Shown: piece after piece, positions 1 through 64,000 of the stretch
Position numbering within the stretch: the stretch's first letter is position 1
Layout of the letters: the number at the start of each line of letters is the position of its first letter
Assembly: GCA_918797485.1 (NCBI GenBank)
Contig: CAKKNE010000005.1
Location: forward strand, 2,232,001 to 2,296,000
Reading direction: 5' to 3'
Length of the DNA stretch: 64,000 nt
DNA from: Pelagomonas calceolata
Lineage: Eukaryota; Sar; Pelagophyceae; Pelagomonadales; Pelagomonadaceae
The notes under the pieces: generated by a model
Database searches by the model: none
Seen by the model: only the letters and a program-made list of their open reading frames with translations
What the model was told of the DNA's origin: nothing
Program-made: the position numbers and the translations under genes

Positions 1-2394
1 GCCTGCCAGGGCGCCCACAGCGCGCATACGTGTGGCAAGACGAGGAAGAGAAGAAAAGTCGCGCAGCCACCTTTGGAGCCGCCTCGCGTCGTGGTCATTG
101 GCGCTGGCGTCGCGGGCATCGGCTGCGCACGAACACTAGAACAGCTCGGCGCGGTAGTGACAGTAGTCGAAGCCAAACCGAGAGTAGGGGGCCGCTGCGC
201 CTCAACAAAGATCAACGACGAGGGTGCGGCCGTCGACTTAGGTGCTTCTTGGATCCACGGCATCCGGAAGAACCCACTCTATACGGCGGCGTGCCAGCTG
301 GGCTTGCACTGCGTCGACACCGGGGATGATGTGGCTTTGAGAGATGGAGAAACGGGCGTTTCCATCGAACGCGACTCGGCCGAGGACAAACGCGCCTTCG
401 AGGCGTTCAATGCAGCTTTAGCATCTGCAAGGAAGGACGGCGAAGAGAAAGCCCTGGCCGAGAGTCAGCAGGAGGGCCACGTCAAAGCGCGAGCCATGCC
501 TAGACACGGCGTCGACCAGGCCCTAGGACCGGCCGTTTCTTCACTACTCGACGCGCAGTCTCTATCTACAGATACGTTGAAATTAGTCCAGTGGCACCGG
601 GCGAACATGGAGTACGCCAACGCCTGCCCCATGGATTCGTTATCGCTACGATTCTGGGACCAGGACGACGAGCACGCGTATGAAGGGGCGCACTGCGCCG
701 TGCGGGAGGGCCTGGGGGCGTTGTGTGCGGGTTTGGCTCGACCCTTACGAGATGTTAGATTGCAGTGGCCCGTCGCGAAGATCGAACGAGTGAACAACTT
801 GATCGTCGTGACCAAGGAGAATTCGACGGAGACGCTCGTTGCGGAGGTCGTCGTTGTCACCGTACCATTAGGTGTGTTGAAGCGAGGATTGGCCTTTGAA
901 CCGCCCTTACCAAACTGGAAGACGCAGGCTATCGCCAGGCTAGGCTTCGGCGTTTTAGATAAAGTAGCTCTGAAATTTGAGAGGCCCTTTTGGAGGAATG
1001 CGGAATACTGGAACGGGTCCGAGAAGAGAATAGGCAATCTGGGACGCGTGCTAGATGTGTCGGAATATGGGGGCGAGTTCTTCCTCTGGGTCGACCTCGA
1101 GGGTGTCACCAATGAACATGTACTGGTAGCCTTATGTCCCGCGCTCAACGCTGAAAGATTTGAGGTCGATGCGGGTTTTACCACGGGCGGCGAGGCCGTG
1201 CGGAAGGCGCCGTCGAAGGTCGTGGAGAAGTGCTTGGAAGCGTTGAGGAAGTTGCTCGGGGCTTCGTCTGATGAGAAAAATGAGTGGAAGGTGTTGAGCG
1301 CGACGGCGACGGCGTGGCGCGACGACCGACGAGCTCTCGGGTCGTATTCCTTCTTAGCGCCGGGGTGCATACCGGAAGACGTCGACGCGTTGGCGGCGCC
1401 ATGCTGGGGCGGGGTCCTCAGGTGGGCCGGCGAGCATACTTCGAGGGAGCACCTCGCGACGGCGGCCGGCGCTCTGGAATCGGGCCGTGCGGAAGCTAGA
1501 CGAATAGCGAGAGAGACAGGATTGTTGTCACTATCCGACGACGAGGACGAAGAGAGCTGGCCCCACGTGGCCAAGCCGAAACGACCGTCGCGGGAAGCGA
1601 TGAGGGACGCGAGATCCGCGTTATGTGTGCGAAGCTTCGTCAGGAGGGACACGTCGGAGGATGTCTGCGCCTTGTGCGGTTTGAAGAGCGGCGAGGACGC
1701 CGACGTCGAGGGCTTCATGGCGGGTCCTTTACTAGCGTTCGAGCAAGGGTCGAGAATTGTGTGGGTCCATGATGGTTGTGCGGCGGCGTCGTCCGAAGTT
1801 AGGGTATTGGATGACGCCTGGTTCCACGTCCACGCGGCCATTTCTCGTGGTAGGCGCATCGCTTGTGCAGCTTGTGGCCAGAAGGGCGCGACTTTGGGTT
1901 GTATCTCGGCGGAGTGCCCGCATAGTTACCATGGGAGGTGTGCCGCGTTGCACCAAAAGTGGGATTTACGTTTGCACCGTCCGTTAGGCTACCCGAAGCG
2001 CTCGAAGCACGCGTGCATCGAATCTGATTCAAGTGACGAGGAGGTCGACGAGCGCTTCCCCGCGTTTAGCTGTCTGGCGTGCCGGCCGCCTCTACCGAAG
2101 CTCAAACCCTACGCGCAGCACTGCACGGCGCCGTCACTCGATGGACGGCCTTCGGTAAAACGGAACGTGTCCGCGAAAGTGATGCAGCGGCCGCTCGGCG
2201 CACCTAGAAAACCGCCGCCCTTCGCGGCGCCGCCGCCACCGACGACCGAGGCGCCTCGTCCCGTACCCTTCGGCGCGCCGCGGCACAATTTAATGCTGCC
2301 GCGGAAACCGGCGCAACCGGCGCCCGCGGCGGCGCCGTGGCGGCCTCAGCCGCCGCCGCCGCCGCCGCCGGACTGGGTCACGAAGCCGCGGTGA
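1..2394 (+). CDS. LSD1-like FAD amine oxidase (lysine demethylase) with ePHD finger, 5' partial
   Basis: Probable chromatin flavoenzyme that oxidatively demethylates histone lysines. The frame is open from the first base with no ATG before the FAD fold, so the start lies left of the window; the first visible residues (KTRKRRK) look like a nuclear signal. A Rossmann FAD motif VVVIGAGVAGIGC lies at nt 85-125. The substrate lobe keeps PLGVLK and GFGVLDKVALKFERPFW, where the K of LDKV matches the catalytic lysine of LSD1, and the C-terminal FAD motif WAGEHTSREHLATAAGAL follows. After it, nt 1660-2090 encode an extended PHD zinc finger (CALCG, HDGCA, CAACGQKG, CPHSYHGRCA, CLAC). The tail is proline-rich. 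No SWIRM or tower insert is visible, though SWIRM could lie upstream. A polyamine oxidase is the alternative, but the ePHD argues for chromatin. It converges on the next gene 46 bp away. Confidence 0.85.
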   Translation, partial: ACQGAHSAHTCGKTRKRRKVAQPPLEPPRVVVIGAGVAGIGCARTLEQLGAVVTVVEAKPRVGGRCASTKINDEGAAVDLGASWIHGIRKNPLYTAACQLGLHCVDTGDDVALRDGETGVSIERDSAEDKRAFEAFNAALASARKDGEEKALAESQQEGHVKARAMPRHGVDQALGPAVSSLLDAQSLSTDTLKLVQWHRANMEYANACPMDSLSLRFWDQDDEHAYEGAHCAVREGLGALCAGLARPLRDVRLQWPVAKIERVNNLIVVTKENSTETLVAEVVVVTVPLGVLKRGLAFEPPLPNWKTQAIARLGFGVLDKVALKFERPFWRNAEYWNGSEKRIGNLGRVLDVSEYGGEFFLWVDLEGVTNEHVLVALCPALNAERFEVDAGFTTGGEAVRKAPSKVVEKCLEALRKLLGASSDEKNEWKVLSATATAWRDDRRALGSYSFLAPGCIPEDVDALAAPCWGGVLRWAGEHTSREHLATAAGALESGRAEARRIARETGLLSLSDDEDEESWPHVAKPKRPSREAMRDARSALCVRSFVRRDTSEDVCALCGLKSGEDADVEGFMAGPLLAFEQGSRIVWVHDGCAAASSEVRVLDDAWFHVHAAISRGRRIACAACGQKGATLGCISAECPHSYHGRCAALHQKWDLRLHRPLGYPKRSKHACIESDSSDEEVDERFPAFSCLACRPPLPKLKPYAQHCTAPSLDGRPSVKRNVSAKVMQRPLGAPRKPPPFAAPPPPTTEAPRPVPFGAPRHNLMLPRKPAQPAPAAAPWRPQPPPPPPPDWVTKPR

Positions 2395-2440
2395 TCTTTT
2401 GTTGTGTTGTTTATCGTAAGTGTCGTTATTGCATCTACTA

Positions 2441-3690
2441 CTAGGGCCTCGCGTTCCCCGGCGGCGTTCCTTCGCGGGCACGGATCGCGGCGCGCGACTC
2501 TCGCAGGCACTGCTCAATCTCCGTTGTGGTCGGATGCGCGCCACCGAACACGCGTCTCGCGGTCGGTTCCGTCTCCTCGAGCATCGTCACGGCCTCGCGG
2601 AGATCGTCGAGCGCGGCGCCAGCGTCCCTGTAGAGCGCTACCGCGTAATTCGACTTCATCCTGAGCGTGGTGTCATTACTTTCTCCGAGCACTTTTTCCG
2701 CCACGGGGATCGTTTTGCGCAGCAGTGTCCTGCCTTCTTCGAAGCGCTTTAGATGAAGAAGGGTCGCCGCGTAGTTGCTGGCTGCTAAGAGAGTCTTTTG
2801 ATGTTGCTCGCCGTGGAGCCTCAAACGTCCGGAGTATACACCAAGCCGCATCCGCAGAGCTTGATCGTGTTGTCCGAATTTCTCATATGAGCAGGCAAGG
2901 TTGCCTGCACGACGAGAATGATCCCTTCTTGTGCGCCAAGCCGCCGCATCATGGACAACTGAGCCTCATACACGGACAACGCGTCCTCGTCATGCTTTCC
3001 ATCGGATAAACCGCCCCCAAGTACAGTCATCGCCCAGCTCCGAAGCATGTCCGCCTCCGGCCGCCCCACGAACGTCTTCCAGCATGCCCACCCAAGTGCG
3101 CACGCAACGACGCCGTGGTGGCCTTGCTCGCACAGGCTACACGTATACCACCGCGCAAACCTCTCGGACAACGCCTCGTTGCCCAAATTGTTCTCCTCGG
3201 CCTCCGCGACCAAAATCTTCGCCTGCTCCGCCAGACACGACACATGCGCGAAGCCCGCCGTCCCGCGGCACGCACACATGCGCACGAGGCCCTCCTTCGT
3301 TTTCCAGTGGAGCGCCTGCGTGCAGATGTAGCACGTCTGGCCCTTCGTGTCCTCCGCGCACGCCGCCGCCGCGACCGCTACGGTCTCCGTATACTTCGTA
3401 TCGGCATGATATTGCTCGGCGCCGCCTGCTTTTTTTATCAATTTGCAGAGCTTGTCATGGCCTCTTTGCTCCCAGTGTTGTTTCTGGCACTCGGCGCCGC
3501 AGTAGCGCGTGCTGCAGCGGCCGCATTTCTTGCCCAAGGTTAAGCCAAGCTCGGTGGCGCAGACGGCGCATTTTGTGAGGATCATCCCGCAAGTTGGGCA
3601 GCCCGACGGCGTCGGGTAGCTCTGTTTATTGCAATTGCTCTGCTGCCATCTCTCATTCTCTCGCAAAAATGGCCGCGCCCGGCCAAGCAT
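2441..3690 (-). pseudogene. MYND / RING-CH / TPR family protein, one apparent frameshift
   Basis: The N-terminal part (3690 to about 2910) carries a MYND zinc finger (CAVCATELG, KKCGRCSTRYC, CQKQHW) and a RING-CH-like module (CYICTQAL, CACRGTAGFAHVSC, CSLCEQGHHG). The C-terminal part (about 2910 to 2441) is a kinesin-light-chain-like TPR segment (NYAATLLHLKRFEEG, TLLRKTIPVAEKVLGE, LDDLREAVTMLEE). The two lie in different frames. Reading NLACSYEKFGQHDQALRMRL across the junction restores the family sequence if one base is missing near 2909, so this is either a recent pseudogene or a consensus error. Two further fragments of the family lie at 16803-16973 and 30890-31222. The initiator is uncertain; an internal ATG at 3585 just before the MYND finger is a good alternative. 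Biochemical function is unknown; ubiquitin-ligase or scaffold roles are guesses. Confidence 0.6.
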
Positions 3691-3916
3691 CCCTCCCGCC
3701 CCGAGGCCGTACCCGACCCGTCACCGGGACGGGAAGGGCCTTCCACGTTCCACCGGCGGAGGCTAGTGGGGCCCTGCTAGTTCGAGGCGCTGCAGGCCGC
3801 CGAGGTGCTTTTGCGGCCGCCCCGGGAGCCGAGCAGCTGCCCGCGCCGCCGCCCGACCTCCACGAGGACATCAATAATTCCCAAGAGGCTGCCCGCGCCG
3901 CCGGAGCCGCGCCACG

Positions 3917-5344
3917 ATGCGCACGACACGTAGAAAGGCCGCCGCGCCACTATGCATCTCGGGCAACGAGATGGAGCGCCTTCGAAGCTTCACGCGGCCG
4001 CCCCCCAAGAAAGAAGAAGATTTAAGGAACGAGCACTTGAAAAAACTCAGTGAGGAGCGCGTCAAAAACTGGCCGAACACGTTAGCCGCGCAGCGGAAAA
4101 AAAAGGAGCAGTGGAAGGAAATTAGAGCTGCGGAAGAGGAGGCCTACCGCGTCAAGGTCGACAACGAGGAGCGCGAACTGCGCGAGGCCGCCGCCGCGAA
4201 GGCCTACGCGAAGGCGAAGTACCTCAAGTTCGAGAACCAAGATAAAACGAAGTTTTTGCGCGCCCAGCAGTTGTATTCTGATTGTGTCTACGAAAGACAA
4301 GAACAAATTAGGGAGAAGGAGGTCATGAAGCTCTGGGAGAAGGAGAAGGAGAAGGCGTATCATGAGGACGTCATGCGCCACGTCGCCGAGGGCGACCGGC
4401 GAGAGGCCGCGGAGTTAGAGGCAAGAAAACTGAAAAACGCCGTCATCTGCAAGCAGCAGCAGGCGCAATTAGCGGAGTTCCGCGAGAATTATCTCGAGCG
4501 ACTGAGGATTGAAAAGCGCGACGGCGAGCTCATCCAGAAGAAAGTGGCGAGCAACCTCAAGGAGGACGTGCGCGCCCGAGAGGAAGAGGCCATCAAGCAG
4601 CAGCTCAAACGCAATGAAAACAAGCTCGCGAACGAGGAGCTCAAGAAGCTGAGGCTCGAGGCAGCTGTTGAAGATCAGATCATCGACGCGCGCGTAAAAA
4701 AAGAAGTGAAGCGCAAGGAATACTACGACGCGGAGATCAAGAAGCAGAAAGCGAGGATGTTCGCCGAGAAGCAGCGCATCAAGCAGCGATTGATCGACAA
4801 CGCGACGCGTAACCTCATGAACCAGATGGCGGCGGATGAATCGGCCCTGGAGGAGCAAGTGGAAGCGATGAGGAAGAAGGAGGACGACTTGGAGGCTTTG
4901 AAGCAGCGGAACATCAAGGAGCAGAAGTTGGCCATTGACCAGGCGTGTAAGTCGGCGATGGCTCGCCGTGCTAGAGAACGGGAGGAAGATGAAAGACAGA
5001 CTGCCGAAATGGTCAAGGCCTGGCGGGCCAAGAATAAAGAAATAGATGACGAGGCCGAGGCCGACGAGAAACGGCGCCATGACGAGCTCATGGATCTGAA
5101 GAAAACGCAATATGAGCAGAGGGAGCAGTACCGAGCGCGCGTGCGCCAGGAACGGGCCGATCGCTTGTCGGGCGATACGGGCGAAGCCAACCGTATATTG
5201 CAGGAAGATCTCGAGTTCAGACAAGAAGCGCAGCGCGAGATCGACAAGGCGAAAGCGGCGGGCCGGCCGTGGTACATGCTCCAGAAGGCGAAGGAGGCGA
5301 AGGAGCGGGCGCTGTTCCCTTCCGGGGGGTCGGGGAAGGCCTAA
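3917..5344 (+). CDS. coiled-coil axonemal protein resembling CFAP210/CCDC173 (TPH type)
   Basis: A 475-residue protein that is almost entirely charged helix (runs of E, K, R, A and Q). Its opening pattern, ERVKNWPNTLAAQRKKK followed by repeated acidic/basic heptads, matches the trichohyalin/plectin-homology proteins of cilia, closest by eye to CFAP210 (CCDC173), a microtubule inner protein of doublet microtubules. It ends with a conserved-looking short motif, GRPWYMLQKAKEAKER. An internal ATG at 3971 (MERLRSF) is an alternative start. If the assignment holds, the organism builds a motile flagellum. It could instead be another TPH-family protein such as CFAP53 or CFAP45, because coiled coils align promiscuously. 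Confidence 0.55.
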   Translation: MRTTRRKAAAPLCISGNEMERLRSFTRPPPKKEEDLRNEHLKKLSEERVKNWPNTLAAQRKKKEQWKEIRAAEEEAYRVKVDNEERELREAAAAKAYAKAKYLKFENQDKTKFLRAQQLYSDCVYERQEQIREKEVMKLWEKEKEKAYHEDVMRHVAEGDRREAAELEARKLKNAVICKQQQAQLAEFRENYLERLRIEKRDGELIQKKVASNLKEDVRAREEEAIKQQLKRNENKLANEELKKLRLEAAVEDQIIDARVKKEVKRKEYYDAEIKKQKARMFAEKQRIKQRLIDNATRNLMNQMAADESALEEQVEAMRKKEDDLEALKQRNIKEQKLAIDQACKSAMARRAREREEDERQTAEMVKAWRAKNKEIDDEAEADEKRRHDELMDLKKTQYEQREQYRARVRQERADRLSGDTGEANRILQEDLEFRQEAQREIDKAKAAGRPWYMLQKAKEAKERALFPSGGSGKA

Positions 5345-5894
5345 GTTGTCTTCTTCTTTCTTGTACGCGTCGGCGGGCGTACTGGCGGACTTACTGGCTG
5401 GCGTAGATGCTGCCAGTGGCGTCTACCCCGCGCCCCCCGGGTTCTGGCGCCCAGCCCGACGCCAGGCGCGGAGGGGTGCCGTGCCGGGAACCCTCAGGGG
5501 GCCAGCGGGCGGCCGCGGAGGCGCTCCGGCGCTTGCGTAGGTCCTAAGGAAGTTGCCCCGCGGCGCCGACGGGCGCGACTGGAGTTCGCTGGAATCCCGT
5601 TTTTTTACTTGCGTGTATCCAACCTAGCGTCTCTTGGCGACGGGCCGGGAAGAGAACTACTTCCTGAGGGGTGTGGCGATGATGCACGAAAAGCGGCTCG
5701 AGAGGGCTCGTCGAGCTTGCTGGCCGGGCCACGCAGTGCGCTCAATTTGGACCCAGCGCTGCTAAGCGCTGCTCAGTAGCCTCAAAGCTGCGCGCAGAAC
5801 GAGCGCGCCCACAGAAATTCAGCTCTAAGGGCCGGGAAAAAACACCCACACAAGACGCCCCTGCCGCATATACGAAATTATACACCCCCCGCGC
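5345..5894. other. intergenic, no gene recognised
   Basis: The stretch lies between two genes of the same strand. The first 200 bp are GC-rich, with an open reading frame on + (SFLYASAGVLADLLAGVDA) that has no credible start and no recognisable family. The distal 300 bp, the presumed promoter of the next gene, drop in GC. The recurrent CTAG promoter dyad is absent. Confidence 0.4.
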
Positions 5895-7883
5895 ATGGCC
5901 CCGCCGCGCGGCCCACGGAAAGAACACCAAAGGCAAGCGACGAGGCCGCCGCTGAGCCCGCCGCGCTCCTCGCCTACGATGGCAGCGGTCGAAAATCCGC
6001 CGGCGCCGCCCGTCCTCGAACCCGTCCAGCCGTCGCCGGAATTGGTGCCGTCGCCGCCGCGCGAGGGCTTGATTCCCATGCCGATCGGCGCCATGGGCAT
6101 GCCCGTGCCGCCGCCCATGTTCCTCGCGGGCGGTTTGGCCCCTTACCCGCCGCACTACGGCGTCCCCGGCCCGTACCCTCCCTTCGCGGCGATGCCTGCC
6201 AGCTTGGTAACTAATCCGCCGCCCCCCGACACGATCTTCCAGGGCACCGTCACGAACTTCGGGCACTTCCCGAAGGACGGCACGGCCTCGAGGCACTGCT
6301 ACGGCTTCATCAAGGTCGACCACACGCACAACGAGGTCTTCGTGTCGGAACAGGACGCCCCGGACGGTTACTTGTCGCAAGGAGACCGCTGCGAGTTTCG
6401 CATTGTCGACGCGAGGACGAACAACCGACGGACGGGCGCGAAGCAGTGGAAGGCCACGGACGTCGTCTGCATTCAAAGAGTGACGCCGATCCCCGAGCAG
6501 CGGCCGCGGCGACTTAGTAGAGTGTCTCCTCCGCAGTCGCAGCCCGACAAGGTCAAAGGTACACTACTGCCTCCCGGAGCTTTTGCACCGTTGTTACTTG
6601 ATGCGTGCGGCTGCGGTGCGCATGCCGCTTTACTCGAGAAGGCCCAGATCGACGATGATATTTTATTTGACACGATTACGTTCGAGGACCTCCAGGCCGC
6701 GGGCCTGCCGTCGCTCGACGCGCGGAGGGTGATTGCTCGTTTAGAACAGCTCAAAGCACCGTCAAAGTCTCTGGAACACAGCTTCCCTCCATTATCAAAC
6801 GGCAAGGCGGCTCCGCCGGTCAAGGAGGAGGCGGGCTGGTCGCAGGTCGCGAAGCCGGTCGTTCCGGAGGCCGTAGTACCGGAGGCGCTCCCCGAGGAAC
6901 CCCCTGTCATCATTGAGGCGCCGGCGCCGGCGCCGGCGCCCTCGCCGCCCGAGAAGCGGAAGAAGCGGCCCGCCAAGAAGAAGCCGGAGCCCGCGCCCGA
7001 GCCCGTCGCTCCGGAGCCGGAGCCGGTGCCCGAGTTGTCACCAGAGGAGATTCAACTCCAAAGAGATATCGATGAGGCCGTGAAGGCGTCCCAGGAGACC
7101 CAGGAGAGTTCCTGGAGCAGCGTGGTCAAGAAGGACCGCAAGGGCCGGCGCGCCGCGCGCGAGAAGCCATTGTTAAATGGAAAGAAGCCGTACGAGACGT
7201 TTACGCTCGAGATTAATGGTTCCAATGCGTTGGAGGGGTGTCGGCTGTACAAAGATAGTATAGATGAAGACTTAGAACAGCGTTTAGTCGATACGGTGGA
7301 CGACATGCTCGCGAGGGACGCGCGGGGCACCTTGGGCGGCCAGCCCTTCCAAGGCGGCCGAGCCAGAAAGATGAAACAAGGACAAAGTAGGACAGATGTG
7401 CAAGCGGGCCCGAAGTTCGACGACTACAAGCACCAGCAGATCCTGACCGAGGGCGACACGCTGGCCGACGGGTCACTATTTGCTCCCGAGCCCATGCCCG
7501 CTGTGGCTCGAGAATTGCACGATGCTCTCATCAGACGAGGTGTCCTATCAGAGGACGCGCCCTTCGCGGACATCTTCCTAGCGAATGTTTATGAGAGAGG
7601 GCAGTTCACCTTGAACCACATCGACGCGAAGTACATCAAGCGACCCTTGATCGTCACATCTCTGTTATCGTCGGGGACCATGGTCTTCGGCAAGAAGCTC
7701 GCGCGGGACCAGGAGAAGAACGGCAGTCGCTTCTTCGGGAAGAACGGTGCTGGTACGAAGCAGATCCGGCTGCCGCCTCGTAGCACGCTGGTGCTGGACG
7801 GCGTTTCTGCCAATGACATCCAGCACGCGATCAACGGCGTCGACAAGCGGCGCATGTCGATCCTCATGCGCATCGCCGCGTAG
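5895..7883 (+). CDS. ALKBH9/10-type 2-oxoglutarate/Fe(II) RNA demethylase with cold-shock and SAM-like domains
   Basis: Predicted AlkB-family dioxygenase that removes methyl groups (probably m6A) from RNA. The 662 residues read in order as a Pro-rich N-terminus; a cold-shock-like domain (about 112-195: GTVTNFGHFPKDG, CYGFIKVDH, EVFVSEQDAPDGYLSQGD); a SAM-like helical domain (about 232-290: LLEKAQIDDDILFDTITFED, LQAAGLPSLDARR); a low-complexity EPAP linker; and a C-terminal AlkB fold (about 430-660). The iron ligands appear as HID (about residue 576) and H in NDIQHAING (about 644), with KRRMSILMR supplying the 2-oxoglutarate arginine. Plant ALKBH9/10 proteins show the same ..HIDxxxxxRP.. and ..KRRxSIxxR.. 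spacing. The added RNA-binding domains suggest built-in mRNA recruitment. The second ATG at 5979 is an alternative start. Confidence 0.8.
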   Translation: MAPPRGPRKEHQRQATRPPLSPPRSSPTMAAVENPPAPPVLEPVQPSPELVPSPPREGLIPMPIGAMGMPVPPPMFLAGGLAPYPPHYGVPGPYPPFAAMPASLVTNPPPPDTIFQGTVTNFGHFPKDGTASRHCYGFIKVDHTHNEVFVSEQDAPDGYLSQGDRCEFRIVDARTNNRRTGAKQWKATDVVCIQRVTPIPEQRPRRLSRVSPPQSQPDKVKGTLLPPGAFAPLLLDACGCGAHAALLEKAQIDDDILFDTITFEDLQAAGLPSLDARRVIARLEQLKAPSKSLEHSFPPLSNGKAAPPVKEEAGWSQVAKPVVPEAVVPEALPEEPPVIIEAPAPAPAPSPPEKRKKRPAKKKPEPAPEPVAPEPEPVPELSPEEIQLQRDIDEAVKASQETQESSWSSVVKKDRKGRRAAREKPLLNGKKPYETFTLEINGSNALEGCRLYKDSIDEDLEQRLVDTVDDMLARDARGTLGGQPFQGGRARKMKQGQSRTDVQAGPKFDDYKHQQILTEGDTLADGSLFAPEPMPAVARELHDALIRRGVLSEDAPFADIFLANVYERGQFTLNHIDAKYIKRPLIVTSLLSSGTMVFGKKLARDQEKNGSRFFGKNGAGTKQIRLPPRSTLVLDGVSANDIQHAINGVDKRRMSILMRIAA

Positions 7884-8374
7884 ATGACACCGACCCGCGC
7901 CGGCGCTTGCGCGGGGACACACTAACTTGTGGTTTGATGATAGTTCGTGCCCCCTGCTTGCTCTCCCCGGCGGTCCGCCCGACGCGGCGGCATCCTCCAT
8001 GATAGATAGGGTAGTCTCCGTCGCGCGGCTCGCCGATGGCCGGCTGCTGGCCCGCCTCGGCGGCGTAAGGCCGACGCGTTGTTTACGGCGCTTCGCCGAC
8101 TCGTCGGCGGCGCGCCAAGCCCTTCAGATGACAGGACGGATAGATGTGGGATGGAACCCGTTTTGGAAGTGAATGAGCTGCTCGCTTTTGCCAGGAATAG
8201 CGCTCTCCGCCTCGTATCGTCGGGTCCAGCCCGCGCAGCGCAAACAGTGATCGACGGTGGCAACGGCACGATACTTCTACGCCATACGCCGCCGCAGCGG
8301 CGAACGGGAACGCGCTAGTTACGCCAATAATAGAAGCTAATCAAACGTGTCCAAAGAGCCGTAACCAATCAACG
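7884..8374. other. intergenic, no gene recognised
   Basis: Upstream region of the next + gene. No reading frame here resembles a protein and no CTAG promoter dyad or introner core is present. The last 80 bp before the next start are AT-richer (CCAATAATAGAAGC), as expected for a promoter or 5' UTR. Confidence 0.4.
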
Positions 8375-9241
8375 ATGCAGCGTCAAGACACCTTAAACTC
8401 CCTCAAGCTCAGCTCGCTGAACCAGTCGCTCGGCTCGAGCACGGGCACAGGCGGGTCGAGGCACCGGCGCCACCAGTCGGACCCGTTCGGGAGTTCATTG
8501 GCGCCCATGTCCGACAGCGACATGGCCGCCTTCCTGGCGGCGGAGGGCGACGAGGACGCGCTCATGCCCGGGTCCCTCCTCTCGTTCGACGACGCCGATC
8601 TCGGGGACATCGGGGATCTCCTACTCCCGACGCCGAGCGGGCCACAAATGCCGGCCTGGCCGTCGCCTAGAACACCTGGGCGGAAGCATCGGAGGACCAT
8701 CTCTGAACCAGCTCTGAATTTTCAGTTTGTCAAAAACGACGTGCACTCCGCGCCCGCGCCGCCACCCGTCAGGAGAGGCGTCTCCGACGAGGGTTATATT
8801 GATGATGCGACGCACCCCCTGATCCTGGGCGATGGTTTGAGGCTGGACTCCTTCGACCTGGAGCTTGATGAACGAGCCATACCACAGATGCCCCCACCGC
8901 CACCGGCACCAGCCCCAAAGCCGAAGCCCTCGCGAGCGGCTCGTAGTACGGGGCGACGACGGAAACCGACGAAGGCCGCGGACCCGGACTTCGTCGATCC
9001 TGATTCTGTCAATTCCGTCTCTCCGGCACCCTCGCGCAAGTCCAAAAGTACCGGAGGGGAAACGAAAAAGTACCGCTGCTCGCGCTGCGGCCAGATCAAG
9101 GCGAACCACGTCTGCCCCTTCCTGAAATATAATAGCGTGGCGACGGGCGTGCAGGCCGATCCTTCCGTGACGGTGACGACGGCGGGCTGCAAAACTCTCA
9201 AAGTGCGGGGGCGCTTCGTCGGGGCGGCGGTGATGGCTTGA
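8375..9241 (+). CDS. putative nuclear protein with CX2CX6HXC zinc motif and repeated RRxxS phospho-sites
   Basis: A 288-residue protein of unrecognised family. The N-terminal half carries three basophilic-kinase-like sites of related form (RRHQSDP, RRTISEP, RRGVSDE), the pattern seen in 14-3-3-regulated factors, within Ser/Pro-rich and acidic stretches (LLSFDDADLGDIGDLLLP) that resemble activation domains. A basic patch (AARSTGRRRKPTKA) follows. Near the C-terminus YRCSRCGQIKANHVCPF gives cysteines and a histidine spaced as CX2CX6HXC, a likely zinc site. A kinase-regulated transcription factor or cofactor is a reasonable guess and nothing more. Start codon and stop are clean and no intron is evident. 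Confidence 0.65.
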   Translation: MQRQDTLNSLKLSSLNQSLGSSTGTGGSRHRRHQSDPFGSSLAPMSDSDMAAFLAAEGDEDALMPGSLLSFDDADLGDIGDLLLPTPSGPQMPAWPSPRTPGRKHRRTISEPALNFQFVKNDVHSAPAPPPVRRGVSDEGYIDDATHPLILGDGLRLDSFDLELDERAIPQMPPPPPAPAPKPKPSRAARSTGRRRKPTKAADPDFVDPDSVNSVSPAPSRKSKSTGGETKKYRCSRCGQIKANHVCPFLKYNSVATGVQADPSVTVTTAGCKTLKVRGRFVGAAVMA

Positions 9242-9712
9242 TATGGTGGTGGGGCCGTGTGTATGGACATGGACATTAATTCTTTACTACTCTTTACTCT
9301 CGTTGTTCCGCGCGCGGGCGTCTCGCGGGCCGCCGCGCGAAGCTCCGTTCGCCCTCCAGTTTTCTGGGCCGCCAGGGAGCCCTCGCTGGTGGCCGAGGAA
9401 CGCTCTGGCTTCCGCGCGCGGCCTCAGCGCCTCGACCATGCTGGGAGAGCCTGGCAATTACCGTGCTCGCAGAGGCTGTCGCGCGCACCAATACGCTAGG
9501 CGCAGCGTCCACGTATCGCTGTCGTCGCGGTAGAAGATTTAGCAGAAACTTCGCGCGCCGGCCATCCCTACGGCCTCTTTGTCTGCGAGGCTGCCTGGGC
9601 CTTGTGGCAGCGATCCGCAATCCCTAAATCGAGGGCGCACCCGTGGTCGCTGAGCAAGCAGCGCGCGGCCGAGCTTCGGATTTCTAAGTCCACGGCCTCA
9701 GCGAGGAGTAGC
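9242..9712. other. intergenic / 5' region, no gene recognised
   Basis: Short tail of the previous gene followed by GC-rich sequence. The frame of the next gene stays open upstream to an ATG at 9602, but the residues before 9713 look like untranslated sequence. No promoter dyad was seen. Confidence 0.35.
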
Positions 9713-11419
9713 ATGGCCGACGTGATCGACGTCGACGAGGCCGAAGCCACCGACATCAGCACGCCCGTGCTCGAGGCGCCCGGGCTCCGCCGCCGCCGCC
9801 GCGCCACGGCGCCGGCAGCTTGGTCTTCCTTCGTGGCCGCCGAGCGCGCCAACGACGCGCGCGAGGAGCGCGACGCCGCCGCGGTCGAGCTCAACGCCCA
9901 TGCCGATGCATTCGAAGAAAGAGGCAGCGACGCCGAGGTGGGACACCCGGAGCACGACGAACTCGGGTTGCCCGGCGGCGACGGCGTACCCTTCCCGGTT
10001 TTCGGGCCGGGACCGCCCCCTGTAGATATTCCCGCCGACGAGGGCCTCGACTGGCAAGTCGACAAGGTCGCCAAGCGCACGGGCACCAATTTCGCCGTCG
10101 GCCTCTTCGCCGGCGTCCACCTCGCGCCCGGCGGGCTCCAGCACACGCGGCCGACCTTCGAAGTGCTAGATACCGCGAAACGAGTCAAAGACGATTATAG
10201 CGGACTCAGAGCGCTCGGCTTTGCGACGTCGGCCGGCGTGCTGCTCGGCGCGGCGTTCGACCGCCTTTGGGGATTAGTAGGGTGGCTGCTCGTCCACTTC
10301 CTCACGCCGCGGCGCTTTTTGCAAGCTTTTGCGATCGCGTGGTGCTACTCCCTGCGCGCCTTCGGGACGACGCGCCGCTTCGCGGTCTGGAACGCCGTGT
10401 CGTCGCTGTGCATCTGCTGCGACGCCCCTCTTGGTTTACGCGTCGCGGCCCTTCTGTATGAGGCCCGCTACTTGGTAACGCCCTACCTCTTCGGCGAAAC
10501 AGATCTCGCGACTGCCTGGGTCACGGAGAGCTACTGGGGCCTTGGCATCAGCTTGATCATAATCATGGCCTCCGCAGCAGACATCTGGAGAGAGTCCCTG
10601 GTGCGCTGGGCGACGGGCGGGCGCGACCCCATGATGCTGCTTATGAACAACATCTCGCCGACGTTTCCAGTCCTGTGCATAATGACGTTCGTCACGGTCG
10701 CGACGACGCTCGTGCCCGCCAATCCACCGTTGATATGCCTCCTCTGTACGCTCGGCCCGTCGTGGCTCGCGTCGCGCGCGTCGCCGTGGATCGGGCTCGC
10801 CGTGCACCTATTACTACGAACAACGGAGCTCATCGGCACGTGCCCGTGGCTCCTGACGAGGAGCCGTCCGCTGGAGCTGTACTGGGGCGATAACCCGGGC
10901 CTGCTCTGGTGGATCTACGGCCCAAGAGTGCGCAGCGCCTGGGCGAACCGCACGGACCACCTGGGCCTTCGCTTCGAGTCGCCGTCTGTGTGGAAATCAG
11001 TTACGGGGACGTCGCGTCGATGGCGTGGGGCGTCCGACATTTGATTTCCACACAGGTCGCCGGCGAAGCGGCGCGAGCGGCTGGCCTTCTGGAAGCGCTA
11101 CAAGCGCGCCGTGCGCCTCGAGCACGGCAAGAGCCTGAAGCGGCAACATCGCGCCACGGTCGAGGCCATGATCCACGACGAGGGGCTGCTGGAAGAACTG
11201 CCCGACGACGTGACTGGTTGTATCCTCGAGTATTTATATAAGCCGACGGCGGCGGACAAGCGCGACGAACGGTCCTACAAGCAATTCCGCCGCCGGCCCA
11301 GAAACAGCATGACGATGGACCCGTTCGAGGCGTTCGAGGGCGGCCCCGCCATGGGGCTGAACTTCATGGCTGCCATGATGCTGCCCATGTTCATGAACCC
11401 GGGGCGGCTAGGAATGTAA
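9713..11419 (+). CDS. multi-pass membrane protein of unknown family, two exons
   Basis: The coding sequence joins 9713-10977 and 11056-11419 (542 residues). I chose the ATG at 9713 (MADVIDVDEAEATD) over one at 9602 because the intervening residues are not protein-like. After an acidic, arginine-patched N-terminus there are about six hydrophobic segments between residues 165 and 380 (for example ATSAGVLLGAAF, GLGISLIIIMASAA, FPVLCIMTFVTVATTLV, LICLLCTLGPSWL). A soluble basic C-terminus (KRRERLAFWKRYKRAVRLE) ends in a methionine-rich tail (FMAAMMLPMFMNPG). The intron is an introner element; splicing as given rejoins the frame and restores a single copy of the duplicated target site. Using GT at 10984 as donor would add two residues (SP) and is equally in frame. 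Function unknown. Confidence 0.7.
10986..11055 (+). mobile_element. introner element forming an intron (14-bp perfect TIRs, 8-bp target duplication)
   Basis: The 70-bp element begins CTGTGTGGAAATCA and ends TGATTTCCACACAG, a perfect 14-bp inverted repeat. It is flanked by GTCGCCGT (10978-10985) and GTCGCCGG (11056-11063), a target duplication with 7 of 8 bases identical. The intron probably runs 10978-11055: the donor GT comes from the left target copy and the acceptor AG is the last two bases of the element, so splicing recreates the empty site. The interior carries TCGCGTCGATGGCGT (11012-11026) followed by GGGGCGTCCGA, shared with the element at 40706-40765. Such DNA-transposon-like introners are established for Aureococcus and Micromonas. 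No transposase is encoded, so the element is non-autonomous. Confidence 0.9.
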
Positions 11420-11477
11420 AAGTGTTACCGTGACTTACTACTGTGCCAAGGGGCAGTCGTCCCCGTGCTCCGTGCCC

Positions 11478-11687
11478 TCGAGGACGCCGGCGTGGTGGAT
11501 CAAGAGCCCGGCGCGGCGGTGCCGCCGGGAGACGCCCAAGACATAGCCCGTCGAGTTCTCGACGAGGCGACCACACGCCGTCGGCGGTCGCTTCGTGCGG
11601 CCGCCGGCGGCGCCAAGACCCGGCCGGCGTCGAGGACGCCGGCGTGGTGGATTAAGAGCCCGGCGCGGCGGTGCCGCCGGGAGACGC
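11478..11687. repeat. 58-bp direct repeat, two copies (11478-11535 and 11630-11687)
   Basis: The two copies begin TCGAGGACGCCGGCGTGGTG and end GTGCCGCCGGGAGACGC and differ at a single base (C/T at the 24th position). They are separated by 94 bp of unrelated GC-rich sequence. Both lie in a gene-poor 1.7-kb stretch. Near-identity in non-coding sequence implies a recent local duplication or two insertions of one small element; no inverted ends or target duplications are evident. Confidence 0.75.
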
Positions 11688-11839
11688 TGACAACGGTCCC
11701 GTCCCGGAGTCCGGAAGGGCGCGCGAACCGTCACCGCGCTCGCCGTGGTGCTACATATCCCTCTCATCCCGCGGCGTTCGGGTGAATCGCTGCTCCCCCC
11801 CCCTGACTGTAACAAAAAAAAATCCATAGTCGTCCACAA

Positions 11840-12104
11840 TTAGTTCCTAGGCGGCCACTCGTCCACCAGCACGCACCCCCGCTGGACGACGACGCCGCGG
11901 CGCCGGCAGGCCGCGAGGACGGCCTCCCCGTCGGCGCCCGGCTGCGCGAAGACGAAGCGGACGCCCCGGTCGGCCAGGACGTCGACCTGGCGCGCGCCGA
12001 TGCGGGGCGACACGCACACGTCGACGGCGTCGAGGGCACCGCGCAGGGCGCGAACGTCGCGCCCCTGGTACCAAGCAGGGGGCAGCCTCCGATCCAACGA
12101 CGTG
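11840..12104 (-). pseudogene. fragment resembling a CoA-binding (YccU-type) domain
   Basis: The minus strand from about 12104 down to a stop at 11840 reads LDRRLPPAWYQGRDVRALR, LDAVDVCVSPRIGARQVDVL, FVFAQPGADGEAVLAACRRR and GCVLVDEWPP. Order and spacing recall the C-terminal half of small Rossmann CoA-binding proteins (VDVV.vf....v......G....W.Q.G.....a......G...v.dxC). The N-terminal half with the nucleotide loop is not visible immediately upstream, and the residues before 12104 do not look coding. This is either a truncated remnant or the last exon of a gene whose other exons I cannot place. Confidence 0.35.
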
Positions 12105-12860
12105 GACGCCTGATTGCACGAAGGCGACGAGTTCGAGTGCTTTGGCGTCTCTGCGCGATTTCTCGAACGCCGCGCGCCGCCGTCGACGCCGCGCTCCGAT
12201 GCGCCCAGTGGAGGTGATTTGCCCTGCAAGCTGCGGTTAGGCGTGGACGAAGCCAGTGCGCGCGCGCGTATCAACGCGAGAGATTGTCCTCGTGGTCTTG
12301 TGTGGGCCTGGACCACGCGCAGTCGCTGGGCGACGCTGCCCTTTTGAGAGCATCTCCCTGGCAAAACCGGAGATGCTAGTGGCTGCTAGCGCCCGCTCTG
12401 CAGCGCTAGAGGTTCAAAGAGTACCACTACCACGAGCCTGGCGCGGCCCACGCTCGCGATGGCGACGTGGGGCAACCGAGTTTGAGGTTCGGGTTGCGCA
12501 AACACGAGCTGGACTCCGACCTGCAAGCACGTCAAAAAACCAGTTCAATTGCCGCACCAGCGGCGGAGAACGACTACTCAGAAGAACGCCATGGCTGCCA
12601 TAATAATGCTAGCGTTCTTGTACTCTAGGCTTATGGCCTTCCGCGATTGTGAAATCGCGAACGCGTCATCGGTCGCAGCAGCGCCCTTTGACAAGCACCC
12701 GCCGACGAGTGCTGGAGCGCCGCGCTGCTCGACGACCAAAAAGCGGCGCCGACACTTCAACTCGCGCGGCCTGATCCAGGGACTGCCGCGGCGCGCCGCC
12801 GAGCTAGATCGAGCCCGCGCGACGCGGTGTCCTCGAAGCTGCCTTTTTCATTGATGTTGT

Positions 12861-12987
12861 ACGCCGTCGACGCGTCTCTCATCGGTCGGTCCCTCCGCAG
12901 GCGCGAGCCGTCGTCCAAGCCCTCCTACTTCATCGGCGCGTCGCGCCCGGCAACGACGTGTTGGTACGTGCAGAAGTATGCCTAGGC
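12861..12987 (+). other. orphan introner-like 3' splice region plus short exon-like frame
   Basis: The 14-mer ACGCCGTCGACGCG at 12861-12874 is the introner-family core found in two isocitrate dehydrogenase introns, and CCTCCGCAG at 12892-12900 would be a fitting acceptor. Beyond it one frame reads REPSSKPSYFIGASRPATTC then WYVQKYA and a stop at 12985-12987. I cannot identify a donor or upstream exon, so this may be the end of a decayed gene. No known family was recognised. Confidence 0.3.
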
Positions 12988-13160
12988 TTTTTGTAGCGTG
13001 CCCCTGCCGCGGTACGCCGAATAAATGCCAGCTGAAGGTTAGGACGCGCAATGCGTTGACGAATAGAAAATTACACCCCAATTGCCCGAACATTGGTGCA
13101 CAGGGCCTCGAAAATCGAGACACATTTTCGGCCTCGACCGTGGAAGTTGGTTGGGGTCGT

Positions 13161-16055
13161 ATGAATAGTCTTAAGACCGCGCGACGCGACAAGCACGAAG
13201 ACGACGGCTTCTCGCGGCGCCACGCCGAGGGCGGGGCAGGCGGAGGCGGCAAGAGATACGGCCTGAAAGACATCGACGACGATTTGAGAGAGCGGGTCCA
13301 CGCGAAATCTATCACGCTCTGCGACGATTTTGGTATCTCGCCACGCGCTTATCGACTTTTTGGCGAACTCGGAGGCGCGGCGCGGGTCGCGCAGTCGGTC
13401 CTCGGCCCGGCCGGGAGCCCTCATTTACAGGACTGCCAGAACACGGTGATTCGGTTCTGCAGCTTGTTCATTACGCAGGAGGAGTTCGGCGTTTATGACG
13501 TGGAGCGGTTGTGGACAGGGCTCTACGATAGAAGTTTAGTAGATGACGGTAGAATGGGCGAGGCCGACGCCTTGAGGACGTGGGACACGTGCGTCTCCGT
13601 CGGTAAGATGCTGGAGGGTGTCACGCTACGGCACGTCGGCGAGACGAGCCAAAACGTGCGCTGGGAGCGGGACGCGGACGACGTCAGGCGCCTGGTCGGC
13701 GAGGCGGTGCCCCTCCCCAATCAGAAGGATTTCCTTGAGGAGGTTCACCGGATGGGCGTGAGGTTCGTAGCGAAACAGCACGGGCCCGAGGGGAAGATGA
13801 TCGAGTTCCTCGTGGGTCAGCTCTTCGAGGGCGTGCTTGACATCTGGGACTTCTTCAAGATTTTATTTAGGACCACTGGACGAGGAGAGATGACGGACTT
13901 TGGCTGCCCGACGAGTGCGCCGTGCATCGTGATGTTGATTTTAGGAGTGGGCTTCCCCCACAGAGCGCGCGGTGACGCCGACCTGGAGCACCGCATCCTG
14001 CAGAAGATCGTCCCGCTGCTTACCTGCGTCCTCGCGTTGGACCCGCGGTTCGCCCAGCGGCTCGCCGACGTCTGCGGGCAGCTGCCGAAGGCCGTGCTCG
14101 ACGCCGCGGCGCCGGAGCCCTTGAAGACGCTCCGCGCCGCCGTCTCGAATCCGCGGGGGGCCGACCTCACGGTCCTGCGGCGCATCGTGGGGCGGATCCC
14201 AGACGTGGCGCCGGCGTCGCGCACGGCGCCGGGCGGTGTTGCTCGGGGCGCGCCGCCGGCGCGGCGCCAGGGCACCCCGCGGCCGCGGACCATGCCGATC
14301 CAGACGACGGCGCAGCTCCGCCAGGGGGGCTACCTCGCCGCATTGGTCCAGCCGCCGCCGCGCGTGTTTGACCCCAACTGGCCGACGAAGGCCCGGTCAG
14401 TATTAGGAAAGATCCGCGGGATGGGGAATGTTGGGCGGGGCCGGGGCAGCCTGAACCTGGAGGACGTGCGGCTGATGCTCGAGCGGTACGGGTTCAGCGG
14501 GCCGCCGGGGTCGTGGAACAACATAACTCGCGGCATCTGCGCGCCAGGGAACTGGCCGAGGACTTCAAAGATGAGACGTGTGACAGAGCTCGTGAAGTAC
14601 CTCGAGGGCGCCCTCGCGAAATTGCCAGCTTCCGAGGAGACGGACGTCGCGGCGCGCGTCGTGGATCCTGAGTGGTGTAGGGACGTGCTGGACGGCCGCG
14701 GCGACGGCCTCCTCGTCGTCGGCGGGACCTTTCTATTCAAGGGCCGCCAGCATTGTATCCGCTACGTGAGATCCTGGGGCGGCACAATATACGTGCAGCA
14801 CTACGGTGTCGACGATGAAGTTCCGTTGCTGCTAGCGACGCCGCTGACAGAGCTCGAGGCCATCATGTCCAACGAGCCGGTTTCGGCGCTGGCGTCTCGC
14901 GCCACGCCATCGCCGCCCTCGGAGGTCGACGTCAACGCCGAGGTCTCGGCCCTGTCTACGCGCGCCACGCCGCAACCGGCGTCGCTCGCGCGCACTGCGC
15001 CGGCGCCGCCGCAGCCGCGCGCCGAGCCGCCGCCGGCATCACGCTTTGGCTACGGAGCCAACTTAGAGCTCCCGGCCCCGTCTATGCAATTTGCGGCGCC
15101 GGTGTTGGCGCCGACTCTAGACCGACCCTTCGACGTGGGATGCCGCATCCGGTTGGGAGGCTTCCTTAAGAAGACCCACTGGAACGGTCAGTACGGGATC
15201 ATCGCGGCGACGCCGCAGGACGTCGCTGCGGATAGTCGAGTGTACGTCGACCTGGGCGACGATAGGACGCTTAGTTTCCGTGTCGAAAGAGTAGAAGCTT
15301 GTCCTATCTTCGGTGAAGGAGCCGAGGTTGAGCTCTGCTGCCCCTCCGGCGCCCAAAGCGAGCACAACGATCGGCGCGGGGTTGTGGTGGGCTTCGAGAC
15401 AAGCGGTTTATTGAAAGTAAACCTGGTAGGCGGCAGATCGGTCTTCGCCCGGTCCGTCAACTTACGATCTATTCCTAGAAATCGGCCGCGCCGCCCCATC
15501 AATACGTCAGGGACCTTAGCCTCTCCATCACAAGCGCCGACGAAGAAGTCCAACAACGACGGCGCGGCGGTCCCGACGAAGTATAAGCCCTTGTCTCCCT
15601 ACTCGCCCACCGAAGAAGGTTCTGGCGCGATTGAACAAGCGGGGTGCGACACGGCCAGTTTATTGTTAGGCGACGCGGGCGGCGAAGAGAAGCGTAACGG
15701 GCCGTCGGACGACATCTCTTTGGAATCTGGCGGCGCGGGCGGCGCCTCTCCTTCATTAGTAGATAACCGCGGTGCGGCTTCAAATGCGGCTTTGGATGAG
15801 GACGGCGCGAGTGAGTCGTCTGTAGGCGACGACCGGCAGCTGCCGGGCGAGTCCGCGCGGGACCATCGCAAACGCATGCGCAAGCTCAAGAAAGATCGCG
15901 AGAAACGCGATACCTACAAAAAGACCGCGAGGTACCTGTGCTCCTCCGTGCTCGGAGACCGATCGTTTGAAACGGTGCTCGCGGCGGTCGAAGCGGTCCA
16001 AGGCGACGCCGACGCGGCCGTGAACAACTTGATGGGAGACGACCTCGGCGCCTAG
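13161..16055 (+). CDS. large protein with two small beta-barrel (Tudor/KOW-like) modules and C-terminal CUE/UBA-like motif
   Basis: The frame opens at 12978, but residues before the ATG at 13161 (MNSLKTARRDKHEDD) look untranslated, so the 964-residue reading is preferred. The N-terminal third is helical and unrecognised (LCDDFGISPRAYRLFGELGG, FLVGQLFEGVLDIWDFFKIL). The middle contains GGTFLFKGRQHCIRYVRSWG. Around nt 15120-15470 two small barrels follow each other (RIRLGGFLKKTHWNGQYGII, then AEVELCCPSGAQSEHNDRRG, GVVVGFETSGLLKVNL), resembling Tudor/KOW or SH3-like folds. The extreme C-terminus after a KKDREKR helix (LCSSVLGDRSFETVLAAVEA, VQGDADAAVNNLMGDDLGA) is CUE/UBA-like and could bind ubiquitin. 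Overall function unknown. Two long disordered Ala/Pro/Ser segments separate the domains. Confidence 0.6.
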   Translation: MNSLKTARRDKHEDDGFSRRHAEGGAGGGGKRYGLKDIDDDLRERVHAKSITLCDDFGISPRAYRLFGELGGAARVAQSVLGPAGSPHLQDCQNTVIRFCSLFITQEEFGVYDVERLWTGLYDRSLVDDGRMGEADALRTWDTCVSVGKMLEGVTLRHVGETSQNVRWERDADDVRRLVGEAVPLPNQKDFLEEVHRMGVRFVAKQHGPEGKMIEFLVGQLFEGVLDIWDFFKILFRTTGRGEMTDFGCPTSAPCIVMLILGVGFPHRARGDADLEHRILQKIVPLLTCVLALDPRFAQRLADVCGQLPKAVLDAAAPEPLKTLRAAVSNPRGADLTVLRRIVGRIPDVAPASRTAPGGVARGAPPARRQGTPRPRTMPIQTTAQLRQGGYLAALVQPPPRVFDPNWPTKARSVLGKIRGMGNVGRGRGSLNLEDVRLMLERYGFSGPPGSWNNITRGICAPGNWPRTSKMRRVTELVKYLEGALAKLPASEETDVAARVVDPEWCRDVLDGRGDGLLVVGGTFLFKGRQHCIRYVRSWGGTIYVQHYGVDDEVPLLLATPLTELEAIMSNEPVSALASRATPSPPSEVDVNAEVSALSTRATPQPASLARTAPAPPQPRAEPPPASRFGYGANLELPAPSMQFAAPVLAPTLDRPFDVGCRIRLGGFLKKTHWNGQYGIIAATPQDVAADSRVYVDLGDDRTLSFRVERVEACPIFGEGAEVELCCPSGAQSEHNDRRGVVVGFETSGLLKVNLVGGRSVFARSVNLRSIPRNRPRRPINTSGTLASPSQAPTKKSNNDGAAVPTKYKPLSPYSPTEEGSGAIEQAGCDTASLLLGDAGGEEKRNGPSDDISLESGGAGGASPSLVDNRGAASNAALDEDGASESSVGDDRQLPGESARDHRKRMRKLKKDREKRDTYKKTARYLCSSVLGDRSFETVLAAVEAVQGDADAAVNNLMGDDLGA

Positions 16056-16200
16056 CTCTGGTCGTGATTCGGGCGACGAATTGACGACCTCATCTTACCC
16101 CTTCCCCTTTCCCCTCCCCACTCGCACGCACGGAGCCGACCTTGGTTCACTCCTCTCCTTCGGACTCCTGTGTAATGGCGTGTTGATATACATTACTCAT

Positions 16201-16374
16201 ATGGTCCTGACTGAGGACGCCGCGCGGCGGTTGACTCATGTGCAACCGAAGAGGCACCTGAAGGCGCTGCTGGCGACGCAGGTGCTGTCGACCGTGACGC
16301 ACGACGTCGACATCCGGAGGGACGTGGAGTGCCGGCTCGTCGAGGCGCTCGAGATCGTCGCCGCGGACGCCTAG
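16201..16374 (+). CDS. possible small protein, 57 residues
   Basis: The ATG at 16201 follows an AT-rich run (GATATACATTACTCAT) and opens a 57-residue frame with protein-like composition: MVLTEDAARRLTHVQPKRHL, then LLATQVLSTVTHDVDIRRDV and ECRLVEALEIVAADA. The amphipathic helix pattern and codon use (GTC, CTG, GAC, GCG) resemble neighbouring genes. No family was recognised. It could also be a stray last exon of a longer transcript, since no donor or upstream exon was found. Confidence 0.35.
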   Translation: MVLTEDAARRLTHVQPKRHLKALLATQVLSTVTHDVDIRRDVECRLVEALEIVAADA

Positions 16375-16802
16375 GAAGGGTTGTTCTCCAAGCGTAAGCT
16401 CTCAAACCAAACTGATTACTCATTAGGGAACTTCGCATATCTATGTAATCATTGTTGGAGGCTTGGAGCGGCTCCATCCCATTCTCACGTGGCGCAGAAA
16501 GCTTAGTTTGCACGTTATCCGAGTTCGAACATATCCTCTATGACCTCAAAGGGCTTCTATGATGTCAAAACAATCAGCGGGGACCATATCTTGAAAATGG
16601 TATTAGGGCAACCTCGGGTACCATCCAGGTATATTCCTTTTCTTTTTGCCTCTTTTTGACTCATCACTTGGCAGGCTAGTACAAAGGGGCAATGTAACGA
16701 CAATAAGGTGAGATATACCCCATGAATGAATGAAGCTGGGCGTCTAATGCGTGGTGAAGACCCGCGGCGGCCGGCGGGCATCTCTGTCGGGGGACTCCGC
16801 AC
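16375..16802. other. AT-richer intergenic stretch, no gene recognised
   Basis: This segment is clearly lower in GC than its surroundings and no reading frame in it resembles a protein. It runs into a TPR-family fragment, so it may be decayed sequence that came with that duplication. Confidence 0.35.
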
Positions 16803-16973
16803 AGCGCCACGCTCGGCGATGTGCGCGAGGCCGTGACAACGCTCGAGGAGACGAGACGGATCGCGCGGCGCGTATTCGGCAGCACGCACCCACACCTACA
16901 TTTTATTGAGCGCTACTTGCGAAACGCGCGGGCCGCGCTCCGCGCCCGCGAGACGCCGTCGACGAGTAATTAG
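16803..16973 (+). pseudogene. C-terminal remnant of the MYND/RING-CH/TPR family
   Basis: The frame reads LGDVREAVTTLEETRRIARR, VFGSTHPHLHFIERYLRNAR and AALRARETPS before a stop at 16971-16973. This aligns with the last 55 residues of the copy at 2441-3690 (LDDLREAVTMLEE, RRVFGGAHP, LRESRAAIRAREGTP). No MYND, RING or earlier TPR part precedes it, so it is a truncated piece. It abuts the 3' end of the next, oppositely oriented gene with no gap. Confidence 0.65.
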
Positions 16974-18245
16974 TCACAAATTACTCCTCGCCTCGACACA
17001 CGCCCCCTTGATCCGCTCGAGCCCCTCGTCGAGCACGGCGCGCGAGCAGCAGAAGTTGAGGCGCACGAAGCCCCGCGCGCCGAACGCCGCGCCGTCGGTC
17101 AGGTAGACGCCTCGCTGAGACAAGAAGAGGCCCGGCGACGCGCCCAATTTGCGCGCGTCCAGCCATAGTAAATAGGTGCTCTCGGCCGGCGCCGCGACCG
17201 TGAGAAGGTCGCCGCACTCGCGCTCCAAAAAAGCGACGGCCGTGTCGCGGTTCGCCCTTAAATGGTCGACCATGGCGCGGCGCCAGGCCTCGCAGGCGCC
17301 GCGCGGGGGCGTCAGCACACACGGCCCGCCACCGTCGGCGTCGAGGATCGCCCCTAATGCTTCAAGACCGGCGTGCGACGGCTCGGCCTGGTCGCGGCCC
17401 GCGCGGAAGTAGCGCCTCCTTAGCACATCGTCCTCGACGACGGCGAAGGCCACGTCCAAACCCGCCACGTTGTACGTTTTTGAGGCGGACGTGATCGAGA
17501 TTAACCTGACGTCTGTGTCGAGCAACCCCGCGGGCGTGAAGGGCACGTCGTCCAAAATCAAACCGCTCCAGACCTCGTCCGACGCCAGGATCACATTACG
17601 GGAAGCGCATTCTCGGGCCACGGCCTCCATCTCATGCCGACGCCACACTCTTCCAGTAGGGTTGTGCGGGTTGCACCAGAGCAGGACCACGTCCTCGCCA
17701 TCAGCTGTGGCGACGGCTTTATCAAGCGTCTCTCTCAGTAACGACTCGTCGAGGGGCCCTCCTTCATTACCGAGGTCCAATTCAATACACTGCGAGGCGT
17801 CCTTCGCCGCGTTCAGGAACGGCGGGTAGACCGGCGTCGGCACCACGACGCATCCTTTGGGTCCGGCGAGGCGCGCGCAGTGGTAGAGCGCCGGGATGAG
17901 CCCCGGGTGCCAGCGCACCCAATCAGTAGAGACGGGCCGGCCCCAACTGCGACCCATGCCTGCTGTCACAGCTTGTAGTAGAGACGCACTGGGATCGACG
18001 TAGCCGTAGATGCCAGCTTTCGACGCCGCGGCGACGGCTTCGCGCACGGGCAACGGCGCGAGCGCGTCGCCGTCGGCGACCCAGAGCGGTATCAAGTTTT
18101 CGTCGAAGCGGCCCCACTTCCGCGACGCGTGCTTGCGGCGGTGCTCGGGGCTGGCCCACTCCAATGCGGCACTCGAGGCGGCGCGGAGGCGCGTCCGCGT
18201 CGCGTGGCGCACGCCGACCAATGCTAACGCTAGTGGACCGCGCAT
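16974..18245 (-). CDS. PLP-dependent C-S lyase / aminotransferase, PatB-MalY type
   Basis: A 423-residue fold-type I PLP enzyme. The opening KWGRFDENLIPLWVADGDAL is the MalY/PatB signature (usually ..pmWVADMDF), followed by YGYVDPSASLLQAV. The PLP lysine is expected at SITSASKTYNVAGLD, with DEVWSGLILDD and LLWCNPHNPTGRVW supplying the cofactor-binding Asp and Asn. The family cleaves cystathionine or related C-S bonds (cystathionine beta-lyase) and some members act as aminotransferases. Residues 1-45 are rich in Arg, Ala and Ser with little acid, consistent with a mitochondrial or plastid transit peptide. The start ATG at 18245 lies 260 bp from a CTAG promoter dyad. Confidence 0.85.
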   Translation of the reverse strand: MRGPLALALVGVRHATRTRLRAASSAALEWASPEHRRKHASRKWGRFDENLIPLWVADGDALAPLPVREAVAAASKAGIYGYVDPSASLLQAVTAGMGRSWGRPVSTDWVRWHPGLIPALYHCARLAGPKGCVVVPTPVYPPFLNAAKDASQCIELDLGNEGGPLDESLLRETLDKAVATADGEDVVLLWCNPHNPTGRVWRRHEMEAVARECASRNVILASDEVWSGLILDDVPFTPAGLLDTDVRLISITSASKTYNVAGLDVAFAVVEDDVLRRRYFRAGRDQAEPSHAGLEALGAILDADGGGPCVLTPPRGACEAWRRAMVDHLRANRDTAVAFLERECGDLLTVAAPAESTYLLWLDARKLGASPGLFLSQRGVYLTDGAAFGARGFVRLNFCCSRAVLDEGLERIKGACVEARSNL

Positions 18246-18504
18246 CGTCGGCTGGCGTTCTGCGCCCGTTAAACTTCCCGGAGCGGTGCGTGTGTTGTTT
18301 TACACGAAAGGTTTGAGCGCGCGCTCGGCTGGCGTTAAGTGCAGTGCTGCACCAGCTGGCAGTCAAGCTGCACGAGCTGTAAACGATCGTTTTTCGCAGC
18401 AGCAGTTGATGGCGTGTTGTGGTCACCGCGTCGAGGGCACGTGCACCAATGCCACACGTACTAGGAGTGCAGCGCGCCGTTCCACGGCCCTGCACTGCGA
18501 TTAT

Positions 18505-18527
18505 CTAGCGGCATGTAAGGCACTAGC
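18505..18527 (+). promoter_or_regulatory. CTAG promoter dyad, copy 1
   Basis: Reads CTAGCGGC, AT, GTAAGGCACTAGC. It lies 260 bp upstream of the PatB-type gene start (18245, minus). Member of the 12-copy family described under findings. Confidence 0.7.
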
Positions 18528-18609
18528 ACCCGGCACTTTTCGCCCGCCCACTAGCCTTGGCACGGCAACAGAATACCGGTCCCACGCCGCCGACGCGCCG
18601 GGGAAGCTA

Positions 18610-19872
18610 CTACTCCTTACTCGCCGGCGGCTTCGGCGGCCGCGCCGGCCCGAACACCACTCCCTCCGCGTTGTCCTTCAGCTTCTCGCGCCAGTCCGAG
18701 GGCTCCTTCCCCGTCTTCTTCCGCAAGAAAGATCCTAAAGGGTCCTCGTCCGCCATCATGTCCTTGAATCCAATAGCCTCCTCGAATTTTTTGGTGCACT
18801 TGAGCTTGACGACGTATGGTACTTCATCCTTGAACGACGCGAGCTCCAGCGGACATCCTTCGGGTATCAATTCTTCGACGTCTTCTGGGGAAGACGGCAA
18901 CCCGCGCGGCTGCAAGACCGGGTCCTTCACCCTAAGTTCGTCGGCGTGTTTCCGACCCTGGGCTTGTGCGATGATCACGGCGCCGCCGCCCCTTAGTAAT
19001 CTCGAAGCCGCTTGCAAAGCCTTCAAAGGAGAAAAGACGTGTTGTAAGCAAGCATGGAACACAACAACGTCGAACGTGACGCCCTCGCCAATTCTCGAGG
19101 GATGTGGATAATCTCCCACGTCGCCGCACTCGTATTTCACATTTGCAGGTTTATTCTGGTTGCAGTATTCGATGGTCCTCGGCGAGATGTCGACGGCGAT
19201 GACCTCCACCTTCCTTTTTTCTGTACTGAGAGCAGCTATTTTCTTCGTGAGGTGGCCGGCGCCGCACCCCGCATCAAACACCCGTAGAGCAAACCCATCA
19301 TCAGCTCTATTCTGGGCGGCCCTTTCCACAATGCGCTCCGCTAGTCGATCAAGGGTCTCGGCGACGTCCGGCCGCAGCTCGCACTGGGGCCTACTATATA
19401 ACGTACTGGCCGCGTCGTAGCACTCGACCTGGTGCCTATTGTGTCGCGCCGACGGCGTGTGCTTCAGGGCCTCCTCCATTTGTTGCACGTTGGCGTAGGA
19501 GCGCTTCGCCACTTTTCCGTGGGACGGTGATTTGCCGGGCTTCAGTAGTACTTCATCAGAAGGCCGCAGGACGTCTCGGATGACGTCGTCGGTGCCGAGC
19601 GGCTGGCCGTTCACCTGGAGATGCCAGCTCTCGGCTGACAATGCCGGTAGTTGCGAATGCTTGGCGTTCCAGGTGTCGACCGCGAAGTGCAAAAGCTTAC
19701 TAACAGGTCCGGGCTTCCACTTCTTGGGAATCGTCAATTTCACGCACATGTGCCAGGATTCATCAGAACCATCATTCATGCGCAGGGTCACTTTGAGTTT
19801 ACCGGTGTCGGCGTAGGCTTCGGACACGCTGCCCTTGATGTCCTTGGGCGCCTTGACGTCGGGCAGCCCCAT
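18610..19872 (-). CDS. SAM-dependent class I methyltransferase with N-terminal ubiquitin-like-looking domain
   Basis: The ATG at 19872 (MGLPDVKAPKDIKG) is preferred over 19887; the protein is 420 residues. Residues 1-120 alternate strands and turns (GKLKVTLRMNDGSDESWHMC, LPALSAESWHLQVNGQPLG, VIRDVLRPSDEVLLKPGKSP), which recalls a doublecortin or ubiquitin-like fold. The methyltransferase core follows: motif I VFDAGCGAGHLTKK, acidic loop EVIAVDISPRTIEYC, motif III CGDVGDY, and FDVVVFHACLQHVFSPLKAL. Substrate unknown. The arrangement recalls eukaryotic methyltransferases acting on small molecules or proteins. The tail is basic and Pro-rich. It shares an upstream region and one CTAG dyad with the divergent PET191 gene. 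Confidence 0.75.
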   Translation of the reverse strand: MGLPDVKAPKDIKGSVSEAYADTGKLKVTLRMNDGSDESWHMCVKLTIPKKWKPGPVSKLLHFAVDTWNAKHSQLPALSAESWHLQVNGQPLGTDDVIRDVLRPSDEVLLKPGKSPSHGKVAKRSYANVQQMEEALKHTPSARHNRHQVECYDAASTLYSRPQCELRPDVAETLDRLAERIVERAAQNRADDGFALRVFDAGCGAGHLTKKIAALSTEKRKVEVIAVDISPRTIEYCNQNKPANVKYECGDVGDYPHPSRIGEGVTFDVVVFHACLQHVFSPLKALQAASRLLRGGGAVIIAQAQGRKHADELRVKDPVLQPRGLPSSPEDVEELIPEGCPLELASFKDEVPYVVKLKCTKKFEEAIGFKDMMADEDPLGSFLRKKTGKEPSDWREKLKDNAEGVVFGPARPPKPPASKE

Positions 19873-19975
19873 CGTGTATGGTCGCACCGGTGCGCTGCTC
19901 AGTCGGCTGGTGCTCTATGGAGCTTCTGCCTGCCGTATCCAGCGTCGCAGCGCCGAGTTCGAAGGCTGCCCGCTT

Positions 19976-19999
19976 GCTAGTGCGTTACAGGACGCTAGC
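19976..19999 (-). promoter_or_regulatory. CTAG promoter dyad, copy 2 (diverged)
   Basis: On + it reads GCTAGTGCGTTAC then AGGACGCTAGC. It sits between divergent starts, 104 bp from the methyltransferase (19872) and 126 bp from PET191 (20125). Two core positions differ from the consensus. Confidence 0.6.
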
Positions 20000-20124
20000 G
20001 CGATTAATAAGGGCGTAGCAGCCGAGTAGACGGCAGTCCTGCAGCAGAGTGAGCCTGTCGAACTGGAAAGGGGTGCCGACGGCCACGGTCAAAAGCCTCA
20101 AGCTCGCGCTGCAGACGACGACTC

Positions 20125-20319
20125 ATGGTGGATTGCAAGGACATAGCTGAGACCTTGCTCGACTGCCTGCGCGAGACGGAGTGCATGAAGAGCGGCAAAG
20201 GAGCCAAGGAGTGCATGAAGCTGACCGACGAGTGCCGCGTCTACCGCAACACGTACTTCGAGTGCAAGCGCTCGCAGCTCGACATGCGCACGCGCATCCG
20301 GGGCATGAAGCAGCACTGA
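20125..20319 (+). CDS. PET191: cytochrome c oxidase assembly factor PET191/COA5
   Basis: A 64-residue twin-CX9C protein imported by the Mia40 route into the mitochondrial intermembrane space and needed for complex IV assembly. Cysteines fall as CKDIAETLLDC, CMKSGKGAKEC, DEC and YFEC, and the family hallmark YFECKRSQLDMRTRIRG is nearly intact (FFECKRSLLDMRxRFRG in fungi and animals). Length matches the family. It is divergent from the methyltransferase gene with a 250-bp shared upstream region holding one CTAG dyad. Confidence 0.92.
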   Translation: MVDCKDIAETLLDCLRETECMKSGKGAKECMKLTDECRVYRNTYFECKRSQLDMRTRIRGMKQH

Positions 20320-20553
20320 ACTGAGGCGCGCGCCGGCGTCAATGGTCAACAAATGACGCCGCGGCTCCGCGCCCAGGGGCCCATCACTATTGATGTGATG
20401 CACCAGGCGTGCGGTTCGTGGGTTCTCCACGCCGCGCGCCCGGCTCCAGCGGAGACGCGGCAATACCGACGGGGCGGCCCCATAGTGCCGCGCGACGCCT
20501 GGAACACGCCGCGTTGCCTCCTGGTCAGCCCACAGTCCTCGCACAGGCAGACC

Positions 20554-21114
20554 ATGTCGCTTCTTCGTATCATAAGCGTCGCACTGCTTCTATGGGGCGG
20601 AGACACTTTGCGCGCGCCTGCCGCGGCGCGGCGCATGCGGGCGCCAGTGCGGATGTCCCTCGTCGGCAGCACATACCGCGTCAACCTCGACTTCGGCCGC
20701 GAGACTGGCACCTGGATGCCGCCGCGTTGGGCGGTCAACGCGGGACGCACGGAATTTACCCTCGATTTGACCTTCGAGGACGCCGGACTCGCAAGCTGTT
20801 CGACGCCTCGGCCCCTGCGCGGCCTCGCGCTCGCGACAGGAGCGAAATTTCCCATCGAGCAGGCCTCGTGGCGTGTAGACACGGACAAGGGCGGCTCGAC
20901 GCTGAGATGCTTGTTGACGCACGGCGGACTCTCTGTGTCCGACTGTGTACTCGAGTCGGGCGACCTCTACCTCTCGATCCCGTTCTTTCCCCCGAGCACC
21001 GTTTCAAAGAAGGAAGGCCTTCTGTCCATCATAGCGTATCGGTTCGGCATCCGCAAGGAGCGCCGACTCGTCGGCGTGTTTTTCGCCGAGGGACCGCTCG
21101 AGGATACAAAATAA
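20554..21114 (+). CDS. putative plastid-targeted protein of unknown function
   Basis: The frame is open from 20353, but only the ATG at 20554 gives a sensible N-terminus: MSLLRIISVALLLWGGDTLR is a signal peptide, followed by an Arg/Ala-rich stretch (APAAARRMRAPVRMS) like a heterokont bipartite plastid leader, though without the usual phenylalanine. The mature 150 residues are beta-rich (YRVNLDFGRETGTWMPPRWA, GSTLRCLLTHGGLSV, GDLYLSIPFFPPSTVSK, LLSIIAYRFGIRKERRLVGV). GRETGTWMPPRWA and the C-terminal FFAEGPL look like conserved blocks, but I cannot name the family. Confidence 0.6.
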   Translation: MSLLRIISVALLLWGGDTLRAPAAARRMRAPVRMSLVGSTYRVNLDFGRETGTWMPPRWAVNAGRTEFTLDLTFEDAGLASCSTPRPLRGLALATGAKFPIEQASWRVDTDKGGSTLRCLLTHGGLSVSDCVLESGDLYLSIPFFPPSTVSKKEGLLSIIAYRFGIRKERRLVGVFFAEGPLEDTK

Positions 21115-21150
21115 GATTAATAGCTAGTATGTCCATGCTGAACGACGAAG

Positions 21151-21567
21151 TCACCGCCGTCGCCGCTTCTTCTTGCCGCTCCGGCCCACCGCGGACTCCT
21201 CCGCGGCCGCGACCGCGCCCCGCAGCGCCTCCTTCGCCGCGCCGTCGCGATCCTCCTCGTCGAACGGCAGGAAGTGCTCGAAGTCCCTTAATAAATCCGC
21301 ATGGTCTCTAAACAAATCCGCGACGCGGCGCACCAGGCCCGCGAGGTCCTCGCGGCCGTTCTTCTGGTACGTATGTAATGCTTCCAGGAAGGCCCGGTAC
21401 GTGTCGTGGGAGGTCGCATTTTTAACAACCATAACATAAGCGAAGGCGTTCCGGTGCTCCTGGCTGTCGAAGGAGTCGGGCGTCCGCTTCGGCGCCTTGG
21501 GCGGCGTCGTGAATGCCGCCTCGGGCGAGGGCGGCGTCGCGTGCACGGTGCGGCGCGTCGTCACCAT
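21151..21567 (-). CDS. single paired-amphipathic-helix (SIN3 PAH-like) protein
   Basis: 138 residues. Residues about 40-103 (AFAYVMVVKNATSHDTYRAF, LEALHTYQKN, DLAGLVRRVADLFRDHADLL, DFEHFLP) match the PAH repeat of SIN3 co-repressors: A.xYv..vK..f......Y..Fl..l..y......i..v...v..LF..h.dLl..F..FLP. Full SIN3 has three or four PAH repeats and a histone-deacetylase-interacting domain; only one repeat is present. The tail ends in KKKRRRR, a likely nuclear signal. It may act as a free PAH adaptor that competes for SIN3 partners (inference). Confidence 0.75.
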   Translation of the reverse strand: MVTTRRTVHATPPSPEAAFTTPPKAPKRTPDSFDSQEHRNAFAYVMVVKNATSHDTYRAFLEALHTYQKNGREDLAGLVRRVADLFRDHADLLRDFEHFLPFDEEDRDGAAKEALRGAVAAAEESAVGRSGKKKRRRR

Positions 21568-21923
21568 TGCGCAGTGAAGTGCGCCCTACGGAGTAAGCGC
21601 TACGGAGTGATGCGGCGGCGAAGTGCTGTGTGCGCGGCGCAACCGCTCCCCAGCCGTGATGGGTTTGATTATTCAAAAGTGTGACCCTCTGGAAGCCACT
21701 GCGCCGCAGAAACAGCTGCCTGGGGTGGTGCGCTACTGCCAAATCGCCGTTGCGGCTGCTAAATTTGCGCAGCGATGGCAAATGGCAGCAAAACTGGCAA
21801 GACGACCTGACCCGCAAAATAATCCAGCTAGCGACATTTTAAAGACATTAGGAATTCACCGTGGACGGCTTTTCGCGAGATCGATGCAGATCGGATGCCG
21901 GAAGATGATTCAGAAAGGAAAAC
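21568..21923. other. intergenic, no gene recognised
   Basis: Upstream region of the PAH gene and 3' flank of the next minus-strand gene. It is moderately AT-rich in its right half. CTAGCGAC at 21829-21836 resembles one half of the promoter dyad, but the second half is absent. Confidence 0.35.
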
Positions 21924-24311
21924 TTACTGCCGGCCCCCCGTAGTAGTAAAATAGCGGTCCTCGGGCAGCCCGCGCTGGCCGTCGTCGTCTTCATCAAACT
22001 CGGGAAACGCCTCCTCCTCCACTTCCTCAGCGGCCGCGGGCCAGGGCGCCACGTCCCAGCAGTTCGCCAGGAGCTTCGCGAAAGCAAAGTCGCCCTCGAT
22101 GCCCGAACTAAGGTCCTCGAAGACGGCCCGGAACGTATCCATGGACACGCGCGCCCGGGCGCCGCCGACGGCCTCGAGGAAGGCCTGGCGCGCCGGCGGC
22201 GCCGGCTTGGCGGCGATGGGCGCGCCCGGCAGCAACGCGGCCAGCTTCGACGCTATGACAGGTTCGCCGAGGCGCTTCGTCAGCAGGTCGAAGGCGCGGC
22301 TCACAAGTTTTGACCTTCTGGCGTTGAGGGGGCCGCCGCGACACAATTCCAACAAAGCAGCTGGCGAGGCCCAGTCGCGCTCGCCCAAGGCGCCCCGCGG
22401 CTGCGGTAGACCCGCGGCCCGGCACGCCCTCGCGACGGCGGCCCGCACGTGGCGCGCCTGGCACCCGATGTGGGCTTTGTCGAACAACTCGATGAACTGG
22501 TCCGCCTCCATCAACGCGTTTTGATCGACGCCCTCCAGCGCCTTCCGCAGCGTCGATGACGGGGCGGTCGCGAGCGGCCTTCTTGTTTGTAATATAGTGT
22601 CGCGGTCGCGACCGAACAGCACCGCCAGTTCTCGATGGAAATCGTCGCATTGCATGGACGTGTCGCCGCCCGCGAACTCCACGGCCACCACGGAAAACCG
22701 AGCCGCCTTCCGAGCCGAGACCGCAAGATCGCATGAGGCCGCCCTCCTTCGCAGCCGCCGCGCGAGGTCTTCCAGACCTATAACGTCCGGCGGCCCGCCC
22801 AGCCTCCTCCGAAACTCCGTGGCGTCGCAGACCGGCTCATACGTTAACATTCTAAGTTCCTCGAGCATAGCCATCGTCGTCCGCGACTCCAGCCCCTCGT
22901 AGACGTCGTCCTCGTCGTTCCACCGGCCGACCGGCATGGTAGTAGAGACCTCTTCTTCCTCATCGGGAACTGTAGGAGGCCAGGCCACCTTGATGACGGG
23001 AGGAGGTCTTTCTTTCCGAGGAGGAGCAACATATGGTTTAGTGGCAGCCTCGAGCTTCCAGCAGCCCTTGACGGCCTTGTCGAAGGCGTCATCATCCGCA
23101 TAGGACGCCGAGAGGCGCGCCAACGAGGCCCGGAATTGTTGTCGCGTACATTCGCTACACGAGGTCTCGTCGATGTCTAGAAACGCGAGCAACCGCGTCA
23201 CGACGGCTTCCTCGTCGGCCCTCCCACTCTGCACGGCGGGGTGCCAGTCGCCGTCGATTCTTTGCTTTAGAACAGCTAACGACACGATACCTGGCTCGAT
23301 ACCAGAACCGTCTTTCCGCGCACCCTTTTGTCTCGCCTTCTCCCGTTCGAAGTGGCGCTGCTGCAGCTCGGCCCAGGCCTCGTCGATGATCATGCGTCTC
23401 TCGGTAGACAGGGCGTTCGGGAACGCTAAACTCTTCTCGACGGTCCGTACGGACGAATCGTTCTCAATCAGCGCGTTGCGTTCTTCGGGCGTCGACGCGA
23501 CGCCGGCGTCCTCCAGCGCATTCTTTAGAATGGTGGCATCTACACTACCGCCGGAACATGCTTTTAAACAACGCGCTATGATTGCCAAACCATCAGGACC
23601 GTGCCTGTCATGAGCTCGCTTTCTTATCAATGAAGCTGCCTTACTGGAAGTCATCTCCTCGCGAAGCACGGCCTTGCCCCTTCCTCGATAAACGGGAGGC
23701 GCCACCGTAGCGCGACTCCGCGCGCGGTCGTCCTGCCGGAAGCCGCGCACGCGAGAACCGAAGGGCTGGCCCGTGCTTTGTAAATTCTTGTCCCAAGCTA
23801 AAGCCGTTCTGCATTGAAACTCATCCTCAACGATCAAGTCCACTCCTTCTTCCGTCTCGGATCTAGCTTTGCGCGACGCGACATGTCCCACGGGCCTTAG
23901 TGAGAGCGACGCCTGCCTCCTTCTATTCGCGAGGCGCATCAATTCATTGATGACAGCCCTTGCCGTCCTTGCGACACCATCTCTAGACGCCGCCGACGAG
24001 CACACGTTTCGCGCTTGGGCCGCCTTGGCTATGGCTGCGAGATTGAGAGGATGCGCGGGCCGCGCGCCTCGTAAATTCCCTCCTTTCACCAGTCTTATAC
24101 CATCAACGGTCAAAATGATGTCCCCGAGGCCCTCCAAACGGACGCCCCGTCGCTTCGAGAGCTGGTCGCCGAGCTCCTTGCCGATCAGCAACCAAACAAG
24201 GTGCATGTCACCGCAGGGCGGTCGTTGATTTGATGGAAGGCGGGCGTGGGCGAGCATGATTAATTCTGCTGTGCAGACGGGCGCCTTGTCCATGGTTGCG
24301 TAGGCTGCCAT
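21924..24311 (-). CDS. CCDC81-type HU-domain protein with calcyphosin-like degenerate EF-hands
   Basis: The ATG at 24311 (MAAYATMDKAPVCTAE) gives 795 residues; the frame is open further upstream but that part overlaps the divergent gene and is not protein-like. Residues about 30-80 (HLVWLLIGKELGDQLSKRRG, VRLEGLGDIILTVDG) match the eukaryotic HU domain of CCDC81, a ciliary/centrosomal protein. The rest is helical with EF-hand-like blocks (MTSSKAASLIRKRAHDRHGP, DATILKNALEDAGVAS, LLAFLDIDETSCSECTRQQF, MEADQFIELFDKAH) that mostly lack calcium-ligand spacing, as in calcyphosin-like proteins. The C-terminus is acidic (FPEFDEDDDGQ). A cilia-associated role is inference. Confidence 0.65.
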   Translation of the reverse strand: MAAYATMDKAPVCTAELIMLAHARLPSNQRPPCGDMHLVWLLIGKELGDQLSKRRGVRLEGLGDIILTVDGIRLVKGGNLRGARPAHPLNLAAIAKAAQARNVCSSAASRDGVARTARAVINELMRLANRRRQASLSLRPVGHVASRKARSETEEGVDLIVEDEFQCRTALAWDKNLQSTGQPFGSRVRGFRQDDRARSRATVAPPVYRGRGKAVLREEMTSSKAASLIRKRAHDRHGPDGLAIIARCLKACSGGSVDATILKNALEDAGVASTPEERNALIENDSSVRTVEKSLAFPNALSTERRMIIDEAWAELQQRHFEREKARQKGARKDGSGIEPGIVSLAVLKQRIDGDWHPAVQSGRADEEAVVTRLLAFLDIDETSCSECTRQQFRASLARLSASYADDDAFDKAVKGCWKLEAATKPYVAPPRKERPPPVIKVAWPPTVPDEEEEVSTTMPVGRWNDEDDVYEGLESRTTMAMLEELRMLTYEPVCDATEFRRRLGGPPDVIGLEDLARRLRRRAASCDLAVSARKAARFSVVAVEFAGGDTSMQCDDFHRELAVLFGRDRDTILQTRRPLATAPSSTLRKALEGVDQNALMEADQFIELFDKAHIGCQARHVRAAVARACRAAGLPQPRGALGERDWASPAALLELCRGGPLNARRSKLVSRAFDLLTKRLGEPVIASKLAALLPGAPIAAKPAPPARQAFLEAVGGARARVSMDTFRAVFEDLSSGIEGDFAFAKLLANCWDVAPWPAAAEEVEEEAFPEFDEDDDGQRGLPEDRYFTTTGGRQ

Positions 24312-24589
24312 GGTGCGCGCTGGTGCGCTCCGCAATGATGGAACGGTTGATGGCTGCCCCGAACTGTGGTCCTGTGGCCGGAGGCTTCTCGAACTTCCGA
24401 GCGATAGTCGGACGCGTATGGGCGCTTCGTAGCACCTCGCAGACAAACGACGGGCAGCACCGATCTCCCCGCACGATGGTTTGAGAGCAGTGTGATTTGG
24501 CGGGCAGCTGAGTGGGCGCGCCGGTCGCACGACGGGCCGAAACGAGATCGTCGGGTGTTCGCGGGCAGCCCGCGCACACGCCAGGAGCA

Positions 24590-25169
24590 ATGGCGTTGGA
24601 TCGCGTTGCAGGGGAGGTGTCGGAAGAGCTGAGGCTATCCTTCGAAAGCTGGACCGATGCGACGCGGCTGCTGCAGTTTCCATCCACAGACTGTGTGTAC
24701 AGGCCACCCAGCATGCGCGCCAAAATCTTGCGCGCGCTGCCGATAGAATCGACATTCACGTACGCGCGGTTGATGGAAACCGTCGCGAAGCTCGGAGGAA
24801 CCATGCGAGATGTGACGGTCATGGCGACGCACCTCAACCATCAGACGATTGTCGCCGTCGGGCAGCACCGAATCCCGGACAAGCGGCTGCGCAACAGTCC
24901 ACCGCCCCGGGTCACGCCGTCGAAGCGGCGGAGGACAGAACCAGAACCGGTCGACGACGACGACCGCACGGAGGATTATGCGGGCCCGCCCGTGGATGTC
25001 TCGGAGCAGGAGCTCGACGCAGCGAAGGCCAAGGCGGCCGCCTTGCGCGCCGCCGCGGCGCTGGCCGACACCGACCTGGCGACCAAGAAGCGGCAACGGC
25101 GCGACCATCGAACGAGAGATCGAGCGGTTGCAAGCGGCACGGGACGACTTGGAATCGGACGCCGAGTAA
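24590..25169 (+). CDS. unknown protein with C-terminal coiled coil, probable one-base frame slip
   Basis: The ATG at 24590 opens MALDRVAGEVSEELRLSFES with a conserved-looking middle (CVYRPPSMRAKILRALP, ESTFTYARLMETVAKLGGTM, DVTVMATHLNHQTIVAVGQH) and a charged linker. Near 25095 the protein-like sequence changes frame: the first frame degenerates to arginine-rich residues after KKRQRR, while the +1-shifted frame gives ATIEREIERLQAARDDLESD and stops at 25167-25169. No GT-AG pair explains the shift, so one base is probably missing or extra near 25100. The unshifted stop would run into the CTAG promoter dyad at 25188, which supports ending at 25169. Function not recognised. Confidence 0.5.
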
Positions 25170-25187
25170 GTACAGGTATTATCTTTA

Positions 25188-25209
25188 GCTAGCGGTGTTA
25201 GACACTAGC
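25188..25209 (+). promoter_or_regulatory. CTAG promoter dyad, copy 3
   Basis: Reads GCTAGCGGT, GTTAGACACTAGC. It lies 210 bp upstream of the RAD17 start and just past the end of the preceding gene. Confidence 0.7.
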
Positions 25210-25419
25210 GAGAACAGCCGCGAAATCGATTCACGCCGCGCGTTGGGCACAGGCATCGTTTGTATAGACCGGCGTGCGCGAGCGCTGCGGATTTTCAGCT
25301 CTTCGAGCGCTGACGCTTGAAGAAAGCGCTTTGAGCCGCTGTGCGCCGCGTTGGCATCGGTGCCAAATTGACTCAGGCTCAGGCTAATTACGTCGCGGGA
25401 TTGACAGCGCTGCGAAAAA

Positions 25420-27183
25420 ATGCCGCCCAGGAAGCGCCAGAAGGCGACGCGCCTCATAGCGTGGCCCGGCCGCGACGCGGCGCCGCTCCACGAGCGCTTC
25501 GCGCCGCGGACCGCCAAGGATTTGAGGGTTTACCCGAAGACCGTCGAACGGGTAAGAGCATGGCTTAGAAGGGCGACGGGCCGCTCGCCGGACCCGGGAG
25601 GATATTCATCACCTAGATTATTGATTCTCGCCGGCCCGGCGGGCGTCGGGAAATCGGCGACGCTAGATGTCCTCTGCAGAGAGGAGCAACTGACGCCAGT
25701 GACCTACCGAGACTCGTACGGCTTGGGTGGAGACGGCTTCGGCTTCGAGCGGCGACCGTCGGACTTTAATGAGCCTAGGTATGAGTCGCAGCTGGACGCG
25801 TGGGCGCGGTTCGTGAGATCAGCAAGGTACAAGCCCCTGTCCGACGACCGGCCGGCGGTCTTTGTCTTAGACGACTTCCCGACGACGGAGGGGTACGACG
25901 ACGGCACGTCGTCGTCCAGGAAAGCGTTCAGATCAATACTAGAAGAAGTATGTAGGTCGAGAGACCGCGCGCCGTGCGTGCTGATCGTGACGGGCGAGAT
26001 CAGCGAGAAGTCGGACACGTCGATCGTCGCCGAGCGACTCGTGGGCGAGTCTGTGATGATGTCCCCTCATTCGGAACTGATAGAGTTCCTCCCAGTTACC
26101 GAAAAAAAGTTAAGGAAGCTCCTCGACGAAGTGAGCGAGGGCGCGGCCTGGCCTAGGCGCCCGACCATTTCCAGTGATACGCTCGACGCGCTGGCGGTGG
26201 CCGCGCGCGGTGATTTGAGAAAGTGCCTCTCGACGCTCGAGATCGCGCTGCGAGGCGGAACGACGGATCCCGCAGCAACACATAAGTCCGACGCTGGTGT
26301 GAGTGATGTGCACGCGGTCCGGCGCATCTGCCGCGGCGGCAGCGCCAAGCGCGACTCTCATGGACGTTGGGTCGACTCCAACGGACATGAAGTGGACCCT
26401 GATGCTACTGTTATGAATTCCAAGATGGGCCCCGACGCCTTCGCGACCTTCGTGCAATTTAATGGCGCTTCTGATTTTCAGAGCATTGAAGATTTGTCCG
26501 AGGCGTGGCGCACGCTGTCGGATGCCGAATTATTATCAGCTAGAGTATATGTACCTGGCCGGGAGAACGACGCTATATATCCGTTACAGTACGTCGCCTC
26601 CCTGACTGGAAGGGCTATACTGGTTGCGAACAGGCGGCCGACGCCGCCTTCGTTCAAGCCGGCGCGCCGGCCTAAGTACTACGACGTGCGGGCGTCGCTG
26701 AAGCTCAAGACGTTCGACCGCCGCATATTAGATGCGCCGCCGCGCATGGCCATGAGGCTGGGCGAGCGCTCGTACGACGTGCTCCAAGACGAGGCGTCGG
26801 ACGTTTCCGATATTGAGGACTCCGAGGACGAGGCGCCGAGGGAGCTGCTCGCGCCGCAGCCTTTTGATGAGGACGCAATGTTTGAAGCGGCCGCAGCGGC
26901 CTTGGACGCTGCCGAAGCTGCGGAGCGCGAGCGGGCCGCGGCGGCGACTCCCGCGCCGCCGCCTCCGGTGCCTGTTGCTCCCGCGCCGGCGCCGCCTGTG
27001 ACATTCGAGTCCACGGCGCCGCCGCAAACGCGCGAGGAGCGGGCGCCACCACCGGTCTCGCAAGCGCCGGCGGCGGCGCCGCCCGAACGGAAGCGGAAGA
27101 AGTGCCTCCTCGACACGTCCTCCGACGAGGACGAGCCGCCGGCCGCGGCGAGGGAGGTCGTGGACCTGACGGCGGACGAGTGA
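25420..27183 (+). CDS. RAD17: RAD17 checkpoint clamp loader
   Basis: Large subunit of the RFC-like complex that loads the 9-1-1 clamp at DNA damage. 587 residues. The family opening W....P.....laV...Kv.eV..Wl appears as LHERFAPRTAKDLRVYPKTV then ERVRAWLRRA. Walker A is LAGPAGVGKSATLDVL (about 71-86), Walker B VFVLDDFP (about 145-152), and the helical lid follows (ISSDTLDALAVAARGDLRKC, LSTLEIALRG). An AAA+ C-terminal region ends in a low-complexity Ala/Pro tail with acidic serine motifs (DTSSDEDEP) suited to CK2 phosphorylation. The ATG at 25420 is the first one giving the conserved start. Confidence 0.85.
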   Translation: MPPRKRQKATRLIAWPGRDAAPLHERFAPRTAKDLRVYPKTVERVRAWLRRATGRSPDPGGYSSPRLLILAGPAGVGKSATLDVLCREEQLTPVTYRDSYGLGGDGFGFERRPSDFNEPRYESQLDAWARFVRSARYKPLSDDRPAVFVLDDFPTTEGYDDGTSSSRKAFRSILEEVCRSRDRAPCVLIVTGEISEKSDTSIVAERLVGESVMMSPHSELIEFLPVTEKKLRKLLDEVSEGAAWPRRPTISSDTLDALAVAARGDLRKCLSTLEIALRGGTTDPAATHKSDAGVSDVHAVRRICRGGSAKRDSHGRWVDSNGHEVDPDATVMNSKMGPDAFATFVQFNGASDFQSIEDLSEAWRTLSDAELLSARVYVPGRENDAIYPLQYVASLTGRAILVANRRPTPPSFKPARRPKYYDVRASLKLKTFDRRILDAPPRMAMRLGERSYDVLQDEASDVSDIEDSEDEAPRELLAPQPFDEDAMFEAAAAALDAAEAAERERAAAATPAPPPPVPVAPAPAPPVTFESTAPPQTREERAPPPVSQAPAAAPPERKRKKCLLDTSSDEDEPPAAAREVVDLTADE

Positions 27184-27215
27184 GCCATTGTGTTAAGTGA
27201 AAGACATGTTTACAA

Positions 27216-28787
27216 TTAGGCGCCGAGCATGATGCGCCGGAGGTGCTCCTTGCGTCGATCCGACGACTTGTAGGGGCAATTTGGCAACGCGCGGAACGAC
27301 TGGGTCCGCACCGTCCGCTGGCGCGCTGGCGACAGCGCCTGGCGGCGGTGGTAGGCGCGGATTTGACCGGCTGAGGCGTCCGCCGGGATCGGCGAATGCC
27401 GTCGCTGGGCCTTGCGCTCCGGCGGACTAGGAGTCCGCGGCGGCGAGCGCCGCGGCGGCGACGCGCTGATGGTCGCAGGTCCGGGTCTGGTGCCCGAATT
27501 AACAAGATCGTGCGGCCGCGGGACGGCCACGCCGGACGCCGCGAGGTACTCGTCCAGCGTCACGCCCTCAGACGGTCTTGACCGTTGCGCAGAGCACGGT
27601 CGCGATATGTGCGTCGGGCCGCCGCCCGTCGCCGCTCGGACGCGCGTCGGCGGGCGCGTCGGCGAGCCGACCGTCGCGGGACGCGTCGCGGACCGTCTTC
27701 GTGATTGCATTTCCGCCACGCGCGCGTCGCGGTCGGCGGCGGCCGCGTCGACGCGCGCGCGGAAGGCCGTCGCGGCGCGGCCGCCGGAGCGGCCCGCCAG
27801 GAAGCCGTCCGTCGCTAAGTATTCGTCCGGCGCCGATGGCTGCGGAAACATCGACGCCGGCGCCGTAGCGGGTCGCGCGGGCCAAGCAAGGCGCGGCTCG
27901 ACGGGCCGCCGCGGGCGCTGCGAGGTCCGCGGCCTTGCCAATAACCTCTCGACGGGGAGAGGCGCCGTGAAGAAGGCGCCGTCGCCGTACCTTTCCTGCT
28001 GGCGGCGCGCGGAGGAGAAGGCCTCCTCCTCGCGCCGTAGCTCCTCCGAGATAGGTACCTTTTCTGCGGGCGGCGGCGGCGCGGGCTTTGCTACGACGGG
28101 AGCAGCGTCGACGGATTCGCTTTTCACCATCTCGCCGAAGCTCCCGTCGACGAGCTTAAAGCCTTGCCTTTCGTAGAAGCCGATCAAAAAAGGGTGCTCG
28201 TGGTGGTTGTCTTGCGTGACGTACAGCGTGACGGGCTTGCTCCTTTTTTCTGGTGCCGCTCTATCCATGTGCTCCAGCGCGCTTTCGAGCAACAAGCGCG
28301 ACAGGCCCCGGCGGCGCCACCGATCTTCCACGACCACGGCGTTCACGTACCTCTTCAGAATGTCGTAGTGGACCGTGGCCACGACGTCGCCGCGTGACGG
28401 GCCGTCCCTACAATCAAATAAGCATAACCTGTACGGCGCCGGGTGGTAGACGCAGCACTCCAATTTATTTCGTCGGAGTAGTCGTTTACAAGCCAGGCCC
28501 TGCTCGTCCGCGTCTCGTTGTTTACGAAGGGGATCAATGAATGATAATGAATGTTGCGACGCCTCGCTCCGTCGCTTGACCCACTTCGTGGGCACGTTCG
28601 CGTGCCACTCCTTGTTCTTATCTAAAATCGACGAGGCGGCCAAGGACGGTAGCGCGCAGGCCTCGGCGTAGCCGGCCGTCTTCATGTGCGTCGTGCCACA
28701 CGCATCACACCCGGCGCGCGTCGAGAAGAAGGGCGACGGCCTTAACCCCTGGAGGCGGCAGTAGTCGCAGAGGAGGTGGCGGCCCAT
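27216..28787 (-). CDS. GNAT-family acetyltransferase with long disordered C-terminus
   Basis: The ATG at 28787 (MGRHLLCDYCRLQGLRPSPF) is preferred over the first frame start at 29033 because it opens on a Cys pattern, CDYC...CDACGTTHMK, a small zinc-binding motif. The GNAT core follows: VVATVHYDILKRYVNAVVVE, DRWRRRGLSRLLLESALEHM (acetyl-CoA pyrophosphate loop, here RRRGLS for R/QxxGxG/A), VTLYVTQDNH and FLIGFYERQGFKLVDG. The last 270 residues are Pro/Arg/Ser-rich with repeated LDEYLAASG / PDEYLATDG and RRSATRPATVG-like segments. Substrate unknown. It shares an upstream region and one CTAG dyad with the divergent transporter. Confidence 0.75.
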   Translation of the reverse strand: MGRHLLCDYCRLQGLRPSPFFSTRAGCDACGTTHMKTAGYAEACALPSLAASSILDKNKEWHANVPTKWVKRRSEASQHSLSFIDPLRKQRDADEQGLACKRLLRRNKLECCVYHPAPYRLCLFDCRDGPSRGDVVATVHYDILKRYVNAVVVEDRWRRRGLSRLLLESALEHMDRAAPEKRSKPVTLYVTQDNHHEHPFLIGFYERQGFKLVDGSFGEMVKSESVDAAPVVAKPAPPPPAEKVPISEELRREEEAFSSARRQQERYGDGAFFTAPLPVERLLARPRTSQRPRRPVEPRLAWPARPATAPASMFPQPSAPDEYLATDGFLAGRSGGRAATAFRARVDAAAADRDARVAEMQSRRRSATRPATVGSPTRPPTRVRAATGGGPTHISRPCSAQRSRPSEGVTLDEYLAASGVAVPRPHDLVNSGTRPGPATISASPPRRSPPRTPSPPERKAQRRHSPIPADASAGQIRAYHRRQALSPARQRTVRTQSFRALPNCPYKSSDRRKEHLRRIMLGA

Positions 28788-29047
28788 GACTGCTCTCCAC
28801 TGCTGCGAGCCTTGCCGGGAGCCAATGGGGGCGCCGCGGCGAGGGCGTGGCGGGGCCGAGGAGTCCTTTGGCTCGGGATCGCTGGGGCAGCCCCTCCGCG
28901 ACGAGCGCGCTCCCTGTAAAGGAGATGTGGTGCAGCGCCGCTCTCCGGGTTTTGCCTCTCCGGCTTTACGAGAGGGACGATTCCCTGACCATCCATGGCC
29001 ACGGGGCGAGGGACGAACGAGTCCGGAAGGCAAGAAAACCGCGCGTA

Positions 29048-29069
29048 GCTAGCGGCCTAAGGCACTAGC
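29048..29069 (+). promoter_or_regulatory. CTAG promoter dyad, copy 4
   Basis: Reads GCTAGCGGC, CTAAGGCACTAGC. It lies between divergent starts: 261 bp from the GNAT gene (28787) and 185 bp from the transporter (29255). Confidence 0.7.
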
Positions 29070-29254
29070 AAGCCCAAAAACGCAAGGCCAGCCTCGCAAA
29101 GCGAGCCTCCCGTGCTGGGTCCACACACCAGCGCAAGCACAGAAGCAATATATATTGTGGCCGCATCAGCTCGCATGCATTTCTCGTCTGTCCAGGCATA
29201 ACTGCGTCTAACCCTTGGAGACAGCCAGCTTGTGCCAAACCCAGCGAGGGAGCC

Positions 29255-30679
29255 ATGCAACGCCGCTCCTCCAAAGAGGAGGCGCCCTTCCCCTGGCGCC
29301 AGTGTGTAGTACTGGCGCTGTGCAACGCGGCCCACTTCTACACCATCTGCTCCCTTTTTAGTTATGCGGGGTTCCTCGTCGTGGATTTAGGATGGTCACC
29401 AAACGTGGACGAGGCGGGCTACGTCGCCGGTTACCTCGGCAGCGCTCTGGTCGTGGGACGGCTCTTCACGTCGGTCCTGTGGGGGCGCCTGGCGGATGCT
29501 TTCGGAAGAAAACCGGCCATTTTACTGTCGATGGCGGGCATACTGGTCGGGAACCTGGCTTTTGGTATCACAAAAACGTTACATGCGGCATTGATCGTGC
29601 GAGCGATATTCCTAGGAGCGTGCAACGGCTGGGTGTCGCTCATGGGCGTCTACGTGGGGGAAGTGGGCGGCGCGTCTAGGCAGAACCGCGTCAACGGCTA
29701 CACGCTGACGGGCGGCACGTTTTGCCAATTGAGCGGCCCCGCCGTCGCCGCGCTCTTGTACAACAAGATACCGCGGTATCCTGCGTTAGCGCCGTCCTTA
29801 CTCGGCGCATGCTTAGCTCTGGTCGCCATTTTACTAGGAAGCGTGTGGCTCACGGAGACGAAGCAGCCCGGCTACGCCCGCGTCGGTGATGCTGAGGAGC
29901 CCGATGTAAGCGTGTCGTCCGACGTCCACTCGGTTTTGTTCGCGAAAGGCGTCTTCCTGCGCTTCGCGCTGGGTTTCGCGACTTTCGCAGCTTTTGATAC
30001 CATACCGCTCTGGGCCATCGCGTCCCTGAAAGCCGGTGGGCTGGATTTGACTCGAGCAGATCTAGCAATCACACTCACTGTAGCGTCGGGCGTCCAGGTC
30101 GTTTATTCTTTTCGGTTCATGGCATCCTTCATGGAAGGACGGGGCCTGAGGGGGTCGCTCGTGACCGCGGCTTGTGCAGGCGCTTCAACGTTAATGTTCA
30201 TTCCCATACTTGGCGGGTTGGAGTCGCCCTTCGGCGTCAAACTGTTATTTTTAGCAGTACCGGTCACAGTATTCTACGCCGCGGCGACCACAGCTTTTTC
30301 CGCTGCGCAAGCAATAGTGAATAACGTGGTGCGGAGCGCGGAACGGGGCTACGCCAATGGTGTTGCTGCCACCGTGGAGGCCGTGGGCAAGGCGGCGGGG
30401 CCGACCTTCGGGGCTGTGGTCCTCGCGACGGGGTTCTCGCGACACCACGGCGGCTTCGCGGCCTTCTGGTGCCTCGCCTCATCTTTACTACTAGCGGTCG
30501 CTGTGGCGAGAAAACTGCCCGAGTCCGTCGAGAAGTCGTTGGATGATGAACTGGCCACCATAGAAATGACGCGGCGGAAAGAGATAGGCTTCGACGAGGG
30601 CCAGGACGCCTGGGACGCGAAGCTCGGCAAGCGCGACTCGGAGCCCGTGTTGGCGGGGCTCGAGGACAGCGCGGCGTGA
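29255..30679 (+). CDS. major facilitator transporter, ZIFL (zinc-induced facilitator-like) type
   Basis: 474 residues with about 12 hydrophobic segments. The loop 2-3 motif is SVLWGRLADAFGRKPAILLS, the MFS signature in the form typical of plant/fungal ZIFL proteins. SYAGFLVVDLGWS in TM1 and IFLGACNGWVSLMGVYVGEV in TM4/5 fit the same group, and the last segments read NGVAATVEAVGKAAGPTFGA then VVLATGF. Family members export phytosiderophores, auxin or K+/Zn-related substrates at vacuole or plasma membrane, so metal homeostasis is plausible but not shown. The cytosolic tail is acidic. Confidence 0.8.
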   Translation: MQRRSSKEEAPFPWRQCVVLALCNAAHFYTICSLFSYAGFLVVDLGWSPNVDEAGYVAGYLGSALVVGRLFTSVLWGRLADAFGRKPAILLSMAGILVGNLAFGITKTLHAALIVRAIFLGACNGWVSLMGVYVGEVGGASRQNRVNGYTLTGGTFCQLSGPAVAALLYNKIPRYPALAPSLLGACLALVAILLGSVWLTETKQPGYARVGDAEEPDVSVSSDVHSVLFAKGVFLRFALGFATFAAFDTIPLWAIASLKAGGLDLTRADLAITLTVASGVQVVYSFRFMASFMEGRGLRGSLVTAACAGASTLMFIPILGGLESPFGVKLLFLAVPVTVFYAAATTAFSAAQAIVNNVVRSAERGYANGVAATVEAVGKAAGPTFGAVVLATGFSRHHGGFAAFWCLASSLLLAVAVARKLPESVEKSLDDELATIEMTRRKEIGFDEGQDAWDAKLGKRDSEPVLAGLEDSAA

Positions 30680-30889
30680 TTTGTGTTGTTTTGTTTTTCT
30701 AAGTTTATACCCAGTACTTAACTTCACGTACTAGACAACCCCCACCGACGACTGCGTTGCCGGGCCCGCTCTCTTCGCCGCTCCCTGTTCTCGCGCTGCT
30801 CGCGTCTCCCTGGGATGTCCGGCCCCGAGGGAGACCCCACGTTCTCAGGCCACGCGGATCCGTAGTCGCGGACCCCGCGCCAGTATTCG

Positions 30890-31222
30890 CACTACGCGGA
30901 GTCCCTTCGTTTGCTGAAGCGCTTCGAAGAAGCCAGGTCACTCTTGCGCAAGACGATACCCGTGGCGCGACGTGTTCTTAGAGATAATGATAGACTCACG
31001 CTCGTGATGCGGATGGTTTACGCAGCGGCGATCTACTGCGACGCCAGCGCCACGCTCGACGATCTCCGCGAGGCCGTGACGACGCTCGCAGAGACGGAAC
31101 GAACCGCGCGGCGCGTCCTCGGCGGCGCGCATCCGGACACAATGGGGATTGAGTACGACTTACGAAAGGCGCGCGCCGTACGCGACGCCCGCGAATCGGG
31201 GAGAGAGGTAATATTTGAATAA
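30890..31222 (+). pseudogene. TPR-segment remnant of the MYND/RING-CH/TPR family
   Basis: The frame reads HYAESLRLLKRFEEARSLLR, KTIPVARRVLRDNDRLTLVM, LDDLREAVTTLAETERTARR and VLGGAHPDTMGIEYDLRKAR to a stop at 31220-31222. It matches the TPR end of the copy at 2441-3690 at most positions and has no zinc-finger part and no ATG. The preceding 150 bp show no family sequence. It is 3' to the transporter gene on the same strand. Confidence 0.7.
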
Positions 31223-31269
31223 AGAGTCGGTCAGATAGCTAGGCGGCCCAGCTCTAAGCAAAGCAGAAG

Positions 31270-33192
31270 TTACTTAAAATGACTATCACCGTTGAACGGC
31301 GTGGCGTGCCGCCGCTCCTGGTACGCGTGGTTATCGACGGCCCAGAAGGCCGGCTGCTCGCGGCCCGGGCCCCGCGTGTGCGGCGTGTAGTCCGGCTTCT
31401 GAGATAACAAGTCGCGGTACTTGTGCTTCATGCGTGCGAGAATTCGCCCGTTATCTTTTCGGGGGAAGGGGCTCACATGAGGCCGTTGGGCGGAGTAGCC
31501 CACGGAGGAAGCGAGGTCGCGGTAGACGGCAGATTGAGCAGTTGTGGGCACGCTGCCCGGCGTTTTGGGAACCGCGCCGCGAAGCCGGCTCTCGGGCCGC
31601 GCCAGCATACGTATTTTTGGGTCGAGCGAGTCGGCGTACAGAGCCGTCGCCGCGGCCGACGTCGCCCGGTGCCTATTACCAACCAGCGCCGCGCGATGGT
31701 ACGAAATCTCGGGCACGCGGTGGCGGTCCGAGTGGACCTCCACGGCCTCGCCGACGACGAGGGGCACCTTATCCACCGAAGCCCCCGTCCGCCGCCTCAG
31801 GAACCGCGCGGGCACGCGCGTCTCCGTCCCGCCCTCATCATATGTGACATCATATTCTTGATCCTCCCGGACATGTATAATGGTCCCCTCGAAAGTATGA
31901 TAGCGGTGGTGGCCGACGAAGACCGGCGCGTTGAACTCGCCCGCATCGATAATCTCGCTCAAGGTTGCTAGGCCTTGCTGTAATAGAGCTCTACCCTCCT
32001 CCAATATGAGGTAGGCGTAGGTCCTTGACAAAATATCATCTACGGATCTTTTTACAGCTAAAACCACGACTGGTAGTAGAGCGCCATTGACACGAATATC
32101 TTTGACGCGCTTCCTGCGCGCCGTCGTAACCAGGTCCGTCTTGACGTGCCCGAAGGCCGCCAGACATTCGGCGTAGAGTTGGTCATGATTCTCTTCGTCG
32201 TGGGCGCCGTGGCGCAAATAACCACTTCCAGAGCCCCTAAACGCTGGATAGATGACGCTCCAATACACCAAGTGGACGCTCAATCCGATAAGTCTTGCAG
32301 AAGCTTGCGTGCCGAGCACCTTTTCCAACGTCGCCCGCTCGTGGTCGTCGTAGGCGCCCCGCGGAATGGCTTCGACGAACGTAGTCAGGGTGCCCTCGAT
32401 GTCCTTGTAGTCGCATTGTGGTGGATCGAGGAGCTCCTCGCCCGGCGCCGGCGCCGGCGCTTGACCGGCGAAGAGCCCGTCGAAATCCTTGGGCACGGCG
32501 TCGGACAGCCACGACGCGGCGTCGTCGAGGGATACCGATTGAGTGGCCTTGACCATGGGCCGGTCTCCCACGGGCGCCGCGGGGGCCTTCGCCTCGAGGC
32601 GCGGGGGCTCCTCCTTTGGCAATCGCGCGTCCGCGGCGGCCCAGATGACGGACGCGTCCGCGGAACTTTCAGAAACGGGCGGCGCCAGCCAGGTCAGCCG
32701 CTCCTGCGTCTTCTGTTGTCCTTCCACCGACCGGCACCCGCCCGGCTTCGTATCGCGATCGAACGGTCTGAGAGAAGGTCCCCGCCGCCCCCTCGGATTC
32801 GCCCGGTTCATCTGCCGCCGCAGCTCCCGCCCCGCCGGACCCTTGAACAACGTTTGGGGCGCGAGCTTGTAAGCCTCGGAGATGCGCACATCATCAGAAA
32901 CGGTGGGGTAGGGGCCGGGGCCCCGGTCGTATCTATCAAAATCGTGGGGCGTCGGGCTCGCCGGCGGCGTCGAGGGTGGTGTGACGAGGTCTTTGTTGGC
33001 CCGGAAGGTGCCCACGGGCGCGAGCACCGAGGTCCGCACCTCGGGAACGTGCGAGAAGCTCGCGACGGCGGCGCGGCCGTGGGTGTCCGCGTCCGTCAGG
33101 TTCGCGGCGGCGCTGCGGTAACGACGTTTGGTGATCTGGTGGTTTGTGACGGAGTTGGCCGTGTGGCTGAGGAAGCGGGCGTCCTCGCGCAT
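31270..33192 (-). CDS. unknown protein with one Tudor-like module
   Basis: The start at 33192 (MREDARFLSHTANSVTNHQI) is preferred over 33345, whose extra residues look untranslated; 640 residues. A central helical domain (LTTFVEAIPRGAYDDHERAT, SVHLVYWSVIYPAFRGSGSG, ILSRTYAYLILEEGRALLQQ) is followed by a small barrel reading TFEGTIIHVREDQEYDVTYD then EGGTETRVPARFLRR, the Tudor/SAWADEE-like pattern of chromatin and cilium proteins. N-terminal APQTLFKGPAGRELRRQMNR and C-terminal KHKYRDLLSQKPDY blocks look conserved. I do not recognise the family. It is divergent from COQ2. Confidence 0.55.
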   Translation of the reverse strand: MREDARFLSHTANSVTNHQITKRRYRSAAANLTDADTHGRAAVASFSHVPEVRTSVLAPVGTFRANKDLVTPPSTPPASPTPHDFDRYDRGPGPYPTVSDDVRISEAYKLAPQTLFKGPAGRELRRQMNRANPRGRRGPSLRPFDRDTKPGGCRSVEGQQKTQERLTWLAPPVSESSADASVIWAAADARLPKEEPPRLEAKAPAAPVGDRPMVKATQSVSLDDAASWLSDAVPKDFDGLFAGQAPAPAPGEELLDPPQCDYKDIEGTLTTFVEAIPRGAYDDHERATLEKVLGTQASARLIGLSVHLVYWSVIYPAFRGSGSGYLRHGAHDEENHDQLYAECLAAFGHVKTDLVTTARRKRVKDIRVNGALLPVVVLAVKRSVDDILSRTYAYLILEEGRALLQQGLATLSEIIDAGEFNAPVFVGHHRYHTFEGTIIHVREDQEYDVTYDEGGTETRVPARFLRRRTGASVDKVPLVVGEAVEVHSDRHRVPEISYHRAALVGNRHRATSAAATALYADSLDPKIRMLARPESRLRGAVPKTPGSVPTTAQSAVYRDLASSVGYSAQRPHVSPFPRKDNGRILARMKHKYRDLLSQKPDYTPHTRGPGREQPAFWAVDNHAYQERRHATPFNGDSHFK

Positions 33193-33372
33193 GGTTGCCC
33201 AGGTTCCCGGAGAGCCCCAGGTGGTAGCGTCTCCGAGGGGCAGCCCTCTTTGCCCAGGCGGTGCGTGGCTGGGTGACGGTAATAGAGCAGTGCTCCCGCG
33301 TGTCGCAGGCAGCGTCGTGGAGCCCCGGTTGGTCCGTGACAGCAAGCTGCTCTCGGGGCGCTGCGACTTTAA

Positions 33373-33394
33373 CTAGCGGCTGTAACACACTAGC
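33373..33394 (+). promoter_or_regulatory. CTAG promoter dyad, copy 5
   Basis: Reads CTAGCGGC, TGTAACACACTAGC. It lies between divergent starts: 181 bp from 33192 (minus) and 63 bp from COQ2 (33457, plus), the closest spacing in the set. Confidence 0.7.
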
Positions 33395-33456
33395 AAACAA
33401 GCGGCGTCGAGCAATCGTGTTCAGTGTCCGCATTGCTGCAAATAGCCGCTGAAAGC

Positions 33457-34479
33457 ATGTTCCGACATGCCGTCGCGACTGCGGTAAGACGCCGTGCGAG
33501 CCATGCCATCGCTGCGACCCGTGCGGGCCCGCCACGCCAAGGCCAGGCCTGCCGCTGCCTCGCCACGACGCCGCCGACGCCGCCGCAGCCGAAGCGAAGC
33601 AAGCCCGAAGCGCTCTTAGCACTGGCGCGCGTCGACGCGCCGGCCGGCACGCTGCTGCTCTACTGGCCGGGCGCGTGGTCCATCGCGCTCGCGGCGCCGC
33701 CCGGCGCCCTACCTGATATGAAACTCCTGGCTCTATTTGGCGCCGGCTCCGTAATCATGCGGGGCGCCGGCTGCACCATCAACGATATCCTAGACAGAGA
33801 CGTCGACGGCGCCGTCGAGAGGACAAAAACCAGACCGCTCGCCGCGAACGAACTAAGCGTGCAAGAGGCGACGGCGTTCCTCGCGGTGCAACTGACCTGC
33901 GGCTTGGGTGTGCTGACGCAGCTCGACTTGTCTTCCATAGCTCTGGGGGCGTGCTCCGTGCCTCTGGTATTAACGTATCCATTGGCCAAGAGGTTCTTCG
34001 CGATGCCTCAATTAGTGTTGGGCTTGACCTTCAACTGGGGCGCGTTGCTGGGCTACTCTGCGGCCACGGGAGGCACGGTGGATTACGGCGTGTGCCTGCC
34101 CTTGTATGGTGGGTGCGTCGCTTGGACTCTATTGTATGATACCCTGTACGCGCACCAGGATAAAACGGACGACGCCAAACTGAAACTGCGGTCGTCGGCA
34201 TTAACAATAGGTGATCAAAATACGCCTATGTTTCTTCGTGTTTGTGGTGTCGCGACGGTAAGCGGCCTCGGCCTCGCGGGCTACACTGCGGGTTTCAATG
34301 ATGCGACGGCGTGGCCCTTCTACGCGTCGCTCGCAACCTTCGCGGCCCACCTCGCCTGGCAGGTCGAGACGGCTGAATTGGATAACCCGGCGAACCTCGG
34401 CGCGCGGTTCCGGAGCAACGGCGCGATCGCGCCGGTCGTGTTGCTTGGCGTCGCGGCGGCGACGCTGAATAGCGCCTAA
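33457..34479 (+). CDS. COQ2: 4-hydroxybenzoate polyprenyltransferase, ubiquinone biosynthesis
   Basis: Mitochondrial UbiA-family enzyme that attaches the polyprenyl tail to 4-hydroxybenzoate. The ATG at 33457 (MFRHAVATAVRRRASHAIAA) gives an Arg/Ala-rich mitochondrial leader. The first aspartate-rich motif is GCTINDILDRDVDGAVERTK (NDxxDxxxD), the family TRPLAA follows, and the second is DTLYAHQDKTDD (D.xYA.QDK.DD). LLYWPGAWSIALAA matches the GTxLLxxPxxW opening of the COQ2 core, and seven to nine hydrophobic helices span the chain. 340 residues, normal for eukaryotic COQ2. Confidence 0.92.
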   Translation: MFRHAVATAVRRRASHAIAATRAGPPRQGQACRCLATTPPTPPQPKRSKPEALLALARVDAPAGTLLLYWPGAWSIALAAPPGALPDMKLLALFGAGSVIMRGAGCTINDILDRDVDGAVERTKTRPLAANELSVQEATAFLAVQLTCGLGVLTQLDLSSIALGACSVPLVLTYPLAKRFFAMPQLVLGLTFNWGALLGYSAATGGTVDYGVCLPLYGGCVAWTLLYDTLYAHQDKTDDAKLKLRSSALTIGDQNTPMFLRVCGVATVSGLGLAGYTAGFNDATAWPFYASLATFAAHLAWQVETAELDNPANLGARFRSNGAIAPVVLLGVAAATLNSA

Positions 34480-34735
34480 TTTTGTTGGTTGTTGTGTAAA
34501 GACGTCTGCTTCGTCCGACCGGGCGCCAGCCCGCACGGTGGCCACCTGTTGCGCAGCAGAGCGCTTTGATCGCTTGTGAGGCGCCGTGGCGGCGATACCT
34601 GTGCTTTCGAACGCGGCGGCGTCGTCATCTCGACGCCATCGAGCAGCCGCGGTGCCTGGACCATCGCAGGGCAGCCCCGGCGCACTGCACAAAAAGTATT
34701 GCAACCAGCTGTGCCACGCTCAAAGGCAGCAAGCG

Positions 34736-36856
34736 ATGGCCGCGCCCGTCCGGCGCATGACGAGCGTCTTCCTCCACGCGTCCTGGGACGAGGACGAGGA
34801 GTACGCCTGCTGCCCCGTCATTAAAGATTGTGGTGCCGCAACTTTACGACATTTACTCAAAGAATACATTGGTGAAAGAAACGTGAATAAACTACGAACA
34901 ACAGCACAACTCCGCGCCGCCGCAAAAAAATGCAAGTTGCACGAACGCAAGCTGAAAGGCGCGGATGCGTTGAGGCATCGCGCCGGCATTGTGGTAAGCA
35001 TGCTCAGTCGGCTTGAGAGAAGAGCCCCGGACGCGAGGGCAGCGCTCACAAATGCAACATTGGAAAGGCGGGGCCAGTGGGTCGTCGTCACGAAGGCCGA
35101 CCACGAAAAAAAAGAAGAACATAAAAGTGTCAACGCCGCCGAGAAATTAGAGCATCAACTCGAGGAGAAGGTCAAGAAGGCCGTGCAGACGCGGGCTGAG
35201 AAGCGGAAAGCGTTCTTGGTGGCGAACCAGAAGGCCGCTTCTGCTGGGAGTGCTATTTCTGCAGTTGATGGACATGATACGTTGCTGGCTACTTTTGAAG
35301 CGACGGAAAAAGCGGTAGACGTCGCCTTTCGGAAAAGAAAACCGATTACCTTTCGCATGGCGCCTTTCTACTCAGGCTGGGTCGAGGCCCAAGGTTTGTT
35401 GATCGACGGGGTCCGATATTGCGTCTTGGCTTACGGTTCTTTGGCCTTGTTCGATCGGGAAGCGGCGCCTCGCAAGAAATTAGCATCCCTAAAATTGCAT
35501 GGGGCCGTAGTGGAGCCTAAACCATCAGATCTGGAGAGAAATGCGCGCGTCGAAGTCAGAAGAGGCAACCGGCGCATTACATTGAGGCCGCCGCCCCACG
35601 GCTCCAAGTACCACAAGAAAGCCGCGGCGTTGGTGGACATGGCGGCCATATTGATCGTGGCCATCGGCCACGCCAACGGCAGCCCGGACATCAAAGAGCT
35701 AGAGGTGTTCCGGCGCAAGGGCGCGGCCGACGACACGGCGGCCATGCAGCCCACGCTCAAATCAAATGTATCAACGCCGACGACGCCCATGGTCCGCATC
35801 CGCGCGCCGTCGCCCTCCATAGAGTCGGCGCACTCCGCGCCGGCGACGCCTGCGACGCCCGCCGCGGCCGACGTCGTCGACGAGATTTTTAGGGACCGCG
35901 GGATCGAGCATCACGAGATCGGGCGCGACGCGGCGCCGCCGCCGGCCCCGGCCCCGGCCCCGGCGCCCGCGCCCGCGCCCGCGGCCAAGCCGCCGCCGGC
36001 GGCCCCGGCGCCGGCACCCGCGCCCGCGGCGAAGAAGCGCAATAGCTGGTTTGGGAGCAAGGCGAAGCCCAAGCCCGCGCCGGCGCCGGCGCCCGCCCCA
36101 GCGAAGAGCTCGTTCTGGGAGGCTCGTAAACGAACGCCGGCGCCCGCGCCCGCCCCGGCCGCGGCGCCCGACGCCGCCGCCTTCCTGGCCGGCGCGCTCG
36201 ACAAGGCGCCGTCACCCGTGGCGCGCGAACCCATCGGTAAGACGGCCGCCGCGGACGACGTCGAGGTGCGGCTGAAGGCCCTGCAGAAGCTCGAGGCGTC
36301 GATCGACGTGATCACGACGACGGCGATGGGCGCCAAGGTCGACAAGGCTTTACAGGCTTTTGGGGGAGGGTCCCCGGATCCCAGAGTCCAGGCGACGGTC
36401 GCGCGGATCCGTACAAAGGCCGCCGCGAAGGATGTTAGCGCCGGCACGAAGGCATTGAGACGATTGAGACGGCGGCACAAGCTCAAACAGGGCTGGGCGC
36501 GGCTCCGCCCGCCGCGCTGGGACTCGACGGACGAGGATGATGTGTTTGCGCTGCAGGCGCCCGCGACGACGCCCGTGGCCATGAAAGTGAAGGCGTCGCC
36601 GGATCCGACGCCGGAAACGCCGCCCTTCGTCGCGCCGTTTCCGGGGCAGACGCCCTCGCCCAACCGCAAGATCGTCCGGCGGCTCGTGCGACGCGTGGTC
36701 TCGGCGTCGAAGGACGGCGTCGAGGTCGTGATCGTCGACGGCAAGCGCATGCGGCGCGTGGTCCGGCGCGTCGGCGACGCCCCGAGTAGTGGTGGGAAGC
36801 GCGTCCGGCGCGTGCGCGTCATTAAAAGGAGGCGGTCGTTCGAGGCGGTGCACTAA
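34736..36856 (+). CDS. PH-like-domain protein with Pro/Ala linker and basic C-terminus
   Basis: The frame opens at 34586, but the ATG at 34736 or 34757 (MTSVFLHASWDEDEEYACCP) is the likelier start. After a helical, charged N-terminus (KADHEKKEEHKSVNAAEKLE) a PH-like fold is suggested by FYSGWVEAQGLLIDGVRYCV, LAYGSLALFDREAAPRKKLA and VEVRRGNRRITLRPPPHGSK ending in a helix. A long (AP)n linker (nt 35930-36170) breaks around NSWFGSKAK and SSFWEARKR. The C-terminus carries three related basic/valine repeats (RKIVRRLVRRVVSASKDGVE, KRMRRVVRRVGDAPSSGG, KRVRRVRVIKRRRS). Membrane or phosphoinositide binding is inference. The family is not recognised. Confidence 0.55.
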   Translation: MAAPVRRMTSVFLHASWDEDEEYACCPVIKDCGAATLRHLLKEYIGERNVNKLRTTAQLRAAAKKCKLHERKLKGADALRHRAGIVVSMLSRLERRAPDARAALTNATLERRGQWVVVTKADHEKKEEHKSVNAAEKLEHQLEEKVKKAVQTRAEKRKAFLVANQKAASAGSAISAVDGHDTLLATFEATEKAVDVAFRKRKPITFRMAPFYSGWVEAQGLLIDGVRYCVLAYGSLALFDREAAPRKKLASLKLHGAVVEPKPSDLERNARVEVRRGNRRITLRPPPHGSKYHKKAAALVDMAAILIVAIGHANGSPDIKELEVFRRKGAADDTAAMQPTLKSNVSTPTTPMVRIRAPSPSIESAHSAPATPATPAAADVVDEIFRDRGIEHHEIGRDAAPPPAPAPAPAPAPAPAAKPPPAAPAPAPAPAAKKRNSWFGSKAKPKPAPAPAPAPAKSSFWEARKRTPAPAPAPAAAPDAAAFLAGALDKAPSPVAREPIGKTAAADDVEVRLKALQKLEASIDVITTTAMGAKVDKALQAFGGGSPDPRVQATVARIRTKAAAKDVSAGTKALRRLRRRHKLKQGWARLRPPRWDSTDEDDVFALQAPATTPVAMKVKASPDPTPETPPFVAPFPGQTPSPNRKIVRRLVRRVVSASKDGVEVVIVDGKRMRRVVRRVGDAPSSGGKRVRRVRVIKRRRSFEAVH

Positions 36857-36949
36857 TTCAATGAATCTATCTATCCGAGAGAGAGAGAGTCACTTATTGA
36901 ACCCACACCCCGGTAGTACGGACCCCGAACGCTTCGCCACCGTATCCAT

Positions 36950-36973
36950 GCTAGCGGCGTGTAAGACACTAGC
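36950..36973 (+). promoter_or_regulatory. CTAG promoter dyad, copy 6
   Basis: Reads GCTAGCGGC, GT, GTAAGACACTAGC. It lies 77 bp upstream of the ankyrin-type remnant at 37051, which keeps its promoter element although the gene appears broken. Confidence 0.7.
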
Positions 36974-37050
36974 ATTACAGCCTACAGCAAGCTCAAGACG
37001 AATCGCTCAGGCTTTGAGTGGAGTCTCGGCGTGTTCTGCTTGTGTTGACG

Positions 37051-37298
37051 ATGCCCGATCTTGATGATCTCATGGCGGCCGTCGTAAGTGGGGCCCTCTC
37101 GGAGGTTGAAATGGCTCTCGACGCTGGTGATACTCCATCGACGCGGAGCGGCGGCGCTGGAGGGCGCCCGAGAAGCTGCGTCTTATTGCCGCCATTGCTA
37201 GCGTTTTGCGGTTATTGTGTGGCCCCGCCTTTCGTGCGGTATCGCGTGCGCGCCGCGGCGTCGTATCTCGAATTTCCAATCTCAGAGTGCCAAGTTGA
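37051..37298 (+). pseudogene. remnant of an ankyrin-type gene
   Basis: The ATG at 37051 opens MPDLDDLMAAVVSGALSEVE then MALDAGDTPST, the start of a typical ankyrin-repeat protein. The expected repeats are missing. From about 37145 a different frame reads WRAPEKLRLIAAIASVLRLL, CGPAFRAVSRARRGVVSRIS and NLRVPS to a stop at 37296-37298, a helical tail of the kind that follows ankyrin repeats. The two ends in different frames with nothing between suggest an internal deletion. An unseen intron is the alternative; GT at 37128 would be a possible donor, but no acceptor is evident. Confidence 0.4.
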
Positions 37299-37418
37299 CC
37301 GCCCGGCGTCGGGTTCTCGGGAGGGTGCTCTCTTACCCAGATAAGTGCGAAACGTAAACTGGCGCCCGCGAGTGGCCGTACACAGAGCGCTTCAGCGGCA
37401 TACGAGTAGTTTGTACTT

Positions 37419-37442
37419 GCTAGTGTCTTACATACCGCTAGC
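37419..37442 (-). promoter_or_regulatory. CTAG promoter dyad, copy 7
   Basis: On + it reads GCTAGTGTCTTAC, AT, ACCGCTAGC. It lies 188 bp upstream of the gene at 37630, in reverse orientation relative to copy 6 450 bp away. Confidence 0.7.
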
Positions 37443-37629
37443 TGGAAAATATAAAGCGGGCGCCTCGAAGGATTCACACGAAAAGGCGCCTTACAGCGTC
37501 CTTCGTACACGAGAGCCAGCCAGCAGCCCGCCAGGGCTCACCAGAATCGAGATCTAGGCAACTCGACGCTGTCGACGCGCCCCAAACCAGCGGAGAGCCA
37601 AGGAAGCTTCGAGTAGCATTACAAAAAAG

Positions 37630-38685
37630 ATGACGACGCAGCGCACACCCAATCCACGTAGAATGTCCGGCGGCCTCCACAAGTCTCCGGCCGGCCCCTC
37701 ACCCTTCAAGAAGAAGGTCGACGTCCTCAAAGAAGCCGCCGACCGCACGCCGGGCATGGCCGGCACGCTCATAAAGACGTTCGCACCCGTAATAGCAGGC
37801 GTAGTGGTGATCTCGGAATTCGCAGCCCCGTACCTCATCATGCTCTACTACTTTGGAGTGGCGTGCTGGCAGTGGGCCGACAAGCACGGCGGCCAGCCCA
37901 TCAAGATATGTGTGGGGCTGTTCATGTGCTTCTGTGGGGGTGCGTTTCCGGCCGTCATCACCGCCGTCGAGGCGTACAGACAGATCGGCTTCGAGCCGAC
38001 GAAGCGAGCCCTGAAAGTGCTCTTCGACGACTTCAAGAAGGTGCAAGAGGCGCACAAAAAAGACGACCAGGACGATTCCAATAGGGACGGCAAGGCCGAC
38101 GTCGACTCACTGACAGCTGGAGAACTCGTGGAGCGCAAAGTTTTGCTGTTCCTACGTACGAGCGACCCCGAGCAGACATCGAGAGCCATGTCCGCGATCA
38201 CGTCGGGCTTTCTCGCGGTGTTAGCCTCCCTCAAGATCAAGTTCGCCCAGGCTATTGTGGTCGGTGGGGCCATCGGCGACGTGCTGAGACCTCCAGTAAG
38301 AAGAGCCATGGAACCATTCCTCAAAAAAGCTCTCACGGAGGACTACCACAAGTGGATCCGGCCGGGCCTGAACTACGCGTGCAAGCTCGTGGCCGTTTCT
38401 ATCGCGTGGACGCTGCAGCGCATCATCAGCGCCTTCCACTCGGCCGTGAGAGGCGGCCAGATCGCGGGCGACGCGCTGGTCGTGATGCTGAAGAACGCCG
38501 GTATTCTCAAGCACGGGCCCCACGACTCCTTCGCGGACGAGGTCGTCGGCTACTTGCTCGCCTTCTTTGGTTTGGCGACGCAGATCAAGCACGGGTTCAA
38601 CCTTCCGTTTCCCGCGAATCTCCTTCTCGTGCCTGTCTCCTTCGTCGAGGTCGGGCTGCGGTGGTGCGTGCACGCGGACCTCTAA
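37630..38685 (+). CDS. multi-pass membrane protein with acidic EF-hand-like loop, unknown family
   Basis: 351 residues. Hydrophobic segments lie at about residues 50-75 (TFAPVIAGVVVISEFAAPYL), 85-115 (IKICVGLFMCFCGGAFPAVI), 188-225 (AITSGFLAVLASLKIKFAQA), 245-270 (YACKLVAVSIAWTLQRIISA) and 300-340 (VVGYLLAFFGLATQIKHGFN, LPFPANLLLVPVSFVEVGLR). Between TM2 and TM3 the loop KKDDQDDSNRDGKADVDSLT contains DSNRDGKADVDS, which fits an EF-hand loop with ligands at positions 1, 3, 5 and 9 but lacks the final glutamate. The N-terminus carries PSPFKKKV. A membrane-shaping or channel role would be a guess. Confidence 0.6.
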   Translation: MTTQRTPNPRRMSGGLHKSPAGPSPFKKKVDVLKEAADRTPGMAGTLIKTFAPVIAGVVVISEFAAPYLIMLYYFGVACWQWADKHGGQPIKICVGLFMCFCGGAFPAVITAVEAYRQIGFEPTKRALKVLFDDFKKVQEAHKKDDQDDSNRDGKADVDSLTAGELVERKVLLFLRTSDPEQTSRAMSAITSGFLAVLASLKIKFAQAIVVGGAIGDVLRPPVRRAMEPFLKKALTEDYHKWIRPGLNYACKLVAVSIAWTLQRIISAFHSAVRGGQIAGDALVVMLKNAGILKHGPHDSFADEVVGYLLAFFGLATQIKHGFNLPFPANLLLVPVSFVEVGLRWCVHADL

Positions 38686-38710
38686 GGACCCTTCTTTGTT
38701 CATCTGACTC

Positions 38711-38820
38711 TCGTCGCGGCGACGGCGTGGGGGGTCTCTACCACCCGCTGTTCACGTGACTTGGCCCGTCGCGGCGAGGCATGGCGAGGACCCCTATTCC
38801 ACCAAACGCCGTCGACGCGA
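38711..38820. repeat. introner-family inverted-repeat element in intergenic DNA
   Basis: The left arm TCGCGGCGACGGCGT (38714-38728) and right arm ACGCCGTCGACGCGA (38806-38820) are inverted copies at 14 of 15 positions. The right arm is identical to the cores in isocitrate dehydrogenase introns at 49477-49491 and 50482-50496. It lies between two convergent gene ends, so it is not obviously an intron. Likely a member or relic of the introner family that landed outside a coding sequence. Confidence 0.6.
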
Positions 38821-38841
38821 GGCAAAATCACATCACTAGTC

Positions 38842-40038
38842 TTAGTCGGGCGTCGGGAGCCCCGCCGCGGCGAGCTTTTCCCGCATGGCCTGTAACTTCG
38901 CAGCCTTCCTGGCAGCCTCCGCAGCTTCTGAGTCGGCCTCGTCGGCCTTCGCGAGGCCTGCGGCGGCGAGCTTTTCCTGCATCGCTTTCAATTTCGCGGC
39001 CTTTCTGGCCGCCTCTGCAGCCGCGGCGTCGGCCTCGTCGGGCTTCGCGAGGCCGGCGGCCGCCAATTTCGCCTGCATGGCGGCCAGCTTCGCTGCCTTG
39101 CGTTCCTTCTCCGACGGTTCCGCGACGACGACCTCCTCCTCCGCGTCCTCCTCGCAGTCGCTAAACTCGAGCGCGGCGAGCGTCGCGGGAACACCGGAGA
39201 CGGTCACGGCGTCGCCTATCTTCAGATTTGCCTTCCGTTCAATAAACGCGAGGCCGTTTTTACCATTCACAGAAGTCAGGACGCCCTCCCCGAAAGCCGT
39301 GCCGGGTCTGAGATCGACTTCTTCCTCAAAACGTAAACCGCGCAGCCGGCACCTTAAGGACGGCGCCTTCCGTCTTTTACCGACGAGCTCCGCGCCCAGG
39401 TAGCACTTGCCCTCGGCGCACGCGAAGGCGAGGCCGCTCTCGAGGGGACCACAACTCTCCAGTAATTTGCTGTCGTACGATGTACTGAACTCGAAGCCGG
39501 ACCGCGGCCGGCCCTTCTCGACTCTAGCCCGCTCCCAGGCGTCAATTGTACCATCGTCGGCATTTGTAATGATGCGGCCGCCGGCTTCTCGCAGCGACGT
39601 GCCGCCCAACGCCCATACGTCGTCGTTGTGGTACACTGCGGTCGGTTCCAATGATAGCGCCGTGTCGGCGAGCGCGTCGGCGACGGCGTCACCATGCAAC
39701 ACGTCGAAGACCGCCGCGTCTTTCTCTGTGAATGTTACATCCTCGATGACCCTCCGCTTCTCGAGCTCGCGGACGACGGTCGATACGTCCTCGCAGAGCA
39801 GGAGCCACTCTTCCTGGCAACGTGCTATTGTTATCAGGTCCGTCAGCGTCGACTGGCCCGTCAGGAGGCAGGCGTCGACGTGTCTGTTCGGTCGTAGCGT
39901 GCTCACGTCCGCGCTCAACATCGCGTGCAGGAAGGCGCCGGCGTCCTTGCCGGTCACCTTCAAGGGTGTCAGTGGAGTCCTACGGAGGACTACGGCGGTG
40001 GCGAGCGCCGGATACAGCAGTAGGAGCCGCCGAGCCAT
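38842..40038 (-). CDS. YgfZ/GcvT-like folate-binding protein with triple-repeat tail, organelle-targeted
   Basis: Homologue of the YgfZ/IBA57 group that supports Fe-S enzyme maturation in a folate-dependent way. The ATG at 40038 gives MARRLLLLYPALATAVVLRR, a signal-peptide-like leader suggesting plastid import through the ER. The core reads VTGKDAGAFLHAMLSADVST, CLLTGQSTLTDLITIARCQE, then AFACAEGKCYLGAELVGKRR, which holds the family KGCYxGQE motif with K, CY and E kept, and a C-terminal barrel (LRPGTAFGEGVLTSVNGKNG). Beyond the family's usual end the last 90 residues are three near-identical units of about 36 residues (RKAAKLxAMxxKLAAAGLxK, PDEADAAAAEAA), predicted helical. Such a tail is unusual. 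Confidence 0.75.
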   Translation of the reverse strand: MARRLLLLYPALATAVVLRRTPLTPLKVTGKDAGAFLHAMLSADVSTLRPNRHVDACLLTGQSTLTDLITIARCQEEWLLLCEDVSTVVRELEKRRVIEDVTFTEKDAAVFDVLHGDAVADALADTALSLEPTAVYHNDDVWALGGTSLREAGGRIITNADDGTIDAWERARVEKGRPRSGFEFSTSYDSKLLESCGPLESGLAFACAEGKCYLGAELVGKRRKAPSLRCRLRGLRFEEEVDLRPGTAFGEGVLTSVNGKNGLAFIERKANLKIGDAVTVSGVPATLAALEFSDCEEDAEEEVVVAEPSEKERKAAKLAAMQAKLAAAGLAKPDEADAAAAEAARKAAKLKAMQEKLAAAGLAKADEADSEAAEAARKAAKLQAMREKLAAAGLPTPD

Positions 40039-40381
40039 GGCTGCTCTCCTTGCAGGCTCTCCCAAGCAATGACACAGCGCTCGATCTTGCGCTCGTTCTT
40101 GCAGCGCTGCGGCCGTAGCAGCTTAGGAGCAGCTCTGCTGCTGCGACGGAGAACTTTTGCTCGCTCGATGGCGCCGTACACTACTGCTCTTTTGGTTTGG
40201 TGGCTTGTTTGCTAGTGTCTTACAGCCGCTAGATAGAACGGGTGGCGTGCAGGGTTGAGTGAGCTGTGAGAGAGAGAACGTGATGTAGACTTATGTCAGA
40301 GAGGCCCCGGCGCAGAGGAGCGATTTTGTTGTTTTGTTTTTGGGGGAGTATATGGTGCCGGGGCCCGCGGGCGAAGCCCCT
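40039..40381. other. intergenic with one CTAG dyad
   Basis: Promoter side of the YgfZ-like gene and 3' flank of the lectin gene. Apart from the dyad at 40211-40233 it holds GAGAGAGA near 40268 and a T-rich run (GTTGTTTTGTTTTTGG) that may belong to the lectin gene's 3' end. No gene seen. Confidence 0.4.
40211..40233 (-). promoter_or_regulatory. CTAG promoter dyad, copy 8
   Basis: On + it reads GCTAGTGTCTTAC, AGCCGCTAGA. It lies 173 bp upstream of the YgfZ-like gene start (40038, minus). Confidence 0.7.
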
Positions 40382-41151
40382 CTAGTGGCCGCCGTACTCG
40401 TCGTCGAGGTGCTGCGGCAACTCCTCGATCACCTTGAGCTGCCAGGCCTGGTACTTGTCGTTGCCGTCACAAATAGCCGTCTCGATGACATCTTCGTTCA
40501 CCGAGCCCGTCGCCGCGAGGCAGAGGTTGCCCTCGAAGTTGTCCTGGGCCATCTTGAGGTTGGCGTTGTACTCGGGCGCGTGCATGTAGAGGATGTTCTG
40601 CGAGTCCCAGGTCGGCGAGCCACACGTCTTGAGGACGAAGCGCTTGCCGGCGGTGGCCGCGGGCGGGGTGGGCGCCGTGTCGTCGTCCGTGCCCCAGGCC
40701 GTGACCTGTGTGGAAATCAAATTTCGGACGCCCCACGCCATCGACGCGACGTTATTTCCACACAGGTCGTGACGCAGAGCCAGTCGCCGGCGGTGGTCTG
40801 GTACTTGATGTGGCCCATGTCGTTCGTCTGCTCGTAGAGGAACTCCTGGCCGATGTGCTTCGAGTCGTCGCAGGTGTAAATCACGAGCGGCGAGCCGACG
40901 GTCGCCTTGTTGTGGTTCTTCACGCCCAGGCACGAATTCGTACCCTTCATCTGGAAGTAGGCCTTCTCGTTTCCCCACGTGTTATCCGACGAGTCGAGCG
41001 TCATGGCGCGGCGAACGGCCGGGACGGAGGCGGCGACTGCTGCCGACGCGAGGCAGAGGACGGCGACGGTCGTCGCGGCGAACTTGCGCTGCTTCGGGCG
41101 CGCCTCGTCAAGGAGAGGGGTCTGTTCGGGGATCGTGCTGAAAGAGGCCAT
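40382..41151 (-). CDS. type II membrane or secreted ricin-B (beta-trefoil) lectin, two exons
   Basis: The coding sequence joins 41151-40774 and 40705-40382 on the minus strand (233 residues). The cytosolic start carries a di-leucine-like signal (PEQTPLLDEARP) before a signal anchor (TTVAVLCLASAAVAAS). The extracellular part is a ricin-B-like trefoil: GTNSCLGVKNHNKATVGSPL, VIYTCDDSKHIGQEFLYEQT, DMGHIKYQTTAGDWLCVTAW, GNLCLAATGSVNEDVIETAI, CDGNDKYQAWQ. The QxW hallmark is present as QAW and partly as QEF. It probably binds glycans in the secretory path or at the cell surface. The intron is an introner; splicing rejoins WLC and VTAWG in frame. Confidence 0.75.
40706..40765 (-). mobile_element. 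introner element forming an intron (12-bp TIRs, 8-bp target duplication)
   Basis: This 60-bp element begins CTGTGTGGAAAT and ends ATTTCCACACAG and is flanked by GCCGTGAC (40698-40705) and GTCGTGAC (40766-40773), a target duplication with 7 of 8 bases identical. In gene orientation the intron is 40773 to 40706: the donor GT is the first two bases of the upstream target copy and AG the element's last two. The interior carries ACGCCATCGACGCGA (40735-40749), the complement of the core in the element at 10986-11055, plus the shared TCGGACGCCCC. It sits in the same orientation relative to its host gene as that element. Confidence 0.9.
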
Positions 41152-41584
41152 GGTCTTTTGTGGTCTTCGTGTATTACGGGTCCTGCGTTATGTGGTGTTA
41201 CGCGGCTTACGCCTTGCGGCGGCGTCGCGTCGAAGACGATTGTGTAAAACGAAACAATTGAAAGCCTGGCGGTCTCTCGCGTCGATTGGCGGCGTCGACG
41301 ACGCGACGAGAGTCTCACGAAGCTCGCTGACGCCCGCTGTCCCTCGGTTTCGCAAGACAGCTGCTGCAAAGGTTTAAAAAAAGCGCCGCTCGGCGCGCGG
41401 CGGCCGTTTTTCTCGCGTCGTTGCGGTACCGTTGATATACTGAAGGTGTGACGTAACTATATGACGCAGGCGCGTTGCGGTCGGCAAGATATATTTATCT
41501 CTCTGGAGCATGCCTGAGAGTTCCTATTATTCGCAAGCGCGGCGCGAGCTCAACGATGGACAAAGAAAACACATCGCCCCAGAC
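41152..41584. other. promoter region between lectin gene and SR-protein 3' end
   Basis: The lectin gene is transcribed leftward from 41151, so this is its upstream region. It contains the near-palindrome at 41274-41312 and AT-rich GATATATTTATCTC near 41489. No CTAG dyad and no gene seen. Confidence 0.4.
41274..41312. repeat. 39-bp near-palindrome containing introner-core-like sequence
   Basis: The left arm is CTCTCGCGTCG and the right arm CGACGCGACGAGAG, with the complement differing by a 3-bp insertion. The centre GATTGGCGGCGTCGA resembles two facing introner cores. It lies about 120 bp upstream of the lectin gene start. It could be a 5'-UTR introner relic or a regulatory hairpin. Confidence 0.45.
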
Positions 41585-42616
41585 TTACTCGTCATCTGAC
41601 AGATCGTCCGTGATCTTCTTCGCCTTCGCGGGCCGGATCAGCGACGGGTGGAGCCGCTCGCCGTAGGCCTCGAGGAGGTGCTCCGACAACGCCGTCGCCG
41701 TCAGGAAGCGCCGCCCGTCGCGCTTGCACTCGTAGGGGAACTCGCGCTCGGCCGCGCGGTCGCGCGTGACGCCGCGCGAGAACTGGTCGTTGAGCGTCGC
41801 GCCGTTCGCCGTCTGCAGCCGGTTGTTACGGCCGAAAATTGCTTCATCGTCTTTTGCAATGCCCTGGCGCCGCGCATCTAACACATCGTCCTGCAACCCG
41901 CCATTTCTGACGCCGACGGCCGCCTGGACGTACCCAAAGATGCCCGACGGGTTCTGGCGGTGCTTCGTAGGCGCGCCCGGATGAGGCCGCGGCGCGGGGC
42001 CGACGGCGGGCTCGGATCCCGTCATCCACGCCGGCGTCGTCGCGCCGCGGCCGCGGCCGGCCGGTCCCGTTGGCCGCGGCGCGGGGCCTTCCACCGGTCG
42101 CGGCGCGGGCCCGACGGCGGGCGCGTCGCTCGGAGGCGCCGCCACCGGCCGCGGCGCGGGCCCGACGGCGGGCGCGTCGCTCGGAGGCGCGCCGCCGGGG
42201 TAGATGCGCCGCGGCTTGGGCTTCGCCGCTGGCCGGTCGGCGCTCCGGCTGCGCGGCGGCGGCGCGCGGCGATCGCGGCGGTCTCGTCGCGGCGACGGCG
42301 AGCGGCGTCGCGGAGAGCGCGAGCGACGCCTTCGCGGCGAGGGAGAGCGCCGGCGCCTTCGCGGCGAGGGTGAGTGCCGCCGCCCGCGAGGTGAGGGAGA
42401 GCGGCGCCGCCCGCGCGGTGGCGAGCGCCGGCGGCCGCGCGGTGATGGCGACCGGCGGCGACCTCTGGGCGACGGCGAGCGCCCCCGGGGCGAGCGCGAA
42501 CGCTGGCTGCGCGACCGCCGCCGAGGAGAATGCGAACGCTCTCTGCTGGGGCTACTGCTGTAGGAGCCAGAACTGCTTCCGGTGGCCGAATAGGAGCGCG
42601 AGCGCGAACGCGCCAT
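41585..42616 (-). CDS. SR-rich splicing-type protein with C-terminal zinc-finger-like segment
   Basis: The ATG at 42616 (MARSRSRSYSATGSSSGSYS) opens a 130-residue RS domain of SPRGRR/RRSPSP repeats, as in SR splicing factors, with no RRM visible. A Pro-rich middle contains a 16-residue unit, APPSDAPAVGPAPRPV, twice in tandem. The folded C-terminus (GIFGYVQAAVGVRNGGLQDD, EAIFGRNNRLQTANGATLND, FPYECKRDGRRFLTATALSE, HLLEAYGERLHPSLIRPAKA) has a C...H....H spacing reminiscent of a degenerate C2H2 finger. A spliceosome-associated role is inference. It is divergent from the IRE1-like gene with one shared CTAG dyad. Confidence 0.6.
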   Translation of the reverse strand: MARSRSRSYSATGSSSGSYSSSPSRERSHSPRRRSRSQRSRSPRGRSPSPRGRRRSPSPRGRRRSPPRGRRRSPSPRGRRHSPSPRRRRRSPSPRRRRSRSPRRRSPSPRRDRRDRRAPPPRSRSADRPAAKPKPRRIYPGGAPPSDAPAVGPAPRPVAAPPSDAPAVGPAPRPVEGPAPRPTGPAGRGRGATTPAWMTGSEPAVGPAPRPHPGAPTKHRQNPSGIFGYVQAAVGVRNGGLQDDVLDARRQGIAKDDEAIFGRNNRLQTANGATLNDQFSRGVTRDRAAEREFPYECKRDGRRFLTATALSEHLLEAYGERLHPSLIRPAKAKKITDDLSDDE

Positions 42617-42696
42617 GCTTGAATTGATCAATGACAGTCACGAGAGCGCCCCCGTCCACGCGTGGGCGCTCAAGCTGAGCTGCTGCATAATTTTGC

Positions 42697-42720
42697 GCTA
42701 GCGTGCTGTAAGACACTAGC
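42697..42720 (+). promoter_or_regulatory. CTAG promoter dyad, copy 9
   Basis: Reads GCTAGCGTGCT, GTAAGACACTAGC. It lies between divergent starts: 81 bp from the SR-type gene (42616) and 206 bp from the IRE1-like gene (42926). Confidence 0.7.
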
Positions 42721-42925
42721 TGGCTTCAGGACTGCTTTTGGCTAAGGCTCTTATCTCAGCCTACAGGGTCCCAGTAGCTCAGCAGAAGTGGTCGACTAGT
42801 GCACTCCACCTCTCGCAGCTTCACAGCGAACAGCGGGCGCGGGGAACACCAACAGGGCTGCACAACAAGGCCTAGGTCACAGCGCTGTTTCGGCTCACCC
42901 CGCGTCGCACGATCCGAAGAAGGCG

Positions 42926-45193
42926 ATGCCGCGCCCAAGACGAAGAAGACAATGGGCCCTCCTCGCCCTGGCCACCGCAGCGACGGCATCATTACCGCCG
43001 CTGCCGAAGGACCAGCCGCCAAACGTCAAATCGGACACCGCGGACCTGACGGTGCTACAAGACAGTGATGAAGTGGAGGTCTTCGACAGCGTCGACATCG
43101 ACGATATGGGCAGAGGCTTGTACCCGGCCCTACCCTTCGCGGAGACGAGTGATGATGATAAGTCCGTGACGATCTACCGGCCGCGGAAGGACGCGCAAGT
43201 CCCTACAAATTGGACCGTCGACGCCCTCGAGGAATTAGTTACAAGGACGCCGTTTCTATCCTCGGAGGGCACGGTGGTCTTCACCGGTAAACTCTTATCT
43301 GATGTGGTCAGCGACGAGACCAATTGCCCGCAGGGCATCATCTGCGCGGCTCAAGATGATAACTCGAAGGCACTCATTGAGCGGCGGACCTGGACTTTGG
43401 AAGCGTTAGACCGAGCATCAGGGGAGCTGCTCTGGCGGGCCACGGCGTCGCGATTGGGCGACCAGGTGGGCACGAACACGAGTGCAGCGGTCACGAAACC
43501 ACGCAAACAGTTCTTTGCGACGGTCACCGAGACGGCTGCGGCGGTGGCCGCCTGCACGCTCGCGGCCATGTCCAACGATGCGACGGCGTTGGTACCGTTA
43601 AACGCGCAACCGGCCATCTTCTGCCCGCCACCATCTAGATTCTTCTCGCTGACGGCGGTACTCATGCTCCTGAGTGCGGCCGTCGCCATGTCTTATGGTT
43701 TGAGCTATGCGCGCAAGAACACTGTGCAACGCGTGCCGCGCATCGTCGCCGACAAGCGAGGCAGCGGCTTCTTCGGCACTAAAAGAGTAGATGTTCACCA
43801 AAAGCCCGCGGAGGACCGTTTACAGCTTGCGCAGGAGATAGCCGCGTTACAAAGAGCGGACCACGCCGCGGTTTTGAGATTTTACGCGTGCGACGTCCTG
43901 CCGTGCGGTGTCGCGCAGATCGCCGTCGAGGCGTCCCTGTGTACTCTACAAGAGGCACTCTCATCACATAAATGCCAAGGCCTGCCATCCGAACTCCAAC
44001 TGTCCTTGAGATCAATAGCGGAGGCTTTGTCATGGCTGCGAGACGCTCTGCCCGATTCGAAACGGCGGTGGCGCGCCACGCCGGACCGGATCGTGCTCGT
44101 GCCCCGTAGTACAAGTGGTAGTTTGTGGGCGGCTCATGAATTGAAACTGGTGCCGCGCGACGGCGATAACAAGGGCGACGACGTCTCTGACTTGAGGACG
44201 CTTACACTACAGTGTGCCGGTGAGAGTGACGACGCGCGGTGCCTGGAGATGCGGGAGCTAGTATCATGCGCGACGCCGCTGGCGTGGGCGCGGCACCCGG
44301 CGCTCTGGGATGAAAGTAGGCGGGTCGCGTTTTTATTGGACGCGAGCGACTACGCCGAGGAGACGTCGGAGGCGGACGCCTTGCGGGCGGCGATCGACGC
44401 CTCTCAGGGTTTTGACGACTGGCGGGCGGCGTTCTCTAGTGATTTCCTGCGGCACGCCGAGGCGCGGCGGACGTACGACGGTCATTCAGTTAGAGCGCTG
44501 CTGCGGATGCTGCGGAACCAGAGCCACCACATCCACACGTCGCCCTTCTCAGAACTGCGCACGCGCGAGGGCCTGCTCGCGTTCGTCTTGACTCGGTTCC
44601 CGTCGCTGCTGCTGCGCGTCTTTGAGGCGTGCCACGCGGCGCTGCCGGCGGCAGCGGACCTGCGGGCGTATCTGGGCTACTTTGGGTCGCCGGCGCTCGC
44701 GGGCGCCCCGGTGGCGCCGGCGCTGGTCGCGGCGGCGGCTGAGGCGCCGACTGAGCGCACCGAGGCGCCCGCCCTGCTTGTGCCAGACGAGGCGCCGACG
44801 GCGGCGCCCTCGCGGCGCGGGAGTCCCGCGTCGGACGAGGACGACCTGAACGCGCGCCTCGGGACGCTGGCGGTCGCTGACTCGCCGCCGGCCGCGCAAA
44901 AAGGCGGCAGCCCGCGCGGCATCCAGAGCCTCGACTCGACCGCGCCGCTCCCGACGGACTCGACGGCGCCGCTTCCGAAGGGCTACCGGACGCGGCTCTG
45001 CAAGCACTGGCTCGCGTCGGGCGGCATGCACTGCCCCATGACGGCTCGCGGCCTGCCGTGCAAGTTCGCGCACGGCGAGCACGAACTACGGCCGCCCGAG
45101 GAAGGCTTCGCGCCGCCGCCCGAGGCGAAGAAGCGGCGGCCGCGGCGAAAGTCGTCGTCGCCGCGGCCCGCCGCAGCGAATATCCCCTCTTGA
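42926..45193 (+). CDS. IRE1-like ER stress RNase with degenerate kinase and added CCCH zinc finger
   Basis: 755 residues. A signal peptide (RRRRQWALLALATAATASLP) precedes a luminal domain with IRE1/PERK-type blocks (TNWTVDALEELVTRTPFLSS, EGTVVFTGK, ALDRASGELLWRATASRL). One membrane span lies at about 239-262 (FFSLTAVLMLLSAAVAMSYG). The next region has IRE1 kinase-like sequence (ADHAAVLRFYACD, IAVEASLCTLQEALSSHK), but where HRDLKP and DFG should be it reads DALPDSKRRW and ELKLVPRDG, so catalysis looks lost. The KEN RNase follows (about 455-580): ALWDESRRVAFLLDASDY, RRTYDGHSVRALLRMLRN, HHIHTSPF, LTRFPSLLLRVFEACHA; the Tyr, Arg-Asn and His of IRE1 RNase sites are all present. Uniquely, the C-terminus adds RLCKHWLASGGMHCP then LPCKFAHGEHEL, a CCCH RNA-binding finger of TIS11 style. 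It presumably splices or decays mRNAs during ER stress. Confidence 0.85.
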   Translation: MPRPRRRRQWALLALATAATASLPPLPKDQPPNVKSDTADLTVLQDSDEVEVFDSVDIDDMGRGLYPALPFAETSDDDKSVTIYRPRKDAQVPTNWTVDALEELVTRTPFLSSEGTVVFTGKLLSDVVSDETNCPQGIICAAQDDNSKALIERRTWTLEALDRASGELLWRATASRLGDQVGTNTSAAVTKPRKQFFATVTETAAAVAACTLAAMSNDATALVPLNAQPAIFCPPPSRFFSLTAVLMLLSAAVAMSYGLSYARKNTVQRVPRIVADKRGSGFFGTKRVDVHQKPAEDRLQLAQEIAALQRADHAAVLRFYACDVLPCGVAQIAVEASLCTLQEALSSHKCQGLPSELQLSLRSIAEALSWLRDALPDSKRRWRATPDRIVLVPRSTSGSLWAAHELKLVPRDGDNKGDDVSDLRTLTLQCAGESDDARCLEMRELVSCATPLAWARHPALWDESRRVAFLLDASDYAEETSEADALRAAIDASQGFDDWRAAFSSDFLRHAEARRTYDGHSVRALLRMLRNQSHHIHTSPFSELRTREGLLAFVLTRFPSLLLRVFEACHAALPAAADLRAYLGYFGSPALAGAPVAPALVAAAAEAPTERTEAPALLVPDEAPTAAPSRRGSPASDEDDLNARLGTLAVADSPPAAQKGGSPRGIQSLDSTAPLPTDSTAPLPKGYRTRLCKHWLASGGMHCPMTARGLPCKFAHGEHELRPPEEGFAPPPEAKKRRPRRKSSSPRPAAANIPS

Positions 45194-45301
45194 TTATGTA
45201 TGTAAACGTTGTAAGTATGACTCTTTCTCATCGCGCCCGCCGACTACTGCCAACCCCAGTTAAGTTCGGTAATCACACATTAGGAATGACGATGGGTGGG
45301 A

Positions 45302-47881
45302 CTAGATGGCAAAAGCCGCCGGGGCCGGTCCACCGGCAACCCCCGCGGCGTAGACCTCGGAGCCGTACGGCGCTCCAAGCGTCGGCGCCAACGTCGGCAC
45401 GGGCGGCATAGGCGCGAGGTCCTCCATTGTTGAGAAGGCCGAGGGCGCCGGCGCCGGCGGCGCCGGTTCCTCCTCAGGTTCCGCCGGTTCCACCGGTTCA
45501 ACTGATGGCGAGTCCCCGGGCGCCCAGACGCGGTAGACCGGCCGCGGCAGCGCCAATGACGAAGGCGGCGCCATCCGTAACACATTGACGTCATGTAAAC
45601 CCTTGGCGACCATCGTCACGAGTAGCAATTTATGGGCCGGATGGTATACTACTTGTGGATCAAAGGGCAAATGGTATTCGTCCAACAGCACCTCCCGCAT
45701 CTTCACCGCCCAATCTTGTGGTGTATCCCGCAAAGCCTGCAACAAAGCATCATGGGCCCAAGATGCATGGTGCTGCGCGTGGCGACACGCCAACGCCCAG
45801 CACGAGTGCGTCTCGCACAGGATCAGCGCCAAGTCGCCCGCGTCCACTTCCAGCGACCCGAGCTCCTGCGCTAAAGCAACTCTCAACTGCATCGGCGTAC
45901 TACACACGGCGTCCCCGAGCAGCTCGCGCATCTGTCCTACCGAATCATCACTCATCGTGAACGGTCCCCACGCGTCGAGCGGTAACGTCAAATCATGAAC
46001 GGCCAACAGAGAACGGACTAGATGCGCCCCAATATAAGCCCCGACGTCGGGCAACGCTCTAGCAGCACGAACAAGCAACATGCAAGCAGAGTCGTTGATC
46101 GTATTGTCATTTGCTGTGGCATTATCAAAGACCTCCACAAACACCTCGGCGACCTTCTGGGCGTCCCTCCATTTGCGAGTCCAGCCCGCCTGCAGGACGG
46201 CGGCTGGTGTGGTTTTTGTTTTATGTCGTCCCGTAAAGACGTCGTTCTCGAGCGCGGCTTCCCTGTGTCGGGCTTCGTCCCTGCCGACCTCCGCTTCCCG
46301 TAGCGCTCTTCTGCATCTGTTGGCGCTTGCAGAGGGAGCGTCCCAGGCCGGGTCTAGAGTCCTTGATGGTCTTGGTGTAGGTGTATCTAAGTCACAGCGC
46401 AGGGGACAATTATCTAAGGAAGCGCGCCACGCTTCTAGCCTACTTGAATCTTCGCTCCGGAGGGCTTCGTCGGACGCGAGCCAGGCTAACAAGGCGTCGG
46501 CATCTTTACAAGCGGCTTTCGCACAGTCGACGTCCCGCAACGCGTCGTCTTCATCGTCTTCGTTAACAGCCGAAGCGAACCTCCGCACGCGCGCCGGCGT
46601 CCAGAGCTGGTGCGCCACGAACAACAAGGCCATGCGCTCGATCCTTCGCACTCGCGTCTCGTCCAGGGCCAAAGCATGCGCTTCGGTGTCCATCGATGAA
46701 GTGATTTCAATATCACAGAGCTGCGGGTGCTGCTCCAAGGCTAAACGCGCCTGCCGCAAGGCTTGGACGTCGGCCGCTTTCGCCACGGGCACCTTGGCCA
46801 CCAAGCCCTTCGTGAGGAGTAACCTTGCGAGTTCCAAACATCGGTCCGACGTCGACCGCGGCGCTCTGAATTGTACTGGGTAAGTAACACCAACAGCGTG
46901 GTTGCCCTCCTTTAGTAAAGACTGCAGCCGTCGCGCGAGCCGGTGGTACCGCACGGACCGCCCCGCGTCCTTCTTGAGGTCAACGAATTTCCGGCCGTCG
47001 TGGATCTGGAGGCGAGGAGCGTTCTTGGCCGCCTCCTCCGCGGCTAAGGCGCGTTTCGACGGCCGAGAACGCTTCGCGGGTCTTGACGATTGGGGAGTGG
47101 TGGCTTGCTTGCGCACGATGGGCACGGCCGCTTTGTAGGATCGCTTCGCCGGTAATCGAGAAGCATCGGAAGCCCTCTGAGAAAACACTCGTCCAGTAAG
47201 TCTCCCAAGCGCAACGCAGTGCTCCAAAGTAGACGCGTGGCGCACCGAAGCGAACTGGCCGCAGTGGCTCCGTATTTTATGTAGGGCGGTGCCGTCCATG
47301 ACACCATTACTATCAAGGGCCACGCGCCACTCGTGCCGCGACGCTCCTCTTCGTCTACACACATTACATGATATAATGACAATACCAGGCTCGTGCTCGC
47401 CGGCGTAGCGCACCTCGAGCTGCCTTGACCGCGTCGTGGCTCGCCCTTCGCGCGCGGCCTGCGCTTTTCTTTTAGCTTTCTCCTCGTCCAACGGTTCTTC
47501 CGGTATAGCCTTGCCCCGCTCCGTCCGCAACTCGACCTCGGTCAGAGGCGTGCCGTCGGGCCTCAGAATCTCGTCGAAGGCGTTCGTGATCTCGGTCCCG
47601 CAATCGCCGGTGACCTTTATGGATCGGTCGATCGTGCGCTGCATGAGTTCTAACGGGTCCGTGAGACTACCGGCGCTCTGGGAACTCAACTCGCGCTGTT
47701 CTTCCTCTGTTAGCGTGATCCTTTCCAGATGGGTACTTCGGACGGTCGCGGTGTCCCCATTGACGAACCGCACCTCGGCCCAGATGTGGCCGTTCGTGTG
47801 GCGCCAGTGCCTCAGGACCACGCCGCGCGCTCCCGATCGTCTTGCGCGCACGTGCATGTCTCGTCGCAGGTCGATGCCCAT
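45302..47881 (-). CDS. large nuclear-type protein of unknown family
   Basis: 859 residues in one exon. The N-terminus carries a small barrel (RRSGARGVVLRHWRHTNGHI, WAEVRFVNGDTATVRSTHLE) like a Tudor/KOW module. A helical domain with a CX2C pair follows (IVIISCNVCRRRGASRHEWR), then basic patches (RPAKRSRPSKRALAAEEAAK) that look like nuclear signals. The C-terminal 400 residues are helical with HEAT-like runs (SACMLLVRAARALPDVGAYI, GAHLVRSLLAVHDLTLPLDA, LILCETHSCWALACRHAQHH), ending in a Pro/Ala tail. No catalytic motif was recognised. It converges on the IRE1-like gene, 108 bp apart. Confidence 0.55.
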   Translation of the reverse strand: MGIDLRRDMHVRARRSGARGVVLRHWRHTNGHIWAEVRFVNGDTATVRSTHLERITLTEEEQRELSSQSAGSLTDPLELMQRTIDRSIKVTGDCGTEITNAFDEILRPDGTPLTEVELRTERGKAIPEEPLDEEKAKRKAQAAREGRATTRSRQLEVRYAGEHEPGIVIISCNVCRRRGASRHEWRVALDSNGVMDGTALHKIRSHCGQFASVRHASTLEHCVALGRLTGRVFSQRASDASRLPAKRSYKAAVPIVRKQATTPQSSRPAKRSRPSKRALAAEEAAKNAPRLQIHDGRKFVDLKKDAGRSVRYHRLARRLQSLLKEGNHAVGVTYPVQFRAPRSTSDRCLELARLLLTKGLVAKVPVAKAADVQALRQARLALEQHPQLCDIEITSSMDTEAHALALDETRVRRIERMALLFVAHQLWTPARVRRFASAVNEDDEDDALRDVDCAKAACKDADALLAWLASDEALRSEDSSRLEAWRASLDNCPLRCDLDTPTPRPSRTLDPAWDAPSASANRCRRALREAEVGRDEARHREAALENDVFTGRHKTKTTPAAVLQAGWTRKWRDAQKVAEVFVEVFDNATANDNTINDSACMLLVRAARALPDVGAYIGAHLVRSLLAVHDLTLPLDAWGPFTMSDDSVGQMRELLGDAVCSTPMQLRVALAQELGSLEVDAGDLALILCETHSCWALACRHAQHHASWAHDALLQALRDTPQDWAVKMREVLLDEYHLPFDPQVVYHPAHKLLLVTMVAKGLHDVNVLRMAPPSSLALPRPVYRVWAPGDSPSVEPVEPAEPEEEPAPPAPAPSAFSTMEDLAPMPPVPTLAPTLGAPYGSEVYAAGVAGGPAPAAFAI

Positions 47882-48366
47882 CGTTTTTCGCAGCGCTTTG
47901 GGTTTTTGGTCCGGCGCGCGGCCTATGCGCTGGCGCGGTGGTGTTGCTTATGTGTTGCGAAGCTTTCCGCAAGCGATGCGGCCAGCGGCGCAATGCTTTC
48001 GGCGGATTCGGCTGCCTGGCTTGCGAGTGCTTTCGGCTCCGGCACGGCTCGGCAGGCGACGTCGGTGCCGCAGCGCTGCAGCGACCTTCGGATGCGGTCG
48101 TTCAGGCCTCGCGCTGCTGCTGCTTTGCGGTGTCAGCGAGTTTTTTATGCCCTGGTTTGGCACACAGAGTTTGTTGCTAAGTCTGCTGCCGAAAAACTAA
48201 ACCAGACCTCCGACGCCTCCGACGCCTCTCTGGCACGCGCTTTCGGACGGATCAGCAGAGTTTTGAAATCGGGCGAAATTTCTAGTGTGTTAATCTAGGA
48301 CTATCGTGATAGAAAGCGCAGCACAGAATCCGTAATTACGCGGGGACTACAAGCCTATAAGCAAAA
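47882..48366. other. divergent promoter region
   Basis: Shared upstream region of the 45302-47881 gene and the isocitrate dehydrogenase gene. CTAGTGTGTTAATCTAG at 48281-48297 looks like a degraded CTAG dyad (both CTAG halves, TGT and TTA kept, spacing shortened). An open + frame here has no credible protein signature. Confidence 0.4.
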
Positions 48367-51457
<3,091 letters not shown>

Positions 51458-51575
51458 ACCACAAGCCCCTCCCCTCCCCTACCCCGTCGTCCTAATCATA
51501 CTTGGCGCCAAACATAATGGTGATTGGGAGTCGTGTGGTAGGCGATGGGAGGAGGACGTGGAGCGGATAATGGGT

Positions 51576-52037
51576 CTACGCGACGACGCAGCAGGATGTG
51601 GATCGCGTCGGCGCGGCGTAGTAGTGGTCGAGCTTCCGCGGCGCGCGCGGCGCCGAGTCGTCGAGCAAGTTTGTCACGGAAATCGGCGACGGCGAGTGGG
51701 GGCTCGCCGGCTCCTCCGAGGGCGACCAAACCTCGGACTGGATCGTGTCGAGTTCGGAAATCACGGAGAGGGTCGTCGGGCGGGTGGGCGTGAACGGACT
51801 GCGCGGGCTTGAGTCGCCGTCGCCAACGGTGCTGTCGCCGTCGCCGCTGTCGTACGCGCCGCGGCTATGAGTCGCCGTGGATACGTCGCCGTGTACGCGC
51901 GATAGAGGAGGGCGCGGGCCGCGCGGCGGGCGCGACGCGCCGGCGGCGTTGTCAGCACGACGCGCGGCGTCCGACATGGCCTGGAGCGACTCCATTCGCA
52001 GCTGTCGCAGGCGCGGGTCCGGCTCGCGGCCGCTCAT
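51576..52037 (-). CDS. small CAAX-box protein of unknown function
   Basis: The ATG at 52037 (MSGREPDPRLRQLRMESLQA) gives 153 residues, preferred over a frame start at 52142 that would add a non-homologous hydrophobic stretch. The protein is acidic, Ser/Pro-rich and probably disordered (GAYDSGDGDSTVGDGDSSPR, WSPSEEPASPHSPSP). It ends TSCCVVA: CVVA is a farnesylation-type CAAX box, with a neighbouring cysteine available for palmitoylation. This predicts a membrane-anchored adaptor rather than an enzyme. N-terminal RLRQLRMESLQAMSDAARRA could be an amphipathic helix. Confidence 0.5.
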   Translation of the reverse strand: MSGREPDPRLRQLRMESLQAMSDAARRADNAAGASRPPRGPRPPLSRVHGDVSTATHSRGAYDSGDGDSTVGDGDSSPRSPFTPTRPTTLSVISELDTIQSEVWSPSEEPASPHSPSPISVTNLLDDSAPRAPRKLDHYYAAPTRSTSCCVVA

Positions 52038-52499
52038 GGTGATGATAACGCGGCGAGACGGGAATATGAGCAAAAGAAAACACACAGCGCTCTTGTCGAC
52101 CAGAGCTATCAAGCTCCAGTGATTCAGGATATCGACGACCACGGACTGGCGTGACCCGCGTCCACAGCTAGGTACGCTTACAACGTTAACTCTAATCTCA
52201 AGTCCGACTCAGCTGAGTTCCTGGGCTTGCGCTCGATTTTCCCAGTGTTGCGAATGTCTCAAAGCAAGGTTCAATCAATTGAAAGCAGCCGTTGAGATCG
52301 CCTAGCCGCTCTAGCGTTTGTAAGACACTAGCAAGCAAGCTGACTGTGTCGCAAAGCAGCCGCTGCGTTCGACGACATAAATCACTGCCATTGACCAGGC
52401 GACGTTGCATTGATCAGTCGAGACGCACGCGACACGGGTTCCAACAGCTTATTGTAAACAGACAGGCATAAGCAGCGTTTCAGACCACGCACTCCAGCC
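52038..52499. other. divergent promoter region with one CTAG dyad
   Basis: Lies between the CAAX gene start and the ABC gene start. The dyad at 52311-52332 is preceded by an extra CTAGCCGCT (52302-52310), so half of the motif appears tandemly repeated. No gene seen. Confidence 0.45.
52311..52332 (+). promoter_or_regulatory. CTAG promoter dyad, copy 10
   Basis: Reads CTAGCGTTT, GTAAGACACTAGC. It lies 168 bp upstream of the ABC ATPase (52500) and 274 bp from the CAAX gene start (52037, minus). Confidence 0.7.
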
Positions 52500-53651
52500 A
52501 TGTCATCACTGTCGGCCGCAAACGAGGAGCAAAACGTGGTAACCATCAAGAATTTGAACTTCCGCTATGACACGGGTGCGCCGCTGAACATCAACGGCCT
52601 CGACTGCGTCATCCCGGCCAATAGCAAGGTCATCCTCGTCGGTGCCAACGGCGCCGGCAAGTCGACGCTGCTGCGCATCCTGACGGGTGTGATCTATTTG
52701 GGCTTAGAAAGCGATGAATTTGACATCGCGGGCACAGCCACGCCGCACGACCAAGCCATGGGCGTCGCGTACCTAGGAGGCGTCTGGAAGCGCCGCCGGA
52801 CGGGCTTCGAAGGCATCGAGCCGTACTCGATGGATATCGCCGCGCGCGACATGATGAAGAAGTGGCAGGATGAAAATTTGGAGAGACGAGATGAATTAGT
52901 GCGCGTGCTGGGCATCAACCTCGACTGGCGGATGCATGAATGTTCAGATGGACAAAGAAAGAAGGTGCGCATCATGCTCAAGCTGCTGCGGCCCTTCAAG
53001 CTCTGCGTCGGCGACAGCGCGGAACCCACCTCGCGGCGACGGCGTGCTAGCCTCACATTTGTTTCCCGTGCGCAGGTCATCGACGAGTTCGCGGCCGACC
53101 TCGACATCTTCTCGAGAGCTAGGTTCTTCGAGTACCTCTCGAAGGAGTGCGAGCTGCGCGGCGCGGCCGTGGTCTACGCGACCCACATCTTCGATCAAGC
53201 GGACAAGTGGGCGACGCACGTCGCGTTCATGCAGCTCGACAAGAAGCTGTCGCCCGTCCATAAACTTCACGACTACGCGCCGTACCAGGAGATCCTCGCG
53301 CGGACGGGCAAAGATCGCGCGTATTGCCCGTGCGTGCTCCGCGTCTCATTACTTCGTGACGCCATCGACGAGGCGCCCCGTCGCAGGATGTATGTCCTAG
53401 TCCTCGAAGAACTAGAAAGGCAGTACCGCGCCCACTCTCACTTGTTTGATGCGGACAACCAGTGCCTGACCGACGTCATCATGGCGGAGCAGGCTTGCGA
53501 GAAGGCGGCGGACCGCCACTTTTCCGAGAGCGGCAAGGGCTACGAGAGCGGTCGCGTCGCGCGAGCCATGGCCATCGAGTCCATGGACGAGCACCGGCGC
53601 AAACGGCGCGAGGAGGAGAAGGCGCGCGAAATTCTCGCGGCGAAGGCCTGA
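52500..53651 (+). CDS. soluble ABC ATPase of the CAF16/ABCI type, three exons
   Basis: The coding sequence joins 52500-53006, 53076-53320 and 53387-53651 (338 residues). There is a single nucleotide-binding domain without membrane spans: Walker A VGANGAGKSTLLRILTG, signature CSDGQRKKVRI and, after removing intron 1, the Walker B/D-loop region KLCVIDEFAADLDIFSRARF, then the switch H in YATHIFDQADKWATHVAFMQ. CAF16 of yeast (CCR4-NOT-associated) and plant ABCI19-21 share this layout. The 66-69 bp introns are multiples of three without stops, so unspliced reading gives spurious residues (VGDSAEPTSRRRR, YCPCVLRVSLL). A transcription-linked or cytosolic regulatory role follows the family. Confidence 0.82.
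   Translation: MSSLSAANEEQNVVTIKNLNFRYDTGAPLNINGLDCVIPANSKVILVGANGAGKSTLLRILTGVIYLGLESDEFDIAGTATPHDQAMGVAYLGGVWKRRRTGFEGIEPYSMDIAARDMMKKWQDENLERRDELVRVLGINLDWRMHECSDGQRKKVRIMLKLLRPFKLCVGDSAEPTSRRRRASLTFVSRAQVIDEFAADLDIFSRARFFEYLSKECELRGAAVVYATHIFDQADKWATHVAFMQLDKKLSPVHKLHDYAPYQEILARTGKDRAYCPCVLRVSLLRDAIDEAPRRRMYVLVLEELERQYRAHSHLFDADNQCLTDVIMAEQACEKAADRHFSESGKGYESGRVARAMAIESMDEHRRKRREEEKAREILAAKA
53007..53075 (+). other. in-frame intron 1 of the ABC ATPase gene
   Basis: 69 bp, GTCGGCGACAG to CCCGTGCGCAG. Left flank GTCGGCGA and right flank GTCATCGA agree at 6 of 8 bases, a possible decayed target duplication placed as in the two clear introners. GCGGCGACGGCGT inside resembles the left introner arm. 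Removal rebuilds the Walker B segment. Confidence 0.7.
53321..53386 (+). other. in-frame intron 2 of the ABC ATPase gene
   Basis: 66 bp, GTATTGCCCG to CCCGTCGCAG. It contains GACGCCATCGACGAGGCG (53359-53376), close to the introner core. Removal joins GKDRA to MYVLVLEELERQ. Confidence 0.65.
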
Positions 53652-53665
53652 TATATGTAATGTAC

Positions 53666-54298
53666 TTATCCCTTGCTCTCCGCGACGCCCCGCGGCGCCC
53701 TTGCCCGCACGGGCACGTCATCCCGCACGACGCCCGCCTCGGCGTCTTCCTCGTGACTCGCCGCCGGCGCCGCCGAGAAGAGCGCTCTCACTTCGTCCGA
53801 GGCCGCGTTGTACCGCGCCGACAGCGACCGCGGCCGCAGCGCCATGTGCGCCACGGGCAGGACCAGCGCGAAGGAAAACACGAGCGCGATCCACGTCAGC
53901 ACGCCGAAGAAAATCAAAGTGAGCGGCGCGGCCACGGCGGCGGCGAGCGCGCGGTTCTTGGTCGTGAGCTTGACGCTATAGCTGCCGATCATAAGGATGC
54001 GGCGGCCGGGGCAGGCCGTCACGGACGCCGTCGACGCTATTGCTGCCACGCACAGAGCAAAAAGAGATGTGGGCCACCACAGCAACCCCAGCGCGACGAC
54101 GAGCGTCGTCAGCTGCGCGTAGTTCGCTTTATAATGCAGCCAGTTCGTCGCCATGCGCGTGTCGAGGTCGCGCGCCGTCGGCTTGAACTGCTCGAAGAAC
54201 TCGCCCCACGGTCTAGCTCCAGCGTAGTGGAGGTCGAAGCGCCTCCAGGTGTCTTGGAGCTCCGCTAACCCATCGGTGGAGAGGAGCTCTTGGAACAT
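53666..54298 (-). CDS. PRA1 family (prenylated Rab acceptor) membrane protein
   Basis: 210 residues. The family block RPWGEFFEQFKPTARDLDTR, MATNWLHYKANYAQLTTLVV is clear (RPw.eF.....fs.P.......R...N...y..NY), with two hydrophobic hairpins (VALGLLWWPTSLFALCVAAI and AAVAAPLTLIFFGVLTWIAL, VFSFALVLPVAHMAL). PRA1 proteins act in ER/Golgi to organise Rab-dependent vesicle traffic. The tail is acidic and disordered. Sequence between the hairpins (nt 54026-54038, ACGCCGTCGACGC on +) coincides with the introner core, but the chain length is normal without removing anything. Confidence 0.8.
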   Translation of the reverse strand: MFQELLSTDGLAELQDTWRRFDLHYAGARPWGEFFEQFKPTARDLDTRMATNWLHYKANYAQLTTLVVALGLLWWPTSLFALCVAAIASTASVTACPGRRILMIGSYSVKLTTKNRALAAAVAAPLTLIFFGVLTWIALVFSFALVLPVAHMALRPRSLSARYNAASDEVRALFSAAPAASHEEDAEAGVVRDDVPVRARAPRGVAESKG

Positions 54299-54699
54299 AG
54301 TGCTGGGTGTGCTGCAGGCTATATCGCAGCTTAGCGCTGGCTTAACAACGATGTATCACGGCAGTCAGCGAGTTAGACAGATGCGTTTGCAGCCGTGAAG
54401 TCCACTCGTGTGGCTCCACAGTTCCGCTGTTACCAAGCTGCCAGCGGCATGAGCCTCGACATTTCTTCAGTCAATATTGCGCAAAAGAAGGCTCAAAGAG
54501 GTCCTTGAAGGCTCATATCGCGTTCTTTAAGTTTTGGCGGGCTTGCTGCTTGCTAGTGTCTTACATGCCGCTAGCCAGCAGGTGCGGCGGCAGCCGTAGT
54601 TTTATCAATATTACAGCAAGCAGAATTGGCTAACGAAGCAGCATCGCTCACCATCAATCAGTGCGGCAAGGCTGCAACCATCGCGCGCTGCGCGTGACG
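54299..54699. other. divergent promoter region with one CTAG dyad
   Basis: Lies between the PRA1 and NSUN2-GNAT starts. It is AT-richer in the centre. Only the dyad at 54552-54575 was recognised. Confidence 0.45.
54552..54575 (-). promoter_or_regulatory. CTAG promoter dyad, copy 11
   Basis: On + it reads GCTAGTGTCTTAC, AT, GCCGCTAGC, a perfect match to the consensus. It is 125 bp from the NSUN2-GNAT start (54700) and 254 bp from PRA1 (54298). Confidence 0.75.
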
Positions 54700-57081
54700 A
54701 TGGCAAAGCCAGCACAGCCCGCGCTGCAGCGTGCAGCCAAGGCCGCAACCACGGCGGGCGAAGCGCATGCCTCATCCAACGCACCAAAAGAGAAACCGAC
54801 GGCAGGGGAACAGCGCTTCGAGGCCTACTACGCGCAACAGCATCTCGTGCCAGCGCCAGAATTCGCGAAACTGCTCGAGGCGCTGCGCAAGCCACTACCC
54901 ATCACGTTCCGCATCTTCGACGCGACGCGCGACGGCACGTGCGCGCGACTCGAAGCCGAGGCGCGAGCACTGGGCGCCACGCGACTTCAGGCGAAAGGCG
55001 CGTGGACATTCGCCGGCGAAGCGAGGAGGGAGCTGCGGGCGCAGGGAGATAAGACGCGAGACGGCGCTCTCAGGGACTTCCTGGTACGGGGCGACCGCTT
55101 CCGCTGCCTAAGACGGCAGGAGGAGGTGTCCATGGCGTCCGTGGAGGCCTTGGACCCGCGACCAAATGACGTTGTGTTAGATTGCTGCGCGGCGCCCGGG
55201 TCCAAGACGACGCAATTAGTAGAACGCTGCGAGGGCGGGTGCGTCGTCGCCGTCGAGTACGACGCGAAGCGAGCACGAGCTTTGGTCGCGCGCTCGCTGC
55301 ACGTCTGCGGCGGCGACCGCGCGGCGCGGCTCGTCGTCTGCAAGGGCGACGCGACCAAACTGCCGTCGTCGCAACGTTTTGATCGGGTCCTCTGCGACGT
55401 GCCGTGCTCGGGCGACGGCGCGCTGCGCAAGACCGGGATGCGAGCTTATCGTAGGTGGCGCTGCGCCGACGCGTTGGCTCTCCACGACCTCCAGCTCAGA
55501 ATTGCATTGAAGGGCGCTGATTTACTCAAGGTCGGCGGGCGCCTCGTCTACAGCACGTGTTCCCTCAACCCCGTCGAGAACGAGGCCGTCGTTTTTCGTT
55601 TGTTGGAGGCGCGGCCCGATTTGGCGCTCGTGGACCACGGCCTCGGAACGGCGTGGCGCGCGCGGCCCGGGCTGGCGACGTGGCGGTTGCTCGTCGACGA
55701 CCACCGCGGCGACGGCGTCGCCGTCGCCTCGGACGCCTACGCGCACCTCCGTCCGCCTTCCATGGATATTGGCCTCCGCCGATGCGCGCGGCTCTACCCG
55801 CACGACGGCGACCGTGGAGGGTTCTTCCTCGCGGTGTTCGTCAAAAAGACGTTTTCATTAACGACGCCGCGCCTGCGCCTGCGACCGTTCGCGGCCGCGG
55901 ACGCGGCGCGGCTCCCGGCTCTCTGCGGCGACCTCGAGGTGAGCCGGACGTGCATGCGCGTGCCGCACCCCTACGGTATCACGGAGGCCCGCTTCTTTCT
56001 GGATAAGGTGTGCGACGGCGGGGCTAGCTCCACGCAAGGGTTGACATTACGTGACAGGATTATTCAGATGAAGCGCGGCGCGGGCCCGAGCCTGACGCTG
56101 GCGGTCGTCAAGCGCGACGGCGACGAACTGATCGGCTGCGTTAGCCTCGACCGCGACAACTTTAACGAGACGCCGCGCATCGGCTACTGGCTCGGGCGCG
56201 CGTTCTGGCGCCGCGGCTACGCGACAGAGGCGGCCCGAGCTATCATCGCCCACGGCTTTGATGTCCTTAAGCTCGAGAATATTGAAGGGACGCACTTCCT
56301 GGAAAACCCGGCGAGCGGCGCCGTGCTACGGAAGCTCGGATTTGTTCCTGTGGAGGACGGGCCCTCGCCGCCGCAAGCGTGCGCCGCGCGCGGCGGGGTA
56401 GAGTTGCCGACGGCGACGCTCCGCCTGGCGCGTCCCCAATCGAGGCCGTCGACCGACGCGCACCCGCTCCGCCTCATTGACGAAGATGCCTGGAGGCGGT
56501 TGGTGTTGGAGTTGGACGTCAAAGCGGGACTCCCTTTCGGGAATGCGCTATTTGCGAGGTCGGGCGGCGGCGCGCGCGGCGCAGGCGCGTGGTTACTCGA
56601 TAGAACTGCGGCCATCGTCCTCAGCCGCCTCCTGGCCGCGGGCGTGGCCGTCGAGGGTGCCGGGGTCAAAATCGTCGAGAAACGCGGCGGTGGCGAGGCG
56701 GCGCGGCAGCTGGGCACCGACTTGTTCGACGGCCGGCTGACCTACGACGGCGCCGACGCGTTGCTGCGGCGCGGGGCGCTCGGCGCAAAACGCGTCGTCG
56801 ACGTCGACGCGACGGCGTGGCGCGTGCTGTTGAAAGGCGGACGCATTCCACTGCGCGACTTGCCCGCCGAAATGATGGAGATGAGTCCCGGCACGGCGGT
56901 CGCGCGCCACGGCGGGTCCTCGATTACCCTGTGGCGCGGCGCGGCCGACGCCGTCACCGTGATGGTTCGCGGAGATGATTTGGAGCGGCTCCGACGCGGC
57001 ATCCCTGCGGGCCGGTCGTACCTCCGCTACGCCGTTGCGGTCGCAGCCGTTGCGGCGATCGCGGTGATGCGCCGCCGTTAA
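54700..57081 (+). CDS. NSUN2-type tRNA m5C methyltransferase fused to a GNAT acetyltransferase, with hydrophobic C-terminal tail
   Basis: The ATG at 54700 (MAKPAQPALQRAAKAATTAG) gives 793 residues. Residues about 40-390 are NSUN2: FEAYYAQQHLVP, LRKPLPITFRI, RRQEEVSMASVEALDPRPND, LDCCAAPGSKTTQLVE, then catalytic motifs LCDVPCSGDGALRK and VYSTCSLNPVENEAVVF with both reactive cysteines. Where NSUN2 normally continues to its C-terminal region, residues about 390-570 are a RimJ/RimL-type GNAT (TTPRLRLRPFAAADAARLPA, IGCVSLDRDNFNETPRIGYW, LGRAFWRRGYATEAARAIIA, NPASGAVLRKLGF). Residues 590-770 resemble the NSUN2 PUA-like C-terminal region. The last 18 residues (YAVAVAAVAAIAVMRRR) form a tail-anchor-like helix. 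One frame runs through all parts with no intron signal. Confidence 0.85.
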   Translation: MAKPAQPALQRAAKAATTAGEAHASSNAPKEKPTAGEQRFEAYYAQQHLVPAPEFAKLLEALRKPLPITFRIFDATRDGTCARLEAEARALGATRLQAKGAWTFAGEARRELRAQGDKTRDGALRDFLVRGDRFRCLRRQEEVSMASVEALDPRPNDVVLDCCAAPGSKTTQLVERCEGGCVVAVEYDAKRARALVARSLHVCGGDRAARLVVCKGDATKLPSSQRFDRVLCDVPCSGDGALRKTGMRAYRRWRCADALALHDLQLRIALKGADLLKVGGRLVYSTCSLNPVENEAVVFRLLEARPDLALVDHGLGTAWRARPGLATWRLLVDDHRGDGVAVASDAYAHLRPPSMDIGLRRCARLYPHDGDRGGFFLAVFVKKTFSLTTPRLRLRPFAAADAARLPALCGDLEVSRTCMRVPHPYGITEARFFLDKVCDGGASSTQGLTLRDRIIQMKRGAGPSLTLAVVKRDGDELIGCVSLDRDNFNETPRIGYWLGRAFWRRGYATEAARAIIAHGFDVLKLENIEGTHFLENPASGAVLRKLGFVPVEDGPSPPQACAARGGVELPTATLRLARPQSRPSTDAHPLRLIDEDAWRRLVLELDVKAGLPFGNALFARSGGGARGAGAWLLDRTAAIVLSRLLAAGVAVEGAGVKIVEKRGGGEAARQLGTDLFDGRLTYDGADALLRRGALGAKRVVDVDATAWRVLLKGGRIPLRDLPAEMMEMSPGTAVARHGGSSITLWRGAADAVTVMVRGDDLERLRRGIPAGRSYLRYAVAVAAVAAIAVMRRR

Positions 57082-57104
57082 GTGTGTGTGTAACATGTAA
57101 GAAC

Positions 57105-58862
57105 TTAATAAACTTCCGCGTGGTAGCGGCCCTCCTTCTTGAGCGCCTTCGTGTCGATGAACTCGTCGAGCGCCGCCGCGCACGGCTTCAGCATCCCTCG
57201 CAACCCCGAAACGTACGTGTGGCCGCCGCGGTCCATGATCTCCTTGGCAATCAGGGACAGGCCCTTGATCTTGTCCGGGAGCGTCGTCTCCGAGCCGTCG
57301 TCGACGCGCGCGCCGCCCAACGCCAACTCGAGGCGGAACCGCCCGGGACCCAATCGCTCCTGCGCCTGCTCAAATTCTTCGACGTAGGGGATGGCCTCGC
57401 GCGTCGCGCCGCCGAGGATGACGACGATGGGTCCTCGGCCAGCCGTCGGCGCCGCGTTCGCGGGGTAGAGTCGCCGCAAGAACCCGCGGAACGTCGCGGC
57501 GCCCGTCGAGGTGCCGATCAAGACCAGGCCAGCCTTAGGGTCCGCGGGAAGGACCATCGACTTGCCCATCGGTCCTTCCAGATGTAATTGCGAGCCCTTG
57601 GGAATAGTATGCAAAAAGTTCGAGGTCACGCCGACTTCGCGAACGCACAGCGCGAGTTGGGACCCCCGCTCGGAGGCGACCGTGTAGAGCCGGCGCTTCT
57701 TGTGCGGGTTGCCTTTTTCGTCATTGCCCGGCGGGAGCACAGAGACGCACTGGCCCTCCACAAACGGTAAGGACGTCTCGAGCTCGACGTGCGCGATCGG
57801 CGCGGAGCCCTCGGGCGTATCCTTGACAATCACCTCGACGGACCGCACCGTCGCGAGGGCGCCGCCGTCGAGCTTCGCGGGCGGCTCGCCGTCGTCCTGA
57901 ACGGCTTCCACCGGCGCGGCGGCGGGCACGACTAACACGCCGCCCTCGAGCTCTTGAATCTTCCGCAAGGCGCGCTGCAGCCGCGAATGTTGGACCATCA
58001 GTAATTGCACGAGGTTCTCGTTCGTGAGGATGTAGGGCTTCGCCGGGTCGGCTCCTACATCTGGCAGTAATCCGCGCACGGCGTCGACGACGGCCGGCTC
58101 GGGCGCGGCGCCGACCGCCGCGGCCGCGGGTGCCGGCGCCGATGCCGGCGCCGGCGCCGGGGCCGGCGCGGGTGCCGGCGCGGCGGCGGCGGGCGCGGGT
58201 GCTGGGGCCGCCGTGGCGTCGCCGCCGAAGAAGCCCTCGCCCGCCAAAATGTCGAGCCACTCCGACAGGCGCGCCTCGGTCTTGTCGCCCTCGTTGACCT
58301 GATCTAAGGGACAGCCGCAGAATTTATCCCCTCGCAGCGCTTTCGAGTCCTCGTGGCCGTAGCCCGACGCCGGCATGTAGCCGAAGCCCGTCTGCGCGTT
58401 CCGCGACGCGAAGACGCTCTCCAGCTCGTCAATCGCGTCGCAGAAGTTGCCGCCGTACCCGACGGAGTCGCCGCAGCCGAAGACGGCCACTTTTTTGCCC
58501 GCGAAGTCCAATGAAGGTAAACCATCATCTTCATAGTACAAATCGTCCCAGTCCGTGCCCGACCGCTCGGTATCCGCGCCCGTGTTCCACGTCGGGCAGC
58601 CCACCAGCAGCAGTTCGTGGTCCATCAAATCTTCGACTCCGTCGATCTCGTCCACGGGAAAGGAGGTTTCGCCGGCGATGCCGTCGAACTTGGCATTCAG
58701 TAATTCTACAAGTAAATCCGCCGCGGCCTCCGTGTTTTGGCCCTCGGTGCCGTAGTAAACGCCGACCTTCGACCCGTGCAAAATGGTGGACGGGCCGACC
58801 GCGCGCTGCGGCGGCGCGAAGGCATCGACGAGCGCCAGGACAACGAGCGCTGCGGCTCGCAT
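57105..58862 (-). CDS. plastid flavodoxin-FNR fusion (flavodoxin joined to ferredoxin-NADP+ reductase)
   Basis: 585 residues. The leader MRAAALVVLALVDAFAPPQR is a signal peptide followed by the heterokont plastid motif (Phe15). Residues about 32-215 are a long-chain flavodoxin: FMN phosphate loop YYGTEGQNTEAA, W loop CPTWNTGADTE, Y loop FGCGDSVGYGGNFCDAI, and DSKALRGDKFCGCPLDQVNE. A (PA)n linker (about 216-255) and a short helical segment (LVQLLMVQHSRLQRALRKIQ) lead to plant-type FNR (about 335-585): FVEGQCVSVLPPGNDEKGNP, FAD site RRLYTVAS and LCVREV, NADP site IGTSTGAATFRGFLRRLY, HTYVSGLRGML and the C-terminal tyrosine of HAEVY that stacks on FAD. In cyanobacteria and algae these are separate proteins. 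The fusion should pass electrons from photosystem I through FMN to FAD to NADP+ without iron. Confidence 0.92.
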   Translation of the reverse strand: MRAAALVVLALVDAFAPPQRAVGPSTILHGSKVGVYYGTEGQNTEAAADLLVELLNAKFDGIAGETSFPVDEIDGVEDLMDHELLLVGCPTWNTGADTERSGTDWDDLYYEDDGLPSLDFAGKKVAVFGCGDSVGYGGNFCDAIDELESVFASRNAQTGFGYMPASGYGHEDSKALRGDKFCGCPLDQVNEGDKTEARLSEWLDILAGEGFFGGDATAAPAPAPAAAAPAPAPAPAPAPASAPAPAAAAVGAAPEPAVVDAVRGLLPDVGADPAKPYILTNENLVQLLMVQHSRLQRALRKIQELEGGVLVVPAAAPVEAVQDDGEPPAKLDGGALATVRSVEVIVKDTPEGSAPIAHVELETSLPFVEGQCVSVLPPGNDEKGNPHKKRRLYTVASERGSQLALCVREVGVTSNFLHTIPKGSQLHLEGPMGKSMVLPADPKAGLVLIGTSTGAATFRGFLRRLYPANAAPTAGRGPIVVILGGATREAIPYVEEFEQAQERLGPGRFRLELALGGARVDDGSETTLPDKIKGLSLIAKEIMDRGGHTYVSGLRGMLKPCAAALDEFIDTKALKKEGRYHAEVY

Positions 58863-59468
58863 GGTGACTGCTGGTGTAGCAGTTGCTGCAAACTTCAGCT
58901 ATGCCTTGCGTTGAGACGATTGGCCTCGGCACCCGTCACAGCCGTACAAATGGCGTGTCTCGGCGCAGTTATGGTGCTGCTCGTTGATCTATGCGCGAGC
59001 GGCGATGGCACACGTGCCGGAGATGATGGCTGCGAGAGGGGATGCGTTCGGCGGGCAGGGACCCGTTCTTACGCGAATTAGAGGCGTGTGCAAGTTGCTA
59101 CACTGCTCGCAGGCACAAAAGACAAAACGTGCGGGGTCTGGCGTCCACATCACCAAACAAAAGCTGGGTGGATTCTTCGCGACGCGCACGTTCAGGCAGC
59201 GTAGGCTGCTTACGAGTCGTACAAGTCGCCCTCTCCACGCTCGTGCAAAAAAAGCTGCATCAGACGCCATCGAGGCGAGTTTGCAGCACCTGTGACCCCA
59301 GCTCCCGGCTCCCCGACGCTACCGAGGCGAGTTTTGCAGCACCCACTTGCAGGAGGCATCGTGGCGCGCCCACTTGTCCTCCTCCTCGCCACCGCCCACA
59401 CCGCAGCCGCATTCCACGGCGCAACACCGACCGTCGCACGACCAGTCCACAATAGCTCCTGGTATACG
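58863..59468. other. divergent 5' region, probably with an unrecognised exon or intron of the next gene
   Basis: Upstream of both the flavodoxin-FNR gene and the CRAL-TRIO gene. ACGCCATCGAGGCGA (59264-59278) matches the introner core at 14 of 15 positions and is followed by TTTGCAG. A 20-bp block CGAGGCGAGTTTGCAGCACC recurs at about 59323 with one extra T. From about 59360 the CRAL-TRIO frame reads VARPLVLLLATAHTAAAFHG, a convincing signal/plastid leader, but no in-frame ATG precedes it. Confidence 0.45.
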
Positions 59469-60287
59469 ATGGCCTGGGGCCGCAGCAAAGCGCCAAAGCC
59501 CGACGAGGCCACACTCATCAGTAGTCTGAAGGACGCCGTCAAGGACGAGCCCCAGGATTCCAGCTTTGTTGTAGATGACGCCTGCTGCAAGCGCTACCTC
59601 CGCGCACGCAACCACGACCTGACGAAGGCTACAAATATGCTGCGCGCTACTTTAAGATGGCGCGCGGCGTATGGTACGGCGAATATCGTAAGGGACAAAT
59701 TTCCCATCATCGAAAAGGAGGCGGCGACGGGCAAGACGTACGTCGCGCCGGGCCGCGATAAAGATGGAAGAGCGACGATCATCATGCGCTCCAAGCACGA
59801 GAACACGAATGACCACGACGGCAACGTGTTGCATTTAGTGTACCAGATGGAGCGCGCCGTGAAGGCTTGCGACGCGGAAGAAAAGTGGAACATCGTCATC
59901 GACTTTAATGGCTACGCGAAGAACACTCCGTTAAAAACGTCGAAGGCCGTCCTTTCGACGATGCAAGATCATTACCCGGAGCGGTTAAATAAGGCGTTTC
60001 TAGTGGACGCGCCGTGGCTGTTCCTGGGCGCGTTCAAGCTTATTTCTCCGTTCATTGATCCAGTCACCCGAAAGAAAATAGTCTTCGTCAAGGGCTCGGC
60101 CGAAAAAAGAGCTGCCGTGCTGTTGGAGCACTACGAGCTTGATCAGCTCGAAAAAGCCGTCGGCGGCGCGTCGGACTACGTCTACGACGCCGAGGCGTAT
60201 CTAGCCGACGATCGGGCGGCCTACGAGGCTGCTAAACCGGAGCGCGTGGCGTCGCTCGAGGAGGTGCCCGTCGTCGTCGCGGCGTGA
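59469..60287 (+). CDS. CRAL-TRIO (Sec14-like) lipid-binding protein, probably plastid-targeted
   Basis: The first in-frame ATG is 59469 (MAWGRSKAPKPDEATLISSL), giving 272 residues. The CRAL-TRIO N-helices DDACCKRYLRARNHDLTKAT, NMLRATLRWRAAY precede the lipid pocket: PGRDKDGRATIIMRSKHENT, EEKWNIVIDFNGYAKNTPLK, LSTMQDHYPERLNKAFLVDA, PWLFLGAFKLISPFIDPVTR, KKIVFVKG. These match Sec14 (Y..hYPE.l......na...f...w....pfl...t..Ki). The frame remains open upstream through a signal-peptide-like VLLLATAHTAAAF (AAF resembles the heterokont plastid motif), so the true start is probably in an upstream exon. It likely transfers phosphoinositides or other lipids at plastid membranes (inference). Confidence 0.8.
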   Translation: MAWGRSKAPKPDEATLISSLKDAVKDEPQDSSFVVDDACCKRYLRARNHDLTKATNMLRATLRWRAAYGTANIVRDKFPIIEKEAATGKTYVAPGRDKDGRATIIMRSKHENTNDHDGNVLHLVYQMERAVKACDAEEKWNIVIDFNGYAKNTPLKTSKAVLSTMQDHYPERLNKAFLVDAPWLFLGAFKLISPFIDPVTRKKIVFVKGSAEKRAAVLLEHYELDQLEKAVGGASDYVYDAEAYLADDRAAYEAAKPERVASLEEVPVVVAA

Positions 60288-60337
60288 TCTGTGTGCAGTG
60301 TTCTTAAGCTTTGTTGATATACTACAGTTGTACATAC

Positions 60338-61627
60338 TTACTCTACCCAAGGCTTGAACCACTTGCGCCTCTTCCCGCCGCGGCTCTTGATAAGTCGCAG
60401 GATCTCGTCGTGGGGGCCATCTTCGATTGGACAAGAGTCATCGTCGTCCGTCTCCCATACGAAGTCCGCGAGCTGAGGGCAGCCGCGGAATAGCCGCAAC
60501 ATGGCAGCGGATGTGAATTGGTGGTTCCCGTAGAAATAAAGCTTGCGGAGCGTCTGCGCGGTCGGAGTCTGCAAAATAGCTTCAATAGCGTCCGAACTTA
60601 AATTCTCCGTCGACGAGAGAACCAGCTCCTCCAGACGACAGCCCTCGCATATGAATCGCAGGCCCGCGTCGTCGATCTCGCTTCCCCATCCCGGATCAAA
60701 CGCCTTTATCGTGGGCCGCGCCTGCGCTAGATCGTGGTAGAACTCGGGCTCCGCAGAAAACACTTCACCATCCGGCAGGTACAATACCGTCATCGTTTTA
60801 AAGCCCCTAGCACACTGTAGGATCAGTTCAGGTGAAATCTCGGCGTAACCACGGACGACTAGCTTCCTCAGACGCCCTCGTATGGGCGACCGCAGAAGCA
60901 GATCCACCAGCGCTGGCGACACAATGCAGTCGGTAAGCCACACATGGTCCACATGTGCACATGTCCTCAAAGTCACTTCGATTTGGTCGTAACAAGTCGG
61001 TTCATAGCCTTCCGGGTCTTGCGCCCGGAATGAGAGACATTTAAGTCGGGGAAAATGCATCGCGTAGGTCTCGGCCGCGGATAGCAGATTGCTTCTAAGA
61101 CGTACATCTTCGAGCAGCGGGCACGCTCGACTCAACTCAGACGCGAAGTCCGCGAGGTTTGCCCCTTTTGTGGGACCATTAAGGCACGGCGCATCGCTCG
61201 ACGCATCAAAAACGCGTAGTTGTCGACATCCGCGACACATCTCCATGAGAACATCCCTAGAAAGAGTAGAACCAGAGAACTTGATGCGCAGTTCTCGCAG
61301 CTGTCCTCTTGTGTCGCTCACGACGAAATCCCGAATTGCAAGCATATGTTTTGAGCCGAACCCTAAATCTAAAGTTCGACAGCCGCTTCCAAAATAGCGA
61401 CCGAACGTCTGGATGGCCTGGGCGCTTGCGCCATCTCTGAATCCGATTACCTCGACCGCTTTATGCTCCCGGGCGGCTCGCTCAACCGCTTTTTTGCCCG
61501 CCTTGCACGCGCACCGCAGGGCGAGCAGGTCGGTTAGGTATGGGCGAACTGGGTGATATTTTTTCCCGACGTAAAGCGCGACGTGCGCCAGCACCTCAGG
61601 GGGCAACAAAGTTTGGAGTCCAGCCAT
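60338..61627 (-). CDS. F-box-like leucine-rich-repeat protein
   Basis: 429 residues. The N-terminus (MAGLQTLLPPEVLAHVALYV, LTDLLALRCACKAGKKAVE) is F-box-like: LPxEvL..va.y.......dl..l...ck. About eight cysteine/leucine-containing LRRs follow (CRTLDLGFGS, QLRELRIKFSGSTLSRDVLM, CPLLEDVRLRSNLLSA, LRKLVVRGYAEISPELILQC, CRLEELVLSSTENLSSDAIE, TLRKLYFYGNHQFTSAAMLR), the AMN1/FBXL type. A role as substrate receptor of an SCF ubiquitin ligase is the usual inference. It converges on the CRAL-TRIO gene 50 bp away. A CTAG dyad lies 119 bp upstream of its start. Confidence 0.65.
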   Translation of the reverse strand: MAGLQTLLPPEVLAHVALYVGKKYHPVRPYLTDLLALRCACKAGKKAVERAAREHKAVEVIGFRDGASAQAIQTFGRYFGSGCRTLDLGFGSKHMLAIRDFVVSDTRGQLRELRIKFSGSTLSRDVLMEMCRGCRQLRVFDASSDAPCLNGPTKGANLADFASELSRACPLLEDVRLRSNLLSAAETYAMHFPRLKCLSFRAQDPEGYEPTCYDQIEVTLRTCAHVDHVWLTDCIVSPALVDLLLRSPIRGRLRKLVVRGYAEISPELILQCARGFKTMTVLYLPDGEVFSAEPEFYHDLAQARPTIKAFDPGWGSEIDDAGLRFICEGCRLEELVLSSTENLSSDAIEAILQTPTAQTLRKLYFYGNHQFTSAAMLRLFRGCPQLADFVWETDDDDSCPIEDGPHDEILRLIKSRGGKRRKWFKPWVE

Positions 61628-61745
61628 CGCCGGGCCGAGCGCGCGAGCAGCGGTCGCAGCCGCAGCGCACGCAGACCGTTCTTAACGCCAATCAATGCGA
61701 CTGTGCGCGGGGGGTGCGCAAAAGTTGACCGGGCATTTTTAGATA

Positions 61746-61768
61746 GCTAGCGGCAGTAAGGCACTTAA
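61746..61768 (+). promoter_or_regulatory. CTAG promoter dyad, copy 12 (right half diverged)
   Basis: Reads GCTAGCGGC, A, GTAAGGCACTTAAA; the final CTAG is changed to CTTA. It lies 119 bp upstream of the LRR gene start (61627, minus). Confidence 0.55.
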
Positions 61769-61779
61769 AAGCGGGGGCC

Positions 61780-62600
61780 CGGGGTCCCAGTGGCGTGAAT
61801 TGAGGGCGCTCGTTCGCGGCCCCTTGAAAACTTGTATGTACGAAAACCGGCGTACGGCCAGAGCATCCCCCGGACCCCAACATACCAGCTTTTTGGGCTG
61901 GAAAAGGGCGACGCCGGCGCGCAGTACAGTGTGAAAGGGCTGCCCTCTCCCCGACGGCTTTGGCTCCTTCCGCGGCGCGAGACGGTCTACCCGAGCGCGG
62001 GACCAAGCGTGGGGACCTACCGAACGATGTCGAACGGCCGGAGCGAACAATAAGGCCCGTTCGGCTGCGGCATCCGATGGCGCATTTCGGGGTGCGCCGA
62101 TGGGCTGGCGCGATGTCATCGAATCGCCGCGGCGAGCCCGTTGACGTGCGTGGGCCATCGCATCCGATCCTTATAGATGCTCCGTGGCCACAGTTTTGGT
62201 TCAATCGGCCCGGAAGGCACCATTTGGGCTCCACGAAGTCGGCCTCGACGTCACGTTCGGCCCACTGAATGTCGGCGTTGTGGAGGTTTTGAGCGGTCCG
62301 AACGGTTCGGACCCACCCATGGGTCAGCATGGAGGCCCCCAACGGCCGGACTACGCGCGGAGGCAATTTTTGTGAATTTTCTAGTATGTGATTTGTGCCT
62401 AACATCTGTCAAACCTCAAGATTTTTTCTCAAACTTTGTGTGAATTAAGATTAGGCATAGATACGTCCCATGACCGGTTTTCGTCCATATAATTTTCGAT
62501 GCGGCGCCGCTAGAGCCGGAGTTAAAACCCGGGACCCCCCTTACTTAAATCAACCGCCCCCGCTCCGGCTGCCATTGGAGCCATCCCGTGCACCCGTTGG
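61780..62600. repeat. gene-free block, candidate dispersed repeat
   Basis: About 800 bp with no credible gene on either strand. Composition differs from the flanks: the first 500 bp lack the local codon pattern, and 62370-62480 is AT-rich (TTTTTGTGAATTTTCTAG, CTCAAACTTTGTGTGAATTA), with GGCCGGACTACGCGCGGAGG before it. It resembles an inserted repeat rather than a promoter. No terminal repeats, target duplications or coding domains were found, so the class is unassigned. Confidence 0.35.
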
Positions 62601-62656
62601 CGCTGGCGGACGCCGCGCACGATCCTCAAAAACACAGCGAGCCGGCCCGCCTAGCC

Positions 62657-64000
62657 ATGCCCGGGGAGGACCGCCCCCTCTACCGCTGCTCCAAGGCCGG
62701 CGCGACGGTCCGGGAAGGCGTCGAGCTCTCGTCGACGAAGGTCGGACGACTAGCCGGAAAGAGTATAGTAGGCATCAGTGAAGAGCGCACTACCGAAGAT
62801 GGAGTAGCAAGAGCGCGACTCGACAGTCGAGCGGACGATTTGGAAGGGGGATGGGTCTCGAAGTGGGTCTTGAAACCCATGGACGAGGACAGTCAGCCGC
62901 CGCCGCCGCCGCCCATGGAAGATCCGGCGGGTCCTTGGTTGGAATTAGAAGACGGTGTGCTGGAAATTGATGGTCTGCGTTTTACGAGCGACTTCTGCTC
63001 TGGCAACTTACAGTGTGTCAGAAAAGGCCACGACGGCGTCCTCGAACTCGCAGCACGAAGGGACAACCAGGGCACGCCCTTTGAATCGCGGCATTGTGCC
63101 TGGTTGTATTTCCGTGTTGAGGACAAACGACGGAAAAAAGAAAGTGTTACTTTACGAGTGCGCAGCGCCTCGAGGCAAGCGGCGTTGTACCGAGCGGGCT
63201 ACCGACCCGTGGAAAGAGACGGGAGTTGTCGCAGAAGTGATGGTTCTGATTGGGCCTCGTTATCCGGAGACGCCGGCTGGAAAAGAATAGCGCAGCATTC
63301 ATTTAGATGGAACGAGTGCCCCGACGTCGTGCCGCCGGACACGCCGTCGAAGCGCAAGTCGCGCTACGCCCAGAAACGGAGCGACTTAGACACGCCGAAA
63401 GCTTTACTTGAATGGGACGCGGAATTTCCCCCTTCCGGTGTCTTGGAGTTCGCCTTCTGCTACCCGTATTCGTACGAGTCGGTCTGTGCTACGGTGGATG
63501 CGTTGGCGCGCGCGAATTTGGGTGATGACGTCTATTTAAGGAGGGAGACGCTGACGACGTCGCTGGAAGGGAGACCTGTGGAATTATTAACAATCACGGC
63601 CAACGACGACACGTATTTTGGCGACGAGCCCCTCGACTGGCGTACGCACCATGATACGTCAGAGAAGAGCTCGAGGGGAGGCCTCGCGTTCAACATTTCC
63701 AGTGAAGGCGGCGACGATTCGAGCGACGACGGCGAGGACTCGGGCCCCGAGGGCACGAACAAGCCGTCTCTTCCCAAACCTCCTCTCCTCACTCCACATC
63801 GGAAGGACACGGAGGTGCGTGCTTGCAGTAAGCGGGAGGTCGTCATCAGCGCGAGAGTGCACCCCGGAGAAACGCCGGCCCAATTTGTGATTGATGGGTT
63901 GCTAGCAGCTGTGCTAGCGGACGGTCCCGTCGGCCAAGCCTTAAGGGAGGCCTACGTGTGGCGCGTCGTGCCTTGTTTGAATCCCGACGGCGTCGCGCGG
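62657..64000 (+). CDS. cytosolic carboxypeptidase (CCP/AGBL, M14), tubulin-processing type, 3' partial
   Basis: The ATG at 62657 opens MPGEDRPLYRCSKAGATVRE and the frame stays open to the right edge (448 residues visible). Residues 1-75 form an SH3-like module (LAGKSIVGISEERTTEDGVA, DDLEGGWVSKWVLKP). The CCP N-domain follows (FTSDFCSGNLQCVRKGHDG, HCAWLYFRVE, FPPSGVLEFAFCYPYSYESV), then the catalytic M14 start: VVISARVHPGETPAQFVIDG gives the zinc ligands His and Glu, and VVPCLNPDGVAR is the family NPDG block. An acidic insert (GGDDSSDDGEDSGPEG) separates them. The family removes polyglutamate from tubulin tails. The second zinc histidine and the catalytic Glu lie beyond the window. Confidence 0.87.
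   Translation, partial: MPGEDRPLYRCSKAGATVREGVELSSTKVGRLAGKSIVGISEERTTEDGVARARLDSRADDLEGGWVSKWVLKPMDEDSQPPPPPPMEDPAGPWLELEDGVLEIDGLRFTSDFCSGNLQCVRKGHDGVLELAARRDNQGTPFESRHCAWLYFRVEDKRRKKESVTLRVRSASRQAALYRAGYRPVERDGSCRRSDGSDWASLSGDAGWKRIAQHSFRWNECPDVVPPDTPSKRKSRYAQKRSDLDTPKALLEWDAEFPPSGVLEFAFCYPYSYESVCATVDALARANLGDDVYLRRETLTTSLEGRPVELLTITANDDTYFGDEPLDWRTHHDTSEKSSRGGLAFNISSEGGDDSSDDGEDSGPEGTNKPSLPKPPLLTPHRKDTEVRACSKREVVISARVHPGETPAQFVIDGLLAAVLADGPVGQALREAYVWRVVPCLNPDGVAR

Follow-up and report, generated by a model that had tools for sequence, protein, structure and literature searches.

Pelagomonas calceolata encodes, in one uninterrupted reading frame, a natural fusion of a long-chain flavodoxin with a half that resembles plant-type FNR, and comparison of predicted proteins confirmed this fusion as real and as common to at least two other predicted proteins. 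Flavodoxin and FNR are normally made as separate chloroplast electron-transfer proteins. Our preferred reading, to which we assign a probability of roughly 0.45, is that the fusion is a plastid-targeted two-flavin protein in which electrons from photosystem I would pass via flavodoxin to FAD and on to an acceptor that is held differently from NADP+ in ordinary FNRs. Because the FNR half has lost residues that normally grip NADP, the protein may represent a novel type of electron relay in photosynthesis and not simply speed up the familiar one.

The fusion gene lies on the minus strand of the window (i.e., the whole stretch of DNA analysed, 64,000 nucleotides) and encodes, in this order, a leader, a long-chain flavodoxin (residues 31-210), a linker of 127 residues, and an FNR-like half (residues 338-585). 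Its features are as follows:

57105..58862, minus strand: whole open reading frame, 585 aa, a single frame from ATG to TAA
58773..58862, minus strand: leader, residues 1-30, a signal-peptide-like helix and then FAPP, read from sequence as a heterokont bipartite plastid leader
58233..58772, minus strand: long-chain flavodoxin domain, residues 31-210, with flavin loops PTWNTGADTERSG and GDSVGYGGNF and a long-chain loop aligned to 2fcr
58116..58217, minus strand: Ala/Pro-rich part of the linker, residues 216-249, GC-rich 6-base repeat DNA, with pLDDT <50 over residues 224-253
57951..58097, minus strand: helical part of the linker, residues 256-304, with predicted helices 256-269 and 281-304
57108..57851, minus strand: plant-type-FNR-like FAD/nucleotide domain, residues 338-585, from profile, alignment and model
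57681..57692, minus strand: RLYT, residues 391-394, flavin-binding RxY[S/T] motif with Thr instead of Ser80
57492..57512, minus strand: TSTGAAT, residues 451-457, an altered TGTGIAP
57276..57317, minus strand: GGARVDDGSETTLP, residues 516-529, fusion-type motif at the site where canonical FNRs have SREQ...GGxMYxQ
57192..57215, minus strand: YVSGLRGM, residues 550-557, with Ser instead of Cys261
57108..57116, minus strand: EVY, residues 583-585, equivalents of Glu301 and the C-terminal Tyr303 retained

The order of flavodoxin and then FNR in one frame, as proposed in the initial annotation, was borne out by the frame itself and by the domain matches, and the FNR half does end in the tyrosine that had been described. 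The heterokont plastid leader that had also been proposed is likely, as the N terminus reads as a signal peptide plus plastid leader (MRAAALVVLALVDA followed by FAPP); the predicted model places a helix at residues 3-15 with low pLDDT, and we take FAPP after a signal-peptide-like helix to be the bipartite plastid leader motif of heterokonts. With regard to neighboring frames, a plus-strand frame (54661-57081) that joins an RsmB/F-type RNA methyltransferase and a GNAT acetyltransferase converges on the fusion gene, with stop codons 23 bases apart; a CRAL-TRIO (SEC14-type) frame (59292-60287, plus strand) lies head to head with the fusion gene; and a 429-aa frame (60338-61627, minus strand) has a leucine-rich look and gave no Pfam match at E 0.001.

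In the flavodoxin half, the Flavodoxin_1 profile scored 65.6 bits (above its curated cut-off of 25), and full-domain matches below cut-off were obtained for flav_long (112 bits, cut-off 146.75) and FldA (161 bits, cut-off 172). The long-chain loop aligns to both 2fcr and 1flv. The initial annotation had described the FMN loops as intact, which holds for the two flavin loops with their Trp and Tyr, presumably the residues that flank FMN, but not for the phosphate loop, which in the alignment reads TEGQNTE in the fusion as compared to TQTGKTE in 1flv.

The FNR half was compared in a MAFFT alignment of eight fusion-type rows, the two stand-alone FNRs of the same genome, and 80 Nostocales FNRs (kept from 269 relatives found, and representing a single cyanobacterial order), with residues given in Anabaena numbering throughout. 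Residue counts were taken from alignment columns and not from patterns; the pattern RLYS[IV]AS fits 78 of the 80 Nostocales rows, and the overly strict G[VI]CS.YL fits 25. The eight fusion-type rows represent about five lineages, as P0011 nearly copies the Pelagomonas fusion and P0003, P0010, and P0012 are one Aureococcus-type gene; flavodoxin is present within the predicted protein in three rows (the Pelagomonas fusion, P0003, and P0004), the other five being FNR-only predictions. Both the RxY[S/T] FAD motif and the FNR fold are present in the fusion, according to the alignment and the predicted model, and among the solved relatives listed for this half nearly all are plant-type FNRs. Arg77, Tyr79, Glu301, and Tyr303 are kept in every row (8/8 fusion-type, both own FNRs, and 80/80 Nostocales).

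The relay from photosystem I to NADP+ described in the initial annotation implied an intact NADP+ site, and this part was not supported by the alignment. All eight fusion-type rows have Gly for both Ser223 and Arg224, Glu for Arg233, and Pro for Gln237; Tyr235 is replaced by Thr in seven rows and Leu in one, and Cys261 by Ser in six and Gly in two. Elsewhere, Ser80 is Thr in 8/8 rows, P161 is Thr in seven and Ala in one, and G156 is Ser in seven and Ala in one. The canonical letter is found at all replaced sites in 80/80 Nostocales FNRs and, except for Lys at 233, in both of the genome's own stand-alone FNRs. Tyr104, which we take to be the aromatic hairpin residue on the FAD adenosine, is absent from 8/8 rows (a gap in seven, Ala in P0008); the stretch from CVR to GVTS measures 9 letters in the Pelagomonas fusion, P0002, P0003, and P0010, 11 in P0004, and 22 in P0008, as compared to 21-24 in the three canonical FNRs compared. 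Since NADP+-site residues are replaced in all eight rows, a relay from photosystem I to NADP+ cannot be read from the sequence. The NAD_binding_1 profile scored 18.3 bits in the fusion versus 77-86 in stand-alone FNRs.

Ser223, Arg224, and Tyr235 are presumably the residues of FNR that hold the adenine and 2'-phosphate of NADP+, residues 516-529 of the fusion presumably form that same site, and we take Tyr235 of Anabaena to be the tyrosine associated with NADPH specificity. PMC5817062 tabulates Anabaena S223D and Plasmodium FNR Y258F among NADP-to-NAD shifts, and the title of one of its references states that one Tyr hydroxyl almost entirely controls NADPH specificity. At the place of the canonical SREQ...GGxMYxQ, the motif GGxRVDxGxETxLP is invariant in the 6/6 fusion-type rows compared; as the new letters are themselves conserved, this argues for function and remodelling rather than decay. 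Identity between the Pelagomonas fusion and the stand-alone FNR L003 was 47.9% in the FAD half and 36.1% in the NADP half, and for most fusion-type pairs identity to the own FNRs likewise dropped more in the NADP half. However, the control pair L003-L004 also drops (72.3 to 49.4) and P0004-L003 shows the opposite (37.5 vs 41.7); the residue table is the better evidence. The predicted model retains the FNR fold, and its loop 181-190 has a pLDDT of about 56; since the alternative arginine of GGxR could stand in for the lost clamp and this loop is modelled at such a value, NADP+ use is possible, and NADP+ as the acceptor of the fusion is, on sequence, doubtful.

A protein search with the fusion (8000 candidates scored) gave six matches, a search with the FNR half gave seven, and a two-domain profile search (8000 candidates scored) found 336, from which the best 120 were listed, 18 inspected, and 21 more aligned. 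The same domain order, for which the initial annotation had proposed to search other proteomes, was found in P0003 (Aureococcus, NCBI, 482 aa) and in P0004 (JGI, 648 aa, named 'flavodoxin long chain'), which sits on a 2,531-base contig and unites leader, flavodoxin, linker, and FNR in a single predicted chain. The P0003 model is flawed, as 24 residues around PTWNTG that are present in P0016 are absent from it. P0001 and P0005 contain pieces of both halves with frame slips; P0002, P0008, and P0010-P0012 represent the FNR half only (P0012 being a separate Aureococcus model without flavodoxin), P0016 and P0018 the flavodoxin half only, and P0009 the linker helix plus part of the FNR half. For P0008 and P0009, which have fusion-type FNR without flavodoxin in the predicted protein, truncation and a separate gene are indistinguishable. 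P0006 and P0007, in which a near-identical piece of the fusion is joined to an FtsA-like or dynein-like domain, are likely assembly chimeras and were left out. With scores of 368-411 bits for the two-domain profile, P0013, P0014, and P0015 at first resembled diatom fusions but were rejected because they are tandem flavodoxins; P0013, from the diatom Nitzschia, has two long-chain flavodoxins in tandem, and P0014 and P0015 share this layout. Many diatom-type flavodoxins (e.g., P0036 and P0051) also carry, after the flavodoxin domain, a C-terminal tail of about 25 residues, NPxTxxTMWVSxDGRxCYYT.

In a tree of the FNR half (14 rows), the six fusion-type rows grouped as one clade with support of 100/100, and the branch leading to it measured 1.09 changes per column; the tree does not settle the mutual order of the three pairs inside. 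In a tree of the flavodoxin half (24 rows), five fusion-type rows, including P0016 and P0018, formed one clade (97/91). By path length, both trees place the Pelagomonas fusion closer to Aureococcus than to P0004. As each half forms one supported clade, the trees fit a single ancient fusion after which both halves would have been inherited together. Among the matches listed for 194 cyanobacterial genomes (93 with a match), hits covered the flavodoxin or the FNR half and none covered both; no fusion was found in the viral contigs searched, and a first scan of genome contigs with the two own FNRs as queries also found none.

On the putative docking face of the FNR half, Lys75, Lys138, Lys290, Lys293, and Lys294 are kept in 5/5 fusion rows compared, and extra Lys/Arg residues lie beside the flavin motif; in these five rows, position 72 is Asn in the Pelagomonas fusion and Val in P0002, Leu76 is replaced by Arg or Lys, and Val136 and Glu139 are variable. 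Transfer from the flavodoxin domain to FAD within the chain seems plausible, and the natural linker, with 127 residues, seems to have the length needed to bring the two domains together; the predicted model of the chain has a pTM of 0.50 and does not give the relative placement of the domains. Linker helices 256-269 and 281-304 form a block with pLDDT 61-81, falling from residue 301, and the second helix (LTxENxVxLLxxQxxRLQ) is also found in P0002, P0009, and the Aureococcus-type P0010, and not clearly in P0004. Derivation of this helix from the N-terminal helix of L003 is suggestive at most and is not claimed; shuffles were equally good in 10 to 565 of 5000, depending on the row, and BLASTP gave no hit for P0002 and E 0.88 for P0004. 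For engineered FldA-Fpr, PMC4503991 indicates that linkers of at least 15 residues effectively supported P450 turnover and that proline-rich linkers were generally better; the latter was also reported for YkuN-Fpr (PMC5575160), in which the best fusion showed slower NADPH oxidation and heme reduction, and better coupling, than the separate partners. Tethering thus need not speed transfer.

The genome searched comprised 32,445,274 bases in 8 contigs; for strain RCC100, PMC9481584 describes a nuclear genome of 32.4 Mb in six contigs, one further contig each for the plastid and the mitochondrion, and a GC content of 63.6%. Flavodoxin_1 gave 12 matches and Fer2 13. L009 is a stand-alone long-chain flavodoxin, with a second one in pieces (L005/L017), and stand-alone FNRs are represented by L003 (411 aa) and L004 (a 253-aa frame plus an upstream exon identified by eye). 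Two P450-reductase-type proteins, L006 and L008, matched FAD_binding_1 with 74 and 81 bits, and L007 appears by eye to be another; a weak FNR-like match, split over frames, was also seen at G000:C5:4887892-4888649. The claim that the partners are tethered instead of separate therefore holds in part: they are fused, but the genome also encodes free-standing partners, namely two FNRs and one or more long-chain flavodoxins, and the fusion is thus an extra. PMC9481584 reports 11 flavodoxin genes in P. calceolata with higher expression at low iron, and PMC13284251 reports flavodoxin up at low iron in this species without naming the gene.

Under our preferred reading, a single fusion event would have joined a plastid flavodoxin to a plastid FNR, no later than the last ancestor shared by Pelagomonas, Aureococcus, and the organism that P0004 comes from. 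Within the stroma, the flavodoxin domain would accept electrons one at a time at the acceptor side of photosystem I and, carried by the long linker, reach the basic face of the FNR half, where it would give them singly to FAD; reduced FAD would then pass two electrons through the pocket of retained Thr, Glu, and Tyr to NAD+, to NADP+ at low specificity, or to some other acceptor, in each case held differently from NADP+ in ordinary FNRs. The fusion would act beside the cell's ordinary flavodoxins and FNRs, not as their substitute. A narrower form, which we put forward tentatively, is that this stromal flavodoxin-FNR with its rebuilt nucleotide site would, at low iron, send photosystem I electrons to a non-NADP+ acceptor (NAD+ or a non-nucleotide partner).

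An ordinary relay, in which electrons go from photosystem I via flavodoxin and the fused FNR to NADP+ and the tether removes an encounter step at low iron, would fit the plant-type FNRs that make up nearly all solved relatives listed, the retained Glu, C-terminal Tyr, and several docking lysines, and the rise of an unnamed flavodoxin transcript at low Fe (PMC13284251); we nonetheless consider it unlikely given the replacement of the 2'-phosphate/adenine clamp and Cys261 in 8/8 rows, the low NAD_binding_1 score, and the two ordinary FNRs in the genome. Similarly improbable in our estimate is a flow in reverse, as in P450 reductase, in which NAD(P)H would reduce FAD and then flavodoxin, which would serve plastid enzymes requiring low-potential electrons in the dark or under ferredoxin shortage. 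In its favor, the N-to-C order of FMN and then FAD domain is that of the diflavin reductases L006 and L008, P0003 carries the (probably automatic) NCBI name 'NADPH-hemoprotein reductase', and engineered flavodoxin-reductase fusions do work in this direction (PMC4503991, PMC5575160). Against it, loss of the clamp weakens any NADPH-driven role, and ordinary plastid FNRs can themselves run in reverse.

The long branch of the fusion-type FNR clade and the loss of Cys261 and the clamp would also be expected if the FNR half were no reductase and served as a docking or regulatory module that keeps flavodoxin near photosystem I, thylakoids, or partner enzymes; we regard this as quite improbable, as a dead domain needs neither Arg77, Tyr79, Glu301, and Tyr303, kept in 8/8 rows, nor a new conserved motif. 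Least probable of all, in our judgement, is an annotation artefact, with two genes or a hidden intron or stop in the linker and the whole chain never made. The linker is partly GC-rich repeat DNA, shuffling left the linker alone open in 410 of 2000 cases, and the Aureococcus models disagree (P0003 fused, P0012 FNR only); against this, the independent P0004 has all parts in one protein, the trees of both halves are compatible with one fusion, and no leader-bearing start was seen by eye before the FNR half, the nearest Met (residue 289) lying in the linker helix.

A natural fusion of this kind is apparently undescribed. Among open-licence PMC papers, no report of a natural flavodoxin-FNR fusion was found, only engineered flavodoxin-reductase fusions; neither FNR nor 'gene fusion' occurs in the main text of PMC9481584 and neither FNR nor 'fusion' in that of PMC13284251, and 'fused' or 'fusion' was not found in the accessible portions of PMC10287166, PMC5322553, and PMC5785536. 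P. calceolata has been described as adapted to oceans poor in iron (PMC9481584). An electron outlet at photosystem I that has so far gone unrecognised is one possibility suggested by the rebuilt nucleotide site, and, if the narrower form of our preferred reading is true, one of the most abundant ocean algae would have a separate outlet for these electrons.

Compared with known systems, the fusion shares with long-chain plastid flavodoxins the whole domain and the Trp- and Tyr-bearing flavin loops and differs from them in its C-terminal partner and its altered phosphate loop TEGQNTE. Unlike plant-type FNR (PetH), the fusion is joined to flavodoxin and lacks Tyr104, Cys261, and Ser223/Arg224/Tyr235. 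The CpcD linker domain of bifunctional CpcD/PetH is absent, NF058510 being matched only at 131-405 of 405, which is the FNR part. Tandem double flavodoxins of diatoms and relatives (P0013-P0015) also have flavodoxin first, two domains, and a low-complexity linker, but their second domain is another flavodoxin, where the fusion has FNR. Engineered FldA-Fpr and YkuN-Fpr (PMC4503991, PMC5575160) likewise connect flavodoxin to a reductase through a linker, which in the more successful constructs is rich in proline; unlike the fusion, they are man-made, use a bacterial-type reductase, and were assayed with P450 or cytochrome c. Finally, diflavin reductases (P450 reductase, methionine synthase reductase, sulfite reductase flavoprotein, and P450 BM3) have, like the fusion, an FMN and then an FAD domain in one chain; however, they contain FAD_binding_1 (PF00667), for which the fusion gave no listed match up to E 1 in a scan whose HMMER filters discard most weak matches, in contrast to controls L006 and L008, in agreement with the initial annotation that a P450-reductase-type connecting domain is lacking. 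Diflavin reductases have been proposed to descend from a flavodoxin-reductase fusion, and why bacterial flavodoxin reductase-flavodoxin fusions gave nothing to diflavin modules remains unknown according to the same source (PMC9687028). As the halves of the fusion resemble plastid and cyanobacterial proteins, it probably arose independently of diflavin reductases; under the tentative narrower form of our reading, pelagophytes would have re-invented a diflavin enzyme from the photosynthetic pair itself. A separate fusion of this plastid pair without the FAD_binding_1 connecting domain would allow a direct test of how two diffusing partners became one enzyme.
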